A stretch of 53,792 bases of DNA, from NCBI GenBank assembly GCA_028352435.1, contig JAOMMB010000006.1:1-53792 (forward strand), read 5' to 3'. This document shows, one piece after another, positions 1-53,792 of the stretch. A program made the position numbers and the translations under genes. The stretch's first letter is position 1; the number at the start of each line of letters is the position of its first letter. The notes under the pieces were generated by a model. The model was not told the origin of the DNA, did not search any database, and saw nothing but the letters and a program-made list of their open reading frames with translations. This stretch comes from Candidatus Thioglobus sp. (GTDB taxonomy: Bacteria > Pseudomonadota > Gammaproteobacteria > PS1 > Pseudothioglobaceae).

Positions 1-805
1 AATCATTAGCTTCTTCTTTAGAACGCATTGATCGCGTTTCATGCTTAACCGCATCATACAAACGAGTTTCTTGCACTATCTTGCCACCTTCTTCAAGAAT
101 ATCTTGTTGACGTTCGACTTCTAGGTTAATAGCACGTTCTATAAATTTAAAAGAGTTGATATTTTTAAGCTCTGCTCGTGTACCTAATTCTTCTTGGCCC
201 ATTGGACGAATGGAAACGTTTGCATCACAACGAAATGAACCTTCTTGCATATTGCCATCGCAAATACCAATATATTGTACCAATGCATGAATTTTTTTAG
301 CATAAGCTACAGCCTCTTTAGCGCTGCGCATATCAGGCTCTGAAACAATCTCAAGCAGTGGTGTGCCAGCACGATTTAAATCTATTGCTGTGTACTCGTT
401 AAACATGTCATGTACTGACTTACCCGCATCTTCTTCCAAATGAGCACGCGTCACACCAATCACTTTGGTTTCATCGCCTATTTTAATTTCAATTTCACCT
501 TCACCAACTATCGGTAAATCCATTTGTGAAATTTGATAACCTTTTGGTAAGTCTGGATAGAAGTAGTTTTTTCTATCAAAAATATTTCGCTGATTAATGT
601 GCGCATTAACTGCTAAACCAAACTTAATTGCCTTATTGACAGCTTCCACATTTAATACTGGCAATACACCTGGTAAGCCTAAATCAACTGCGCAAGCCTG
701 AGAATTTGGCGCTTGACCAAACTTAGTAGAAGCCGATGAAAATATTTTTGATTTTGTGCTTAATTGTGCATGAATCTCTAAGCCAATGACTATTTCCCAT
801 TCCAT
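1..805 (-). CDS. gatB: Asp-tRNA(Asn)/Glu-tRNA(Gln) amidotransferase subunit B (partial, 3' end off window)
   Basis: GatB is the kinase/tRNA-binding subunit of the GatCAB amidotransferase, which converts Asp-tRNA(Asn) or Glu-tRNA(Gln) to the amidated form. The frame is open from an ATG at 805 to the window edge, giving 268 N-terminal residues of a protein normally about 480 long. Residues 5-13 (IVIGLEIHA) and 82-94 ([13 protein letters not shown]) are hallmark GatB segments. It starts one base after the gatA stop codon, with a strong ribosome-binding site (AGGAGG) inside the end of gatA, so it is the last visible gene of a gatC-gatA-gatB operon. The C-terminal tRNA-binding tail is not visible. 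Confidence 0.97.
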
Positions 806-806
806 A

Positions 807-2255
807 CTAATCCTCCTGTGGCATTTGCTGATGCCAGTCAGTTTGTAGTTGGAACTGGTGTGCGATATTTAACAATTTAGACTCAGACCAATAATTTCCA
901 ATCAGCTGTAAGCCAACTGGTAGTTTATTTGAAAAACCTGCTGGAATACTCATGGCTGGTAGGCCCGCTAAATTAGCACTTAGCGTATAAATATCGGCTA
1001 AATACATCGATACTGGATCTTTAACTGAACCTAAATCAAAGGCAGTTGTTGGTGATACTGGACCCATAATCACATCAACATCATGAAATGCTTTTTTAAA
1101 ATCTTCGCTAATTAAATGACGTGTTTTCTGTGCTTTTAAATAATAAGCATCATAATATCCAGCTGATAATGCGTAAGCACCAATCATAATACGGCGTTTA
1201 ACTTCACTGCCAAAACCCTCTGAGCGAGAGCGTGAATATAAATCTTCCAAATCTTTTGGGTTTTCACAGCGATATCCATAACGCACGCCATCTAGGCGTG
1301 ATAAGTTTGATGAACATTCACAAGGTGCAACAATATAATAAGTGGGTATGGCATAAGCAGAATTAGGTAGTGAGATCTCTTTTACTACAGCACCCATAGC
1401 TTCAAACTCTTTGATGGCATTCATTACTTGGCTAGCAACATCATCATCCAAGCCTTCAGAGAAAAACTCTTTTGGTAGGCCAATGGTTAACCCTTTAATT
1501 GAATCATTTAAATTAGCCGTGTAATCAGGTACATCTTGTTCAGCTGAGGTTGAATCTTTTTCATCAAAACCAGCCATTGCATTCAAAACAATAGCCGCAT
1601 CTTGAGCTGTTTTAGTCATCGGCCCTGCTTGATCTAAGCTCGATGCATAAGCGATCATGCCATATCTAGAAACACGTCCATAAGTTGGTTTTAACCCTGT
1701 AATACCACACAAACTTGCTGGCTGGCGAATAGACCCACCTGTATCTGTTCCTGTCGCAAAACAGCTTAGTCCGCCTGCTACAGCTGCTGCTGAACCGCCT
1801 GATGAACCACCTGGAATTTTCTTTGTGTCCCAGGGGTTTTTAACCGCACCATAAAAAGAGCTTTCGTTGCTAGAGCCCATGGCAAATTCATCCATGTTGA
1901 CTTTGCCCAGCATAACGGTATCAGCTTGATTTAGTTGATGTGAAACCGTTGCATCATAAGGTGAAATAAAGTTGTCTAGCATTTTAGAGCCAGCTGAGGT
2001 TTTAACCCCTTTTGTACAAAATATATCTTTATGCGCGTAGGGGATACCTGTCAGAATATTACTAGTTCCAGCAGCAATCTTATCATCTGCAGTTTGAGCT
2101 TGCTTCATGGCTAGCTCATCTGTTAGCGTAATAAAAGCATTCAGATCAGACTTTTTAATACGGTCTAAATAATGCTGAGTAATTTCTACAGATGAAAATT
2201 CTTTGTCTTTTAAGCCTTGTGCAAGTTGCGCAATGGTTTTTGTATAGATACTCAT
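807..2255 (-). CDS. gatA: Asp-tRNA(Asn)/Glu-tRNA(Gln) amidotransferase subunit A
   Basis: GatA is the glutaminase/amidase subunit of GatCAB and releases ammonia from glutamine for transamidation. At 482 residues it has the normal family length. The amidase-signature catalytic triad is visible as Lys76 (in YAHKD), Ser151 (in [15 protein letters not shown]) and Ser175 (in [10 protein letters not shown]). The C-terminal half carries the conserved GPVSPTTAF and [12 protein letters not shown] stretches. It lies 2 bp downstream of gatC and 1 bp upstream of gatB, so the three subunits are very probably co-transcribed and translationally coupled. Nothing appears truncated or unusual. Confidence 0.98.
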
Positions 2256-2257
2256 AT

Positions 2258-2545
2258 TTATTCGATAACCGTTGGCACTAAATAATGCTTATTGCCAATT
2301 TTTGGTGCAATTGATTGAAATAATTCTGATTGATCCTCTTCTGTTACAACATCTGCACGCAGCCTTTGTGTCATGTGAAGTGGGTGAGCCATTGGCTCAA
2401 TACCATCCGTTTCAATGGCGCCTAATTGCTCCGCTAAACCCAAAATAGCGTTTAAGTCTTTAGTATTGTCTTTTAACTCAGCTTCACTTAGAGACAAGCG
2501 AGCCAAATATGCAATTTGCGTTACTTCTTGCTCAGACAGGGACAT
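2258..2545 (-). CDS. gatC: Asp-tRNA(Asn)/Glu-tRNA(Gln) amidotransferase subunit C
   Basis: GatC is the small scaffold subunit that stabilises GatA in the GatCAB complex. The 95-residue length is typical. The N-terminal pattern ([21 protein letters not shown]) and the central [15 protein letters not shown] stretch match the family. It is the first gat gene in transcription order. The upstream 194-residue membrane protein gene stops 2 bp before it, so that gene may be part of the same transcript. Confidence 0.96.
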
Positions 2546-2547
2546 AC

Positions 2548-3132
2548 TTATAACATTGGAATCTTGTTAAAGATTCTAAGTGGCTTAGAGAAAGAAGAGC
2601 GTAATATGTTTAAATCACGTTGCATCCACTGCATAGAAGTTTGCATATCTGTCATATTTTTGTTCATTTCTTCCATGTTAATAAGCATTGGCTCTAATGA
2701 ATCCATCTTTACACTAACACGTGTTAAATCAGCGGCAATAGAATCTAATGCATTAAGTTTAAATGCAATGACGTCCATATTTTTATCAACCTTTGAAAAG
2801 CTCTTTTGCATTTGAGCGACCGATGTTGTCATTTTACTGACATTATTTGAAAGTTTTTCAATACTACCCACCATAGATGACATGTTGCTACCCATTTTTG
2901 GATCCATAGCATCAGCAAGGCGTGTCATATCAGTAGTGATTGTATAAATGACAACAAAGAAACCCATGATAATTGCACTAAAAACAGCCAAAGCTGGCAA
3001 GAACATACGTTCGAATTTTGAATCAGTGCGCTTATCTGCATTTTCGAGCATTTTTTCCAAATCAGAAATGCTTGAAGTAATCATCACCTCATCGTCTTTG
3101 ATTGGTGCTTTTTTTTGCTTACTATCTGTCAT
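2548..3132 (-). CDS. single-pass membrane protein with coiled-coil domain, unknown function
   Basis: I do not recognise a named family. The 194-residue protein has a charged, probably cytoplasmic N-terminus (about 1-42), one hydrophobic segment at about 45-66 (FLPALAVFSAIIMGFFVVIY) and a long, mostly helical remainder rich in Met, Asp, Lys and Ser. That remainder has repeated heptad-like segments (for example MVGSIEKLSNNVSKMTTSVAQ and later MEEMNKNMTDMQ), suggesting a coiled coil on the far side of the membrane. It sits 2 bp before gatC and 20 bp after aroB, within a run of housekeeping genes, and shares their base composition. It is likely translated, but its function is open. Confidence 0.85.
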   Translation of the reverse strand: MTDSKQKKAPIKDDEVMITSSISDLEKMLENADKRTDSKFERMFLPALAVFSAIIMGFFVVIYTITTDMTRLADAMDPKMGSNMSSMVGSIEKLSNNVSKMTTSVAQMQKSFSKVDKNMDVIAFKLNALDSIAADLTRVSVKMDSLEPMLINMEEMNKNMTDMQTSMQWMQRDLNILRSSFSKPLRIFNKIPML

Positions 3133-3152
3133 TTACTACCCTTATATTATGG

Positions 3153-4229
3153 TTAACAAAAATCCCCAATTACTTGATCTAGCTTCTCTTTTTGATATTT
3201 ATCACTGATGTATGATTCACCTAATTTTTTCATTAGAATGAGTCGAATATTGCCATCAATCACTTTCTTATCAACACTCATGGCTGACAAGAACTCAGAA
3301 GCGCTAATTTTACCGTCTACACTGATTGGTAAATTAGATTTTTCTAATAAATCTTGAATTTCAGATACCTCTTGGCTGGTTAAATCACCTTCTAGTTGTG
3401 ATAATTTCGCCGCCATTAACATCCCCACAGAGATCGCCTCACCATGTAAAAATACACCATAGCCGAGTGTGTTTTCAATAGCATGGCCAAAAGTATGGCC
3501 TAAATTTAATAAAGCTCTTTTGCCAGATTCCAACTCATCTTGAGCAACGATATCTGCCTTATCTGTGCAAGATTGATATACTGCTTGGGTGATCAAACCC
3601 TTGTCTCTATTCATTAAATTATGAATATTGTCTTGTAAAAATTTTAAAAAATCGCGGTTACCTAATAATCCATATTTAATAACCTCAGCCATGCCAGCTG
3701 CATATTGTCTACCATCTAAAGTATCAAGTGTATCAACATCGATCAGCACGCATTTTGGCTGATAAAATGCGCCAATCATGTTTTTCCCTAAAGCATGATT
3801 AACACCTGTTTTTCCACCGACACTAGAGTCAACCTGAGAAAGTAAAGTAGTTGGAACTTGAATAAAATTTACACCGCGCTGATAACTACTGGCAGCAAAT
3901 CCTGTCATATCACCAACAACACCGCCACCTAAGGCGATTAGTGTACATGAGCGGTCAAAACGATTCTTTAATAAAGCATCAAAAATTAAATTCACTGTGT
4001 CCAGTGTTTTATATTGCTCGCCATCAGGCAAAACAACATCAGCCACTTTAAATGAACCAAGTAATGACTTAATTTGCTCTAAATAAAGAGGGGCTACTGT
4101 TGTATTGGTAACGATCATTACCTGCTTACCAGTAATATGTTTGGTGAGTAATTCTGCCTGAGACAATAGCGCCTGACCGATGTAAATCGGATAAGATTTA
4201 ACGCCTAAATCAAGCTGTAGTGTCTTCAT
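3153..4229 (-). CDS. aroB: 3-dehydroquinate synthase
   Basis: AroB performs the second step of the shikimate pathway, converting DAHP to 3-dehydroquinate with NAD and a divalent metal in the cytoplasm. The 358-residue length is typical. Diagnostic stretches are DGEQYKTL, the NAD-binding glycine-rich GGGVVGDMTGFAA, and QVPTTLLSQVDSSVGGKTGVN. The metal-binding His cluster is in NLGHTFGHAIE and FLHGEAISVGM. Its ATG overlaps the ileS stop codon (TAATG), so it is translationally coupled to ileS rather than to aroK, its common partner elsewhere. The DAHP synthase that supplies its substrate is also in this window, at 46.5 kb. Confidence 0.98.
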   Translation of the reverse strand: MKTLQLDLGVKSYPIYIGQALLSQAELLTKHITGKQVMIVTNTTVAPLYLEQIKSLLGSFKVADVVLPDGEQYKTLDTVNLIFDALLKNRFDRSCTLIALGGGVVGDMTGFAASSYQRGVNFIQVPTTLLSQVDSSVGGKTGVNHALGKNMIGAFYQPKCVLIDVDTLDTLDGRQYAAGMAEVIKYGLLGNRDFLKFLQDNIHNLMNRDKGLITQAVYQSCTDKADIVAQDELESGKRALLNLGHTFGHAIENTLGYGVFLHGEAISVGMLMAAKLSQLEGDLTSQEVSEIQDLLEKSNLPISVDGKISASEFLSAMSVDKKVIDGNIRLILMKKLGESYISDKYQKEKLDQVIGDFC

Positions 4230-6997
4230 TAGGCGTACTCTCGCTTTTCACCATCACCGGCAACATTCTCAATGCAACGGCCGCACAATTCAATATGCTC
4301 AGTATGCTGACCAACATCTTCGCGATGATGCCAACAGCGCACACACTTTTCATTTTCTGATTTACTTACTTTAATAAACACCCCTTCTAACGCCTCAATA
4401 CATTCATCTGTTTTATCAATCAATGGATGAATACGCGCATCTGAAGTAATAAACACAAAGCGAAGCTCATCGTCTAGCTGATCTAAAGCTTGATAAGTTT
4501 TTTCATCACAATACAAATCAACTTGTGCATCTAACGATGAGCCAATCGTTTTGTCGCTTCGCATGACTTCCATTTGCTTGCGAATGAATGGATTAATGTT
4601 TCTAGCAGTATCGATAGCAATATTCTCATAGCCCACTGACAAGCCTTCATACCATTCGCTTAAGAAAATACTTTGTGATTTTTCATTAGGCATGTTTTGC
4701 CAAATCTCCTCAGCAGTAAATGACAACACAGGAGAAAGCCAGCGAACCATTGCCTCAAGAATATGATTAAGTGCTGTTTGAGCGCTTCGTCTTGCTCTAG
4801 AATCTTCTTGAGTGGTGTATTGTCTGTCCTTAATGACATCCAGATAGAATCCACCCAAATCATTACTACAAAAATTCAGAATAAGTTGCATGGCATTATG
4901 GAAATTATATTGCTCATAAGCTTTTAAAACTTGCACTTGCAAGTCTGCTGTTTTAGACACAATCCACTTATCTAAATCTAGCATATTATCAAACTCAATC
5001 GCGTTTTGTACCGGGCTAAAGCCACTAGTATTTGCCAGCATAAAGCGCATGGTATTGCGAATACGTCGATAAGAATCAGCTGAACGATTTAAAATTTCAT
5101 CAGATACAGTCATCTCACCGGTGTAGTCAGTAGAGGCAATCCATAAGCGCAAGATATCAGCACCTAAATTATTTACCACTTTTTGTGGACTCATCACATT
5201 ACCCAATGATTTACTCATTTTCTTACCGTCTTTATCAACAGTAAATCCGTGGGTTAATACTTGCTTATAAGGCGCCTTGCCATTGATGGCTACTGATGAA
5301 ATAAGAGATGATTGGAACCAGCCTCGATGCTGATCAGAGCCTTCTAAATATAAATCAGCAACATCAGACAAGCCATCTCTAGCTTTAAGAACAGCAAAAT
5401 GACTAACGCCAGAATCAAACCAAACATCTAATGTGTCAGTGGCTTTTTCATAATCCTGCGCATCAGCCCCTAATAAATCTTTAATATCTGTTTCAAACCA
5501 AGCCTCAATCCCCTCTTTTTCAATCATTGCTGAAATACTTACAAATAATGCTTGAGTATCTGGATGTAGTTGCCCTGTTTGTTTATGAGTAAACAATGTG
5601 ATTGGAACACCCCAAAATCTTTGACGCGAAATACACCAATCAGGACGATTGCCTACCATCAGCTCGATACGCTTCTTGCCCCAATCTGGAATCCAGTCTA
5701 CCTTTGGAATCTCTGCATTAACCGCATCTCTTAATCCATTATCCTGCATAGAGACAAACCATTGTGGCGTTGCTCTAAAAATAACTGGCGTCTTATGTCG
5801 CCAGCAATGTGGGTATGAATGTACCAATGGCGCATGTTTAACCAGTGTATTGGTTGACTTTAAAATTTCAATAACACTTGCATTTGCTTTAAAAATAAAT
5901 TGACCAGCTAATAGCTCTGTATCTTCAAAGAATACACCACGGCCATCAACTGGACAATTAACAGGTAAATCATATTGTTTACCAACAATAAAATCTTCTT
6001 GTCCATGCGCCGGCGCGGTATGAACTGCACCAGTACCCGCATCAGTCGTTACATGCTCACCTAAAATAATTGGCACTTGCTTATCATAAAACGGATGCTG
6101 TACTTGTAAACCTTCTAGATCACTACCGGTAAAAACCATAGGAGCGATACTCGCTTTTAGCTCATAACGCGCTAGAGCATCTTGTGCTAAATCTTGTGCT
6201 AATAGTAAATACTCATCGCCAGTATCTGCTAATACATAACTCATTTCAGGGTGAAGAGCGACAGCCTCATTGGCAGGCAGCGTCCAGGGTGTTGTGGTCC
6301 AGATAACAACAAAAACTGGCTTATCAACCTTAAAAATACTGCTATCAATAATACGAAATTTAACATCAATAGCATCTGATTGCTTATCTTTATATTCTAC
6401 TTCAGCCTCTGCCAAAGCTGAGCCACACTCCGTACACCAGTGCACAGGCTTATAGCCCTTAGACACATGACCGTTATCAACAATTTTTCCTAGGGCGCGA
6501 ACAATGTCTGCTTCGTACTGGAAGTCTTTGGTTAAATATGGATTATTCCAGTCACCTAAGATACCCAAACGTTGGAAATCAAGCTTTTGTTTAGCAACTT
6601 GAACATCGGCATATTTTCGACATTCCGCTCTAAATGAATTGGCATCAATTTTTACCCCAGCCTTACCCTTCTTCTTTTCAACATTTAGCTCGATTGGCAA
6701 ACCATGGCAATCCCAGCCTGGCACATAAGGCGCATCATAGCCCGATAAAGACTTAGATTTAACAATAATATCTTTTAAAACTTTATTAACAGCGTGGCCA
6801 ATATGAATGTCACCATTCGCATATGGAGGGCCATCATGTAATGTAAATTGAGGTTTACCTTGATTATGCGCACGAATTTGACCATACAAATCATCGTCTT
6901 GCCATTTTTTAAGAAATCCACCTTCACGATTTGCAAGATTTGCCTTCATGGCAAACTTGGTGGCAGGTAGGTTTAAAGTAGATTTGTAATCAGACAT
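4229..6997 (-). CDS. ileS: isoleucyl-tRNA synthetase
   Basis: IleS charges tRNA(Ile) with isoleucine and edits misactivated valine. The class I signatures are present: HIGH (GDIHIGHAVN, near residue 65) and KMSKS (DGKKMSKSLGN, near 600). The editing domain (TTDAGTGAVHTAPAHGQEDF) and the C-terminal zinc knuckle (CVRCWHHREDVG, then ELCGRC) are also present. The frame can be extended to a GTG at 7003, but the ATG at 6997, giving 922 residues, fits the family start better (MSDYKSTLNLP). No strong ribosome-binding site precedes either start. The gene overlaps aroB by one base. Confidence 0.98.
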   Translation of the reverse strand: MSDYKSTLNLPATKFAMKANLANREGGFLKKWQDDDLYGQIRAHNQGKPQFTLHDGPPYANGDIHIGHAVNKVLKDIIVKSKSLSGYDAPYVPGWDCHGLPIELNVEKKKGKAGVKIDANSFRAECRKYADVQVAKQKLDFQRLGILGDWNNPYLTKDFQYEADIVRALGKIVDNGHVSKGYKPVHWCTECGSALAEAEVEYKDKQSDAIDVKFRIIDSSIFKVDKPVFVVIWTTTPWTLPANEAVALHPEMSYVLADTGDEYLLLAQDLAQDALARYELKASIAPMVFTGSDLEGLQVQHPFYDKQVPIILGEHVTTDAGTGAVHTAPAHGQEDFIVGKQYDLPVNCPVDGRGVFFEDTELLAGQFIFKANASVIEILKSTNTLVKHAPLVHSYPHCWRHKTPVIFRATPQWFVSMQDNGLRDAVNAEIPKVDWIPDWGKKRIELMVGNRPDWCISRQRFWGVPITLFTHKQTGQLHPDTQALFVSISAMIEKEGIEAWFETDIKDLLGADAQDYEKATDTLDVWFDSGVSHFAVLKARDGLSDVADLYLEGSDQHRGWFQSSLISSVAINGKAPYKQVLTHGFTVDKDGKKMSKSLGNVMSPQKVVNNLGADILRLWIASTDYTGEMTVSDEILNRSADSYRRIRNTMRFMLANTSGFSPVQNAIEFDNMLDLDKWIVSKTADLQVQVLKAYEQYNFHNAMQLILNFCSNDLGGFYLDVIKDRQYTTQEDSRARRSAQTALNHILEAMVRWLSPVLSFTAEEIWQNMPNEKSQSIFLSEWYEGLSVGYENIAIDTARNINPFIRKQMEVMRSDKTIGSSLDAQVDLYCDEKTYQALDQLDDELRFVFITSDARIHPLIDKTDECIEALEGVFIKVSKSENEKCVRCWHHREDVGQHTEHIELCGRCIENVAGDGEKREYA

Positions 6998-7030
6998 TAG
7001 CACTAAAAAGTATAAAAACTAAAAAACACC

Positions 7031-7036
7031 ATTATA
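7031..7036 (-). promoter_or_regulatory. candidate -10 element of ileS
   Basis: On the minus strand a perfect TATAAT lies 34 bp before the ileS ATG, in an otherwise AT-rich gap. The -35 region at suitable distance (about 7053-7059) is a poor match, so this is a tentative promoter. The rest of the 7004-7211 gap shows no gene or RNA that I can recognise. Confidence 0.45.
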
Positions 7037-7211
7037 CGTGATAGGCTTGGTTTTTTGAAAACGAAAATTAAGAGTTAAGCATGATTTATAGCTATTTTAT
7101 CAATGACAAATAAAGCTTTTAAAAACAACTAAGACATCTAAAGATGGTGCAAAAATTATCACCATTCTCAATATTTTATTGATGTTTAATTATCTCGAAA
7201 TTGTGGCTAAG

Positions 7212-7251
7212 AAAATAACCTAGAATTAATCAAATTCTAGAGAGTTATTTT
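7212..7251 (-). terminator. AT-rich hairpin at the end of the 40-residue gene
   Basis: Two perfectly paired 8-bp arms are stacked: AAAATAAC (7212-7219) with GTTATTTT (7244-7251), and CTAGAATT (7220-7227) with AATTCTAG (7233-7240), with a 5-nt loop and a 3-nt bulge (7241-7243). The structure overlaps the stop codon of the small membrane-protein gene. It probably ends that transcript or protects its 3' end, although the U-rich tail is weak. Confidence 0.5.
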
Positions 7252-7367
7252 CTAAAGATTTTAAATCGTCTACCAATAACAAAAATAATAAAGCTAACAA
7301 TTGCTAATGCAACCATTAATAGGCTCATGTAAAACACCGTATCAGCGTTAAGTTCGTTCATAATCAT
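7245..7367 (-). CDS. small single-pass membrane protein (40 aa), unknown function
   Basis: A 40-codon frame encodes a short polar N-terminus (MIMNELNADTVFY), a strongly hydrophobic segment at about 14-33 (MSLLMVALAIVSFIIFVIG) and a basic tail (RRFKIFRK). This is the layout expected of a one-helix inner-membrane peptide with its C-terminus inside. An AGGA ribosome-binding site sits 8-9 bases before the ATG at 7367, and a stable hairpin covers the stop. It stands alone between rluB and ileS on the same strand. It resembles small accessory subunits of membrane complexes in size and topology, but nothing in the sequence identifies a partner. Confidence 0.6.
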   Translation of the reverse strand: MIMNELNADTVFYMSLLMVALAIVSFIIFVIGRRFKIFRK

Positions 7368-7455
7368 TGTCGTTTTCCTGTTTTTTTTATCAACAGCATT
7401 CTATCAACAATGTAGGAATAAATATTTGACCTAGGTTAACTTTTTAAATATTAGC

Positions 7456-8184
7456 CTAGAGTTTGGCCGCATCAAGCAACAATCTAACCTGTCCAGGTTT
7501 TAAATAGTCGTATTCGTTAGCTCTAAGATTTTCAGGCAGACGAATTTCGCCATAACGAATACGGATTAAACGTGACACTTTAAAGCCTAAAGACTCCCAA
7601 AGTCTTCTAACTTCTCGTTTTCTACCCTCTTTAAGCACCACTTTATACCAGCGGTTTGCACCTTCACCACCGCCAACAGTTACCCTAATAAATTTAGCAA
7701 TTCCGTCGTCCAACTCAACACCAGTGGTTAGCTGTTTAATATCTTCACTTTCCACTTGACCTAATACTCTAACGGCATATTCTCGATCAATTTCTGAACT
7801 TGGATGCATAAGTTTATTGGCTAAATCACCATTGTTAGTAAACAACAACAAACCAGAAGTATTAAGATCCAAACGACCCACCATAACCCATCTAGACTCT
7901 TTAGGCAGTAAGCTATAAACACTCTTACGACCTTCATCGTCTTTATTAGAGCAAATGACGCCAGCTTGTTTATTAAGAATAAGCACTTTAGTTTCTTCTT
8001 CTTTATAGCGCTCAAGGTCAATGCTTCTACCATCAATTTTCACTTTATCGGTTATCTCACATTTATCGCCAATTTGAGATGTCTTATTATTAACCTCAAT
8101 ACGTCCTTGCTCAATAAGTCTTTCAGCCCAACGACGTGAGCCATAACCTGCTGTTGCAATTAGTTTTTGTAGTCTTTCAGCCAT
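7456..8184 (-). CDS. rluB: 23S rRNA pseudouridine(2605) synthase RluB
   Basis: The protein isomerises a uridine in the peptidyl-transferase region of 23S rRNA. The 242-residue sequence has an N-terminal S4 RNA-binding domain (about 2-60, RLQKLIATAGYGSRRWAERL) followed by the RsuA/RluB catalytic domain. The catalytic Asp105 lies in GRLDLNTSGLLLF, and KEGRKREVRRLWESLGF is the conserved C-terminal motif. RluB rather than RluE/RsuA is favoured by the S4 sequence and by the position 24 bp downstream of trpS. In many gammaproteobacteria scpA and scpB lie between these two genes; they are absent here. Confidence 0.92.
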   Translation of the reverse strand: MAERLQKLIATAGYGSRRWAERLIEQGRIEVNNKTSQIGDKCEITDKVKIDGRSIDLERYKEEETKVLILNKQAGVICSNKDDEGRKSVYSLLPKESRWVMVGRLDLNTSGLLLFTNNGDLANKLMHPSSEIDREYAVRVLGQVESEDIKQLTTGVELDDGIAKFIRVTVGGGEGANRWYKVVLKEGRKREVRRLWESLGFKVSRLIRIRYGEIRLPENLRANEYDYLKPGQVRLLLDAAKL

Positions 8185-8208
8185 AATAAATTTCTTGTAA
8201 TTTGATAA

Positions 8209-9408
8209 TTAGTAAGTAATACCCATTGAATCTCTCACTTCTTCCATGGTTTCCTTGGCGATGCCTCGTGCTTTTTGAGAACCTTCATGAATAATTTGTT
8301 TAATTAAATCTGAATCTGCTTGATACTTAGCAATATTCTCTTGCATAGGCATAAGCTCAACCTGAATCGCTTTAATGACTGGCTGTTTACATTCCACACA
8401 GCCCATCTTGGCTTTCGTGCAACCATCCACAACCCAATCGCGTGTTTGGCTATCTGAATATATCTCATGCAGTTGCCAAACAGGGCATTTATTTGGATCA
8501 CCCGCATCAGTCAGCTTAATACGCGCAGGATCTGTTGGCATGCGCTTAACTTTAGCCTCAATTTCTTCAGACTTATCTCTCAAAGAAATGGTATTGCCAT
8601 AAGACTTACTCATCTTTTGCCCATCTAAACCTGGCATTTTTGATGCTTTGGTGAGTAAAGATATCGGTTCAGGCAAAATAATTTTTCCAGTCCCCTCAAT
8701 ATACCCTGCTAAACGCTCACGATCACCCAAAGTAATATTTTGCTGTTCTTGTAATAAAGCTTGAGCTTTAACCAAAGCCTCATCATCACCCGTTTCTTGA
8801 TAAGCCTTGCGCAATGAATGGAATAACTTAGCTTGTTTTTTACCCATTTTGCCAATAGCAGCTTCGGCTTTTTCTTCAAAATCCACTTCACGACCATAGA
8901 TATGATTAAAGCGTCTTGCGACTTCACGAGTCAGTTCAATATGCGCAACCTGATCCTCGCCAACTGGCACCAAACCAGCTTTATACATTAAGATATCCGC
9001 ACTTTGCAACAAAGGATAACCCAAAAACCCATAAGTGCCCAGGTCTTTAGTTTGAAGTTTAAGTTGTTGATCTTTATAAGAAGGTACACGCTCAAGCCAG
9101 CTTAGTGGCGTGGTCATGGATAATAATAAATGCAACTCAGCATGCTCTGGTACTTTTGACTGAACAAAAATCGTTGCTGTATTTGGGTTAATGCCAGCTG
9201 CAAGCCAATCAACCACCATTTCTATGACATTTGCTTCAAGATCAATTTTGTCAGAATAGTGTGTGGTAAAAGCGTGCCAATCTGCTACAAAAAAATAAGA
9301 ATCATACTCATTTTGTAGCTCAAGCCAATTTTTTAATACACCATGATAATGGCCCAAATGCAGCTGGCCTGTTGGTCGCATGCCGGATAAAACTCGATTG
9401 TCTTGCAT
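8209..9408 (-). CDS. trpS: tryptophanyl-tRNA synthetase
   Basis: TrpS attaches tryptophan to tRNA(Trp). This is a class Ic enzyme with an HLGH version of the HIGH motif at residues 17-20 (PTGQLHLGHYHG) and KMSKS in the second half (DGQKMSKSYGNT). At 399 residues it is longer than the E. coli form (about 334) and belongs to the longer variant with extra residues between the Rossmann halves (around LLQEQQNITLGDRERLAGY). A CxxC pair (MGCVECKQ) lies near residue 340. It ends 24 bp before rluB and is preceded by coaX, all in one direction. Confidence 0.96.
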   Translation of the reverse strand: MQDNRVLSGMRPTGQLHLGHYHGVLKNWLELQNEYDSYFFVADWHAFTTHYSDKIDLEANVIEMVVDWLAAGINPNTATIFVQSKVPEHAELHLLLSMTTPLSWLERVPSYKDQQLKLQTKDLGTYGFLGYPLLQSADILMYKAGLVPVGEDQVAHIELTREVARRFNHIYGREVDFEEKAEAAIGKMGKKQAKLFHSLRKAYQETGDDEALVKAQALLQEQQNITLGDRERLAGYIEGTGKIILPEPISLLTKASKMPGLDGQKMSKSYGNTISLRDKSEEIEAKVKRMPTDPARIKLTDAGDPNKCPVWQLHEIYSDSQTRDWVVDGCTKAKMGCVECKQPVIKAIQVELMPMQENIAKYQADSDLIKQIIHEGSQKARGIAKETMEEVRDSMGITY

Positions 9409-9437
9409 TGCTCTAGCGTTAAGTTAATTAACGCGCA

Positions 9438-10118
9438 TTATACCAAGCCTGCCCTTACTTGTGCGTAAAGCGCGAGCCCGTCTAGAACTAAATTTGGTTT
9501 AATTTGAGTTTGCTGATTGAGCCTAATCCCAATCATTTTGGCATCACCCCCTGTTAGGATAATTTGTAAATCACCATACTGATTCAGATAGTTGTTAATT
9601 TGCTCATTAATCACACTCATCAGCATCTGTGCTGTGCCATATTCCCAGGCGTCTGTCGTGTTATTAGCGCTTTGACCCAACAACAACTGTTTTGATTCAC
9701 TAGAAAATTGCTTAAAACTACGACGTAAAACACCCAAGCCCGGCATAATTAACCCGCCTTTGTGTTTGCCATCAGCAAGCAATAAATCAAACGTCAGTGC
9801 ACTACCTGCATCAATAATAAGCCGTGTTTGGTTAGGATACTGATCCACACTTGCAATCATCGCTAAAAAACGATCTACCCCTAGTTCTTGGGGTGATTCA
9901 TAGGCTGAGATAAATTGCTGAAATGTTGATTCTGATTCAACAAACACTGTATTTTTCAAACCCTCTAAAACAGATCGATCACCCACACAGCTTACAAAAA
10001 TTTGATCAGCCTCAGGTAGCAACCCAACATTAAAGTCTGACATTAAAACAGAATTATAATCACCATTAAACAGCCATTTAATGGCGGTATTGCCAATATC
10101 TATAAATAAATTAGGCAT
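9438..10118 (-). CDS. coaX: type III pantothenate kinase
   Basis: CoaX phosphorylates pantothenate as the first committed step of coenzyme A synthesis. It belongs to the ASKHA fold, and its signatures are visible: the phosphate-1 loop DIGNTAIKW near the start, GVDRFLAMIA in the middle and IDAGSALTFDLL with the second phosphate loop. The frame opens at a TTG at 10130, but the ATG at 10118 (MPNLFIDIGNT, 226 residues) aligns better with relatives. It follows ygfZ by 29 bp in the same direction. Confidence 0.93.
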   Translation of the reverse strand: MPNLFIDIGNTAIKWLFNGDYNSVLMSDFNVGLLPEADQIFVSCVGDRSVLEGLKNTVFVESESTFQQFISAYESPQELGVDRFLAMIASVDQYPNQTRLIIDAGSALTFDLLLADGKHKGGLIMPGLGVLRRSFKQFSSESKQLLLGQSANNTTDAWEYGTAQMLMSVINEQINNYLNQYGDLQIILTGGDAKMIGIRLNQQTQIKPNLVLDGLALYAQVRAGLV

Positions 10119-10147
10119 CTGCAAATACAATGCTTAGTAATACAGAT

Positions 10148-10948
10148 TTAGTCATGGTTTATCCTGATGAGTTGAGCACCCTGTGCATCATTAAGTGTAA
10201 TTTGATCATCCTCATGTGCAATTTCTATCGTCGCTAGGCATAAAGATTTTGCGTCTATTTTTACACGACGCACAACAACGCCTGATGCTTTAGCTGAACT
10301 TGAACCTAAAGCAAATAGCTTATCACCTACCTTTAAATCATCTTTACACTCAAACATGCGAAGTCTGCGCTTAGATTTACCTAAATAATGCAAACGTGCC
10401 ACCACTTCTTGCCCTGGATAACAACCCTTGGTAAAGCTTACACCTACTTCATCAATATCCAAATTTAACAACTGCGGTACAAATTTCTCAGAAGTATCTA
10501 GCGTTACTTCAGCAATGGTATTGCCAATGCAAGCTTTTTCCCAAGTGCTCTCATCCGCCAACTCAACAGCATCTAGCGTTTCAACCAAGGCCACAGACTG
10601 CTGATCATTGAGCTTAAAAGCGCCCTTAAAATCTTCATCAACAATACCCAGCTGGATTATGTCATTACTTAAATCACTAATCTGCACATCCGACATCATC
10701 TTAAACATGGTTAATCGCTTAATGATTACATCCGCTAAATCCATCGGAAATGACAAATAATAGCTTTCATTTTTTTTCATCACCCATATCAATGCAATAA
10801 TCTTACCCTGATGCTGACAATAAGCATTTAGTTGAACAACCCCTTGTTCTAAAGTGTTAATATCATTAGAAAATTGGCCTTGTAAAAAGCTTTGCACATC
10901 TTTTCCAGTGAGCTCTAAAAGAGTTCGATGGTTTAATTGACAGATCAT
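10148..10948 (-). CDS. ygfZ: folate-binding tRNA-modification/Fe-S assembly protein YgfZ
   Basis: YgfZ is a folate-binding protein of the aminomethyltransferase fold that helps maintain certain [4Fe-4S] enzymes, including MiaB. The identifying KGCYPGQE motif with its conserved cysteine is at residues 174-181, and the N-terminal GKDVQSFLQGQFSNDI stretch is typical. The 266-residue length is slightly short of E. coli YgfZ (about 326), the difference lying in the C-terminal barrel. It is the first gene after the porin terminator and leads into coaX, trpS and rluB. Confidence 0.93.
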   Translation of the reverse strand: MICQLNHRTLLELTGKDVQSFLQGQFSNDINTLEQGVVQLNAYCQHQGKIIALIWVMKKNESYYLSFPMDLADVIIKRLTMFKMMSDVQISDLSNDIIQLGIVDEDFKGAFKLNDQQSVALVETLDAVELADESTWEKACIGNTIAEVTLDTSEKFVPQLLNLDIDEVGVSFTKGCYPGQEVVARLHYLGKSKRRLRMFECKDDLKVGDKLFALGSSSAKASGVVVRRVKIDAKSLCLATIEIAHEDDQITLNDAQGAQLIRINHD

Positions 10949-11000
10949 ATTCTTAAGATAGATATAAAAACACCTATTTTAAACCAATTTTCATTAGACG

Positions 11001-11032
11001 AAAAAAAACCCCAGACCAAAGTCTGGGGTTTT
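11001..11032 (-). terminator. rho-independent terminator of the porin gene
   Basis: A perfect stem (AAAACCCCAGAC at 11005-11016 with GTCTGGGGTTTT at 11021-11032, loop CAAA) is followed on the minus strand by eight U residues. It lies 45 bp after the porin stop codon, so it is the expected end of that highly expressed transcript and separates it from ygfZ. Confidence 0.92.
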
Positions 11033-11077
11033 AAGTACTTAACTTAGAGTTAAGTTAACTGTTTTTCTAAATTAGAT

Positions 11078-12040
11078 TTAGAATTTAACAGAAAGGTCAG
11101 CTTCAAAAGTCTTAGTTTCTGCAGTAGCAGAAGTGTCTTTATTAGTGTACGTGAATGCAAGAGTTGCACCAGAAGCTAAAGGACGAGAAACACCAACTTG
11201 TGTGTAATCTTCATCAGCTGCAGTAGCAAAACCAATAGTACCAGATTTAACTGTTACTGTATTACCAGCCATGCTTGTTTTAGCCATAATCTGTGAGTTT
11301 GAATTACCTTGTGAACCTGTACCACCAAGTTCAACTGCAAAGATTGAAGAATCAGTTTCAGTAACCAAAGCATCAGCATCAGCATCGATCCAAGCATAAC
11401 CTAGAGAAACACCGTTAACATCTTTAGTAATGTTACCAAAAGTAACATCAGAGCTAGCTGCATCATCGCTCTTAGTTTCTAAACGAACACCAAAACCAGC
11501 TACGTCACCAGCAATACCGAATGAATCTACAGTTTGAGAGTTGCGCTTAGCTTGAACAGTAAAACCAGCTACTTTAGTAGAAACACCAGCATACATGTTG
11601 TTGTCAATTGAAGTAAAGCCAGTAGAACCAGTAGAAGAACCAGAGTTACCCATGTATACGTTCATGCCACCTAATGTAGTAGATAAATGTACTTTGTTGT
11701 TCGAACGACCACCTTCGTCGATTTCACCTAAAAGAGCTGTAGTTCCTGAAGTGAAGTTACCAGCCTTAACTGAAACATCACCGATTTTAGAAGTGATGTA
11801 TTGGTTTTCAACAACTAAACCACCAGCACCATTTGATGCTACGTCTACGATTACTGAAGTATCGCCAGACTTGCCTCTAAGCTTTAAGTTAACTTCTGTG
11901 TTAGTTTTGTTAACGTTTGTAGTAGTCTCAGTATCAACGTTTTGGTATTCAAACTTTGCATCACCAGAGATAGAAAGATCAGCCATTGCAGCTGAAGTCA
12001 TTGTTGCTGCAACTGCAGCGATTAATAATTGTTTTTTCAT
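11078..12040 (-). CDS. outer-membrane general porin
   Basis: This is a 320-residue Gram-negative porin. It has a clear signal peptide (MKKQLLIAAVAATMTSAAMA, cleavage after residue 20) followed by alternating hydrophobic/polar beta-strand segments rich in Gly, Ser, Thr and Asp. It ends in phenylalanine (LSVKF), the usual C-terminal signal for barrel assembly, and would form a trimeric diffusion pore. It has an AGGAG ribosome-binding site, a near-consensus promoter, a hairpin leader and a strong terminator. Its start-proximal codons are typical of high expression. Substrate preference cannot be read from the sequence. Confidence 0.9.
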   Translation of the reverse strand: MKKQLLIAAVAATMTSAAMADLSISGDAKFEYQNVDTETTTNVNKTNTEVNLKLRGKSGDTSVIVDVASNGAGGLVVENQYITSKIGDVSVKAGNFTSGTTALLGEIDEGGRSNNKVHLSTTLGGMNVYMGNSGSSTGSTGFTSIDNNMYAGVSTKVAGFTVQAKRNSQTVDSFGIAGDVAGFGVRLETKSDDAASSDVTFGNITKDVNGVSLGYAWIDADADALVTETDSSIFAVELGGTGSQGNSNSQIMAKTSMAGNTVTVKSGTIGFATAADEDYTQVGVSRPLASGATLAFTYTNKDTSATAETKTFEADLSVKF

Positions 12041-12068
12041 TTTAAAACTCCTAATTTTTATAATTGTT

Positions 12069-12084
12069 GCTAGATTGCTCTAGC
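12069..12084 (-). promoter_or_regulatory. 5'-leader hairpin of the porin mRNA
   Basis: In the roughly 70-nt leader, GCTAGA and TCTAGC pair as a perfect 6-bp stem with a GCAA tetraloop, a GNRA-type loop. It lies 28 bp upstream of the start codon, leaving the ribosome-binding site free. Comparable leader stems stabilise ompA mRNA in E. coli; a similar role here is an inference. Confidence 0.6.
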
Positions 12085-12117
12085 GTTTTTCTCAACAATG
12101 TTGTCAAGATGGTGCGT

Positions 12118-12145
12118 ATTATAAGGATATGATTTTCAAAGTCAA
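12118..12145 (-). promoter_or_regulatory. sigma-70 promoter of the porin gene
   Basis: On the minus strand TTGACT (12140-12145) and a perfect TATAAT (12118-12123) are separated by 16 bp. Transcription would start near 12111 and give a leader of about 70 nt. This is one of the two best-matching promoters in the window. Confidence 0.85.
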
Positions 12146-12178
12146 CACTTATTTGCAAAAAAAATACAAAAAAATGCA

Positions 12179-12436
12179 AATATACTACAAATAGAGTGTT
12201 TTTAACCCTCTAAAGCCCTCTTAAAAGCCTTTTGTGACGCTGTTTTAGCGGTTTTTTGATAAAAATACAACAAATGCGCAAAAATATGACAAGCGACACA
12301 CAGCAATCCTGCGCTTAGCAGGGCAAAAAGTCAAATGACTGTAAAGCCTTATTGATAATGGCTTTATATTGAGTTTTAATGGGTTTTATCGTCTTCTTTT
12401 ATATACCTATATTTATCTTCACAAACTGCAGACGTT
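12179..12436. other. hairpin-rich intergenic region without a recognisable gene
   Basis: Between the porin promoter and the terminator at 12437 there is no convincing reading frame. Several small hairpins are present: CCTGC/GCAGG at 12308-12322 and TAAAGCC/GGCTTTA at 12342-12366 are the clearest. A short GCTG...TAGCGG structure followed by T residues lies near 12240-12262. The region could hold a small RNA or long untranslated regions, but no known RNA family was recognised. Confidence 0.4.
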
Positions 12437-12465
12437 AAAAAACCGAGAACAGGTCTCGGTTTTTT
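12437..12465. terminator. bidirectional rho-independent terminator
   Basis: A perfect 12-bp stem (AAAAAACCGAGA at 12437-12448 with TCTCGGTTTTTT at 12454-12465, loop ACAGG) has U tracts in both directions. On the minus strand it would end transcripts coming from the PuuD-like gene (12595-13179). On the plus strand it could end any transcript arising in the preceding gap. Confidence 0.88.
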
Positions 12466-12497
12466 AAATCCCAATAGTTTTAATTATTAGATAAATA

Positions 12498-12567
12498 CAA
12501 GGCAAATTCTATTCTCAGCGTCAGAGTGTAGTAAATCTACACGACAAGCTGAGAATATTATTTAACG
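12498..12567. repeat. hairpin repeat, copy 1 (CAAGGCAAATT...TTTAACG)
   Basis: The element begins CAAGGCAAATT and ends TTTAACG. Inside is a 9-bp stem ATTCTCAGC (12511-12519) / GCTGAGAAT (12548-12556) enclosing a second stem GTGTAG (12526-12531) / CTACAC (12537-12542). Outer flanks ATTATTAG (12483-12490) and CTAATAAT (12577-12584) also pair. The ends and the inner GAGTRTAG...CTAYA core recur at 16737-16809, so this looks like a dispersed structured repeat located in the 3' region of the PuuD-like gene. Confidence 0.6.
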
Positions 12568-12594
12568 CAGTAGTTGCTAATAATAAGAATCTAT

Positions 12595-13179
12595 TTACGC
12601 GTGCCATGCAATCATGGTTAGTAACATTGGTATCGACAGTATCACATTAATGCTTGAAGCCAACGCAGCATTTTTCTTAGCGGTTGCAATTTGCTCAGCA
12701 GTTGCCTCTTTCATACCTAAGATCTTTTGCTGGTTTGGCCAGATGATGAACCATACGTTAAACGCCATGATTGTACCCATCCATGCGCCTAAACCGATAA
12801 CTTGGAAACCTGGTGCAAGCATATATGCATTTGCAATCGCACCCTTAACGCCAAGCAATACCAAACCAAGAATTAAAGTTGTAGCGGCTGCCATACGAAA
12901 CCATAGTAGTGCGCGCGGAGCAATGTATTTGCCAATCGCTGCAGGACCTGGGCCATCAGTATCAGCTAATGCTTCACCCATACCTGGAACTTGAACGAAG
13001 TTAAAGTAGTAAAGTAGGCCGATCCATATAATGCCAGCAAACACATGTAGCCACACTGTCATACCGTAGTGACTTAGATTTTGAGCTTCTGCAATATTAC
13101 CATTAAAACTAAAAAATAAAATAATTGATAAAACAAAACCCAATAGAATTTTGTTTTGTACTGAATTAATAAAACCCAT
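12595..13179 (-). CDS. PuuD-type (urate oxidase N-terminal family) membrane protein
   Basis: The 194-residue protein has about five hydrophobic segments (about 11-28, 42-62, 92-112, 124-147, 173-192). Conserved-looking elements are WLHVFAGIIWIGLLYYFNFVQ with His45, and NVWFIIWPNQQKIL, both typical of the membrane domain found at the N-terminus of the PuuD/urate hydroxylase family. The cytochrome c domain of full-length PuuD proteins is absent. Stand-alone versions are common in marine proteobacteria and are of unproven function, so urate oxidation should not be assumed. It has a GGAGAG ribosome-binding site and stands alone, divergent from mutM. Confidence 0.72.
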   Translation of the reverse strand: MGFINSVQNKILLGFVLSIILFFSFNGNIAEAQNLSHYGMTVWLHVFAGIIWIGLLYYFNFVQVPGMGEALADTDGPGPAAIGKYIAPRALLWFRMAAATTLILGLVLLGVKGAIANAYMLAPGFQVIGLGAWMGTIMAFNVWFIIWPNQQKILGMKEATAEQIATAKKNAALASSINVILSIPMLLTMIAWHA

Positions 13180-13267
13180 CTTTCTCTCCGTTGTTGTAAA
13201 GTTGACTATTATAATAGGCTATTTAGTTGGCGTAAGTCAATTTTGAGTTTTTTACCTACTTATATGT

Positions 13268-14077
13268 ATGCCTGAACTACCTGAAGTTGAAACTACCAAA
13301 AATGGTTTACTACCCCTAATTAAAAATCAGCGCGTTACTTGCGCTGTTCGTCATCGGGATAATTTGCGCTGGGAAATCCCTAAAGCGCTTAAAACTATCC
13401 TAGCTGGACAAGTGGTTAATGGCATTGACAGACGTGGCAAGTATTTGCTTATTCGCTTTGATGTGGGGACGCTTATTATCCATTTGGGTATGAGTGGCTC
13501 TATTAAAGTGGTGAATAGTAGTGAAGTATTACGCAAGCATGATCATTTTGAATTAATCTTTGATAATAACAAAAGCATGCGTTTGAATGATCCACGGCGC
13601 TTTGGTGCGGTGTTGTTTTCTAAAGATGGCACGCATCCTCTGCTTGATAATTTAGGGGTGGAGCCACTGACCTCTGATTTTAGCGAAACATACCTATATG
13701 TAGGGTCTCGCAAAAAAGTGCAAAATATTAAGGCCTTTATTATGGATAGTAAAGTGGTTGTAGGTGTGGGTAATATTTATGCTTGCGAGAGTTTGTATGC
13801 CTCGGGTATTGATCCGACACGTGCGGCAGGTAGCATTTCTATGGCGCGTTACAAAAAGCTGACCCAAAATATTAAACAAATTTTAGAGCGTGCGATTAAA
13901 GCCGGTGGCACAACTTTGCAAGATTTCACGCAAGTTGATGGCTCGCCTGGATATTTCGCACAGACTTTAAACGTGTATGGGTGTGAAAACAAGCCATGCG
14001 TTACTTGTGGTGGTAAAATACAACGAATTATCCAAAACCAACGTTCAACTTTTTATTGTAAAAACTGCCAATCATGA
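13268..14077 (+). CDS. mutM: formamidopyrimidine-DNA glycosylase (Fpg/MutM)
   Basis: MutM excises oxidised purines such as 8-oxoguanine and nicks the abasic site. The mature N-terminus PELPEVETT supplies the catalytic Pro2 and Glu3. DPRRFGAVLF and the helix-two-turn-helix GNIYACESLY are present. The C-terminal zinc finger has four cysteines (CENKPCVTCGG, then FYCKNCQS), of which the CxxC pairs bind zinc. The 269-residue length is normal. It is followed by a 4-bp ATGA overlap into the S24-like gene, so the three plus-strand genes here form one operon. Confidence 0.98.
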   Translation: MPELPEVETTKNGLLPLIKNQRVTCAVRHRDNLRWEIPKALKTILAGQVVNGIDRRGKYLLIRFDVGTLIIHLGMSGSIKVVNSSEVLRKHDHFELIFDNNKSMRLNDPRRFGAVLFSKDGTHPLLDNLGVEPLTSDFSETYLYVGSRKKVQNIKAFIMDSKVVVGVGNIYACESLYASGIDPTRAAGSISMARYKKLTQNIKQILERAIKAGGTTLQDFTQVDGSPGYFAQTLNVYGCENKPCVTCGGKIQRIIQNQRSTFYCKNCQS

Positions 14078-14484
14078 GTGATATCGATACCCCACAAGAA
14101 TTATTTGAAACTAACTGTGCTATTAACTCCGAGCCGTTTGCACTGCAAAATTTAGGCAGCTATATGGAGCCTGAGTTTAGTGAAAACTGTATTGTGATTA
14201 TTGATCCAGGAATGCCAGTACATAATCGTGCGTACGCAGTTGTGCGCTATCAAAATGATATGTATTTCCGCCAATACATTGAACGCGGTGGTGATAAATT
14301 TTTAATACCTTTAAATACACAACACGACGAAATCCAGCTTGACGGCGAGTTTGAGGTGGTAGGTTGTGTGGTACAGCAAAAACAGCGCAAGCAAAAGCCG
14401 CTACATTACTATCACCTTAATCAAACGACTAAGAGTATGGATTTTAGTATTAGTGGCAAAATTAAAGCTAAAGAGGAACAGTAA
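14074..14484 (+). CDS. S24/LexA-like beta domain protein lacking the catalytic dyad
   Basis: The 136-residue protein has the layout of the peptidase S24 (LexA/UmuD/phage repressor C-terminal) fold. LQNLGSYMEPEF aligns with the usual G-D-S-M-x-P segment, IVIIDPG with the following strand, MYFRQYIERGGDKFLIPLN with the lysine-bearing strand and the LxPLN turn, and FEVVGCVVQQ with the last strand. The catalytic Ser position is Tyr30 and the Lys position is Arg66, so autoproteolysis is not expected. There is no DNA-binding domain. It overlaps mutM by 4 bp and DUF2798 by 1 bp. The role is unknown; a binding or sensing function is more likely than proteolysis. Confidence 0.7.
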   Translation: MSDIDTPQELFETNCAINSEPFALQNLGSYMEPEFSENCIVIIDPGMPVHNRAYAVVRYQNDMYFRQYIERGGDKFLIPLNTQHDEIQLDGEFEVVGCVVQQKQRKQKPLHYYHLNQTTKSMDFSISGKIKAKEEQ

Positions 14485-14702
14485 TGGAAAAGAAAGTGCA
14501 CTTAATTTTTAGCGTAGTTATGTCTTTTTTTATGGTGATGGTTATGTCTTTTGTTGTTACCTATAAGAATGTCGGCTGGACAGATCAAACTATTGATTTA
14601 TGGTTATCAAGCTTTCTTTATGCTTGGGTCGTTGCATTTCCGCTTATTTTCATATTTGCACCGATTTTTAAAAAAGCTATTGTCAAATTTTTAAGCAAAT
14701 AA
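14484..14702 (+). CDS. DUF2798-like small membrane protein
   Basis: The 72-residue protein has two hydrophobic segments (about 6-27 and 43-64), the first followed by VTYKNVGWTDQTIDLWLSSF and the second containing WVVAFPLIFIFAPIFKKAIVK. This matches the small two-helix DUF2798 family of unknown function, several members of which carry the same W...W...AFP pattern. Its start overlaps the stop of the S24-like gene (TAATG), so it is the third gene of the mutM operon. Confidence 0.75.
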   Translation: MEKKVHLIFSVVMSFFMVMVMSFVVTYKNVGWTDQTIDLWLSSFLYAWVVAFPLIFIFAPIFKKAIVKFLSK

Positions 14703-14759
14703 CTACCTAATCAACTCATAAGAGTCAATTTTTCTTATATCGCAGCGTAACAAAATGAA

Positions 14760-14813
14760 AAAATAGGCGTTTACTTATAGTAAATAACTATTTTGAGGCT
14801 TTGTTAGAACAAA
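14760..14813. terminator. hairpins between convergent genes
   Basis: Between the convergent DUF2798 and pgeF genes there is a nested hairpin: AAAATAG (14760-14766) with CTATTTT (14788-14794), enclosing GTTTACT/AGTAAAT. A second stem, CTTTGT/ACAAAG, follows at about 14799-14814. Either could end transcription, though no long U tract is seen. Confidence 0.45.
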
Positions 14814-14832
14814 GAAATAAGGGAAATTAAAC

Positions 14833-15576
14833 TTATGAAATCCAAATGAGGTGTGCCATACGCCCTGATTGTGCACCATCTCGGCGATAAGAAAAATACT
14901 TATCTTTTTGCTTGAAGGTGCATTCATCACCACCTGTGATTGACTCAACACCCAAATCTTTTAAAATAATTCTAGCTGCTTGGTAAATATCCAACTGATG
15001 CTTATCGCCTTTTTGTATGAATGCATCTTTGAGTTGTGCATCTTTAGCAATGAACTGCTGATAAACCTCATCACCTACCGTAAATGCCGCTTGAGAAATA
15101 GCAGGGCCAAAGTGGGCTAATAAATTGGCATCGCTAAACTTAGCAATGGTTGATTCAATCACGCCATTTAATACACCCTTCCAGCCTGCATGAACCACGC
15201 CTACTTGCGTACCGGATTGGTTAGAGATAAAAATTGGCAAGCAGTCCGCAGTTAGCACTGCACAAACCACGCCTTTTTCTTGGGTGATAACGGCGTCGCC
15301 GATACACTCAGCACTTGAGGCTTCCAAGCAAATATTAGAATGAGTCTGCTCCAGCCATTTAGGCTCACTAGGCAGGCTATATGCTTGAATAAGTTGCACT
15401 CGATTGCGTGCCACTGTTTGTACATTATCATTGACATGCATGGCTAAATTAAAATCAGCATAGCCTGATTCACCTGAGCAGGCCTTGCCTGCTCCGATAA
15501 CAAAATGGCGAGTAGTGGAGACCACTTGTACGTTATCTGGAAGGCCAAATTGCTGTTTGTTGCTAGATAGGGTCAA
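14833..15576 (-). CDS. pgeF: peptidoglycan editing factor / purine nucleoside phosphorylase, laccase-domain protein (YfiH/PgeF)
   Basis: This family was first called a multicopper polyphenol oxidase. Members also phosphorolyse adenosine/inosine, and E. coli YfiH corrects misincorporated L-Ser in peptidoglycan precursors. The metal site is visible as the histidine in LEQTHSN, the cysteine in VLTADCLPIF and the histidine in VGVVHAGWKG. The 247-residue length is typical. It overlaps the end of rluD by 14 bp, the usual rluD-yfiH arrangement in gammaproteobacteria. Confidence 0.93.
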   Translation of the reverse strand: MTLSSNKQQFGLPDNVQVVSTTRHFVIGAGKACSGESGYADFNLAMHVNDNVQTVARNRVQLIQAYSLPSEPKWLEQTHSNICLEASSAECIGDAVITQEKGVVCAVLTADCLPIFISNQSGTQVGVVHAGWKGVLNGVIESTIAKFSDANLLAHFGPAISQAAFTVGDEVYQQFIAKDAQLKDAFIQKGDKHQLDIYQAARIILKDLGVESITGGDECTFKQKDKYFSYRRDGAQSGRMAHLIWIS

Positions 15577-16513
15577 ACTTTGCTAACGCTTTAAGTAAAT
15601 CATCCAAATCTTTTGGTAATGGCGCCTTCCAAGACATCTCTTCACCAGAAATAGGATGCATTAATGTGAGCTTTTTGGCATGCAAAGCTTGACGCTTAAA
15701 ACCCTTTAAAACATCTTTTAACGCTTCTTCAGCTTTTTTAGGAAAGCGTATTTTTCCTCCATACATAGGATCAGCGATTAGAGGATGCTCTACATAAGCC
15801 ATATGCACTCGAATTTGGTGAGTGCGGCCTGTTTCCAAAATACATTTAACATGTGTATGGTGCTTAAATCGATCAATCACTCGGTAGTGCGTAACTGCTT
15901 CTTTACCTTCACCCTCTTCAACCACGGCTTGTCTAATTCTATCTTTAGGGTCACGACCAATAGGCGCATCCACTGAACCGCCAGAAATCATATGACCATA
16001 AACAATGGCAGAATATTCGCGTGAAACTACGTGCGTTTGCAGTTGTTCGACTAGATTTTTTTGTGCCAATTCACTACGCGCGACTACCATTAAACCCGAG
16101 GTATTTTTATCTAAGCGGTGAACAATACCTGCACGATCTAGCGTGGCGAGTGCTGGTTCATAATGAAGCAGTGCATTAGCAAGTGTGCCCGTCCAATTAC
16201 CTGCACCTGGATGTGTTACCAAGCCGACTGGCTTGTTTAATACGATAATATCGTCGTCTTCATACACCACGTCAATAGGAATATCTTCACCTAACCAGGC
16301 ATTAGACTTTTCTTGAATAATGGACAAGGTAACCACTTCGCCGCCATTTACTTTTTCTTTGGCTTTAAAAGCTTTGTCGTTCACCAATGCTCTACCTGAA
16401 CGCACCCAGCTGGTAATCTTAGAACGTGAATAATCAGGCAGCATGGTGGCTAAAGCGCTATCAATACGCTGACCAATAAGACGATTTGGAATAACAATGT
16501 TTAATAAATTCAT
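15563..16513 (-). CDS. rluD: 23S rRNA pseudouridine(1911/1915/1917) synthase RluD
   Basis: RluD makes three pseudouridines in helix 69 of 23S rRNA and supports ribosome function and release. The 316-residue protein has an S4 domain at about 16-75 (GQRIDSALATMLPDYSRSK) and the RluA-type catalytic motif with Asp135 (HRLDKNTSGLMV). HPLIADPMYGG and RQALHAKKLTLMHPISGE complete the family pattern. It overlaps pgeF and is the promoter-proximal gene of that pair. Confidence 0.95.
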   Translation of the reverse strand: MNLLNIVIPNRLIGQRIDSALATMLPDYSRSKITSWVRSGRALVNDKAFKAKEKVNGGEVVTLSIIQEKSNAWLGEDIPIDVVYEDDDIIVLNKPVGLVTHPGAGNWTGTLANALLHYEPALATLDRAGIVHRLDKNTSGLMVVARSELAQKNLVEQLQTHVVSREYSAIVYGHMISGGSVDAPIGRDPKDRIRQAVVEEGEGKEAVTHYRVIDRFKHHTHVKCILETGRTHQIRVHMAYVEHPLIADPMYGGKIRFPKKAEEALKDVLKGFKRQALHAKKLTLMHPISGEEMSWKAPLPKDLDDLLKALAKFDPI

Positions 16514-16736
16514 GTGATAATTTTACCCTTAAGAGTGCTTCCAGCAAAAACAATAAATACTGACATTTTTAAATTGATTTTATACGTGAGTATATTTTCA
16601 CCTATAAGGTAAATGTTTTAAATACGGGAGCGCGCAGTAATTCGACGCAAGCAAGTATTTTCAATATTTAACACAATAGATGAAAAAGACGAAACGTAGA
16701 AAAGTAATTTGTAATTACAAGTGCTTTTTCTGTCTG
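16514..16736. other. gene-free spacer between rluD and the hairpin repeat
   Basis: No reading frame or RNA gene was recognised. A perfect palindrome TTGTAATTACAA lies near 16708-16719. ACGAAACGT at 16689-16697 is complementary to ACGTTTC at 16807-16813, so this stretch may extend the structured repeat that follows. Confidence 0.4.
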
Positions 16737-16809
16737 CAAGGCAAATTGCTGAATTCTTGATTGAGTATAGCGACCTTCTATATAAATGAAAGAATTTAGC
16801 AGTTTAACG
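16737..16809. repeat. hairpin repeat, copy 2 (CAAGGCAAATT...TTTAACG)
   Basis: The same 11-bp left end CAAGGCAAATT (16737-16747) and right end TTTAACG (16803-16809) seen at 12498-12567 enclose the imperfect stem GCTGAATTCTT / AAGAATTTAGC and an inner TATAG / CTATA stem. The stem sequences differ from copy 1 while pairing is kept, which suggests that structure is conserved. It lies 28 bp beyond the 3' end of tRNA-Glu on the same strand and may also act in its 3' processing or termination. Confidence 0.6.
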
Positions 16810-16837
16810 TTTCAGAAAGGAAAAGGTCGAAGTAATT

Positions 16838-16915
16838 TGGCGTCGCGTAAGAGATTTGAACTCCTGTTACCAGGATGAAATCCTGGGGTCCTGGGCCGGA
16901 CTAGACGAACGCGAC
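16838..16915 (-). tRNA. tRNA-Glu(UUC), copy 1
   Basis: The minus strand folds as a complete tRNA. The acceptor stem GTCGCGT pairs perfectly with ACGCGAC, followed by G73 and an encoded CCA (16838-16840). The anticodon stem CCAGG/CCTGG has the loop ATTTCAT, reading UUC. The T arm AGGAG-TTCAAAT-CTCTT pairs with one G-U. The D loop is about two to three bases longer than in copy 2. The anticodon arm is nearly identical to that of copy 2, but the acceptor stem, D loop and T stem differ. I found no clear promoter. Confidence 0.9.
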
Positions 16916-16957
16916 AAAACTATTTTAATTGAGATTGTCAAGAGTAATAGTAATTTT

Positions 16958-17000
16958 TTTATATTATTATATTATAATATATAATATTTTTTTAAATTAA
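16958..17000. other. very AT-rich tract in the tRNA-Glu / cytochrome c divergent gap
   Basis: Positions 16952-17000 contain only A and T (alternating ATATTAT repeats and T runs). The tract lies just before the cytochrome c ribosome-binding site and contains TATAAT-like hexamers. It probably supplies promoter elements for the cytochrome gene, with TTGTCA at 16935-16940 as a possible -35. Confidence 0.4.
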
Positions 17001-17012
17001 AAGGTGAAAACT

Positions 17013-17408
17013 ATGAAACTACAAATTACAGGTGTTATTACCACTATTTTTTTGATGAACAACGTCTTTGCAAGTGATGGAGAGGCACTATATGGGCAAT
17101 TATGTGCCAGCTGTCATACATCAAACGCTGGTGTTAAAATTGCACCGCCAATCTTTGCTGTAGTTGATCATGTGCGACAAGCCTATCCACAAAGAGAGGA
17201 TTTTATTGCTCAAATTATTGAATGGGTTGACGAGCCAAAAGCGGAAGTAGCATTAATGCCTGGTGCAATTCGTAAATTTAATCTTATGCCAAAATTAGGC
17301 TATAGTCAGAATGATGTAGAAGAAATTGCAGAATATTTATTTGATAAAGATACTGTTTTGTCAAAAGAATATAAGGAGCATAAAAAGAAAGGTCACGGAA
17401 GTCACTAA
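17013..17408 (+). CDS. small periplasmic c-type cytochrome
   Basis: The 131-residue protein starts at the ATG at 17013, preceded by AAGGTG 6-7 bases upstream; the frame's earlier GTG at 17004 lies in that ribosome-binding site. A signal peptide (about 1-20, ending VFA) is followed by one haem-attachment site CASCH at residues 31-35 and a likely axial methionine at 92 (NLMPKLGYS), the order of a class I cytochrome c. The tail is Lys/His rich (EHKKKGHGSH). It is probably an electron carrier in the periplasm; redox partners are not evident from its solitary position. Confidence 0.88.
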   Translation: MKLQITGVITTIFLMNNVFASDGEALYGQLCASCHTSNAGVKIAPPIFAVVDHVRQAYPQREDFIAQIIEWVDEPKAEVALMPGAIRKFNLMPKLGYSQNDVEEIAEYLFDKDTVLSKEYKEHKKKGHGSH

Positions 17409-17510
17409 ATTCAGATTAGCGCTATTTGATGGCAATTTTAAATACTATTCATCTGGAATTGCAAGTTAGTTGTTAACAAGCTTCTAGATGACAACAATAG
17501 TGCAGACGAA

Positions 17511-17592
17511 AAAAAACCTCAGATTCTCTACCCCACCCCACCTTTTTTTAAAAGTGAGGTAGGCAGGGGGAAGCTGGGTTAGAGATGTGAGA
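17511..17592 (-). terminator. long imperfect terminator hairpin of the DUF2237 gene
   Basis: Just after the DUF2237 stop, CTCA...TCTCTA (17518-17530) pairs with TAGAGA...TGAG (17580-17591), the stem continuing through CCCA/TGGG. The interior has an ACCCCACCCCACC tract facing GAGGTAGGCAGGGGG. On the minus strand it ends in eight U residues. It is unusually long for a terminator, about 75 nt. Confidence 0.6.
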
Positions 17593-17602
17593 TTAAGTAA
17601 TT

Positions 17603-17968
17603 TTATTTATTTAAATTAGATAGAGCTTTTAAATCTTTTAGTGATACTACAGTTAGTGCTTTTTGGTCGGTTGCTTCAAGCATAACAGGTGGTGCAACAT
17701 TAGCTGAAATCGCTTGATGCCAGCGTATAGCGCATAAACACCATTTGTCACCAGCTTTTAAACCTGCGAAATTGTACATAGGATTAGGGCTGATTAAATC
17801 ATTACCTTCTGCTTTTGAAAATTGTAAAAATTCGTCTGTCATAATCGCACATACACTGTGATTACCTGAATCATTTGTTGGGACATAACAAAACCCTTTG
17901 CGGGTAAAGCCCGTATGACTGCAACATAACTGTAACTGCGTACCTAATACATTCAATTGGTTTTCCAT
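17603..17968 (-). CDS. DUF2237 family protein
   Basis: The 121-residue cytoplasmic protein matches the widespread DUF2237 family of unknown function. Characteristic stretches are NVLGTQLQLCC..TGFTRKGFCYVP, GNHSVCAIMTDEFLQFSK, GNDLISPNP and the Cys/Trp-rich GDKWCLCAIRWHQAI, followed by APPVMLEAT. The conserved cysteines suggest metal binding or redox sensitivity, but no activity is established. It stands alone between the cytochrome gene and the tRNA cluster, with its own terminator. Confidence 0.85.
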   Translation of the reverse strand: MENQLNVLGTQLQLCCSHTGFTRKGFCYVPTNDSGNHSVCAIMTDEFLQFSKAEGNDLISPNPMYNFAGLKAGDKWCLCAIRWHQAISANVAPPVMLEATDQKALTVVSLKDLKALSNLNK

Positions 17969-18196
17969 AAAGTTGGCTTGTGTTAATTAACGTAGATAGC
18001 TATTCTTATACTTTTCATAAATTATTCCTTATTTGCAACAATTAATTTTAGCACTACCATTGTCTTATTAAGTTTTGATTGTAATACTTTAGGAGCCGCT
18101 CTTCTAAAATAATATATTCCAGAGATTGTTTGTCTATAAGGGGTGGCTACTCTGATCTTCTGTATCTGTTTTCTATACTAGTAGAGCTTTTAAACG
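17969..18196. other. gene-free spacer between DUF2237 gene and tRNA terminator
   Basis: I see no reading frame with a plausible ribosome-binding site and no structured RNA here. The part next to 17969 must contain the DUF2237 promoter, but no good hexamer pair stands out. Confidence 0.4.
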
Positions 18197-18220
18197 AAAA
18201 AAAACCCTGTATTAACAGGG
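18197..18220 (-). terminator. terminator of the tRNA-Ala/tRNA-Glu transcript
   Basis: The stem CCCTGT (18205-18210) / ACAGGG (18215-18220) with an ATTA loop is followed on the minus strand by a run of eight U residues. It lies 13 bp beyond the CCA end of tRNA-Glu copy 2. Confidence 0.85.
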
Positions 18221-18232
18221 CTTTTAAGAGTA

Positions 18233-18307
18233 TGGCATCGCCTAGGAGAATCGAACTCCTCTTACCAGGATGAAAACCTGGGGTCCTAACCGATAGACGA
18301 AGGCGAC
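18233..18307 (-). tRNA. tRNA-Glu(UUC), copy 2
   Basis: The minus strand gives a full tRNA with acceptor stem GTCGCCT/AGGCGAT (six Watson-Crick pairs and G1-U72), G73 and an encoded CCA. The anticodon stem CCAGG/CCTGG has loop TTTTCAT (anticodon UUC), and the T arm is GAGGAG-TTCGATT-CTCCT. It lies 19 bp downstream of tRNA-Ala and shares its promoter and terminator. Confidence 0.97.
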
Positions 18308-18326
18308 ATAACATTTCTACTACTTC

Positions 18327-18402
18327 TGGTGGAGCTAAGCGGGATCGAACCGCTGACCCCGTCGCTGCCAGCGACGTGCTCTCCCAGCTGAGCTATAGCC
18401 CC
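18327..18402 (-). tRNA. tRNA-Ala(GGC)
   Basis: The 76-nt minus-strand sequence is very close to E. coli tRNA-Ala(GGC), with GGGGCTATAGCTCAGCTGGG at the 5' end and an encoded CCA at 18327-18329. The anticodon stem CGTCG/CGACG carries the loop CTGGCAG, anticodon GGC, decoding GCC/GCU. It is the first gene of a two-tRNA operon with tRNA-Glu. Confidence 0.97.
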
Positions 18403-18431
18403 AAAACTTGGTGCGTAGCAAAAGAGGTAAA

Positions 18432-18459
18432 TTATAATGCTGAAGTTAAATTAGTCAAG
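18432..18459 (-). promoter_or_regulatory. sigma-70 promoter of the tRNA-Ala/tRNA-Glu operon
   Basis: On the minus strand TTGACT (18454-18459) and TATAAT (18432-18437) are 16 bp apart, the same arrangement and spacing as the porin promoter. The -10 lies 29 bp before the tRNA-Ala 5' end. The region is shared with the divergent MBL-hydrolase gene. Confidence 0.85.
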
Positions 18460-18481
18460 CTATTATTGGTAAAATAATTGT

Positions 18482-19204
18482 ATGAAACTACAAACCTTTA
18501 AAGAAAAAACTTACTCACTTGATATTATGTATCACCTGGGTACTTATGAAAACTCTATTCACTTTATTTTTGATCATGAAAGTAAAACTTGTGCCATTAT
18601 TGATCCTGCTTGGCATGCTGATCTTTTTATCAACTATGCTAAAGATAAAGGCTATAAGATTACTGATATTTGGCTAACCCATTGGCATGGAGATCATACC
18701 AATGCAGCGGATGAAATTGCACAAAAGACTGGCGCCAAAATCACTGCTGGTATTAATGAGCTACCTTATTTAGATATTAAGAATGATTTAGCAACCGTTA
18801 ATGACGATGATGTCATTAACCTGGGAGGTACTACTGCAAGAATTATCAATACGCCTGGACATACGGCTGGTGGTATTTGCTATTTATTAGATGGACACAT
18901 TGTTGCAGGCGATACATTGTTTGTTTATGGTGCTGGCCACTGTAGCCTTCCAGGTGCAAGTATTAAGGAACTTTATGACTCCATGCAAAAGCTTAAAAAG
19001 GTTGATGATAATGTCATGCTTCATTGTGGACATGATTATGGTTGCAAAATTAACACCACGATGGCTGAGCAAAAATCTGGCAATGCGTATTTACTATTAG
19101 ATAGTGAGGCTGACTTTACTAGTTTCGTACAGGGCATGTCAAAAGGATTAGTCGCCTATCCTACTGAAGCGCTGACTTTAAAAGAAGTTAAAGCCATGTT
19201 ATGA
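18482..19204 (+). CDS. MBL-fold metallo-hydrolase, glyoxalase II-like
   Basis: The 240-residue protein has the metallo-beta-lactamase signature THWHGDHTN near residue 65, the third ligand histidine in TPGHTAGGICYLL, the bridging Asp in IVAGDTLFV and a final His in MLHCGHDYG. This full dinuclear metal set resembles hydroxyacylglutathione hydrolases, which release D-lactate from S-lactoylglutathione. Other thioester or sulfur-linked MBL enzymes are possible, because the C-terminal glutathione-binding domain is not obvious. It overlaps nadD by 4 bp (ATGA), starting a tight plus-strand operon. Confidence 0.85.
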   Translation: MKLQTFKEKTYSLDIMYHLGTYENSIHFIFDHESKTCAIIDPAWHADLFINYAKDKGYKITDIWLTHWHGDHTNAADEIAQKTGAKITAGINELPYLDIKNDLATVNDDDVINLGGTTARIINTPGHTAGGICYLLDGHIVAGDTLFVYGAGHCSLPGASIKELYDSMQKLKKVDDNVMLHCGHDYGCKINTTMAEQKSGNAYLLLDSEADFTSFVQGMSKGLVAYPTEALTLKEVKAML

Positions 19205-19827
19205 TTGGATTTTTTGGGGGTTCGTTTGATCCTGTGCACTTTGGGCATTTAAATAATGCACAACAACTTAAAAATGAGCTTAACTTGTCTGAGCTATTTT
19301 TAATGCCATGTCGAGAGCCTGTTCATAAAAAAACACTAACCTTTTCCACAGAGCAGCGCCTTCAGATGCTACAAATAGCTATAGAAGACTTTGCAGAGCT
19401 TAGTCTGGATACTCGAGAAATTAATAGAAAAAGTGAGTCTTATAGTGTTGACTCGCTAAAAGAAATTGCAATTGAGCTTCCAGAAGAAATTATTTGCTTG
19501 ATTATTGGCATGGATAGCTTTAACCAATTATCTAGTTGGAAAGACTATCAAAAATTTCATCAATACTGTCATTTGATCGTTCTGGCAAGACCTGGGGAAA
19601 TAAATGAGCAAAATTATGCTGGATTTACACTCACCCAAAATCCTAAAGACCTTCCTAGCAAGAGCGCAGGTCTCATTTATTTTGCAAAAACAGAGCTTCA
19701 TGATATTTGTTCAAGTGATATTCGCGGTATTCTGTTTGAAACTTCGCAAGAGGGTAAAATACACGCACAACAGAGCTTGGATGAATTAATTCCAAAGCGT
19801 ATTATTAACTATCTACAAAAATTATGA
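19201..19827 (+). CDS. nadD: nicotinate-nucleotide adenylyltransferase
   Basis: NadD joins ATP and nicotinate mononucleotide to form deamido-NAD. The nucleotidyltransferase signature GGSFDPVHFGHL is at the start, and the second motif (SSDIRGILFE, corresponding to SSTxIR) is near the C-terminus. LIIGMDSFNQLSSWKDY is also diagnostic. The 208-residue length is typical. It overlaps both neighbours by 4 bp; the nadD-rsfS-rlmH order is the conserved proteobacterial arrangement. Confidence 0.97.
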   Translation: MIGFFGGSFDPVHFGHLNNAQQLKNELNLSELFLMPCREPVHKKTLTFSTEQRLQMLQIAIEDFAELSLDTREINRKSESYSVDSLKEIAIELPEEIICLIIGMDSFNQLSSWKDYQKFHQYCHLIVLARPGEINEQNYAGFTLTQNPKDLPSKSAGLIYFAKTELHDICSSDIRGILFETSQEGKIHAQQSLDELIPKRIINYLQKL

Positions 19828-20162
19828 GCCTAAACCTAGAAGAGCAACTTAAAGTTGTCACAGATACTATTGACGAATTAAAAGGCGAAAATATCGTCAC
19901 CCTTAAAGTGCTTGACCAAAGTGCTGATATTGAAGCTATCGTTGTTGCAACAGGTCGCTCTGTTCAGCATGTTCGTGGTATTGCTAATAACATTAAAATT
20001 GAAGCTAAACGCTTAGGTATGAAAGTATCTGGTATTGAAGGCACCGAAACTGGTCATTGGGTATTGGTTGATTTAGCAGAAGTAGTTGTTCATTTGATGA
20101 CTGAAAAGACTAGAGAATTCTACAAACTAGAAAGGCTTTGGTCTGGCGCTGAAAACGACTAA
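19824..20162 (+). CDS. rsfS: ribosomal silencing factor RsfS
   Basis: RsfS binds uL14 and blocks subunit joining when nutrients are scarce. The 112-residue length and the motifs DQSADIEAIVVATGRSVQHV, EGTETGHWVLVDLAEVVVHL and REFYKLERLW are typical of the RsfS/Iojap family. It lies between nadD (4-bp overlap) and rlmH (6-bp gap). Confidence 0.97.
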   Translation: MSLNLEEQLKVVTDTIDELKGENIVTLKVLDQSADIEAIVVATGRSVQHVRGIANNIKIEAKRLGMKVSGIEGTETGHWVLVDLAEVVVHLMTEKTREFYKLERLWSGAEND

Positions 20163-20168
20163 AAGTCA

Positions 20169-20636
20169 ATGAAGATTAACCTGGTTGTGATTGGCAAAAA
20201 AATGCCAGATTGGATACAAACTGGGATTAATCATTACCAAAAACAACTCCCCACACAACTCAACTTTAGTCTCATTGCATTAGAGGCTCAAAAGCGCAAA
20301 GGTAAAAACATTACGCAAATAAAAGAGTTGGAGGGTGAATTAATTCTTAAAGCAGTTAAAGACTCTCATCTTGTAATTGCTTTTGATGAGCATGGAAAAC
20401 AGCATACAACCAAGACTGTTGCTCAAAATTTGAGTAATTGGCAGCAAAGTGGTGATACGATATCGCTTATTATTGGTGGTGCTGACGGCTTAAGCGATGC
20501 GGTTAAATCTCATGCTAATCTGCTCTGGGGATTGTCAAATTTAACACTGCCTCACTCTATGGCCAGACTGCTGGCGGTTGAGCAAATTTACCGAGCACAC
20601 TCATTATTAACAAATCATCCTTATCATCGGGAATAA
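20169..20636 (+). CDS. rlmH: 23S rRNA (pseudouridine1915-N3)-methyltransferase
   Basis: RlmH is a SPOUT methyltransferase that methylates pseudouridine 1915 in helix 69. Pseudouridine 1915 is made by RluD, also encoded in this window. The 155-residue protein shows the SAM-binding trefoil-knot motifs SLIIGGADGLSDAVK and LTLPHSMARLLAVEQIYRA and ends in the usual HPYHRE. It directly follows rsfS. Confidence 0.97.
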   Translation: MKINLVVIGKKMPDWIQTGINHYQKQLPTQLNFSLIALEAQKRKGKNITQIKELEGELILKAVKDSHLVIAFDEHGKQHTTKTVAQNLSNWQQSGDTISLIIGGADGLSDAVKSHANLLWGLSNLTLPHSMARLLAVEQIYRAHSLLTNHPYHRE

Positions 20637-20661
20637 TAAAGCATTAATTAAAGGAAATAAA

Positions 20662-21330
20662 ATGAAATTAGAACTCATCAGCTTTAAACTTTGTCCATTT
20701 GCACAGCGTGCAATTATTTCTCTCAATATTCAAAATCATGATTTTGAGACAACTTATATCAACCCAATGGATCCGCCTGATTGGTTTAAAGAAATTTCTC
20801 CTAACGGACAAGTCCCCCTTCTTAAAGTAGATGACCAAGTTGTATTTGAATCACTGGTGATTACGGAATTTATTGAAGAAATTAGCCAGACAAGCTTCCA
20901 TCCCAAAGACGCTATTCAGCGGGCTAATAATCGCGCTTGGATTATCTTTTCGGGTGATATGCTTGGTGATATGCTTGGCATTGTTACCGGTGATGAGAAA
21001 AAATTCAACGCCTCTAAAGTTGCTCTTTTTAATAAACTTACCAAGGTTGAATCAATTAAAGGCTCTGAAAAATTCTTTAATGGCGACGAATTTAATATGA
21101 TTGATGCTGCTTTTGCACCTATCTTTATGCGCCTAGCTTGGATTAACGAATTTACCGACAATGCGTTATCGCTTGCAAAATTTAAGAATTTAAATGCTTG
21201 GAGTAAGGCGATTTTAGAAATTGAAACTGTCAAAAACTCTATTGTCGACGGGCTAGATGATGTTTATTATTCCAATATAGAAGGACGCGAAGGTCATCTT
21301 TCTACTCTTTTAGTCGAAGAAGATTACTAA
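20662..21330 (+). CDS. glutathione S-transferase family protein
   Basis: The 222-residue protein has a thioredoxin-fold N-terminal domain beginning MKLELISFKLCPFAQRAI, with a cysteine (Cys12) where omega-class or SspA-like members have the active residue. The glutathione-contacting NGQVPLL and FESLVITEFIEE follow, and then an all-helical C-terminal domain. The Cys-Pro-Phe-Ala pattern suggests thiol-transferase or dehydroascorbate-reductase-like activity rather than classic conjugation; the substrate is unknown. It has a good ribosome-binding site (AAAGGA) and follows rlmH by 25 bp, so it is probably co-transcribed. Confidence 0.85.
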   Translation: MKLELISFKLCPFAQRAIISLNIQNHDFETTYINPMDPPDWFKEISPNGQVPLLKVDDQVVFESLVITEFIEEISQTSFHPKDAIQRANNRAWIIFSGDMLGDMLGIVTGDEKKFNASKVALFNKLTKVESIKGSEKFFNGDEFNMIDAAFAPIFMRLAWINEFTDNALSLAKFKNLNAWSKAILEIETVKNSIVDGLDDVYYSNIEGREGHLSTLLVEEDY

Positions 21331-21339
21331 AGTCATTTA

Positions 21340-21687
21340 TTAAATGATCGCTAGAATGTTTTCTGGTGGTCTACCAATAGCAACACCTTTATCTGTTCGA
21401 ACAATTGGACGCTCTATCAAAATTGGATGATCGATCATAGCTTGAATTAGCTCATCTTCATTTAGTAACTCATCATCTAAATTATTTTCTTTATAGGCCG
21501 CTTCAAAAGTTCTCATTAGACCTCTTGCGTCAGTTTTAAGCTCAATAATCAAAGCTTTTAGCTCATCAAAGCTTGGTGGAGACTCTAGATATTTAATTAT
21601 TTCAAAATCCAGGCCTTTTTCTTCTAAAATGCCTAATGTTAGTCTAGATTTTGTACATCTAGGATTGTGGTAAATTATTGTGCTCAT
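21340..21687 (-). CDS. ArsC-family arsenate reductase-like protein (YfgD type)
   Basis: The 115-residue protein has the ArsC-family start IIYHNPRCTKSRLTLG with the active cysteine at 11, followed by the ERPIVRTDKGVAIGRPPENI segment that holds the conserved arginines. These glutaredoxin-coupled proteins reduce arsenate or act on unknown substrates. With no ars operon nearby, the chromosomal YfgD-like subgroup is the safer call. It is convergent with the GST gene and divergent from the thioredoxin-like gene, whose leader it overlaps. Confidence 0.88.
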   Translation of the reverse strand: MSTIIYHNPRCTKSRLTLGILEEKGLDFEIIKYLESPPSFDELKALIIELKTDARGLMRTFEAAYKENNLDDELLNEDELIQAMIDHPILIERPIVRTDKGVAIGRPPENILAII

Positions 21688-21702
21688 ATTAAAAAGGTTG
21701 TT

Positions 21703-22224
21703 ATGAAAAAAATTATTATTATACTCTCTCTACTTGCTGGCTTTAATAGTGCGCATGGTATGACTGTTAATCAAATTGTGGATGCTGGTAAAGTTGCTCA
21801 ACAGCAAGATAAGCAGATTAAAGCGCCTAGCTTTTCTTTGATCGATACCCAAGGAAATATCCATACCAATCAATCAACCCTAGGAAAATATTTAGTGGTT
21901 AATTTTTGGGCAACTTGGTGTCCACCTTGTTTGAAAGAAATTCCTGCTTTTGTAGAGTTCTATGAGAACAATAAAGATCGAGTTTTAATACTTGGATTGG
22001 ATTATGAGCAGGCCGATAAAAAATCCATTGAGGAATTTACTGACACCTTTATGGTTAACTACCCAATAGTGCTGTTTGACGAACATAACAGCCCTCAGTT
22101 TCCTAATTTTGGTGAAGTGATCGGCATGCCCACCACTTATGTTTACAACCCAGAGGGAAAGTTAGTTGATTTTAAAATGGGTGAAATGGATATTGAATCT
22201 TTGAAAAACGCTATTTCAAAGTAG
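21703..22224 (+). CDS. TlpA-like periplasmic thioredoxin-family protein
   Basis: The ATG at 21703, after AAAGG, gives 173 residues; the frame reaches back to 21667 but the longer form lacks a signal peptide. MKKIIIILSLLAGFNSAHG is a signal sequence, so the protein is periplasmic or membrane-tethered. The redox motif WCPPC has its cysteines at 73 and 76 in NFWATWCPPCLKEIP, the AhpC/TSA-redoxin type used by TlpA/ResA proteins in cytochrome maturation or disulfide reduction. The cis-proline is in GMPTTYVYNP. It converges on epmB with a 9-bp overlap of the two 3' ends. Confidence 0.88.
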   Translation: MKKIIIILSLLAGFNSAHGMTVNQIVDAGKVAQQQDKQIKAPSFSLIDTQGNIHTNQSTLGKYLVVNFWATWCPPCLKEIPAFVEFYENNKDRVLILGLDYEQADKKSIEEFTDTFMVNYPIVLFDEHNSPQFPNFGEVIGMPTTYVYNPEGKLVDFKMGEMDIESLKNAISK

Positions 22225-23160
22225 CCAACTTTTCGAAGATTTACCTTCATCTCTAACCAGTTTTGGTACGAGATAACCACTCAATTCAGATTTTAGTTGC
22301 TGGTGTAATTTAAGCGCCACTTCGTCTTCAACGAAATATCTTTCAGCCCCTGATACATGATCCAGCATATGTAAATAATAAGGCAAAATTCCAACTTTAA
22401 ACAAATCTAGGCTAAAATTTTTTAATGTATCAGCATGGTCGTTCACCCCTTTTAAGAGTACCGCCTGATTAAGCAAAGTTAAATCTTTTAATTTGTTAAT
22501 CTGCTGAATAAACTCTGCTGATAATTCTTGTGAGTGGTTGATATGAAAAACCATCACTACCTTTAATCGAGTTAATTTAAGTAAATTAGCTAGCTCAGAA
22601 GTAATCCTACTAGGCATTACTACTGCACTTCGAGTATGAACTCGAATGGTATTAATATGCTTGATATTTTCAATATTTTTAATTAGATTTTCGAGTTTAT
22701 CGTCACTTAAACTTAAAGGATCTCCACCACTTAGTATGACTTCGTTTACTTTTTTATCTGCTTGTATGTATTGCTCAATCTCACTCCAATTACTCATTGC
22801 ATCATGCTCTGTGTAATTAAAATTTTGTCTAAAGCAATATTGGCAATGAATAGCACATACTTGGGATGTGATCAATAGTACTCTATTAGTGTACTTATGG
22901 ATAAGCCCAGCTATTGGTGAATTCTCTTCATCATTTAAGGGTGCTTGGCTAAAGCCAGTTCGATCCATACTAGCTTGTGGCATAACCTGTTTAAGCAGTG
23001 GATCATTAGGGTTATTCTTATCAATCAGTTGGGCATATTCCAAGGGAATTTTAATAGGAAAGTTTGAATCTTCGAATGCTTGGATATTAAAAAAATCATT
23101 ACTGATTTTTGCACCTTTTAGCACTTTTCTAGCTTGTTTATTCCACTGAGTCATAGACAT
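22216..23160 (-). CDS. epmB: EF-P beta-lysylation protein EpmB (lysine 2,3-aminomutase family)
   Basis: EpmB is a radical-SAM, PLP-dependent enzyme that makes (R)-beta-lysine for attachment to elongation factor P by EpmA. The radical-SAM cysteines are 102, 106 and 109 (VCAIHCQYCFRQNF), and GGDPLSLSDDKL follows. At 314 residues it is close to E. coli EpmB (342) and shorter than catabolic KamA (over 400). epmA and efp are not in the window. ATGs occur at 23160 and 23154. The first lies immediately after the U tract of the upstream gene's terminator, whose GGGGC arm is the only nearby ribosome-binding-like sequence. Confidence 0.92.
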   Translation of the reverse strand: MSMTQWNKQARKVLKGAKISNDFFNIQAFEDSNFPIKIPLEYAQLIDKNNPNDPLLKQVMPQASMDRTGFSQAPLNDEENSPIAGLIHKYTNRVLLITSQVCAIHCQYCFRQNFNYTEHDAMSNWSEIEQYIQADKKVNEVILSGGDPLSLSDDKLENLIKNIENIKHINTIRVHTRSAVVMPSRITSELANLLKLTRLKVVMVFHINHSQELSAEFIQQINKLKDLTLLNQAVLLKGVNDHADTLKNFSLDLFKVGILPYYLHMLDHVSGAERYFVEDEVALKLHQQLKSELSGYLVPKLVRDEGKSSKSWLL

Positions 23161-23182
23161 AAAAAAGCCCCGTCAGGGGCTC
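23161..23182 (-). terminator. terminator of the 61-residue gene, abutting the epmB start
   Basis: The stem AGCCCC/GGGGCT with a 4-nt loop is followed on the minus strand by six U residues, and the epmB ATG comes directly after the last U. It should end the short upstream transcript, with any read-through reaching epmB. Confidence 0.85.
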
Positions 23183-23208
23183 TTATAATTCGTTTTTACT
23201 TAAAGCTA

Positions 23209-23394
23209 TTAACAGAAGTTAGCGAAGTTTTCATCTGTATGCTCTTGGCCATCTTCATAACCTGATTCATACTCACTAGTTCTTCTTTGCTCTTCAATTT
23301 CAGGATTACCTAGGAAGCCTGCAACCCAACCTTGAATATAGTTGTCATTTACGCCCATTTCTTCCATTTTTTTAACGCCTTCATAGTAAGTCAT
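23209..23394 (-). CDS. small acidic protein (61 aa) with RMF-like Gly-Trp/Gly-Tyr repeats
   Basis: The ATG at 23394 has an AAGGAG site 8 bases upstream and is preferred over the in-frame GTG at 23403, which lies in that site. The product contains YIQGWVAGFLGNP and, about 20 residues later, SEYESGYEDGQEH, a doubled aromatic-Gly-x-x-Gly spacing like that of ribosome modulation factor (RMF). However, it is acidic whereas RMF is basic, so the likeness may be superficial. The gene is monocistronic with its own strong terminator, as for a regulated small protein. Function unknown. Confidence 0.7.
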   Translation of the reverse strand: MTYYEGVKKMEEMGVNDNYIQGWVAGFLGNPEIEEQRRTSEYESGYEDGQEHTDENFANFC

Positions 23395-23513
23395 TGCTAA
23401 CACTCCTTAAATAATGTTTATAATTTTGCTGCTTATATCAGAGCTTTTTTTTCAACTGACATAAGATAAAGGTAATATTATAACCATTTAATTTCACAAG
23501 GTAAGAAAAAACG

Positions 23514-25679
23514 ATGAATTTATCAGAAATAACTGATGGTTTAAATGAAAAACAATGCCAATCAGTTGAGCTTGAAGACGCCCAAAATGCACTCATACTA
23601 GCAGGTGCCGGTAGTGGAAAGACTCGAGTATTGACACATAGAATCGCCTATTTGGTTACTCAAAAAAATATTCATACGGACTCAATATTAGCGGTAACTT
23701 TTACAAACAAAGCTGCAGCGGAAATGAGAGAAAGGCTTTCCACTCTTTTAAGAAGACCTATTCAAAGTATGTGGGTTGGTACTTTTCACGGCCTTGCACA
23801 TCGCCTATTACGAACGCATTATGAAAAAGCTGGGCTTACATCAGGTTTTCAAATATTAGATGCACAGGATCAATTTCGGATTGTTAAGCGCCTAATGAAA
23901 GAGAACAGTATTGATGAGTCTAAGTTTCCAGTTAGAAAGGTGCAGTGGTTTATCAATCAACAAAAAGATGAAGGTATTAAAGCTCAAGATGTTGATCCTG
24001 GTTATAACTTCTTTATTAAGAAAAGTCTTGAGGTTTTTGTATTGTATGAAGCGCATTGTCGTGCCAATGATTTAATTGACTTTGCTGAACTATTAGTTCG
24101 AAGCTATGAGCTACTTAAAAACAATACTGAACTTCTTGAGCATTATCAAACCCGTTTTTCACATATTTTAGTAGATGAGTTTCAAGATACTAATACCGTT
24201 CAATACAAATGGATTCAGCAATTATTTAACGGTAATAATCAAGTATTTTGTGTCGGTGATGACGATCAGTCTATTTACGGGTGGCGAGGTGCGAAAATTG
24301 AAAACATTACCAGACTAGAAACTGATTTTGCACCCATTCAAACCATTCGACTTGAACAGAATTATCGCTCAACTGGTCATATTTTGTCCGCCTCGAATGC
24401 TTTAATTGCTAACAATACTAATCGTATGGGTAAGTCCTTATGGACTGATTCTGGCAATGGTGATTTAATTGATGTGTATGAAGCACGTACTGAAACTGAC
24501 GAAGCAGATTATGTTATTCGCAATATTCAAAAACTGATTAAAGATGGTGATCGCGCTAGTGATTGTGCTATTTTGTATCGGTCCAATGCACAATCAAGAG
24601 TATTTGAAGAGGTATTAATTAAATACAATGTGCCTTATATTATTTATGGCGGTTTAAGATTTTTTGAACGCGCTGAAATTAAAGACGCCTTAAGTTACTT
24701 ACGCTTAATTGAAAACACTGCTGATAATGTTGCTTTTGAACGGATTGTAAATTTCCCAACACGAGGTATTGGTAACGCCACGTTAGAAAAAGTTCGTGAA
24801 TTTGCCCGTGATCAGCATACTAATTTATTCCAAGCAGCTCAACAGGTATCGTCTACCTTACCAACACGAGCTGCTAATGCATTAAATGGTTTTGTTGAGC
24901 TTATCGATCAAATGATTGATGATAGCAAGCATCTTGATTTAAGCGAGAAAGTTGCTCATTTGCTTAGTGCATCGGGAATTATGAATCATTATGTTAATGA
25001 CAAAACTGACAAAGCGGGCAGTAAAAAAGAAAACCTAGATGAGCTGATCTCTGCTGCCAAGCAATACAATCATGAAGAAGATAGTGAGATGAATGAAGTA
25101 GTTGGTTTTATTTCTTTAGCATCACTAGATTCTGCTGGCAATGCTAACGCACCTGCGGTTGATAATGTACAGCTCATGACTATTCACTCGGCCAAAGGCT
25201 TGGAGTTTCCAAATGTATTTTTAGGTGGACTAGAAGAAGATTTATTTCCATCAAGGCAATCTAAAGATGAGCCGCACTTATTAGATGAAGAAAGACGCTT
25301 ATGCTATGTTGGTATGACGCGCGCTATGAAAAAACTAACCTTGTCATATGCTATTAAGCGTTTTTTACATGGTCAATCTTTATATGCTTATCCTTCACGA
25401 TTTTTAGATGAAATACCCAGTGAATATGTTAACAAAGTTAAAGCAAAGTTTGGCGCAACACAAGCTAATTATTCTGATGATGATATCTATAACCAAGACA
25501 TTGAGCCTGAGGCAAATGGGCAGTTATCAGTAGGTGCAGGTGTTAAGCATGCAAAATTTGGTTACGGCTCAGTACTAAATTTTGAGGGCGAGGGTGATAG
25601 CGCTAGAATTCAAATAAAATTTAAATCAGCAGGTACAAAATGGCTAATTGCCAGCTATGCTAATTTAGAGTTTGTTTAG
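23514..25679 (+). CDS. uvrD: DNA helicase II (UvrD)
   Basis: UvrD is a superfamily 1 3'-5' helicase used in nucleotide excision and mismatch repair. At 721 residues it matches E. coli UvrD. Walker A AGAGSGKTR is at 30-38. The other helicase motifs are TFTNKAAAEMRER, VDEFQDTN, GDDDQSIYGWRGA, LEQNYRST, MTIHSAKGLEFPNVF and VGMTRAMKKL. The C-terminal extension VGAGVKHAKFGYGSVLNFEG (a Tudor-like RNA-polymerase-binding tail) supports UvrD over Rep. Its last codons overlap the end of the convergent araC-type gene by 20 bp. Confidence 0.95.
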   Translation: MNLSEITDGLNEKQCQSVELEDAQNALILAGAGSGKTRVLTHRIAYLVTQKNIHTDSILAVTFTNKAAAEMRERLSTLLRRPIQSMWVGTFHGLAHRLLRTHYEKAGLTSGFQILDAQDQFRIVKRLMKENSIDESKFPVRKVQWFINQQKDEGIKAQDVDPGYNFFIKKSLEVFVLYEAHCRANDLIDFAELLVRSYELLKNNTELLEHYQTRFSHILVDEFQDTNTVQYKWIQQLFNGNNQVFCVGDDDQSIYGWRGAKIENITRLETDFAPIQTIRLEQNYRSTGHILSASNALIANNTNRMGKSLWTDSGNGDLIDVYEARTETDEADYVIRNIQKLIKDGDRASDCAILYRSNAQSRVFEEVLIKYNVPYIIYGGLRFFERAEIKDALSYLRLIENTADNVAFERIVNFPTRGIGNATLEKVREFARDQHTNLFQAAQQVSSTLPTRAANALNGFVELIDQMIDDSKHLDLSEKVAHLLSASGIMNHYVNDKTDKAGSKKENLDELISAAKQYNHEEDSEMNEVVGFISLASLDSAGNANAPAVDNVQLMTIHSAKGLEFPNVFLGGLEEDLFPSRQSKDEPHLLDEERRLCYVGMTRAMKKLTLSYAIKRFLHGQSLYAYPSRFLDEIPSEYVNKVKAKFGATQANYSDDDIYNQDIEPEANGQLSVGAGVKHAKFGYGSVLNFEGEGDSARIQIKFKSAGTKWLIASYANLEFV

Positions 25680-26583
25680 TTTTCTGATACTGGCTCGGTG
25701 TACAGCCATAAAACTGGCTAAACCTTCGACAGAAGTGGCTAGGATCATTAAAGCCAATACCGTAGCAAACGGTCGTAATTGACTGACCTTTTTGCAGCAT
25801 GTCTGCTGCCATTTCTAGCTTGAGTTGCCAGTAAAAATCACCAGGTGTGCACCCTAGATGATTCTTAAACGCAGTATATAAAGCGCTTCGACTCATGCAA
25901 GCTTTTTGCGCTAACTGATTAATCTCAAAAGGCTTGGTAATGTTATGTTTAAGATAATCTATCACCGTGGTAATGCTGTCAGAGTCTGGCACATGATGTG
26001 CATAATTTAGCAATAAATCTCTACTTTGCTGACGTAGTAAGCGAGTAACTAACTCGGAAATTCCAAAACCTACTAAAACCTCCTTATCTGGATGATTATT
26101 TGTGAATAAGCCAACCAGTCGATTAAGTAGTTTTTGAGTATCAGCCGTATGATGCAAGTGAATGTTCTCAGATTGATATTCCCAGTTTTTTCCAATTCCA
26201 TTGGAAGGAATTAAGTCTTGCATTTTGTCAGAAATTGCATCAATCCTATCTTTAGATATTTCCACCGTTAAACAGGTTGTGGGTGAATCCTCTTGCGCTT
26301 CTGGAAAATCAATCTCAACACAACCTTTTGGCTTTATGACATAAGACTCATGGGGTAAAAATATTTGAGACTCTGAGTTGTCAAGATTATGCATGACTTT
26401 TTTACCCGTGATCATGCCGCAATACATTACTTGATCAGCGCTTAACGAAACTCTGCTTGCTTGTCGATAAGTGTCATAGATGCTTAACTCACTATCAGGA
26501 CCTAGGAACGAAATCTTATTTTCAATCAAAAGTTTTCTATTCTTATACCTTTCAAAGGGTGATATATCTAAATGTTTTTTCAC
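25660..26583 (-). CDS. AraC-family transcriptional regulator
   Basis: The 307-residue protein has a variable sensor-like N-terminal region (about 1-200) and a C-terminal double helix-turn-helix of the AraC/XylS type at about 208-303. Recognisable parts are FEINQLAQKACMSRSALYTAFK and TTVCYGIGFNDPSHFCRRFS, followed by the closing GCTPSQYQ. The start is a GTG at 26583; no better in-frame start and no clear ribosome-binding site were seen. It is divergent from aldB across a 145-bp gap holding two tandem operator-like repeats, so it is very likely the activator of aldB. Confidence 0.88.
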   Translation of the reverse strand: MKKHLDISPFERYKNRKLLIENKISFLGPDSELSIYDTYRQASRVSLSADQVMYCGMITGKKVMHNLDNSESQIFLPHESYVIKPKGCVEIDFPEAQEDSPTTCLTVEISKDRIDAISDKMQDLIPSNGIGKNWEYQSENIHLHHTADTQKLLNRLVGLFTNNHPDKEVLVGFGISELVTRLLRQQSRDLLLNYAHHVPDSDSITTVIDYLKHNITKPFEINQLAQKACMSRSALYTAFKNHLGCTPGDFYWQLKLEMAADMLQKGQSITTVCYGIGFNDPSHFCRRFSQFYGCTPSQYQKTKQTLN

Positions 26584-26630
26584 AATTAATAATTGTTAAG
26601 TCGTAAGTCTATTTTTTTAACCTGTTTTGC

Positions 26631-26664
26631 ACTGTGAGTCAAGTCTTTTGGACTCTGAGTCAAG
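26631..26664 (+). promoter_or_regulatory. tandem AraC-type operator upstream of aldB
   Basis: Two direct repeats, ACTGTGAGTCAAG (26631-26643) and ACTCTGAGTCAAG (26652-26664), agree at 12 of 13 positions and start exactly 21 bp apart, two helical turns. This is the geometry of AraC-family activator half-sites. A -10-like TATACT follows at 26685-26690, placing the nearer repeat against the -35 region of a promoter with no good -35 hexamer, as expected for an activator-dependent promoter. Confidence 0.75.
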
Positions 26665-26728
26665 ATTGTTAAAAAAAACATATCTATACTATAGTTAAAA
26701 CTTAATAAAAACAAAAAAGGGGAATATT

Positions 26729-28249
26729 ATGATTTACGCACAACCGGGCTCAGAAGGTTCAGCTATTACATTTAAAGCACGCTATGAGAATTATATTAAT
26801 GGAGAGTGGATGCCACCGGTTAAAGGGGTTTACTTTACCAATGCAACACCTGTTACCGGAGAAGGTTTTTGTGAAATTCCTCGGTCAACCTCTGAAGATA
26901 TCGATTTAGCACTTGATGCGGCTCATGCTGCTAAAATTACTTGGGGTAAAACGTCAGTAACAGAAAGATCAAACTTACTCTTAAAAATCGCTGACAGAAT
27001 TGAGAAAAACACTGAAATGCTTGCTGTTGCAGAGACCTGGGATAATGGTAAAGCCATCCGCGAAAACTTAGCTGCAGATATACCACTTTGTGTTGATCAT
27101 TTTCGTTATTACGCTGGTTGCATACGTTCACAAGAAGGCACAATGGGTGAGTTGGATGAAAATACAGTGTCCTATCAATTTCATGAGCCACTTGGTGTAG
27201 TTGGACAAATCATTCCTTGGAACTTTCCACTATTAATGGCAGCTTGGAAGCTTGCACCAGCATTAGTAACAGGTAATTGTGTCGTATTAAAGCCTGCTGA
27301 GCAAACACCTGTATCAATTTTGATACTCATGGAGATTATCGGTGATTTGTTGCCACCAGGCGTTCTTAATGTTGTCAATGGCTATGGTAAAGAGGCTGGA
27401 AACGCACTCGCTACTAGCAAACGTATTGATAAAATTGCCTTCACTGGATCAACACCAGTAGGCTCACATATTTTAAAATGCGCTGCTGAAAATATCATTC
27501 CTTCAACTGTTGAATTAGGTGGTAAATCTCCAAATATATTTTTTGAAGATATTATGCAACAAGATGATGACTATATTAGTAAATGTGCCGAAGGTGCTGT
27601 ACTGGCTTTCTTTAATCAAGGAGAGGTTTGTACTTGTCCTTCACGTGCCTTAATCCAAGAAAGCATTTATGATGAATTTATTGCTATTGTTATTGAGCGT
27701 TCTAAGCAAATTATTCGTGGAAACCCTCTCGATACAGATACACAAGTTGGCGCTCAAGCTTCTCAAGAGCAGTTTGATAAAGTTCTTAGTTATATCGATA
27801 TTGGTGCAAAAGAAGGTGCTGAATTGATACTTGGTGGCGGTATTGCGCAAGTTGGATCTGAATTTGGTAACGGCTATTATATTGAGCCAACACTACTTAA
27901 AGGTAAGAACGATATGCGAATCTTTCAAGAAGAGATTTTTGGTCCTGTTGTTTCTGTTACAACCTTTAAAGATGAAGCTGAGGCTTTAGCTATTGCCAAT
28001 GATTCTGAATTTGGACTAGGTGCAGGTGTTTGGACTCGAGATATCAATCTCGCATATCGCATGGGTCGTAATATTGAAGCAGGACGAGTATGGACCAATT
28101 GCTATCACTTGTATCCTGCTCACGCAGCTTTTGGTGGTTATAAAAAGTCAGGTGTAGGTCGTGAAACTCACAAAATGATGTTAAATCATTACCAACAAAC
28201 TAAAAATTTATTGGTTAGTTATAGTACTAGCCCTCTTGGATTTTTCTAA
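26729..28249 (+). CDS. aldB: NAD(P)-dependent aldehyde dehydrogenase, AldB/ExaC type
   Basis: The 506-residue protein is closely similar throughout to E. coli AldB (for example [12 protein letters not shown] and [17 protein letters not shown]), which oxidises acetaldehyde and other small aldehydes to acids. The general-base glutamate is in VELGGKSPN and the catalytic cysteine is near residue 300 ([12 protein letters not shown]). The C-terminal [21 protein letters not shown] is also AldB-like. A GGGG-rich ribosome-binding site precedes the ATG. The divergent AraC regulator and the tandem operator indicate inducible expression, perhaps by an alcohol or aldehyde. Confidence 0.93.
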
Positions 28250-28280
28250 AAAAATAGCCTTAAAGAAGGCTAAATAATTT

Positions 28281-28308
28281 AAAAACCGCATCCATTGATG
28301 CGGTTTTT
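28281..28308. terminator. bidirectional terminator between aldB and the 93-residue gene
   Basis: AAAAACCGCATC (28281-28292) pairs perfectly with GATGCGGTTTTT (28297-28308), with loop CATT and U tracts on both strands. It serves the convergent aldB and the minus-strand gene that stops at 28309. A smaller stem, TAGCCTT/AAGGCTA, lies just before it at 28255-28272. Confidence 0.9.
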
Positions 28309-28590
28309 TTAATTTAAAGTTTTCTTTAAATCATCAATAGAAAAGCTTTGAACAGTTTGTTCGTCAGTATAAACTGGCTTCATTTTAGTATGGGTACCAG
28401 CTTGTTTTTCAATTTCAGTTTGACGAGAAGTAACAAGATTTAAACAATCAGTAATCATTTTTTGTGTGTTTTCGGTCAATGGATGACGCAGGCCTGGCTT
28501 GGTCATGGTGTCTTTTGCAACTGAGATTAGGGTTTTTCTCATGGCACTTAGCATTCTAACTTCTAAATCGGGTGTATTGGTATCACTCAT
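28309..28590 (-). CDS. conserved small protein (93 aa), unknown function
   Basis: The 93-residue soluble protein has a helical, charged pattern with MLSAMRKTLISVAKDTMTKPGLRHPLTENT near the N-terminus and CLNLVTSRQTEIEKQ in the middle. From memory this resembles short gammaproteobacterial and betaproteobacterial proteins sometimes labelled as related to segregation and condensation protein A, but I cannot confirm the link, and it is far too short to be ScpA. It overlaps nagZ by 4 bp and is the last gene of the long minus-strand run, ending at a strong terminator. Confidence 0.75.
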   Translation of the reverse strand: MSDTNTPDLEVRMLSAMRKTLISVAKDTMTKPGLRHPLTENTQKMITDCLNLVTSRQTEIEKQAGTHTKMKPVYTDEQTVQSFSIDDLKKTLN

Positions 28591-29573
28591 AATAAGCTCT
28601 TAATAGTTTCTAAATGTTGTAAGTGGGTTATTTTATCGGATTTATACCTTCTATTGCCTTGCATTGATTGTAGCTTTTCATTCGAGCCCCAATCTTGATC
28701 AATGACCTCTAATAGCATCTCTGGATGATTACAAATCAACACCATATCACAACCACTATCTAGGGAAATTTTCACACGGTCTTTAATATTTTCAATGAAT
28801 AAAGCGCCCTGCATTGATAAATCATCACTAAAAACAACCCCATCAAAACCCAGCTGACTTTTTAAAATATCTTGAATCCAAACATTGGAAAATCCTGCGG
28901 GCTTATCATCCACTTTTGAATATATTACATGCGCTGGCATTACTGCGTCAAGACCCTCATCAACCAAACCTTTAAAAGTCGCCATGTCTTGGTAAATTTC
29001 CTTTGCAGGACGCTCATCAACTGGCAAGTCTATATGTGAATCTAATGAGACATATCCATGTCCTGGAAAGTGCTTACCAACACACTTCATCCCAGCCCTA
29101 TGCATGCCTTTAATTAACGCCTGTGCCAATTTAATAATTGCATCAGGATTTGAGTGAAACGCCCTATCTCCAATCACTGAAGAATTACCATAATCCATAT
29201 CAAGCACAGGTGCAAAAGAAAAATCCACATCAATTTCTAATAACTCATACGCTAGAATAAAGCCACATGAGCAGGCATATTTTATTGCTTTTTTGGGCTT
29301 TTTATCGTAAAGCTCACCCAGCTTTGACATGGCTGGCAGATGTGTAAATCCTTCTTTAAAACGCTGAACTCTTCCACCTTCATGATCAACAGAAATTAAG
29401 ATATTTGGATTAACCGCTCTAATAGAACTAATCAGCTGCTTGACTTGATTAATCGATTCGAAGTTACGACTAAATAAAATAACACCGCCAATACTGGGTT
29501 TTGCTAATTGTGTTTCTTCTGTCTGTGTCAGTGTCGGTCCTGACACGTCCATCATGATTGGTCCTAGGTTCAT
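28587..29573 (-). CDS. nagZ: beta-N-acetylhexosaminidase NagZ
   Basis: NagZ is the cytoplasmic family 3 glycosidase that removes GlcNAc from anhydromuropeptides imported during cell-wall recycling. The 328-residue length is typical. The acid/base loop KHFPGHGYVSLDSHIDLP and the nucleophile segment VFSDDLSMQGAL are both present, as is ISVDHEGGRVQRF. It lies 8 bp after ampG, which imports its substrate, so the two steps of recycling are encoded together. Confidence 0.96.
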   Translation of the reverse strand: MNLGPIMMDVSGPTLTQTEETQLAKPSIGGVILFSRNFESINQVKQLISSIRAVNPNILISVDHEGGRVQRFKEGFTHLPAMSKLGELYDKKPKKAIKYACSCGFILAYELLEIDVDFSFAPVLDMDYGNSSVIGDRAFHSNPDAIIKLAQALIKGMHRAGMKCVGKHFPGHGYVSLDSHIDLPVDERPAKEIYQDMATFKGLVDEGLDAVMPAHVIYSKVDDKPAGFSNVWIQDILKSQLGFDGVVFSDDLSMQGALFIENIKDRVKISLDSGCDMVLICNHPEMLLEVIDQDWGSNEKLQSMQGNRRYKSDKITHLQHLETIKSLL

Positions 29574-29580
29574 AATTTCT

Positions 29581-31095
29581 CTAATTGATATAAGGTTTAA
29601 CTTTGTACACTAAATACAAAATAGGCAGTCCTATTAACGTAGTTATAATGAAAAATTGACTATAGCCAAATGCTTCAACAATGCTACCCGAATAGCCACC
29701 GAAAATTTTGGGAAGAAGTGTCATTAGTGAAGAAAAAATTGCATACTGGACAGCGGTAAATTTAATATTAGTCAAACTAGATAAGAAAGCAATAAAAGCT
29801 GCACTAGCTAATCCAGCAGATAAATTATCCATGGTAATAGTTGCATAAAGCCAAGTTATGTTATGGCCAACATTTGCCAAAACAATAAAGAGTAAATTAG
29901 TTAATGCAGAAAGCGCTGCTCCCAAAAATAATACCTTAAACACACCCCATTTAATTGCCATTAGCCCACCTAAAAATCCTCCAGCGATGGTCATAAATAA
30001 ACCAAAGGTTTTGGACACGGTGGCAATTTCTATTTTCGTAAAACCCATATCTTGATAAAAGATATTGGCTACAACGCCAAGCACGATATCACTAATACGA
30101 TATAAGCCAATAACTGCTAATAACAACACAGCAACACTCATTCCATATCGGCTAAAAAAATCTTTAACGGGTTCAATGTAAGTACCATTAACCATAGATT
30201 TGTTAACCACCTTAAGCTTGATCAACAGTCGAGTGGCAATATACGCTCCAGAAATGGCCAAGACCAATCTTACTGCACCAACAATAAATCCAGCCAGATG
30301 TTTGTTAGCAAAAATTTCCGTTAAATTTGATTTAAGTGTTTTAACCAGCTCTGCACTAAAAATAAAGGTAGCAATAAATGCTGCCACTACGACTAAAAAT
30401 AAAGCGAAAAATCGAACGTAATCTTGGGTGGAATAATGGTCTTCATGACGACTATGGTTAGGCTCCTTGACCAATAAGGTGGTTACCACGCCTACCATCA
30501 TAACCATAATCATCACTAGATAAGTATTAGACCAAGCTGAAAAACTATATAGCTCTTTAGTAGATCCAAAATAACTAGCTAAAAATAAACCACCTGCACC
30601 GGCCGCCAACATGCCAATACGATAGCCTGCAACATAAGTTGCTGAAAGTATAGACTGCATATTTTTATCGGCTGACTCAATACGATAAGCATCAATAACG
30701 ATATCTTGAGTCGCTGATGAAAAGCCTAATAAAACTGCACCATAAGCCATAATAGTTAAGCTATCAACGCCAGCTTTAGGGTCAACTGATGACATAAGTA
30801 AAATTGCACTCATGATTGCTAGTTGTGAAACCAGCATCCATGCACGACGACGGCCTAATAGTTTAGTCAAAATCGGCAAAGGTAAGCGATCGACTAAGGG
30901 TGCCCAAACAAACTTAAATGAGTAGCCTAATGCGGCCCAAGAAAAAAAAGTAATACTAGATTTTGCAACACCCGCCTCATTCAGCCACAGACCTAATGTG
31001 GAAAAAATAAGCAAAATCGGTACCCCTGCTGAAAATCCCAAAAATAGCATGGCAGCTACCCGAGGGTGAACAAATAGTCGAAGACTTTCTAACAC
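29581..31095 (-). CDS. ampG: AmpG-type muropeptide permease (MFS)
   Basis: AmpG imports GlcNAc-anhydroMurNAc-peptides across the inner membrane. The 504-residue protein has at least twelve hydrophobic segments. Its N-terminus, with GFSAGVPILLIFSTLGLWLNEAGV and FVWAPLVDRLPLP, is characteristic of the AmpG subfamily. GFSSATQDIVIDAYRIE is another family landmark. It overlaps the rhodanese gene by 7 bp upstream and precedes nagZ by 8 bp, which strongly supports the assignment. Confidence 0.94.
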   Translation of the reverse strand: MLESLRLFVHPRVAAMLFLGFSAGVPILLIFSTLGLWLNEAGVAKSSITFFSWAALGYSFKFVWAPLVDRLPLPILTKLLGRRRAWMLVSQLAIMSAILLMSSVDPKAGVDSLTIMAYGAVLLGFSSATQDIVIDAYRIESADKNMQSILSATYVAGYRIGMLAAGAGGLFLASYFGSTKELYSFSAWSNTYLVMIMVMMVGVVTTLLVKEPNHSRHEDHYSTQDYVRFFALFLVVVAAFIATFIFSAELVKTLKSNLTEIFANKHLAGFIVGAVRLVLAISGAYIATRLLIKLKVVNKSMVNGTYIEPVKDFFSRYGMSVAVLLLAVIGLYRISDIVLGVVANIFYQDMGFTKIEIATVSKTFGLFMTIAGGFLGGLMAIKWGVFKVLFLGAALSALTNLLFIVLANVGHNITWLYATITMDNLSAGLASAAFIAFLSSLTNIKFTAVQYAIFSSLMTLLPKIFGGYSGSIVEAFGYSQFFIITTLIGLPILYLVYKVKPYIN

Positions 31096-31478
31096 TGAAT
31101 CCAGGGCATACCTTCATGACGCCATCCATTGACGTTGCCACGTTGATTCTCTTCATCAAGATCACCTTCAAAACCACTCACTACATGGGCAATGTTAGTA
31201 AATCCGTTTTTAACTAAGCATTTTCCTGCATCATTAGAGCGATAACCACTTCGACAAATTAAAATAATTTCAGTATCTTTATCAATATCAAACCGTGAAA
31301 ATGTCTTAATAAACTTCTCCTCATCTACTTCCCATTCTGGCTCATCTAACCATGGAATAAGGATAGAGTTTGGCACACGTCCTACAAATTTATTCTCCGC
31401 TTCACAGCGAACATCGATCAAAATAGCACCTTCTAGAATAAGCTTAACTGCTTTTTTTGGTAAATAATTTTTAATCAT
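31089..31478 (-). CDS. rhodanese-like domain protein
   Basis: The 129-residue single-domain rhodanese carries its active cysteine at residue 75 in ICRSGYRSNDAGK, preceded by the usual ILIDVRCEAE and RVPNSILIPW segments. Such proteins carry sulfane sulfur as a persulfide. It has no signal peptide and is therefore cytoplasmic. It is embedded between the YkuD-type gene (4-bp overlap) and ampG (7-bp overlap), so it is translationally coupled to cell-wall-recycling genes. Why a sulfurtransferase sits there is not clear from the sequence. Confidence 0.9.
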   Translation of the reverse strand: MIKNYLPKKAVKLILEGAILIDVRCEAENKFVGRVPNSILIPWLDEPEWEVDEEKFIKTFSRFDIDKDTEIILICRSGYRSNDAGKCLVKNGFTNIAHVVSGFEGDLDEENQRGNVNGWRHEGMPWIQC

Positions 31479-31915
31479 TTGATTACCACCTCTTCGCCTA
31501 CTTTAACTTGGTTGAATAGTTGAATGATATCATTGTTTTTCATACGGATACAGCCTTTTGACCCGGGCTTTCCCATGGTGAATTCATCTGCTGAGCCATG
31601 AATATAAATATATCGTTGTTTGGTATTTTTATTGTGTAGTTCAACTCCATCAAGCCAAAGAATACGAGATAAAATCCAATCTCGACCAGGTTGCTCATCA
31701 AACAGTTTTTTTGAATAAACCTCACCTGTTGGCACGCGCCCTACTAGCACCGAACCTAACTCTAAGTCATCGCCAATTTTTTCATCAATTTTGAACTTTC
31801 CCAAAGGTGTACAAAAAGACCCTTGTATTTCACCAACGCCATTAACAGCGCTGCTAATTAAATACACTGTATCTTTATAGGTTAAAGTTTGATTAGCAAT
31901 ATTGATTGTAATCAT
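31475..31915 (-). CDS. signal-less YkuD-domain enzyme, probable cytoplasmic L,D-carboxypeptidase (ElsL-like)
   Basis: The 146-residue protein is a bare YkuD (L,D-transpeptidase) catalytic domain. The histidine motif YIYIHGSADEF is at about 102-112, and the catalytic Cys122 is in SKGCIRMKN. It starts directly with MITINIANQTLTYKD and has no signal peptide, membrane anchor or LysM domain, so it should stay in the cytoplasm, where cell-wall cross-linking cannot occur. The neighbours downstream are ampG and nagZ. A signal-less YkuD enzyme, ElsL of Acinetobacter, is known to act as a recycling L,D-carboxypeptidase, and the same role is inferred here. Confidence 0.85.
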   Translation of the reverse strand: MITINIANQTLTYKDTVYLISSAVNGVGEIQGSFCTPLGKFKIDEKIGDDLELGSVLVGRVPTGEVYSKKLFDEQPGRDWILSRILWLDGVELHNKNTKQRYIYIHGSADEFTMGKPGSKGCIRMKNNDIIQLFNQVKVGEEVVIK

Positions 31916-31924
31916 AAGAGTGTA

Positions 31925-33241
31925 TTATTTGGTGAAGAGCGCAATAGATTCAACGTGGGCAGTTTGAGGGAACATATCCATTACCCCAGCCATATCGAGT
32001 TTATAACCCAGTTCAATTAGTTTAGCCGTGTCGCGAGCAAGTGTTGCAGGATTACAGGACACATACACCAAGCGCTCCACACCTAATTTTGGTAACAGCT
32101 CTACAATTTCAATGGCGCCAGAGCGTGCCGGATCAATAAGTGCCTTATTATAAGTTTTACCTCTGAACCATTCAAAGCCTTTCACCTCTTTAAATAGATC
32201 AGCTTTGTAAAAATCAGCATTGGTTATTGAGTTTTTTTCAGCATTATACTTAGCTCGCTCAATCAAGCCCAAGTCGCCCTCTATACCAACGACATGTTTA
32301 GAATATTTAGCAATGGGCAAGGTGAAATTGCCCAAACCACAAAATAGGTCAATCACTTCATCTTGATCATTAAGCGCCAACATTTCTAGAGCTAGGTTGA
32401 TCATTTTTTGATTTAACTTAAAATTAACCTGAGTAAAGTCAGTCGGTAAAAACTCCATAACAATGTCATGATCAGGGTGTGAATAAGTCAATACTGCAGG
32501 CTTATCTAAGGGTTTAACCGTATCTGCACCACCACTTTGAGTATAAAAAGTAACGTTTAACTCATTAGCGCAATCTAGCAATATTTGCTCATCTTGCTCG
32601 CTAAGTGATTCCAAATGGCGCAAAATTAACACTGTGCTATTTTCAGCTACAGCTACTTCAAGTTGTGGTACTTGTGATTTAATGGAAAGCTTGCCAATGC
32701 ATTCGGCCAGCACTTCAAGATTGTCGCCTAACGAAGGGTGTAATACTTCACAACGGCTCATATTGGTAATGAAACCAGATTTCTTTTCTCTAAAGCCGAC
32801 TAAAACTTTCTCTTTTTTGGCAACATAACGAACGCCTAATCTGGCTTTACGTCGATAGCCCCAGCTTTGTTCTTGTAGCGGAGCAAGCCAGTGTTTTGGT
32901 GCAACTTTAGCTTGGCCAGAAAATGCATCTTTTAACCATTCTGCTTTAGCCTGGATTTGGTCTTCACTAGATAAGTGTTGAAATGAACAGCCACCACAAA
33001 CACCAAACACTTCACATTTTGGCTTGATTCTATTTTCAGCAGGTTTTAGCACCTCAATTACATCAGCTTCTTCAAACTTTGCACGAGAAAAGGTGCGGTC
33101 TGCCCGCACGGTTTCACCAGGCAAGGCGCCACTCACAAAGATAACTTTTTCTTCCAAATGCGCAATGCCTCGACCTTCATGTGACAATGACTCAATGTCT
33201 AATTCGTAAGTTTTGGCCTTTGGCTTTCTTCTTCTACCCAT
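31925..33241 (-). CDS. rlmD: 23S rRNA (uracil(1939)-C5)-methyltransferase RlmD
   Basis: RlmD (RumA) methylates U1939 of 23S rRNA using SAM. The 438-residue protein has an N-terminal TRAM domain (about 8-65) and the [4Fe-4S]-binding cysteines in CEVFGVCGGCSFQHL. Its methyltransferase motifs are DLFCGLGNFTLPIA, LIDPARSGA and VSCNPATLARD, the last holding the nucleophilic cysteine. It lies 16 bp after glcF and 9 bp before the YkuD gene, linking the two halves of the long run. Confidence 0.96.
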   Translation of the reverse strand: MGRRRKPKAKTYELDIESLSHEGRGIAHLEEKVIFVSGALPGETVRADRTFSRAKFEEADVIEVLKPAENRIKPKCEVFGVCGGCSFQHLSSEDQIQAKAEWLKDAFSGQAKVAPKHWLAPLQEQSWGYRRKARLGVRYVAKKEKVLVGFREKKSGFITNMSRCEVLHPSLGDNLEVLAECIGKLSIKSQVPQLEVAVAENSTVLILRHLESLSEQDEQILLDCANELNVTFYTQSGGADTVKPLDKPAVLTYSHPDHDIVMEFLPTDFTQVNFKLNQKMINLALEMLALNDQDEVIDLFCGLGNFTLPIAKYSKHVVGIEGDLGLIERAKYNAEKNSITNADFYKADLFKEVKGFEWFRGKTYNKALIDPARSGAIEIVELLPKLGVERLVYVSCNPATLARDTAKLIELGYKLDMAGVMDMFPQTAHVESIALFTK

Positions 33242-33257
33242 GATGCTCTTTGGCTAA

Positions 33258-34391
33258 TTAATTGGTCTGATTATCCAATAATTCCACCCAATGTTTAACG
33301 GGAATTTCACTGTCTTTTTGTAAATGCATTAAACAGCCAATATTTGCCGTTACTATCATCTCTGGATTAGAAGCTTTAAGATTATTGATTTTATTAGTCT
33401 TAAGCCGTTTTGAAAGATCCGGCTGGAAAATTGAATACGTGCCTGCCGAGCCACAACACAAATGGGAGTCTTTAACGGGGGCTGGCGAATAACCTAGAGA
33501 ATCTAGAATTGAATTAACCAATCCTGCTAATTTTTGACCATGTTGGAGCGTACAAGGCTCATGATATGAAATATTAGCCTGCTCCAACTCAAGTTTAGAC
33601 AAATCTTTATCAATTAAAAATTCAGCAATATCTTGGGTTTTGTTAGAGATCTCTTGTGCTTTTTGGTAGTAATCATCTCCCTGTGTAAATAGTGAAGCAT
33701 AATCTTTCACCATTAGCCCGCAACCACTAGCACTAGAAATAATCGTATCAACATCAAACTCTATCCAAGTATCAATATTCGATTTAATTTTGATCAGTGC
33801 ATCGTGTTCAGCACTAAGATGCTGATCTACTGCACCACAACATTGTTTTTGTGGAGTTTCAATGGCTTCAAAGCCTAATTTTGCTAAAATATTCTTAATA
33901 CTATGATTAATATTAGGCGCAAGCACAGGCTGCACACAGCCACCTAATAGTAAAACTTTTTTACTATTGACAATTGGCTCGACAGCCTCACCTTGTTTTT
34001 TTGAATGTCTGGAAATACGTCCAATCGGATTAAAAAGCACTGGCGTTGTTAAAAGTTTACGTATTGAATAACGCATTGCTTTTTGCCAAACAGGTCTTTT
34101 TTGTTCAACAAACTCTCTACCGATATCGATCAACTTTCCATATTCAACTCCCGAAGGGCATGTGGTTTCACAAGCTCTACAAGTAAGACAACGATCTAGG
34201 TGCTTAATACTTTCACCAGAGAAATAATTTTTCTCAAGAGAAGATTTGATCAGATAAATACGTCCACGTGGAGAGTCGAGCTCTGAACCAAGTAATTGAT
34301 ATGTAGGGCAAGTAGCCAAGCAGAATCCACAATGCACACATTTTCGAATAATTTCATTTGCTTTAAAATTAGCAATCTGATTTGTTTGCAT
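33258..34391 (-). CDS. glcF: glycolate oxidase iron-sulfur subunit GlcF
   Basis: GlcF is the electron-transfer subunit of the GlcDEF glycolate oxidase. Two 4Fe-4S ferredoxin motifs are near the N-terminus (CVHCGFCLATCPTY and CLTCRACETTCPSG). Two CCG domains follow (GGCVQPVLAP...QCCGA and SYHEPCTLQHGQ...HLCCGSAGTY). At 377 residues it is slightly shorter than E. coli GlcF (407). Its ATG overlaps the glcE stop codon (TAATG), so the subunits are translationally coupled. Confidence 0.94.
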   Translation of the reverse strand: MQTNQIANFKANEIIRKCVHCGFCLATCPTYQLLGSELDSPRGRIYLIKSSLEKNYFSGESIKHLDRCLTCRACETTCPSGVEYGKLIDIGREFVEQKRPVWQKAMRYSIRKLLTTPVLFNPIGRISRHSKKQGEAVEPIVNSKKVLLLGGCVQPVLAPNINHSIKNILAKLGFEAIETPQKQCCGAVDQHLSAEHDALIKIKSNIDTWIEFDVDTIISSASGCGLMVKDYASLFTQGDDYYQKAQEISNKTQDIAEFLIDKDLSKLELEQANISYHEPCTLQHGQKLAGLVNSILDSLGYSPAPVKDSHLCCGSAGTYSIFQPDLSKRLKTNKINNLKASNPEMIVTANIGCLMHLQKDSEIPVKHWVELLDNQTN

Positions 34392-34924
34392 TAATTAAAT
34401 ATTCCTCTTGGATCAAATACTGCTTTTAGTCGATTTTCAATTACTTCACGCAGCGCTGAACGCTCAACTGTTTTAATTCGAGACTTAAGCTCTCCCACAT
34501 AATTACGCGGCATTACTTTAAAGCTAATTTGAGTAACAACAGCCAATTGGCCTTTTGAACCAATCAGCATTCTAGCGACGTCATAACCAGCCACATTTTT
34601 CATCACTTGCCCGCCAAAATTTAGCAATTCACCCGACCCATCAATAATCTGCACACCAAGAACACTGTCAGATAAATCTTGCGCACCATTAGCATAAGCA
34701 GCGCCAATGCTTTGCTCTTGATTTTCAACATAAAATGGCAACACTTGATCATTTTTAGCAAGCACCTTACAAATTTCGGCAATGGGTGTACTAGCCTTAA
34801 CCGTAATAACCAACTCTTCTGAGAAATACTCCTCAACACCCGTATGATTTAGCCAGCTACTAGTAATATGAAGACCGTTGGATGATTTAATTTCTTCTTG
34901 TAACTTTGAAAGGTTATCTGACAT
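34391..34924 (-). CDS. glcE: glycolate oxidase subunit GlcE, internally shortened
   Basis: GlcE is the second FAD-domain subunit of GlcDEF. This copy has only 177 residues, about half the E. coli length (350). The part present covers the later FAD-binding domain (ELVITVKASTPIAEI, then FGGQVMKNVAGYDVARMLIGSKGQLAVVTQISFKVMP). It then jumps straight to the family's C-terminal tail (RLKAVFDPRGIFN), skipping the cap domain of about 150 residues. Both ends abut neighbours through TAATG overlaps, so no fragment is hidden nearby and no frameshift is involved. It is probably functional as a compact subunit. Confidence 0.88.
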   Translation of the reverse strand: MSDNLSKLQEEIKSSNGLHITSSWLNHTGVEEYFSEELVITVKASTPIAEICKVLAKNDQVLPFYVENQEQSIGAAYANGAQDLSDSVLGVQIIDGSGELLNFGGQVMKNVAGYDVARMLIGSKGQLAVVTQISFKVMPRNYVGELKSRIKTVERSALREVIENRLKAVFDPRGIFN

Positions 34925-36354
34925 TAGAATCGCTCCAGTTCAGGATGAGGTAGCTGCCCATGATGAACATGCATTGCACCCAGTTCTGCACATCTATGCA
35001 ACTCAGGAATTGCTTTACCAGGATTGAGCAATAATTCTGGATCAAACACAGCTTTGATTTGATGAAAAATCTCTAATTCTTTATCATTGAACTGATGACA
35101 CATGGCATCTAACTTTTCTACACCAACGCCATGTTCACCAGTAATACTGCCGCCCATATCTACACTTAATCTTAAAATTTCGGTGCCAAATTCTTCAGTT
35201 TTTTCAAGCTCACCTGGAATATTTGCATCATACAAAATTAAAGGGTGTAGATTGCCGTCACCCGCATGAAAAACATTGGCCACTCTAAGTTTGTATTTTT
35301 TAGATAACGTGTTAATTTTTTCTAGCATATCAGCTAAGTGGCGCCTTGGAATCGTGCCATCCATACAATAATAGTCAGGAGATAATCGTCCTACAGCAGG
35401 AAAGGCAGACTTGCGGCCTTTCCATAAATCCAAGCGCTCTTTTTCGTTGTTTGATACCTTAATACTAGATGCAGATGATAAAACTTTTAAAACCACCTCG
35501 AGCTCAGCCTGAACTTCAGATTCTGAACCATCTAATTCGCACAATAATAATGCTTGCGCCTCTAGTGGATAACCCACTTTAGCAAAGCCTTCTGCGGCTT
35601 CAATGGCAAAACTGTCCATCATTTCAAGACCAGCTGGAATAATACCTGCTTTAATAATTTCAGCCACTGAATTGGCGCAATCACGCACCGAATCAAACCC
35701 AGCCATTACCACCCTGGCTAATTTTGGCGTTCGAGTCAGCTTGACTGTAATCTCTACAATAACGCCTAGTAAACCTTCAGATCCATTCATGACTGCTAAC
35801 AAGCCAAGCCCTTGATCATCTCTAGATAAAACCAATTCTTCACCATTAATGGTTAAGATTTTAACTGCCTCAACATTATGCACAGTCAAGCCATACTTTA
35901 AACAATGTACGCCACCTGAATTTTCAGCTACATTACCGCCAATGCTACAAGCTATTTGACTAGAAGGATCCGGTGCATAATACAAACCATGCTCAGCAAC
36001 TGCTTCACTAATAGCAATATTTCGCACACCTGGTTCCAGTACGGCTAATTGGTTTTCAACATCGACAGATTTAATCTTATTAAGCTTTGACAAACCTAGC
36101 ACAATTGATTGTGCCAAAGGCATTGCACCGCCTGCTAAACCTGTACCTGCACCGCGGGTAACAACTGGCGTGTTGTGCTGCTTGCAAATTTTTAAAACCT
36201 GCTTAATTTGTTCAACCGTTTCTGGCAATACAACTGCCAAAGGTTTTTGTCGATAAACACTTAGCCCGTCACATTCAAATGGGCGCGTATTCTCTTCACC
36301 AACTAAGACAATGTTTTTTGGTAGTTTTTGTAACAACTCATCAATCACTTTCAT
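34924..36354 (-). CDS. glcD: glycolate oxidase FAD subunit GlcD
   Basis: GlcD is the catalytic FAD-linked subunit of glycolate oxidase, converting glycolate to glyoxylate at the inner membrane. The 476-residue protein has the FAD-binding PCMH domain (VTRGAGTGLAGGAMPLAQS, DPSSQIACSIGGNVAENSGG). Its C-terminal FAD-oxidase domain has NVFHAGDGNLHPLILYD and the terminal GGSITGEHGVGVEKL with the conserved histidine. It begins 20 bp after the FMN-type 2-hydroxy-acid oxidase and overlaps glcE by one base. Confidence 0.95.
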   Translation of the reverse strand: MKVIDELLQKLPKNIVLVGEENTRPFECDGLSVYRQKPLAVVLPETVEQIKQVLKICKQHNTPVVTRGAGTGLAGGAMPLAQSIVLGLSKLNKIKSVDVENQLAVLEPGVRNIAISEAVAEHGLYYAPDPSSQIACSIGGNVAENSGGVHCLKYGLTVHNVEAVKILTINGEELVLSRDDQGLGLLAVMNGSEGLLGVIVEITVKLTRTPKLARVVMAGFDSVRDCANSVAEIIKAGIIPAGLEMMDSFAIEAAEGFAKVGYPLEAQALLLCELDGSESEVQAELEVVLKVLSSASSIKVSNNEKERLDLWKGRKSAFPAVGRLSPDYYCMDGTIPRRHLADMLEKINTLSKKYKLRVANVFHAGDGNLHPLILYDANIPGELEKTEEFGTEILRLSVDMGGSITGEHGVGVEKLDAMCHQFNDKELEIFHQIKAVFDPELLLNPGKAIPELHRCAELGAMHVHHGQLPHPELERF

Positions 36355-36374
36355 GTTTATAAATTATAGTCAAT

Positions 36375-37532
36375 TTATTTATTGATTAAATGGTTTGGAA
36401 GGTCTTGCACTTTTTCACAGCCAACTTGCTCCATGACTTGTTGTAACTGGCGTTTGAGCATTGTGAAAGTATGATTCCCTCCCCTTTTTCCAAGGGCACT
36501 AACGCCGTACATTGGCGCTCTACCAACAAAAGTAAAGTCTGCACCCGAGGCCAACGTATTTGCAATATCAGGTCCTGAGCGCATACCCGAATCCATCATT
36601 ATCTTTATTTTTCCTTTATACCGTTGCAACCCACCAAGCGCATTAATTGTAGATTGGCCACTGTCAAGTTGACGACCACCATGATTTGATACAATTAAGC
36701 CATCAAGCCCGAGCTTAACAGCTATATCTACCTCTTCAAGATTGACAATTCCTTTGATAACCAAGTTGCCCTTCCAAGCATCTCTCAAAGATTTAATTTT
36801 GTCTTGAGTTAAACGCCCTGAAAAAGTTTTATCCATAAACATCCCCAGATGCTTTATACCTAAACCTTTTGGAATATATGACTTCATTGTTTTAAACTCT
36901 GGGGCTCCAGATGCAAGCTGGGACATTGACCATGTCGGATGAGTACACATTTGAAATATATTATCTAGTGTCATTTTTGGAGGAATAGATAATCCGTTTT
37001 TTATCTCCTTAGGTCGGTAAGCAAAAGTAGGTGTATCTGCCAAGATTACCAGCGTTCTACAACCCGCATCCCAAGCACGACTCAGTAACTTATCTCTTAA
37101 ATCATTATCAAATGGATGGTATAGCTGAAACCAGAACTTACTCTGCGTTATATTTGCCACTGTTTCAATACTAGCAGTGCTAACTGTGGAAAGTATAAAT
37201 GGAAGATTGTGATCAGAGGCAGCCTGGGCAAGAATTTCACAAGATTTTGGCCACATTAAACCTTGAAGTCCGATTGGCGCCATACCAAAAGGTGCATCAT
37301 ACGTTTCACCAAATAACTCTGTTTTCATGTTCGCACTTTTGAAATCACGAAGATAATATGGCTGTAATTGAATATCCCTAATCTCTTTAGTATTACGCTG
37401 TAAGTTTATTTCAGAAAAACAGCCACCATCTAAATATTCAAATGCAAACTTTGGCATGCGCTGTTTTGCCTTAATACGCAATGCATCGACACTAGGATAA
37501 TTGCTATCAAAATAATCTGTCATATTTGGCAC
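36375..37532 (-). CDS. FMN-dependent alpha-hydroxy-acid oxidase/dehydrogenase (LldD/glycolate oxidase family)
   Basis: The 385-residue protein is a TIM-barrel flavoenzyme that oxidises L-2-hydroxy acids such as L-lactate or glycolate. The conserved FEYLDGG near the start contains the first active-site tyrosine. PFGMAPIGLQGL and the signature VSNHGGRQLDSG, with the catalytic histidine and arginine, follow. MMDSGMRSGPDIANTLASGAD completes the FMN phosphate site. Substrate cannot be fixed from the sequence. Its position 20 bp before glcD, and divergent from a glyoxylate aminotransferase, suggests glycolate or a related C2/C3 acid. Confidence 0.92.
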   Translation of the reverse strand: MPNMTDYFDSNYPSVDALRIKAKQRMPKFAFEYLDGGCFSEINLQRNTKEIRDIQLQPYYLRDFKSANMKTELFGETYDAPFGMAPIGLQGLMWPKSCEILAQAASDHNLPFILSTVSTASIETVANITQSKFWFQLYHPFDNDLRDKLLSRAWDAGCRTLVILADTPTFAYRPKEIKNGLSIPPKMTLDNIFQMCTHPTWSMSQLASGAPEFKTMKSYIPKGLGIKHLGMFMDKTFSGRLTQDKIKSLRDAWKGNLVIKGIVNLEEVDIAVKLGLDGLIVSNHGGRQLDSGQSTINALGGLQRYKGKIKIMMDSGMRSGPDIANTLASGADFTFVGRAPMYGVSALGKRGGNHTFTMLKRQLQQVMEQVGCEKVQDLPNHLINK

Positions 37533-37668
37533 CCTACTTTTACTTAAGTTTTCCGTTTAAACTTGTTATCACGGCTAATATATTTTAGTTTCTACTACAG
37601 AAAAATCAAAGCTAAATACCCTTATCCAAAGCGCCAGATAATTTAATAAAAAACCATGAACAATTAAT

Positions 37669-37674
37669 TATAAT
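37669..37674 (+). promoter_or_regulatory. candidate -10 of the aminotransferase gene
   Basis: TATAAT lies 34 bp before the aminotransferase ATG in the 175-bp divergent gap. No convincing -35 is present at the right distance, so an activator may be required. Confidence 0.45.
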
Positions 37675-37707
37675 ATCCTACTTGAACTTTTTAAACAATT
37701 AGAAACT

Positions 37708-38823
37708 ATGAAATCATTTAATCCGCCTATCCGAACTCTAATGGGTCCCGGGCCTTCTGATGTACATCCTAGAATTTTATCAGCAATGGCTCGTCCTACA
37801 ATTGGCCATTTAGACCCTGCTTTTGTTGGCATGATGAATGAAACTAAAGAAGGCTTAAAGTACATTTTTCAAACTGAAAATGAACTAACAATGCCTGTTT
37901 CTGCGCCAGGCTCTGCCGGCATGGAAACTTGCTTTGCCAACTTGGTTGAACCAGGTGATAAAGTAATTGTCTGTATCAATGGTGTGTTTGGTATGCGCAT
38001 GAAAGAAAACATTACGCGTTTTGGTGGTATCGCAGTTGTTGTTGAAGATGCTTGGGGTACAGCGGTATCGACGGATAAAGTTGAAGAAGCCTTAAAAGAA
38101 AATTCAGATGCTAAAATTTTGGCTTTTGTCCATGCAGAAACTTCTACTGGTGCAAGATCTGATGCTAAAACACTTTGTAAAATGGCTCATGATAATGATT
38201 GCGTTACCATTGTAGATGCGGTTACTTCCCTAGTAGGCTCTGAATTACGTGTGGACGAGTGGGGAATTGATGCTATTTATTCAGGTACTCAAAAATGCTT
38301 ATCAGCTATGCCTGGTATCTCGCCTGTTAGTTTTAGCGAGCGCGCTCTAACTAAAGTTAAAAATCGTACAATCCCTGTTACTTCTTGGTTCTTAGATCTA
38401 AATTTGGTTATGGGCTATTGGGGCGAAGGTGCTAAAAGAACTTATCATCATACTGCACCCGTAAACACGCTTTATGGTTTACATGAATCTTTAGTAATGA
38501 TTGCAGATGAAGGGCTAGAAAACTCTTGGGCTCGTCATCAAAAAAATCATGAAGAGCTAAAGAGTGGTCTTGAAGCGATGGGTATTAAATTCTTAGTTGA
38601 TGAAGCAGATCGCCTTCCACAACTTAACTCCGTCTTTATTCCTGAAGGAGTAGATGATGCTCAAGTTCGCTCAACATTGCTTAACGATTACAACTTAGAA
38701 ATCGGTGCAGGACTTGGTGCTTATGCAGGTAAAGTATGGCGTATTGGTCTTATGGGTCATTCTTCTAGAAAAGAGAATATCACCTTGTTTTTAGCTGCAT
38801 TAAAAGCGACATTAGGAAAATAA
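37708..38823 (+). CDS. alanine/serine-glyoxylate aminotransferase
   Basis: This is a class V PLP aminotransferase of 371 residues. GPGPSDVHPRIL at the start, SAPGSAGMETCFANL for PLP binding, HAETSTGARSD, VDAVTSLVGSEL and the PLP lysine at 196 (YSGTQKCLSAMPG) are all typical of AGXT/serine-glyoxylate transaminases, which turn glyoxylate into glycine. It faces away from the glycolate oxidase genes, sharing a 175-bp gap with them, and would use the glyoxylate they make. The amino donor (Ala, Ser or other) cannot be told from the sequence. Confidence 0.92.
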   Translation: MKSFNPPIRTLMGPGPSDVHPRILSAMARPTIGHLDPAFVGMMNETKEGLKYIFQTENELTMPVSAPGSAGMETCFANLVEPGDKVIVCINGVFGMRMKENITRFGGIAVVVEDAWGTAVSTDKVEEALKENSDAKILAFVHAETSTGARSDAKTLCKMAHDNDCVTIVDAVTSLVGSELRVDEWGIDAIYSGTQKCLSAMPGISPVSFSERALTKVKNRTIPVTSWFLDLNLVMGYWGEGAKRTYHHTAPVNTLYGLHESLVMIADEGLENSWARHQKNHEELKSGLEAMGIKFLVDEADRLPQLNSVFIPEGVDDAQVRSTLLNDYNLEIGAGLGAYAGKVWRIGLMGHSSRKENITLFLAALKATLGK

Positions 38824-38838
38824 GCTAACAAGTTAAAC

Positions 38839-38872
38839 AAAAAAAGGCGACCTGAAAGGGTCGCCTTTTTTT
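38839..38872. terminator. terminator between the aminotransferase and ferredoxin genes
   Basis: The stem GGCGACC (38846-38852) / GGTCGCC (38859-38865), extended by A and T runs on either side, gives U tracts in both directions. It separates the convergent aminotransferase and ferredoxin genes. Confidence 0.9.
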
Positions 38873-38885
38873 GGGTAAATGCTTA

Positions 38886-39140
<255 letters not shown>

Positions 39141-39241
39141 TCAATAATAAATTAAGCAATATTTTACCGTATTGTTGTCCTTATTTTAATTGTGTTTTGA
39201 GGTATCATCAATGGCTTTATTTATTAAGTAAAAATATCATA

Positions 39242-40240
39242 ATGTTGCGTCTATTTATTCTTTTATCAGCCACCTTAATATCACTTCCTTCTCAGGCAAA
39301 ACTTGCTGATGGCCTGTATGCAAATCTACATACTAATCAGGGCGATATTATTGTCCAACTTGAGTTTGAAAAAACCCCTTTAACTGTGATTAATTTTGTG
39401 GGTTTAGCAGAAGGCAAAAAAAATTCAAACATTCAAATTGGCAAACCTTTTTATAATGGATTGAAATTTCACCGTGTGATTGATAATTTCATGATTCAAG
39501 GTGGTGACCCACAAGGCAATGGTACAGGCGGTCCAGGGTATAAATTTAATGATGAAATTACCGATTTGTCTCATGACAGTGCTGGTATTTTATCTATGGC
39601 AAATTCTGGCCCTAACACTAACGGTTCTCAATTTTTTATTACCCATAGGGCAACCCCTTGGCTTGATAAAAAACACACTGTATTCGGCCATGTTGTTGAA
39701 GGCATGAGCGTGGTTAACAACATTAAAAAAGACGATTTCATACGCAAAATAAAGATCATTCGTATCGGTGAAAAGGCCAACCAATTTAAAGCTGATGAAG
39801 CTGCTTTTAATCTAGAGAATGATGAGCATTCCAACAAGGAATTAAAAAAACTTGTTGCTAAAAAAGCCAAACTTTTAAAGTTTGCTAACGATAACTACCC
39901 TAATTCTAAAATCACTGAGAAGGGTCATTTTGTTGAAATAAACCAAACAGGTCTTGGCGACAAACCTAACAAAGGTGACTTAGTCAAAGTTAATCTTTCA
40001 ATCGATATAGATGATGGTACAAATATGCGAAAAGCTGGAGACCCGCTACCTTTTGCTGCAGGGTCAGGTTCAATTATCAGTATTATCGATACCTCTGTAT
40101 TAGAAATGACAATGGGTGAAAAACGCACACTGATAGCGCCTTATTCTCAAATTTATGGAGACACTAAGCGTGGTGGATTATCATCAGATGCCATTTTAAT
40201 CTTTCAGTTAGAATTAATTTCTATTAACGATATCCAGTAA
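39242..40240 (+). CDS. two-domain peptidyl-prolyl isomerase (cyclophilin-FKBP fusion), exported
   Basis: The frame extends upstream to 39197, but the ATG at 39242 gives a signal peptide (MLRLFILLSATLISLPSQA) and 332 residues. About 24-175 is a cyclophilin domain (FHRVIDNFMIQGGDPQGNGTGG, SMANSGPNTNGSQFFIT). After a Lys-rich linker, the last 110 residues look like an FKBP-type domain (KGDLVKVNLSID, LEMTMGEKRTLIAPYSQIYG, LIFQLELISI). Both classes catalyse proline isomerisation, and a fused periplasmic enzyme would act on secreted or outer-membrane proteins. It is followed by mraY after 6 bp. Confidence 0.88.
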   Translation: MLRLFILLSATLISLPSQAKLADGLYANLHTNQGDIIVQLEFEKTPLTVINFVGLAEGKKNSNIQIGKPFYNGLKFHRVIDNFMIQGGDPQGNGTGGPGYKFNDEITDLSHDSAGILSMANSGPNTNGSQFFITHRATPWLDKKHTVFGHVVEGMSVVNNIKKDDFIRKIKIIRIGEKANQFKADEAAFNLENDEHSNKELKKLVAKKAKLLKFANDNYPNSKITEKGHFVEINQTGLGDKPNKGDLVKVNLSIDIDDGTNMRKAGDPLPFAAGSGSIISIIDTSVLEMTMGEKRTLIAPYSQIYGDTKRGGLSSDAILIFQLELISINDIQ

Positions 40241-40246
40241 AGTCTT

Positions 40247-41332
40247 ATGTTTTTAGAATTTATCACCCTATTAACCCAATTCGATTCTGGATTTGGTGTT
40301 CTTACTTATTTAACCCTTAGAGCGGTTTTAGCCATGCTTGCCGCATTATTAATCAGTCTAGCATTAGGTCATTATTTTATTGATAAATTACACCATTATC
40401 AGATTGGCCAAGTGATTAGAGCTGATGGTCCGCAGTCTCATCTGAGTAAATCAGGCACGCCAACAATGGGTGGTGTTATGATTCTTTTCTCTTTCATTGT
40501 TAGCTCATTAATATGGGCTGATTGGTCAAGCCTATATTTATGGGTTGTACTTACTACTGCTGTAATATTTGGCGGCATTGGATTCATAGATGACTACCTT
40601 AAAATCAAACACAAATCTTCTGATGGTCTAAGCTCTCGCCAAAAAATACTAGGTCAATCTTTAGGTGCTATCGCCATTGGCCTTTGGATTGCACTAGAAT
40701 CCACCAACCCTATCCAAACTGAACTGCTCATTCCTTTTGTTAAAGATACAACGCTTTCACTTGGTCTTATTGGATTCTTGATATTAACTTATCTTGTAAT
40801 GGTTGGATCATCTAATGCTGTTAATCTTACTGATGGATTAGATGGGTTGGCCATCATGCCTGTTATTCTTATTTCCAGTGCTTTAGCGTTGTTTGCCTAT
40901 ATCAGTGGTAACTACAATTTTTCAACGTATCTTAATATGTCATTTATGCCTGGTACAGGTGAATTGTTTGTCATTTGTAGCGCTCTAGTTGGTGCGGGAC
41001 TTGGATTCTTATGGTTTAATACTTACCCTGCTGAAATTTTTATGGGTGACGTCGGTTCTTTAGCACTCGGTGCTATTTTGGCTGTGATTGCTATTTTATT
41101 GCGTCAAGAGATTTTGCTATTTATTATGGGTGGTGTTTTTGTGGCAGAAACATTGTCTGTTATCATTCAAGTCGCTTATTACAAACGTACTAAAAAACGC
41201 TTCTTCTTGATGGCGCCTCTTCATCATCATTTTGAACAAAAAGGTGTTTCAGAGCCTAAGATTATTGTGCGTTTTTGGATGGTCACTCTAATCTTAGTAC
41301 TCGTTAGCCTTGCTTCAATCAAGATACGTTAA
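40247..41332 (+). CDS. mraY: phospho-N-acetylmuramoyl-pentapeptide-transferase
   Basis: MraY makes lipid I from UDP-MurNAc-pentapeptide and undecaprenyl phosphate at the inner membrane. The 361-residue protein has about ten membrane segments. The conserved catalytic motifs are [19 protein letters not shown], the nucleophile region [18 protein letters not shown] and [11 protein letters not shown]. The [11 protein letters not shown] motif near residue 65 is also typical. It is unusually placed outside any mur/fts cluster, between the PPIase and dCMP deaminase genes. Confidence 0.97.
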
Positions 41333-41341
41333 AATACACAA

Positions 41342-41785
41342 ATGAATAAATGGGATCAGCGTTATCTAGCACTTGCCAAAGAAGTCTCTACTTGGTCAAA
41401 AGATCCGTCGACTCAAGTGGGTGCGGTGACTGTTGGTAGTAAAAAAGAAGTATTGTCCCAAGGTTTTAATGGCTTTCCTCGTGGCATTAGGGATAGCGAT
41501 GAGCGTTATAACGACCGAGAAACCAAATACAAACTGGTGGTTCACGCTGAAATGAATGCCATTTACAATGCAACCTATTCTGGCACTTCTCTTGATGGCG
41601 CGACTTTATATGTCTATGGTCTTCCAATTTGCTCAGAATGTGCTAAAGGTATTATTCAAGTTGGCATTAAAAAAGTCGTGGTTGAAAAATCTAAAGAACT
41701 GGATAACTGGAATGAAAGCGTTCAACTCTCGAAAAAGATGTTTGATGAAGCTGGTGTTGAGTTAATCATTAACAATAAAAATTAA
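41342..41785 (+). CDS. deoxycytidylate (dCMP) deaminase
   Basis: The 147-residue zinc enzyme converts dCMP to dUMP for thymidylate synthesis. The deaminase motifs are [12 protein letters not shown] (zinc histidine and catalytic glutamate) and [11 protein letters not shown] (two zinc cysteines). The N-terminal [11 protein letters not shown] and [16 protein letters not shown], with the long loop before HAE, are characteristic of dCMP deaminases (ComEB/Dcd1) rather than cytidine or tRNA deaminases. It lies 2 bp before prfC in the same operon-like run. Confidence 0.9.
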
Positions 41786-41787
41786 AC

Positions 41788-43356
41788 ATGTCTGAAGTCT
41801 CTAAGCGACGCACCTTTGCGATTATCTCTCACCCTGATGCTGGTAAAACTACCGTTACCGAAAAGCTGCTTTTGTACGCAGGTGCGATTAAAACTGCGGG
41901 AAGTGTTAAAGCCAGAAAAACCAATACACATGCAACTTCGGATTGGATGGAAATGGAGAAAGAAAGAGGTATTTCTATTACCTCATCTATCATGCAATTT
42001 GATTATGACAATCATGTTATTAATCTACTAGACACGCCAGGACACGAGGACTTCTCTGAGGACACTTATCGTACACTCACTGCGGTTGACTCAGCTCTGA
42101 TGGTAATTGATGTTGCTAAAGGTGTTGAGATGCGCACTATCAAACTTATGGAAGTTTGTCGCCTGCGTGATACGCCAATTCTCACTTTTGTTAATAAGCT
42201 TGATCGTGAAGGCAAAGAGCCAATTGACCTGTTGGATGAAGTTGAAACTGTTCTTAATATAGAATGTGCGCCCATTACTTGGCCAATTGGCATGGGTAAG
42301 CGCTTTAAAGGCGTGGTGCATTTACTCGAAGATAAAGTCTACTTATACGAGTCAGGAAAGAACTCAGAGATTGGTGAAAACATTATTATAGATGGCGCTG
42401 ATAACCCCAAACTTGATGAATTACTCGGTGCTGATGTCGCTCAAGAAATGCGCGATGAAATAGAACTTATCACTGAAACTACCACGCCATTTCAAATAGA
42501 GGCATTTTTATCAGGCAAACAAACCCCGGTATTTTTTGGCTCGGCCATTTCTAATTTCGGCATTCAAAACCTACTAGATGGTTTTACTGAATATGCGCCG
42601 GTTCCTCAAAATAGAGAATCAAATGTCCGCAAGGTTAAGCCTGATGAAACCAAGCTAACTGGTTTTGTATTTAAGATTCAAGCTAATATGGATCCAAAAC
42701 ACCATGATCGACTAGCCTTTATGCGCATTGTTAGTGGAGAGTACAAAAAAGGCATGAAAGTTTTACAAGTTGCTACCGGTAAGCAAATCAAAATCGCTAA
42801 TGCAGTTACCTTTATGTCGCGTGAACGCTCAAGCACTGAAGTTGCATATGCTGGCGATGTTATTGGTATTCATAATCATGGTGGCATTAGTATTGGTGAT
42901 ACTTTCACCCAAGGTGAGAAACTAGAATTTAAAGGTATTCCTAACTTTGCACCTGAGTTATTTCGGCGTGCTCAGCTCAAAGATCCTCTTAAAGCTAAAG
43001 CTTTGCAAAAAGGTCTTGATCAATTATCTGAAGAAGGCGCCACTCAGGTTTTTCGTCCTATTATCAACACCTCTCAAATTTTAGGCGCAGTTGGTATTTT
43101 GCAGTTTGATGTCGTAGCCCACCGATTAAAATATGAATACGGGGTTGATTGTCAGTTTGAGGCTATTGCTGTAGCAACTGCTCGATGGATCTCAGGCACT
43201 GATAAAGACATAGAGCAGCTTAAAATCAAAGCAGGTAACAATGTTGCCATTGATTCAGCTGGTGTATTAACTTATTTAGCGCCCTCTACGGTTAATCTTC
43301 AGCTGACGATGGAGCGCCATCCAAATATCGTTTTTTCAGCGACCAGAGAGCATTAG
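41788..43356 (+). CDS. prfC: peptide chain release factor 3
   Basis: RF3 is the GTPase that recycles RF1/RF2 from the ribosome after termination. At 522 residues it matches E. coli RF3 (529). The G1 motif is [15 protein letters not shown]3 is [14 protein letters not shown], and G4 is [10 protein letters not shown]. Switch I contains the [13 protein letters not shown] segment typical of RF3, and the C-terminal [19 protein letters not shown] is family-specific. It ends the plus-strand run starting at the PPIase. Confidence 0.97.
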
Positions 43357-43365
43357 CGATTCGCT

Positions 43366-43608
43366 TTAACTGATTATCATCAGAACAAAATAAGGCACTA
43401 AGTTAAACATAAATATTGCTAATTTGTACAAGCCGATTCCGCCATAATGAATAGCATTAAAGCTTTCTTTGGAAATCGGGATCCAATAACTATGCATCTT
43501 AAACGTATAATTATAGGCATATTTGATCATTAACACCCAAAGTATTACCACGGTGGAATTAATAACCACACTCCATCCTAAAAAACTTTGCCATAGTTGT
43601 ATTGTCAT
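43366..43608 (-). CDS. small membrane protein (80 aa), DUF6868-like
   Basis: The ATG at 43608 (MTIQLWQSFLGWSVVINS) has an AAGGA site eight bases upstream and is chosen over the longer frame starting at 43662. The 80 residues contain two hydrophobic segments (about 8-29 and 60-79) around a polar loop with HSYWIPISKESFNAIHYGGIGLYK. This resembles a small two-helix family of unknown function found in marine gammaproteobacteria (I recall it as DUF6868, not verified). It converges on prfC with a 9-bp gap. Confidence 0.7.
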   Translation of the reverse strand: MTIQLWQSFLGWSVVINSTVVILWVLMIKYAYNYTFKMHSYWIPISKESFNAIHYGGIGLYKLAIFMFNLVPYFVLMIIS

Positions 43609-43693
43609 AATTAAGTCCTTGATATTTAAAGGTTTTTTATCTTCTTGATAACCTTTAATCATAAACTATGAAATAGGCTAAATGTAGCTGCAT

Positions 43694-43712
43694 AAAAATT
43701 TAGTAAATTTTT
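43694..43712. repeat. 19-bp palindrome, copy A
   Basis: AAAAATTTAGTAAATTTTT is a perfect palindrome around a central G. The core 17 bp recur at 43758-43774, on the other side of the gyrA terminator stem. Confidence 0.6.
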
Positions 43713-43724
43713 AATATGAGCTGT

Positions 43725-43750
43725 AAAAAAACCAGCTGTTTCGAGCTGGT
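43725..43750 (-). terminator. terminator downstream of gyrA
   Basis: ACCAGCT (43731-43737) pairs with AGCTGGT (43744-43750), and the minus strand continues into six U residues. It lies 65 bp after the gyrA stop codon. Confidence 0.82.
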
Positions 43751-43757
43751 CTATTTT

Positions 43758-43774
43758 AAAATTTAGTAAATTTT
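43758..43774. repeat. 17-bp palindrome, copy B
   Basis: AAAATTTAGTAAATTTT, identical to the core of copy A at 43695-43711, with a perfect dyad around the central G. Confidence 0.6.
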
Positions 43775-43777
43775 GTG

Positions 43778-43800
43778 AATGAGTCAATAATTGACTCATT
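43778..43800. repeat. inverted repeat in the gyrA 3' region
   Basis: AATGAGTCAA (43778-43787) and TTGACTCATT (43791-43800) are perfectly complementary with a 3-base loop, 14 bp from the gyrA stop. It may stabilise the gyrA 3' end or bind a protein. Confidence 0.5.
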
Positions 43801-43814
43801 ATTAGGCCTATTTA

Positions 43815-46415
43815 TTAGCCTTCAACTTCGACGTCAGTTTCAGCGTTATCATCTGACTCTTCTGCTTCAGTTTCAGCAATTTTGGCCACAGAAACTAGCT
43901 TTTCACCTTTGGAAATATTAATCAATGTCACACCTTGGGTGTTACGACCAATGATGGATACATCTGCTGCTCGAGCTCGAACCAATGTTCCTTTATTTGA
44001 GATAAGCATCATTTCATCTTCGTCAGTTACCTGAATGGCGCCAACTACTTTACCATTGCGATCAGATGTTTTAATTGAAATGACGCCTGAACCACCTCTT
44101 GCTTGAGCGCGATATTCATCTAGCCCTGTACGTTTACCGTAGCCTTTTTCAGTTGCGGTAAGAATTGGACTTGAATCATCTGCCACAATAGCAGAAACGA
44201 TCTCATCATCTACCAACTTCATGCCGCGAACACCAATAGCAGTTCGGCCAACAGCGCGAACATCCGCCTCTTTAAAGCGAATCGATTTACCATTTGCAGA
44301 GAACAGCATAATATCATTATTGCCTGAAGTAATATCAACGCCGACTAATTTATCACCATCTCTAAGCTCGATAGCAATAATACCGCCTTTTCTTGGTCGT
44401 GCAAAATTCGTTAATGAGGTTTTTTTACAAGTACCACTACTGGTTACCATGAAGACAAATTGGTCGTCGGTAAACTCAGACACCGGCAAGATTGCATTAA
44501 TTACTTCATCTTTGTCCAGTGGCAATAAATTAACAATTGGCTTACCTTTGGCAGTACGAGAAGCCATTGGCAATTCATAGACTTTCAACCAATGAACTTT
44601 ACCTGCTGAAGAAAAACATAAAACGGTATCGTGAGAATTGGCAACAAACAACTGATCAACAAAATCTTCATCTTTCATCTTAGTGGCTGCCTTACCTTTG
44701 CCGCCGCGTCGTTGCGCTTGATAATCACTCAGTGCCTGTGCTTTAACGTAACCACCATGAGATAGGGTAACCACACGCTCTTCTTGAGCGATAAGATCTT
44801 CTAGCGTTAGGTCGATCTTATGTTCGATAATTTCACTCATGCGAGCATCTGCATATTCATCGCGGATTTCAATAAGTTCGTCGCGAATAACCTGCATAAG
44901 GCGATCTGGATTTTGCAAGATATCTAATAAATATTTAATACGCTCTAATAATTCATTAAATTCGTCAAATATTTTGTCTTTTTCAAGACCTGTTAAGCGA
45001 TGAAGCTTAAGATCAAGAATGGCTTGCGCTTGCTTCTCTGAAAGCTGGTAATCACCGCTAGTTTGCAGGCCTAATTCAGCTGGTAAATCTTCTGGCTTAA
45101 ACATTGCCATATCACGATCACCAATTAGCTCCTTAATAACAGAACCCTGCCAAGTTTTAGCCACTAAAGAGGCTTTAGCTTCTGCTGGATTTTGCGCTGC
45201 TTTGATTAGTGTAATAATTTCGTCAATATTATGAAGTGCAACTGACAGACCTTCTAATAAGTGAGCACGATTTCTAGCTTTGTTAAGATCGAAAATAGAT
45301 CGGCGGGTTACCACATCTCTTCTATGAGAGATAAATGCCTCTAGGATATCCTTAAGCTTCATAAGCTTAGGCATACCCTTATCAATGGCCACCATGTTGA
45401 TACCAAATACAGTTTGCATCTCAGTAAGCTTGTAAAGATTATTAAGCATTACTTCTGGCACTTCACCACGACGAAGCTCAATCACCATGCGCATTCCGTC
45501 TTTATCAGACTCGTCTCTAAGGCCAGTAATACCGTCAATTCGCTTATCTTTAACTAAGTCTGCAATCTTACCAATCAGACGCGCTTTATTGATTTGATAA
45601 GGCAGCTCAGTGACGACAATGCTTTGCTTATCTTCGCCTTCAACGTGCGATACAGACCTAAGGTAGATTTTTCCTTTGCCTGTTTCATAGGCTTGACGAA
45701 TACCGCTAGCGCCATTAATAATACCGGCTGTTGGGAAATCTGGCCCTGGCATAACTTCTAATAATTCATCTATCGAAATATCTTCATTGTCGATTGTTCT
45801 AAGACATGCTTCAATCACTTCGCCTAAATTATGCGGTGGAATATTGGTTGCCATACCAACTGCAATACCCGATGATCCATTAACTAATAAGTTTGGTACG
45901 CGAGCCGGCAAAACACTAGGCTCTGATTCTGAACCATCGTAGTTATCAGTAAAATCAACTGTGTCTTTTTCAAGATCGCGTAATAATTCATGAGATAACT
46001 TAGTCATACGGATTTCTGTATAACGCATTGCTGCTGCTGAGTCACCATCAACCGAACCAAAGTTACCTTGACCATCAACTAAGATATTACGCATGGAGAA
46101 TGGTTGCGCCATTCGTACAATAGTGTCGTATACCGCTGTGTCGCCATGTGGATGATATTTACCAATAACATCACCAACAATACGGGCTGATTTTTTATAA
46201 GATTTGTTGTAGTCATTGCCAAGAACATCCATCGCGTATAAAACTCGACGGTGAACAGGTTTTAAGCCATCTCGAACATCAGGCAAAGCGCGTCCAACAA
46301 TGACACTCATCGCGTATTCCAAATAGGAATCACGCATTTCATCTTCAATAGTAACTATTGGAAAATTTGGCTCAAAAACTTTAGGATTATCGGTGTTTAT
46401 CGGATCATCTGACAT
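43815..46415 (-). CDS. gyrA: DNA gyrase subunit A
   Basis: GyrA is the DNA-cleaving subunit of gyrase. At 866 residues it matches E. coli GyrA (875). The catalytic tyrosine is Tyr132 ([10 protein letters not shown]). The beta-propeller domain contains the GyrA box QRRGGKG (in [15 protein letters not shown]), which separates it from ParC, and the tail is acidic ([15 protein letters not shown]). In the quinolone-determining region, the site equivalent to E. coli Ser83 is Thr93 and Asp87 is conserved as Asp97. It is monocistronic or follows aroG by 123 bp. Confidence 0.98.
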
Positions 46416-46445
46416 ACAAGAAATTGCTTAGTTAAACGAGCTTTT

Positions 46446-46491
46446 ATTGTACCCTAAACTACTTAAATTTACACAATGAAAATGTGTAAAT
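46446..46491 (-). promoter_or_regulatory. gyrA promoter region with an overlapping inverted repeat
   Basis: A minus-strand -10-like TACAAT lies at 46446-46451. At the matching -35 position lies one arm of a perfect 9-bp inverted repeat, ATTTACACA (46467-46475) / TGTGTAAAT (46483-46491). The repeat may be an operator or a hairpin in the aroG 3' region. The promoter hexamers are weak. Confidence 0.45.
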
Positions 46492-46538
46492 AAGAGGAAG
46501 ATTTTACAAAAGATTTAAATGATTAAATGATTGTTAAA

Positions 46539-47603
46539 TCAATTGGTTAGCTGTTTTTTGGTTTGCACAGATTGTGCTAGTATTTTAAGCAGTGATTTGG
46601 TATCTTCCCAGTTGATACAGCTGTCAGTAACACTCACGCCATATTCAAGAGAATCTAGTGGTCCAATCGCCTGATTACCTTCATTGATATTTGACTCGAT
46701 CATGACGCCAAAAATTTTATCAGTACCCTTTGAAATTTGATCCGCAACGTTCGCACCCACTTTCAGCTGGTTTTTAAATTTCTTTTCACTATTAGCGTGT
46801 GAGAAGTCAACCATAACTCGGTGATTTAAACCTTCACTTAATAATTGCTGAGAAGCACTCTTAACATGAGAGGCTTCGTAATTTGGCCCATCAAAACCGC
46901 CTCGTAAAATAATATGCGTACTATCATTACCAGAAGAGGTGTAATGGCTCACACCACCCTCTTTATTGACTGATAACAAATGATGGGGGCTATAAGCAGA
47001 TTTAATCGCATCAATGGCAATTCTAAGCGATCCAGTTGTACCATTTTTAAACCCAACAGGGCAAGACAGCGCAGAAGCCAGCTCACGGTGTGATTGACTC
47101 TCGGTCGTGCGAGCACCAATGGCGCCCCATGAAATAAGATCAGAGATATATTGCGGCGTGATTAAATCAAGATATTCCACTGCCACCGGCATGTTCATAT
47201 CAGAGATATCGGTGAGTAAATGACGAGCGATTTTTAAACCTTTATCAATATTAAAGCTTTCATCAAGATCTGGATCATTAATTAAGCCTTTCCAACCAAT
47301 CGTTGTACGTGGCTTTTCAAAGTACACACGCATCACTATAAATAAATCTTCTTTAAGTTCTTCTCTTAATGCAACTAATTTTTGTGCATAATCGCGAGCT
47401 GCTGCTGGATCATGAATTGAACAAGGTCCAACAATTACCATCAGTCGCTTATCTTCACCAGCTAAGATATTAGCAATGGTTTCACGTGCTTGAAAAATAC
47501 CAACAGACCCTTTTTCACTAAGAGGAAATTGCCCCATTAGCTCATTAGGCGCCATAATAGGCGCGCTTGAGGTTATTCTTAAATTGTCAGTATTATATTT
47601 CAT
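46539..47603 (-). CDS. 3-deoxy-7-phosphoheptulonate (DAHP) synthase, class I
   Basis: This enzyme condenses PEP and erythrose 4-phosphate in the first step of aromatic amino-acid synthesis. The 354-residue protein starts at the ATG at 47603; a longer frame from a TTG at 47624 runs into folE2. Family motifs are VGPCSIHDPAAARDYA, MRVYFEKPRTTIGWKGL, GARTTESQSHRELAS, FKNGTTGSL and VDFSHANSEKK, with ESNINEGNQ for metal binding. Whether it is the Phe-, Tyr- or Trp-sensitive type (AroG, AroF, AroH) cannot be read reliably. It follows folE2 by 4 bp. Confidence 0.95.
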   Translation of the reverse strand: MKYNTDNLRITSSAPIMAPNELMGQFPLSEKGSVGIFQARETIANILAGEDKRLMVIVGPCSIHDPAAARDYAQKLVALREELKEDLFIVMRVYFEKPRTTIGWKGLINDPDLDESFNIDKGLKIARHLLTDISDMNMPVAVEYLDLITPQYISDLISWGAIGARTTESQSHRELASALSCPVGFKNGTTGSLRIAIDAIKSAYSPHHLLSVNKEGGVSHYTSSGNDSTHIILRGGFDGPNYEASHVKSASQQLLSEGLNHRVMVDFSHANSEKKFKNQLKVGANVADQISKGTDKIFGVMIESNINEGNQAIGPLDSLEYGVSVTDSCINWEDTKSLLKILAQSVQTKKQLTN

Positions 47604-47607
47604 GTGC

Positions 47608-48399
47608 TTACTTTTGATTTTCAATCAATGCGTAGGCTGAGTGGTTATGAATTGATTCAAAGTTTTCTGATTCAAGACAGTAGTAGTTAACATTTTCATT
47701 TGCATTTAAATCAACTGCAATATCACGCACTAAGTCCTCAACAAACGCAGGGTTATCATACGCTCTTTCAGTCACAACCTTTTCATCTTCTCGCTTTAGT
47801 ATTGCATACAATTCACATGATGCTTTCTTTTCAGCAAGATCGATTAAATCTTCTATGTATAAAGTCTTTCCAACTGTCGCTTTCGCCTTAATAGTAATGT
47901 GAGAACGCTGATTATGCGCACCATACTTTGAAATACTCTTAGAGCAAGGACAAAGGCTAGTAACCGGAACCACAACTTTCATCATCACATCAGTAACACC
48001 TTTATCAAGAGAGCCATATAAAGTAACTTGATAATCCATTAATGACTCAACACCTGAGGAAGGTGCTTTTTTCATTCTGAAGAAAGGAAAATCTAGAATA
48101 ATATGTGCAGTCTCAGACTCCAACCGATCACGAACTTTTGCAATCATATCGCCAAAATTGCTACTATCAAACTCGCAAGGACCTTCATTTAAGATTTGAA
48201 TAAAACGTGACATATGTGTGCCTTTTACATTTTCAGGCAAAGTGACTGTCATTGTAAAATTACCCACCGTTGGAGACTTTTTACCATCACGATCTATGTA
48301 CGTAATAGGGTGAGAAATATCTTTAATACCGACTCTATCAATAATAATTTGACGAGTATCTAGGTTATTTTGAGTATCAGGTAAATCACAAGATTTCAT
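47608..48399 (-). CDS. folE2: GTP cyclohydrolase FolE2 (type IB)
   Basis: FolE2 converts GTP to dihydroneopterin triphosphate, feeding folate and queuosine synthesis, and is the zinc-independent alternative to FolE. The 263-residue form starting at 48399 is preceded by GGAGG 8 bp upstream; the longer frame begins at 48444 inside queD. The catalytic cysteine is in SLCPCSKSISKYGAHNQRS, and RDGKKSPTVGNFTMTV is a typical N-terminal segment. It is sandwiched between queD (2-bp gap) and the DAHP synthase gene. Confidence 0.95.
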   Translation of the reverse strand: MKSCDLPDTQNNLDTRQIIIDRVGIKDISHPITYIDRDGKKSPTVGNFTMTVTLPENVKGTHMSRFIQILNEGPCEFDSSNFGDMIAKVRDRLESETAHIILDFPFFRMKKAPSSGVESLMDYQVTLYGSLDKGVTDVMMKVVVPVTSLCPCSKSISKYGAHNQRSHITIKAKATVGKTLYIEDLIDLAEKKASCELYAILKREDEKVVTERAYDNPAFVEDLVRDIAVDLNANENVNYYCLESENFESIHNHSAYALIENQK

Positions 48400-48401
48400 A
48401 A

Positions 48402-48773
48402 TTAATCCTCCGAATAAGTAACAGATGCTCGTAGTGTTTCCCAAATGGTCACTTCTTTGACACGAACATCTTGATTGTTAATGAGTAGTCCGACTTCATC
48501 ATAAAAATATTTAGCAATATTTTCAGCCGTCGGGTTAAGCTTGTCAAAAGGTGCAACATCATTTAAATATTGATGATCCAGTCTTTTAACGACAACTTTG
48601 GTTTGGTTTTTGATTTCTCGAAAGTCAATGGCCATGCCAATATCATCGAGAACTTTAGAGGCGACAAGCATTTCCACTTGCCAATTATGGCCATGCAAAC
48701 GAGAGCAGTCTCCTGGGTAATCTCTCAGCGAATGTGCCGAGGCGAAATCTGTAACAATTTTTAGGACGAACAT
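48402..48773 (-). CDS. queD: 6-carboxytetrahydropterin synthase QueD
   Basis: QueD converts dihydroneopterin triphosphate to 6-carboxytetrahydropterin on the path to preQ0 and queuosine. The 123-residue protein has zinc ligands His14 (ASAHSL) and His27/His29 (RLHGHNW). The active-site cysteine Cys23 (GDCSRLHGH) identifies QueD rather than the folate-type PTPS-III, which has Glu there. TIWETLRASVTY is the C-terminal signature. Coupling with folE2, which makes its substrate, fits a shared pterin pathway. Confidence 0.95.
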   Translation of the reverse strand: MFVLKIVTDFASAHSLRDYPGDCSRLHGHNWQVEMLVASKVLDDIGMAIDFREIKNQTKVVVKRLDHQYLNDVAPFDKLNPTAENIAKYFYDEVGLLINNQDVRVKEVTIWETLRASVTYSED

Positions 48774-48800
48774 TTCGGAAAAATTGGTAAAAAAAAATTA

Positions 48801-48806
48801 ATTATA
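48801..48806 (-). promoter_or_regulatory. candidate -10 of the queD-folE2-aroG run
   Basis: A perfect minus-strand TATAAT lies 27 bp before the queD ATG. No good -35 is visible, and no strong ribosome-binding site precedes queD. Confidence 0.4.
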
Positions 48807-48826
48807 CCTTTGATAGCACTGATATT

Positions 48827-48847
48827 ACACCCTGAATAATCGGGTGT
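48827..48847 (-). terminator. weak hairpin after parC
   Basis: ACACCC (48827-48832) pairs with GGGTGT (48842-48847) around an 9-base loop, immediately after the parC stop. No U tract follows on the minus strand, so termination would be weak or factor-dependent. Confidence 0.35.
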
Positions 48848-48849
48848 TT

Positions 48850-51087
48850 CTACTCTACTGCTTCGATCGAATCAACACCTTGATAGCCTTTAGGAAGAAC
48901 ATTTCCACGTCGAGCTCTTGAACCGATGTAATTAGTCAAATCTTGGAACTTAATAGTTAAGTGGCGCTTGCCTGCATAGACTTTAAGATTTTGAGTATCT
49001 AACAAGACACAAACGCTTACAACAAACTCTTCTCTGGCTTTTAGATCTTTTGAAGGAATCTGAATAAGTTTGTTACCTTTACCTTTAGATAAAATAGGTA
49101 GCTCAGAGACCAAGAACACTAATAATCGTCCGCGATTAGTCGCAACAGCGACGTATTGTTTTTCTAAGTCATTAACACGAACAACTCTCATGACATTGGC
49201 ACCTTCTGGCACACTTAAAAAAGTCTTTCCGGCTTTTTTCTTAGAGAGTAAATCACCAATGGTGCCAATAAATCCATAACCTGCATCTGAAGCTAGTAAG
49301 ATATGTTGCGCTTTATCACCCATTAGTACATCAACGAACTCAGCGCCTGTTGGTGGGGAGAGTCTGCCTGTTAAAGGCTCACCTTGTCCTCGTGCACTTG
49401 GTAATGAATTGGCTAATAATGAGTAAGATCGACCAGTAGAATCAATAAAAATAGCATTTTTATTACTTCGACCTTGGACACTGATTAAATGACTGTCGCC
49501 TGATTTGTAATTAAGCGCTGTCGGATCTATATCATGGCCTTTTGCACTTCGTACCCAGCCTTTATCACTCAACACAACTGTAACGTTTTCAGCGGGAACT
49601 AGATCATCTTCACTAAATGCTTGAGCAACAGTAACATCAGACTTAATAAGAGATCGACGCTCATCACCAAAATCTTCAATAATGGCTTTTAGCTCTTTTT
49701 TAATATAGGTTTTTAAGCGAGTATCACTAGATAGTAACAATTCTAATTTATCTTTTTCTGCGTTCAGCTCTTTTTGCTCAGACTGAATTTTAACTTCTTC
49801 TAGTTTAGCAAGATGGCGCAACTTAAGCTCTAATATTGCTTCAGCTTGGATTTCGCCAAGCTTAAAGTGCGCCATTAAAATTGGCTTAGGCTTATCATTT
49901 TCTCTAATGATGGCGATCACTTCGTCAATATTTAGAAAGGCAACTAATAAGCCTTCCAAAATATGCAAACGCGATAGAATTTTATCTAGGCGAAAGTTAA
50001 GACGCTTAGTAACAATCTCAATTCTATAAGTTAACCACTCTTTAAGCATCGGTACCAAAGGCTTAACTTGTGGTTTGCCATTTAAACCGATCACATTCAT
50101 GTTAACGCGATAATTCTTTTCAAGATCAGTTGTCGCAAACAAATGCAGCATTAAGTTGTCAGCGTCCACTCTATTTGAGCGTGGCACAATTACAATACGT
50201 GTTGGATTTTGATGGTCAGATTCGTCACGAATATCATCAACCAAAGGCAATTTTTTAGCACGCATTTGGCTAGCTATCTGGGTTATTACTTTAGAGCCAG
50301 AGGTTTGAAAAGGCAATGTCTCAATCACAATGTCGCCATCTTCTTTTTGGTAAGTTGCTCGCATCTTGACTGAGCCATGTCCAGTTTCGTAAATTTGTCT
50401 TAGGTCGTATGGGCTAGAAACAATATGTGCACTGGTTGGATAATCTGGCGCAGGGATAATCTTCATAATTTCATCCAAATCACTAGACGGCTTATCTAAG
50501 AGATGAATACAAGCATTAACCACTTCGACTAAATTATGAGGTGGAACGTCAGTTGCCATGCCTACTGCAATACCCGATGTACCATTCAGTAATAAGTTTG
50601 GCACTTGTGCTGGCAAGTTTTTAGGCTCTTGAAGAGATCCGTCAAAATTATCTACCCACTCAGCCGTACCTTGATTAATTTCACTTAATAGTAAATCTGC
50701 ATAGCGCGAAAGCTTGCTCTCGGTATAACGCATCGCGGCAAAAGATTTCGGATCATCTGGTGCGCCCCAGTTGCCTTGTCCATCAATAAATGGGTAACGA
50801 TATGAAAATGGCTGAGCCATGAGAACCATTGCCTCATAACAAGCACTATCGCCATGAGGATGGAATTTACCTAAAACATCACCAACGGTACGAGCAGATT
50901 TTTTGAATTTTGCGCTAGATTTAAGCCCCAGCTCACTCATCGCATAAATAATACGACGCTGTACAGGCTTGAGCCCATCACCCACAAACGGCAATGCACG
51001 ATCAAGAATGACATACATAGAATAATCAAGATAAGCGCGTTCAGAAAACTCTGCAACGCTTTGCTGCTCAAGGCCGATTTGGCTCAT
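48850..51087 (-). CDS. parC: DNA topoisomerase IV subunit A
   Basis: ParC is the DNA-cleaving subunit of topoisomerase IV, which unlinks daughter chromosomes. The 745-residue length matches E. coli ParC (752). The catalytic tyrosine is Tyr121 ([15 protein letters not shown]). The quinolone-region sequence [13 protein letters not shown] has the usual Ser and Glu. The GyrA box is absent from the C-terminal domain, which separates it from gyrA. A strong ribosome-binding site (AGGGGG) precedes the ATG. parE is not in the window. Confidence 0.97.
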
Positions 51088-51176
51088 TTTCCCCCTGGAA
51101 ATAACGGTTTTTTAAATAATTAAAAACCTTAAGTTTTGAGCTATTTTAATGCAACTTTTAGATGAGAAAAGTTAAA

Positions 51177-53792
51177 TTATGCAAAGTCTTCTGTTGTTAC
51201 GCAAGAACAGAAAAGGTTTCGATCGCCATAGACGTTATCGATACGCTTTACGGGTGGGAAGTACTTGTTAGCCACTAAAGACTCAACAGGATATAAAGCC
51301 TCTTGTCGCGTATATGGATAAGTCCACTCACTGGTCATTTCGTGGGCTGTATGCGGTGCATTCTTAAGTGGATTATTATCTTTATCCCACTCTCCAGAAA
51401 TCACTTTTTGGATTTCATCATGAATACTGATCATTGCAACAATAAAACGATCAATCTCACGTTTAGATTCACTTTCAGTAGGCTCAATCATTAATGTACC
51501 CGCTACTGGAAATGACATAGTTGGAGAATGAAAACCATAATCCATCAAACGTTTAGCAATATCTTCTTCGGAAATTCCACTTTGCTCTTTAAGAGGTCGA
51601 ACGTCAATAATACATTCATGTGCAACCATACCTTGATCGCCACGATACAAAATTGGATAACTCTGAGCTAACTCATGTGCAATATAGTTAGCGCTGACAA
51701 TAGCAATTTCAGTTGAACGTTGCATGCCATATTTACCCAGTAGTTTAATATACGACCACGAGATTGGCAAAATAGAAGCAGAGCCATACATGGCTGAAGA
51801 AACAGCATTAGAATTAGGCACTAATGGGTCACCTGGTAAAAACGCAGCTAAGTGGGCCTTAACACCGATTGGACCCATACCTGGACCGCCACCACCATGA
51901 GGAATGGCAAAAGTTTTATGCAGGTTAAGGTGTGACACATCTGCACCAAACTCACCCATACGGGTAACACCAACCATGGCATTTAAATTAGCACCATCTA
52001 GATAAACCTGTCCGCCGGCGGTATGAATAATTTCACAAATATTCTTTATTTCTACTTCAAAAACACCATGGGTTGATGGGTATGTAACCATGATAGCTGC
52101 AAGCTTATCAGCGTGCTTTTGCACTTTAATATTTAAATCATCAATATCAACATTGCCTGACTCATCACATTTAACAATCACTACTTTCATACCAGCCATA
52201 ACAGCACTCGCCGGATTTGTACCGTGCGCTGATGAAGGAATTAAACAGATGTTACGATCATGATCGCCACGAGATTCATGATAAGCACGAATAGCAAGTA
52301 AGCCCGCAAACTCACCCTGTGAGCCAGCATTTGGCTGCAATGACACTGCATCGTAACCTGTGACCTCACATAAATCATGTTCCAAGTCTTTAAACAATTG
52401 CTGATACCCTTTAGTTTGGTCAACTGGCGCATAAGGATGTAGCTTTGAAAAACCCGGTAAACTAATTGGATACATTTGCGTCGCAGCATTAAGCTTCATC
52501 GTACAAGAGCCCAACGCAATCATTGAATGATTAAGAGCGATATCTTTATTCTCTAAACGCTTCAAGTAACGCATCATTTCAGTTTCACAATGGTAATCGC
52601 TAAACACTGGATGAGTCAAATACTTAGATTTACGCAGCATATTTTCAGACAAAATACCGTCTGATTCTACTAATTTATCTATTGAAAAAACAGCTAGAAG
52701 TGCAAGTAATTCTGCCTCAGTAGTGGTTTCATCTACTGAAATACTAAGCTGATTATCATGAAGCAAGCGAAGATTAATACCTGCTTTTTGTGCACGCTCA
52801 AATAATACTTTTGCTTGATCGGTAACTATTGTAATGGTGTCAAAAAATTGATCAGCTGCTAACTCAAATCCTGCTGAACTTAAGCTCGCTGCAAGATTAC
52901 TAGCCTTAGCATGTACCTTGGTAGAAATTTTCTTTAACCCTTTAGCACCATGATAAATACCATAAGCCGCAGCAAGTACTGCCAATAAAACTTGTGCAGT
53001 ACAAATGTTACTGGTGGCTTTGTCACGACGAATATGTTGCTCGCGCGTTTGTAAAGACATACGCATTGCTGGATTGCCCAAAACATCTTGTGAAACACCA
53101 ATAAGCCTTCCAGGTACCATACGTGCAAATTCATCACGTGTTGCTAGGAAAGCAGCATGCGGTCCACCAAATCCCATCGGTACTCCAAAGCGCTGTGAAT
53201 TACCCACAGCGATATCAGCACCCATGTCGGCTGGAGTTTTGATCAAAGCGAGCGCTAATACATCACAAGCAACAATCGTTAACACGCCATTAGCTTTTGC
53301 CTTAGCAATATCATTACTTAAATCACGTACTTCACCATTCGTAGCGGGAGACTGTATGAGAGCAGCAAAGTAATCATTACAATCATTATTTTTAATATCG
53401 TCCACAACCAGCTCTATGCCTAATGGCTTAGCGCGAGTTTGTAAAACATTAATTGTTTGAATGTTAGTATTGCTGTCAATTAAAAATCTGTTGGATTTAT
53501 TTTTGCGATTAGCACGCTTTGCCATAGTCATCGCTTCTGCACAAGCTGTTGGCTCATCTAATAATGAAGCATTGGAAATGTCCATTCCTGTTAAATCAAC
53601 AATCATTTGCTGGAAATTGAGCAACATCTCTAAGCGTCCTTGTGCAATTTCAGCCTGATAAGGAGAGTAAGCTGTGTACCAACCTGGGTTCTCTAAAATA
53701 TTACGCTGAATAACGGTTGGCATTAGTGTGCCGTAATAGCCTTGACCAATAAAGTTTGTCGCTATGATATTCTCACCAGCAAGTTTTGTCGC
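51177..53792 (-). CDS. gcvP: glycine dehydrogenase (decarboxylating), P-protein of glycine cleavage (5' end off window)
   Basis: GcvP decarboxylates glycine with PLP and passes the aminomethyl group to the lipoyl H-protein. The frame is open through the window edge: codons before the ATG at 53723 read NFIGQGYYGT, the usual sequence preceding MPTVIQRNILENPGWYTAY, so that ATG is internal. About 871 residues of an expected 950 or so are visible. This is the single-chain fused form. The PLP lysine is in LNLHKTFAIPHGGGGPG. It would complete glycine use downstream of the glyoxylate aminotransferase. The other gcv genes are not visible. Confidence 0.97.
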   Translation of the reverse strand, partial: ATKLAGENIIATNFIGQGYYGTLMPTVIQRNILENPGWYTAYSPYQAEIAQGRLEMLLNFQQMIVDLTGMDISNASLLDEPTACAEAMTMAKRANRKNKSNRFLIDSNTNIQTINVLQTRAKPLGIELVVDDIKNNDCNDYFAALIQSPATNGEVRDLSNDIAKAKANGVLTIVACDVLALALIKTPADMGADIAVGNSQRFGVPMGFGGPHAAFLATRDEFARMVPGRLIGVSQDVLGNPAMRMSLQTREQHIRRDKATSNICTAQVLLAVLAAAYGIYHGAKGLKKISTKVHAKASNLAASLSSAGFELAADQFFDTITIVTDQAKVLFERAQKAGINLRLLHDNQLSISVDETTTEAELLALLAVFSIDKLVESDGILSENMLRKSKYLTHPVFSDYHCETEMMRYLKRLENKDIALNHSMIALGSCTMKLNAATQMYPISLPGFSKLHPYAPVDQTKGYQQLFKDLEHDLCEVTGYDAVSLQPNAGSQGEFAGLLAIRAYHESRGDHDRNICLIPSSAHGTNPASAVMAGMKVVIVKCDESGNVDIDDLNIKVQKHADKLAAIMVTYPSTHGVFEVEIKNICEIIHTAGGQVYLDGANLNAMVGVTRMGEFGADVSHLNLHKTFAIPHGGGGPGMGPIGVKAHLAAFLPGDPLVPNSNAVSSAMYGSASILPISWSYIKLLGKYGMQRSTEIAIVSANYIAHELAQSYPILYRGDQGMVAHECIIDVRPLKEQSGISEEDIAKRLMDYGFHSPTMSFPVAGTLMIEPTESESKREIDRFIVAMISIHDEIQKVISGEWDKDNNPLKNAPHTAHEMTSEWTYPYTRQEALYPVESLVANKYFPPVKRIDNVYGDRNLFCSCVTTEDFA

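Follow-up and report, generated by a model that had tools for sequence, protein, structure and literature searches.

In a contig of Candidatus Thioglobus sp., taken here to be a marine sulfur oxidiser of the Thioglobus/SUP05 type, a gene for a small YkuD-domain protein lies in one run with the genes for a rhodanese, the muropeptide importer AmpG and the beta-N-acetylhexosaminidase NagZ. Most characterised YkuD-domain proteins are periplasmic transpeptidases, and the order of genes raises the question of whether this protein is such an enzyme or acts in the cytoplasm on imported wall peptides. An earlier note on this DNA had proposed the latter, i.e. an L,D-carboxypeptidase of the ElsL type in place of LdcA, and had suggested that recycling may be under redox- or sulfur-linked control, marked by the rhodanese. 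The window, i.e. the whole stretch of 53,792 nucleotides analysed here, was examined together with genomes of the host family and of other Gammaproteobacteria.

ElsL was first described in 2021 and was then reported to be widespread in Gammaproteobacteria (PMC8649774). L,D-carboxypeptidase chemistry was demonstrated for the enzyme of A. baumannii, the loss of which is harmful via the build-up of tetrapeptides, and the harm is bypassed by blocking recycling (PMC8649774). A literature search for Thioglobus with peptidoglycan recycling yielded nothing beyond a single mention of each term.

Organization of the gene run

The genes and signals of the locus are listed in Table 1. As described in the earlier note, the YkuD gene is co-directional with the rhodanese gene, ampG and nagZ. 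The successive gaps are -4 nt (elsL-rhodanese), -7 nt (rhodanese-ampG) and +7 nt (ampG-nagZ), followed by -4 nt between nagZ and orf93. Upstream of elsL, the run continues unbroken into rlmD (9 nt) and glcF (16 nt), then glcE and glcD, indicating that the operon of the earlier note is the end of a longer run. Promoter-like matches at the locus showed no excess (29, against 30.1 in shuffles). The order elsL-rhodanese-ampG-nagZ was found again in eight genera of the host family, in most cases flanked by rlmD and glcF immediately upstream and by orf93 on the downstream side, and such an arrangement is not due to chance.

Table 1. Features of the elsL locus in the window
Feature	Position	Strand	Properties
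RlmD 23S rRNA methyltransferase	31925..33241	minus	directly upstream of elsL; PRK13168 560 bits
elsL, putative ElsL-type leaderless YkuD L,D-carboxypeptidase	31475..31915	minus	146 aa; H106 and C122; NF040925 147 bits, PF03734 71.7 bits
Single-domain rhodanese	31089..31478	minus	129 aa; active loop CRSGYRS; PF00581 41.8 bits; by comparative genomics a neighbour, not a recycling-specific partner
AmpG-family muropeptide importer, long type	29581..31095	minus	504 aa; TIGR00901 525 bits (cut-off 350)
NagZ beta-N-acetylhexosaminidase	28587..29573	minus	328 aa; PRK05337 449.8 bits (cut-off 207)
orf93, family-conserved protein, last gene of the run	28309..28590	minus	93 aa; no Pfam match
Terminator-like hairpin	28281..28308		12 bp stem, right after the last stop codon (orf93 side)

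Some members of the run showed features of their own. The product of orf93, without Pfam match even at E 5, is well conserved in the host family and is kept in genus g5, which is without recycling genes. GlcE (34391-34924) is just 177 aa long and overlaps both of its neighbours, glcD and glcF; this short form was also found in relatives wherever glcE was within reach. AmpG occurs in the same slot across the host family as two types, long (about 504 aa; 67-99% identical to AmpG of the window) and short (about 430-470 aa; 31-38% identical), with clear orthologues on either side in both cases, which looks like a replacement of ampG in situ (loci L045, L049, L050, L055 and L059). In genus g3, the genome G066 (locus L072) has neither elsL nor mpl but a solitary ampG (41-45% identical).

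Probable assignment of the YkuD protein to the ElsL class

The 146-residue protein carries YkuD as its sole Pfam domain, with both motifs intact, YIYIHGS containing His106 and SKGCIRM containing Cys122. The description in the earlier note, a YkuD domain without leader or anchor, thus held in Pfam and NCBIfam searches and in analyses of the reading frame and hydropathy. The discoverers of ElsL defined the class by BLAST similarity, a length of 105-200 aa and the lack of a leader, a TM helix and a wall-binding domain (PMC8649774). The length of the window protein lies within this range, and none of the three elements was detected by inspection of the open frame, hydropathy and domain search.

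The domain itself, the YkuD catalytic domain found mostly in periplasmic transpeptidases among characterised proteins, would also fit an exported L,D-transpeptidase, its leader missed, that makes 3-3 cross-links or attaches lipoprotein. After the rlmD stop, however, the elsL frame is open for only 3 codons above the ATG (total open frame, 149 aa), leaving no space for an overlooked signal peptide; a hydrophobic segment is absent from the N-terminus, and the whole product includes no strongly hydrophobic stretch (best 11-residue mean, +1.4) as a candidate for a leader or anchor. An export signal as in periplasmic L,D-transpeptidases was accordingly not found, and the ElsL-type relatives within the host family are likewise leaderless. 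The NCBIfam model of ElsL, NF040925, matched residues 2-140 with 147 bits while the L,D-transpeptidase models gave at most 31 bits over about 45 residues in the C-terminal third, the ElsL model being ahead of every one of them by more than 110 bits. The curated cut-off of NF040925, 270 bits, is of the exception type and was reached neither by the window protein nor by any protein from 232 genomes of the class (0/232), so that its score is compatible with membership in the wider ElsL class. Based on the short upstream frame, the hydropathy, the model scores and the tracking of Mpl described below, the exported transpeptidase was rejected as extremely improbable.

When 48 ElsL-type proteins of the host family and of other Gammaproteobacteria were aligned, more than 40 positions were at least 90% conserved, including the blocks DW.L.RILWL.G and R.IYIHG, and both H106 and C122 were present in all 48 sequences. 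A sequence search of solved structures with the window protein detected transpeptidases only, over the C-terminal third, and no ElsL structure; structure prediction from six relatives gave a mean pLDDT of 39, too low for the model to be relied on. No ElsL relative was found in viral contigs. Taken as a comparison of sequences, the margin between the models makes it very likely that the YkuD protein is a cytoplasmic L,D-carboxypeptidase of the ElsL class, a further member of a class already described in 2021. Its catalytic activity and substrate are those predicted by homology to ElsL of A. baumannii.

Mpl, the murein-tripeptide ligase, and AmpD are both encoded in the genome of the window, outside the locus. 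Following the order of steps in the established recycling pathway, AmpG would import GlcNAc-anhydroMurNAc-peptides, NagZ would remove GlcNAc, and AmpD would free the peptide. Cys122 of ElsL would then cut the terminal D-Ala off the tetrapeptide in the cytosol, and the resulting tripeptide would be joined to UDP-MurNAc by Mpl.

Distribution of L,D-carboxypeptidases

LdcA (PF02016) was detected neither in the genome of the window, which is 928 kb in size and 67% complete so that the absence of LdcA rests partly on relatives, nor in any of 49 good host-family genomes. The window protein itself matches YkuD and not Peptidase_S66. The combination named in the earlier note as contrary to its proposal, a canonical LdcA and an exported YkuD protein, was looked for, and neither part was found. 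Enzymes of the LdcV/VanY type were likewise absent from all 80 host-family genomes. A single LdcA-type (S66) match turned up among these 80, in G061, where it falls within an open frame of 573 aa (locus L037, contig G061:C1); elsL is also present in this genome. YkuD matches in the host family were confined to the elsL locus, one place per genome, i.e. no secreted transpeptidase of the YkuD fold was found in the family.

Among the 232 near-complete genomes of the class, a strong ElsL match (E < 1e-30), counted on the match alone, was missing from 22 of the 24 with LdcA and present in 172 of the 208 without it, the genomes not being phylogenetically independent. LdcA and ElsL thus tend to be mutually exclusive across Gammaproteobacteria.

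Co-occurrence and joint decay of elsL and mpl

The state of ElsL agreed with that of Mpl in 48 of the 49 good family genomes, which are not phylogenetically independent. The agreement in the same genomes was 43 for AmpG, 43 for AmpD and 32 for the rhodanese of the locus. The sole mismatch is a draft assembly, G056, with ElsL and without an Mpl match. Genus g3 is devoid of both ElsL and Mpl, and so is g5 in its two draft genomes.

Eight genomes of genus g2, a genus whose small single-contig genomes appear, judged by size, to resemble those of vesicomyid clam symbionts, keep AmpG, NagZ and AmpD. Both elsL and mpl are intact in three of the eight, and both carry stops or frameshifts in the other five. 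The lesions are not the same: G039, G054 and G062 have a stop at codon 9 in common, G001 has a frameshift near codon 107, and G020 shows general decay. On the NagZ tree, genomes with broken elsL are interleaved with intact G049. Together with the differing lesions, this makes at least two separate losses in g2 likely, although the well-supported branches alone also allow one origin. Judged from gene content, the decay of elsL together with mpl, with ampG, nagZ and ampD intact, links ElsL to the branch of recycling that reuses peptides and not to import at large, and is the pattern expected if ElsL feeds Mpl. We consider this joint decay in symbionts the most useful new point of the analysis.

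Cytosolic trimming of tetrapeptides might serve mainly catabolism or detoxification instead of feeding Mpl. The harm of ElsL loss in A. baumannii through tetrapeptide build-up indicates that removal of tetrapeptides can matter in itself (PMC8649774). The g2 genomes argue against this purpose, because elsL decays there with mpl while the import and processing genes stay intact. The same pattern is expected, however, if tetrapeptides become harmful only once Mpl has ligated them, and the two readings, both of which tie ElsL to Mpl, are only partly separated. We regard detoxification as the main purpose as unlikely, and assign a probability of about 0.9 to the window protein being an ElsL orthologue that trims tetrapeptides to tripeptides in the cytosol and so feeds Mpl. 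The match to the ElsL model, the lack of a leader, the absence of LdcA and LdcV, and the near-perfect co-occurrence and the co-decay with Mpl all support the part of the earlier proposal in which a cytoplasmic ElsL-type enzyme would replace LdcA.

The rhodanese as a neighbour

In the window, the rhodanese gene overlaps elsL on one side and ampG on the other, and the genes are adjacent in most family genomes. This close linkage would fit a rhodanese that is a component of recycling, exerting redox- or sulfur-linked control over ElsL, a cysteine enzyme, or over the operon. Its distribution, however, departs from that of the recycling genes. In g3 and g5, without ElsL and Mpl, the locus is reduced to glcF-rlmD-rhodanese (plus the 93-aa ORF in g5), the rhodanese being retained beside rlmD. 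It is intact beside broken elsL in the five g2 genomes in which mpl is broken too, and broken in G049, in which both elsL and mpl are intact. It lies about 5 kb off in G010 and is absent from the slot in G019 and G032. The stop/start overlap seen in the window, the sign of translational coupling in the earlier note, holds in only part of the genus of the window.

Outside the family, 30 elsL loci of other Gammaproteobacteria were read over up to 3.5 kb, and none of them showed the rhodanese near elsL; nagZ was nearby in nine of them and rlmD in four. It is therefore probable that rlmD-elsL-nagZ is the more ancient arrangement and that the rhodanese was added locally and has a function of its own. 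The pathway-partner role was rejected as very unlikely, and the redox- or sulfur-linked control is not supported; the link is best read as a gene neighbourhood without a common pathway. It is just as doubtful that the rhodanese modulates the ElsL cysteine or recycling flux in those sulfur-oxidising hosts that keep both, with a separate role elsewhere.

Comparison with known systems

The putative ElsL would account for the L,D-carboxypeptidase step in the wall recycling of relatives of Thioglobus and SUP05 and of their animal-symbiont kin. Beside the experiments on Acinetobacter, the gene decay in symbionts gives an independent, evolutionary argument for placing ElsL with Mpl, and the case of the rhodanese illustrates that a neighbouring gene can be conserved and overlapping without being a partner in function.

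With the periplasmic L,D-transpeptidases (LdtE/YnhG, PRK10190, PRK10260 and Bacillus YkuD), the window protein shares the catalytic domain and the HG...SKGCIRM motif. Those enzymes, in contrast, are exported, often carry wall-binding domains and align to the window protein in its C-terminal third only. LdcA (peptidase family S66, PF02016) has the same predicted reaction and pathway step, but is an unrelated serine peptidase not found in the window genome. The LdcV/VanY family (PF02557), which acts at the same step in Vibrio, consists of zinc metallopeptidases, also not found here.

The closest likeness is to ElsL (LdtK) of A. baumannii, represented by NF040925, in the leaderless YkuD domain, the catalytic Cys, the lack of LdcA and LdcV in the genome, and the AmpG-AmpD-Mpl pathway. 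The window protein differs in being shorter (146 aa, against a model of 164 positions) and in scoring 147 bits, below the exception cut-off of 270, and a second, periplasmic YkuD enzyme was not found in the host family. Unlike the gene of A. baumannii, elsL of the window is clustered with rlmD, the rhodanese gene, ampG and nagZ.
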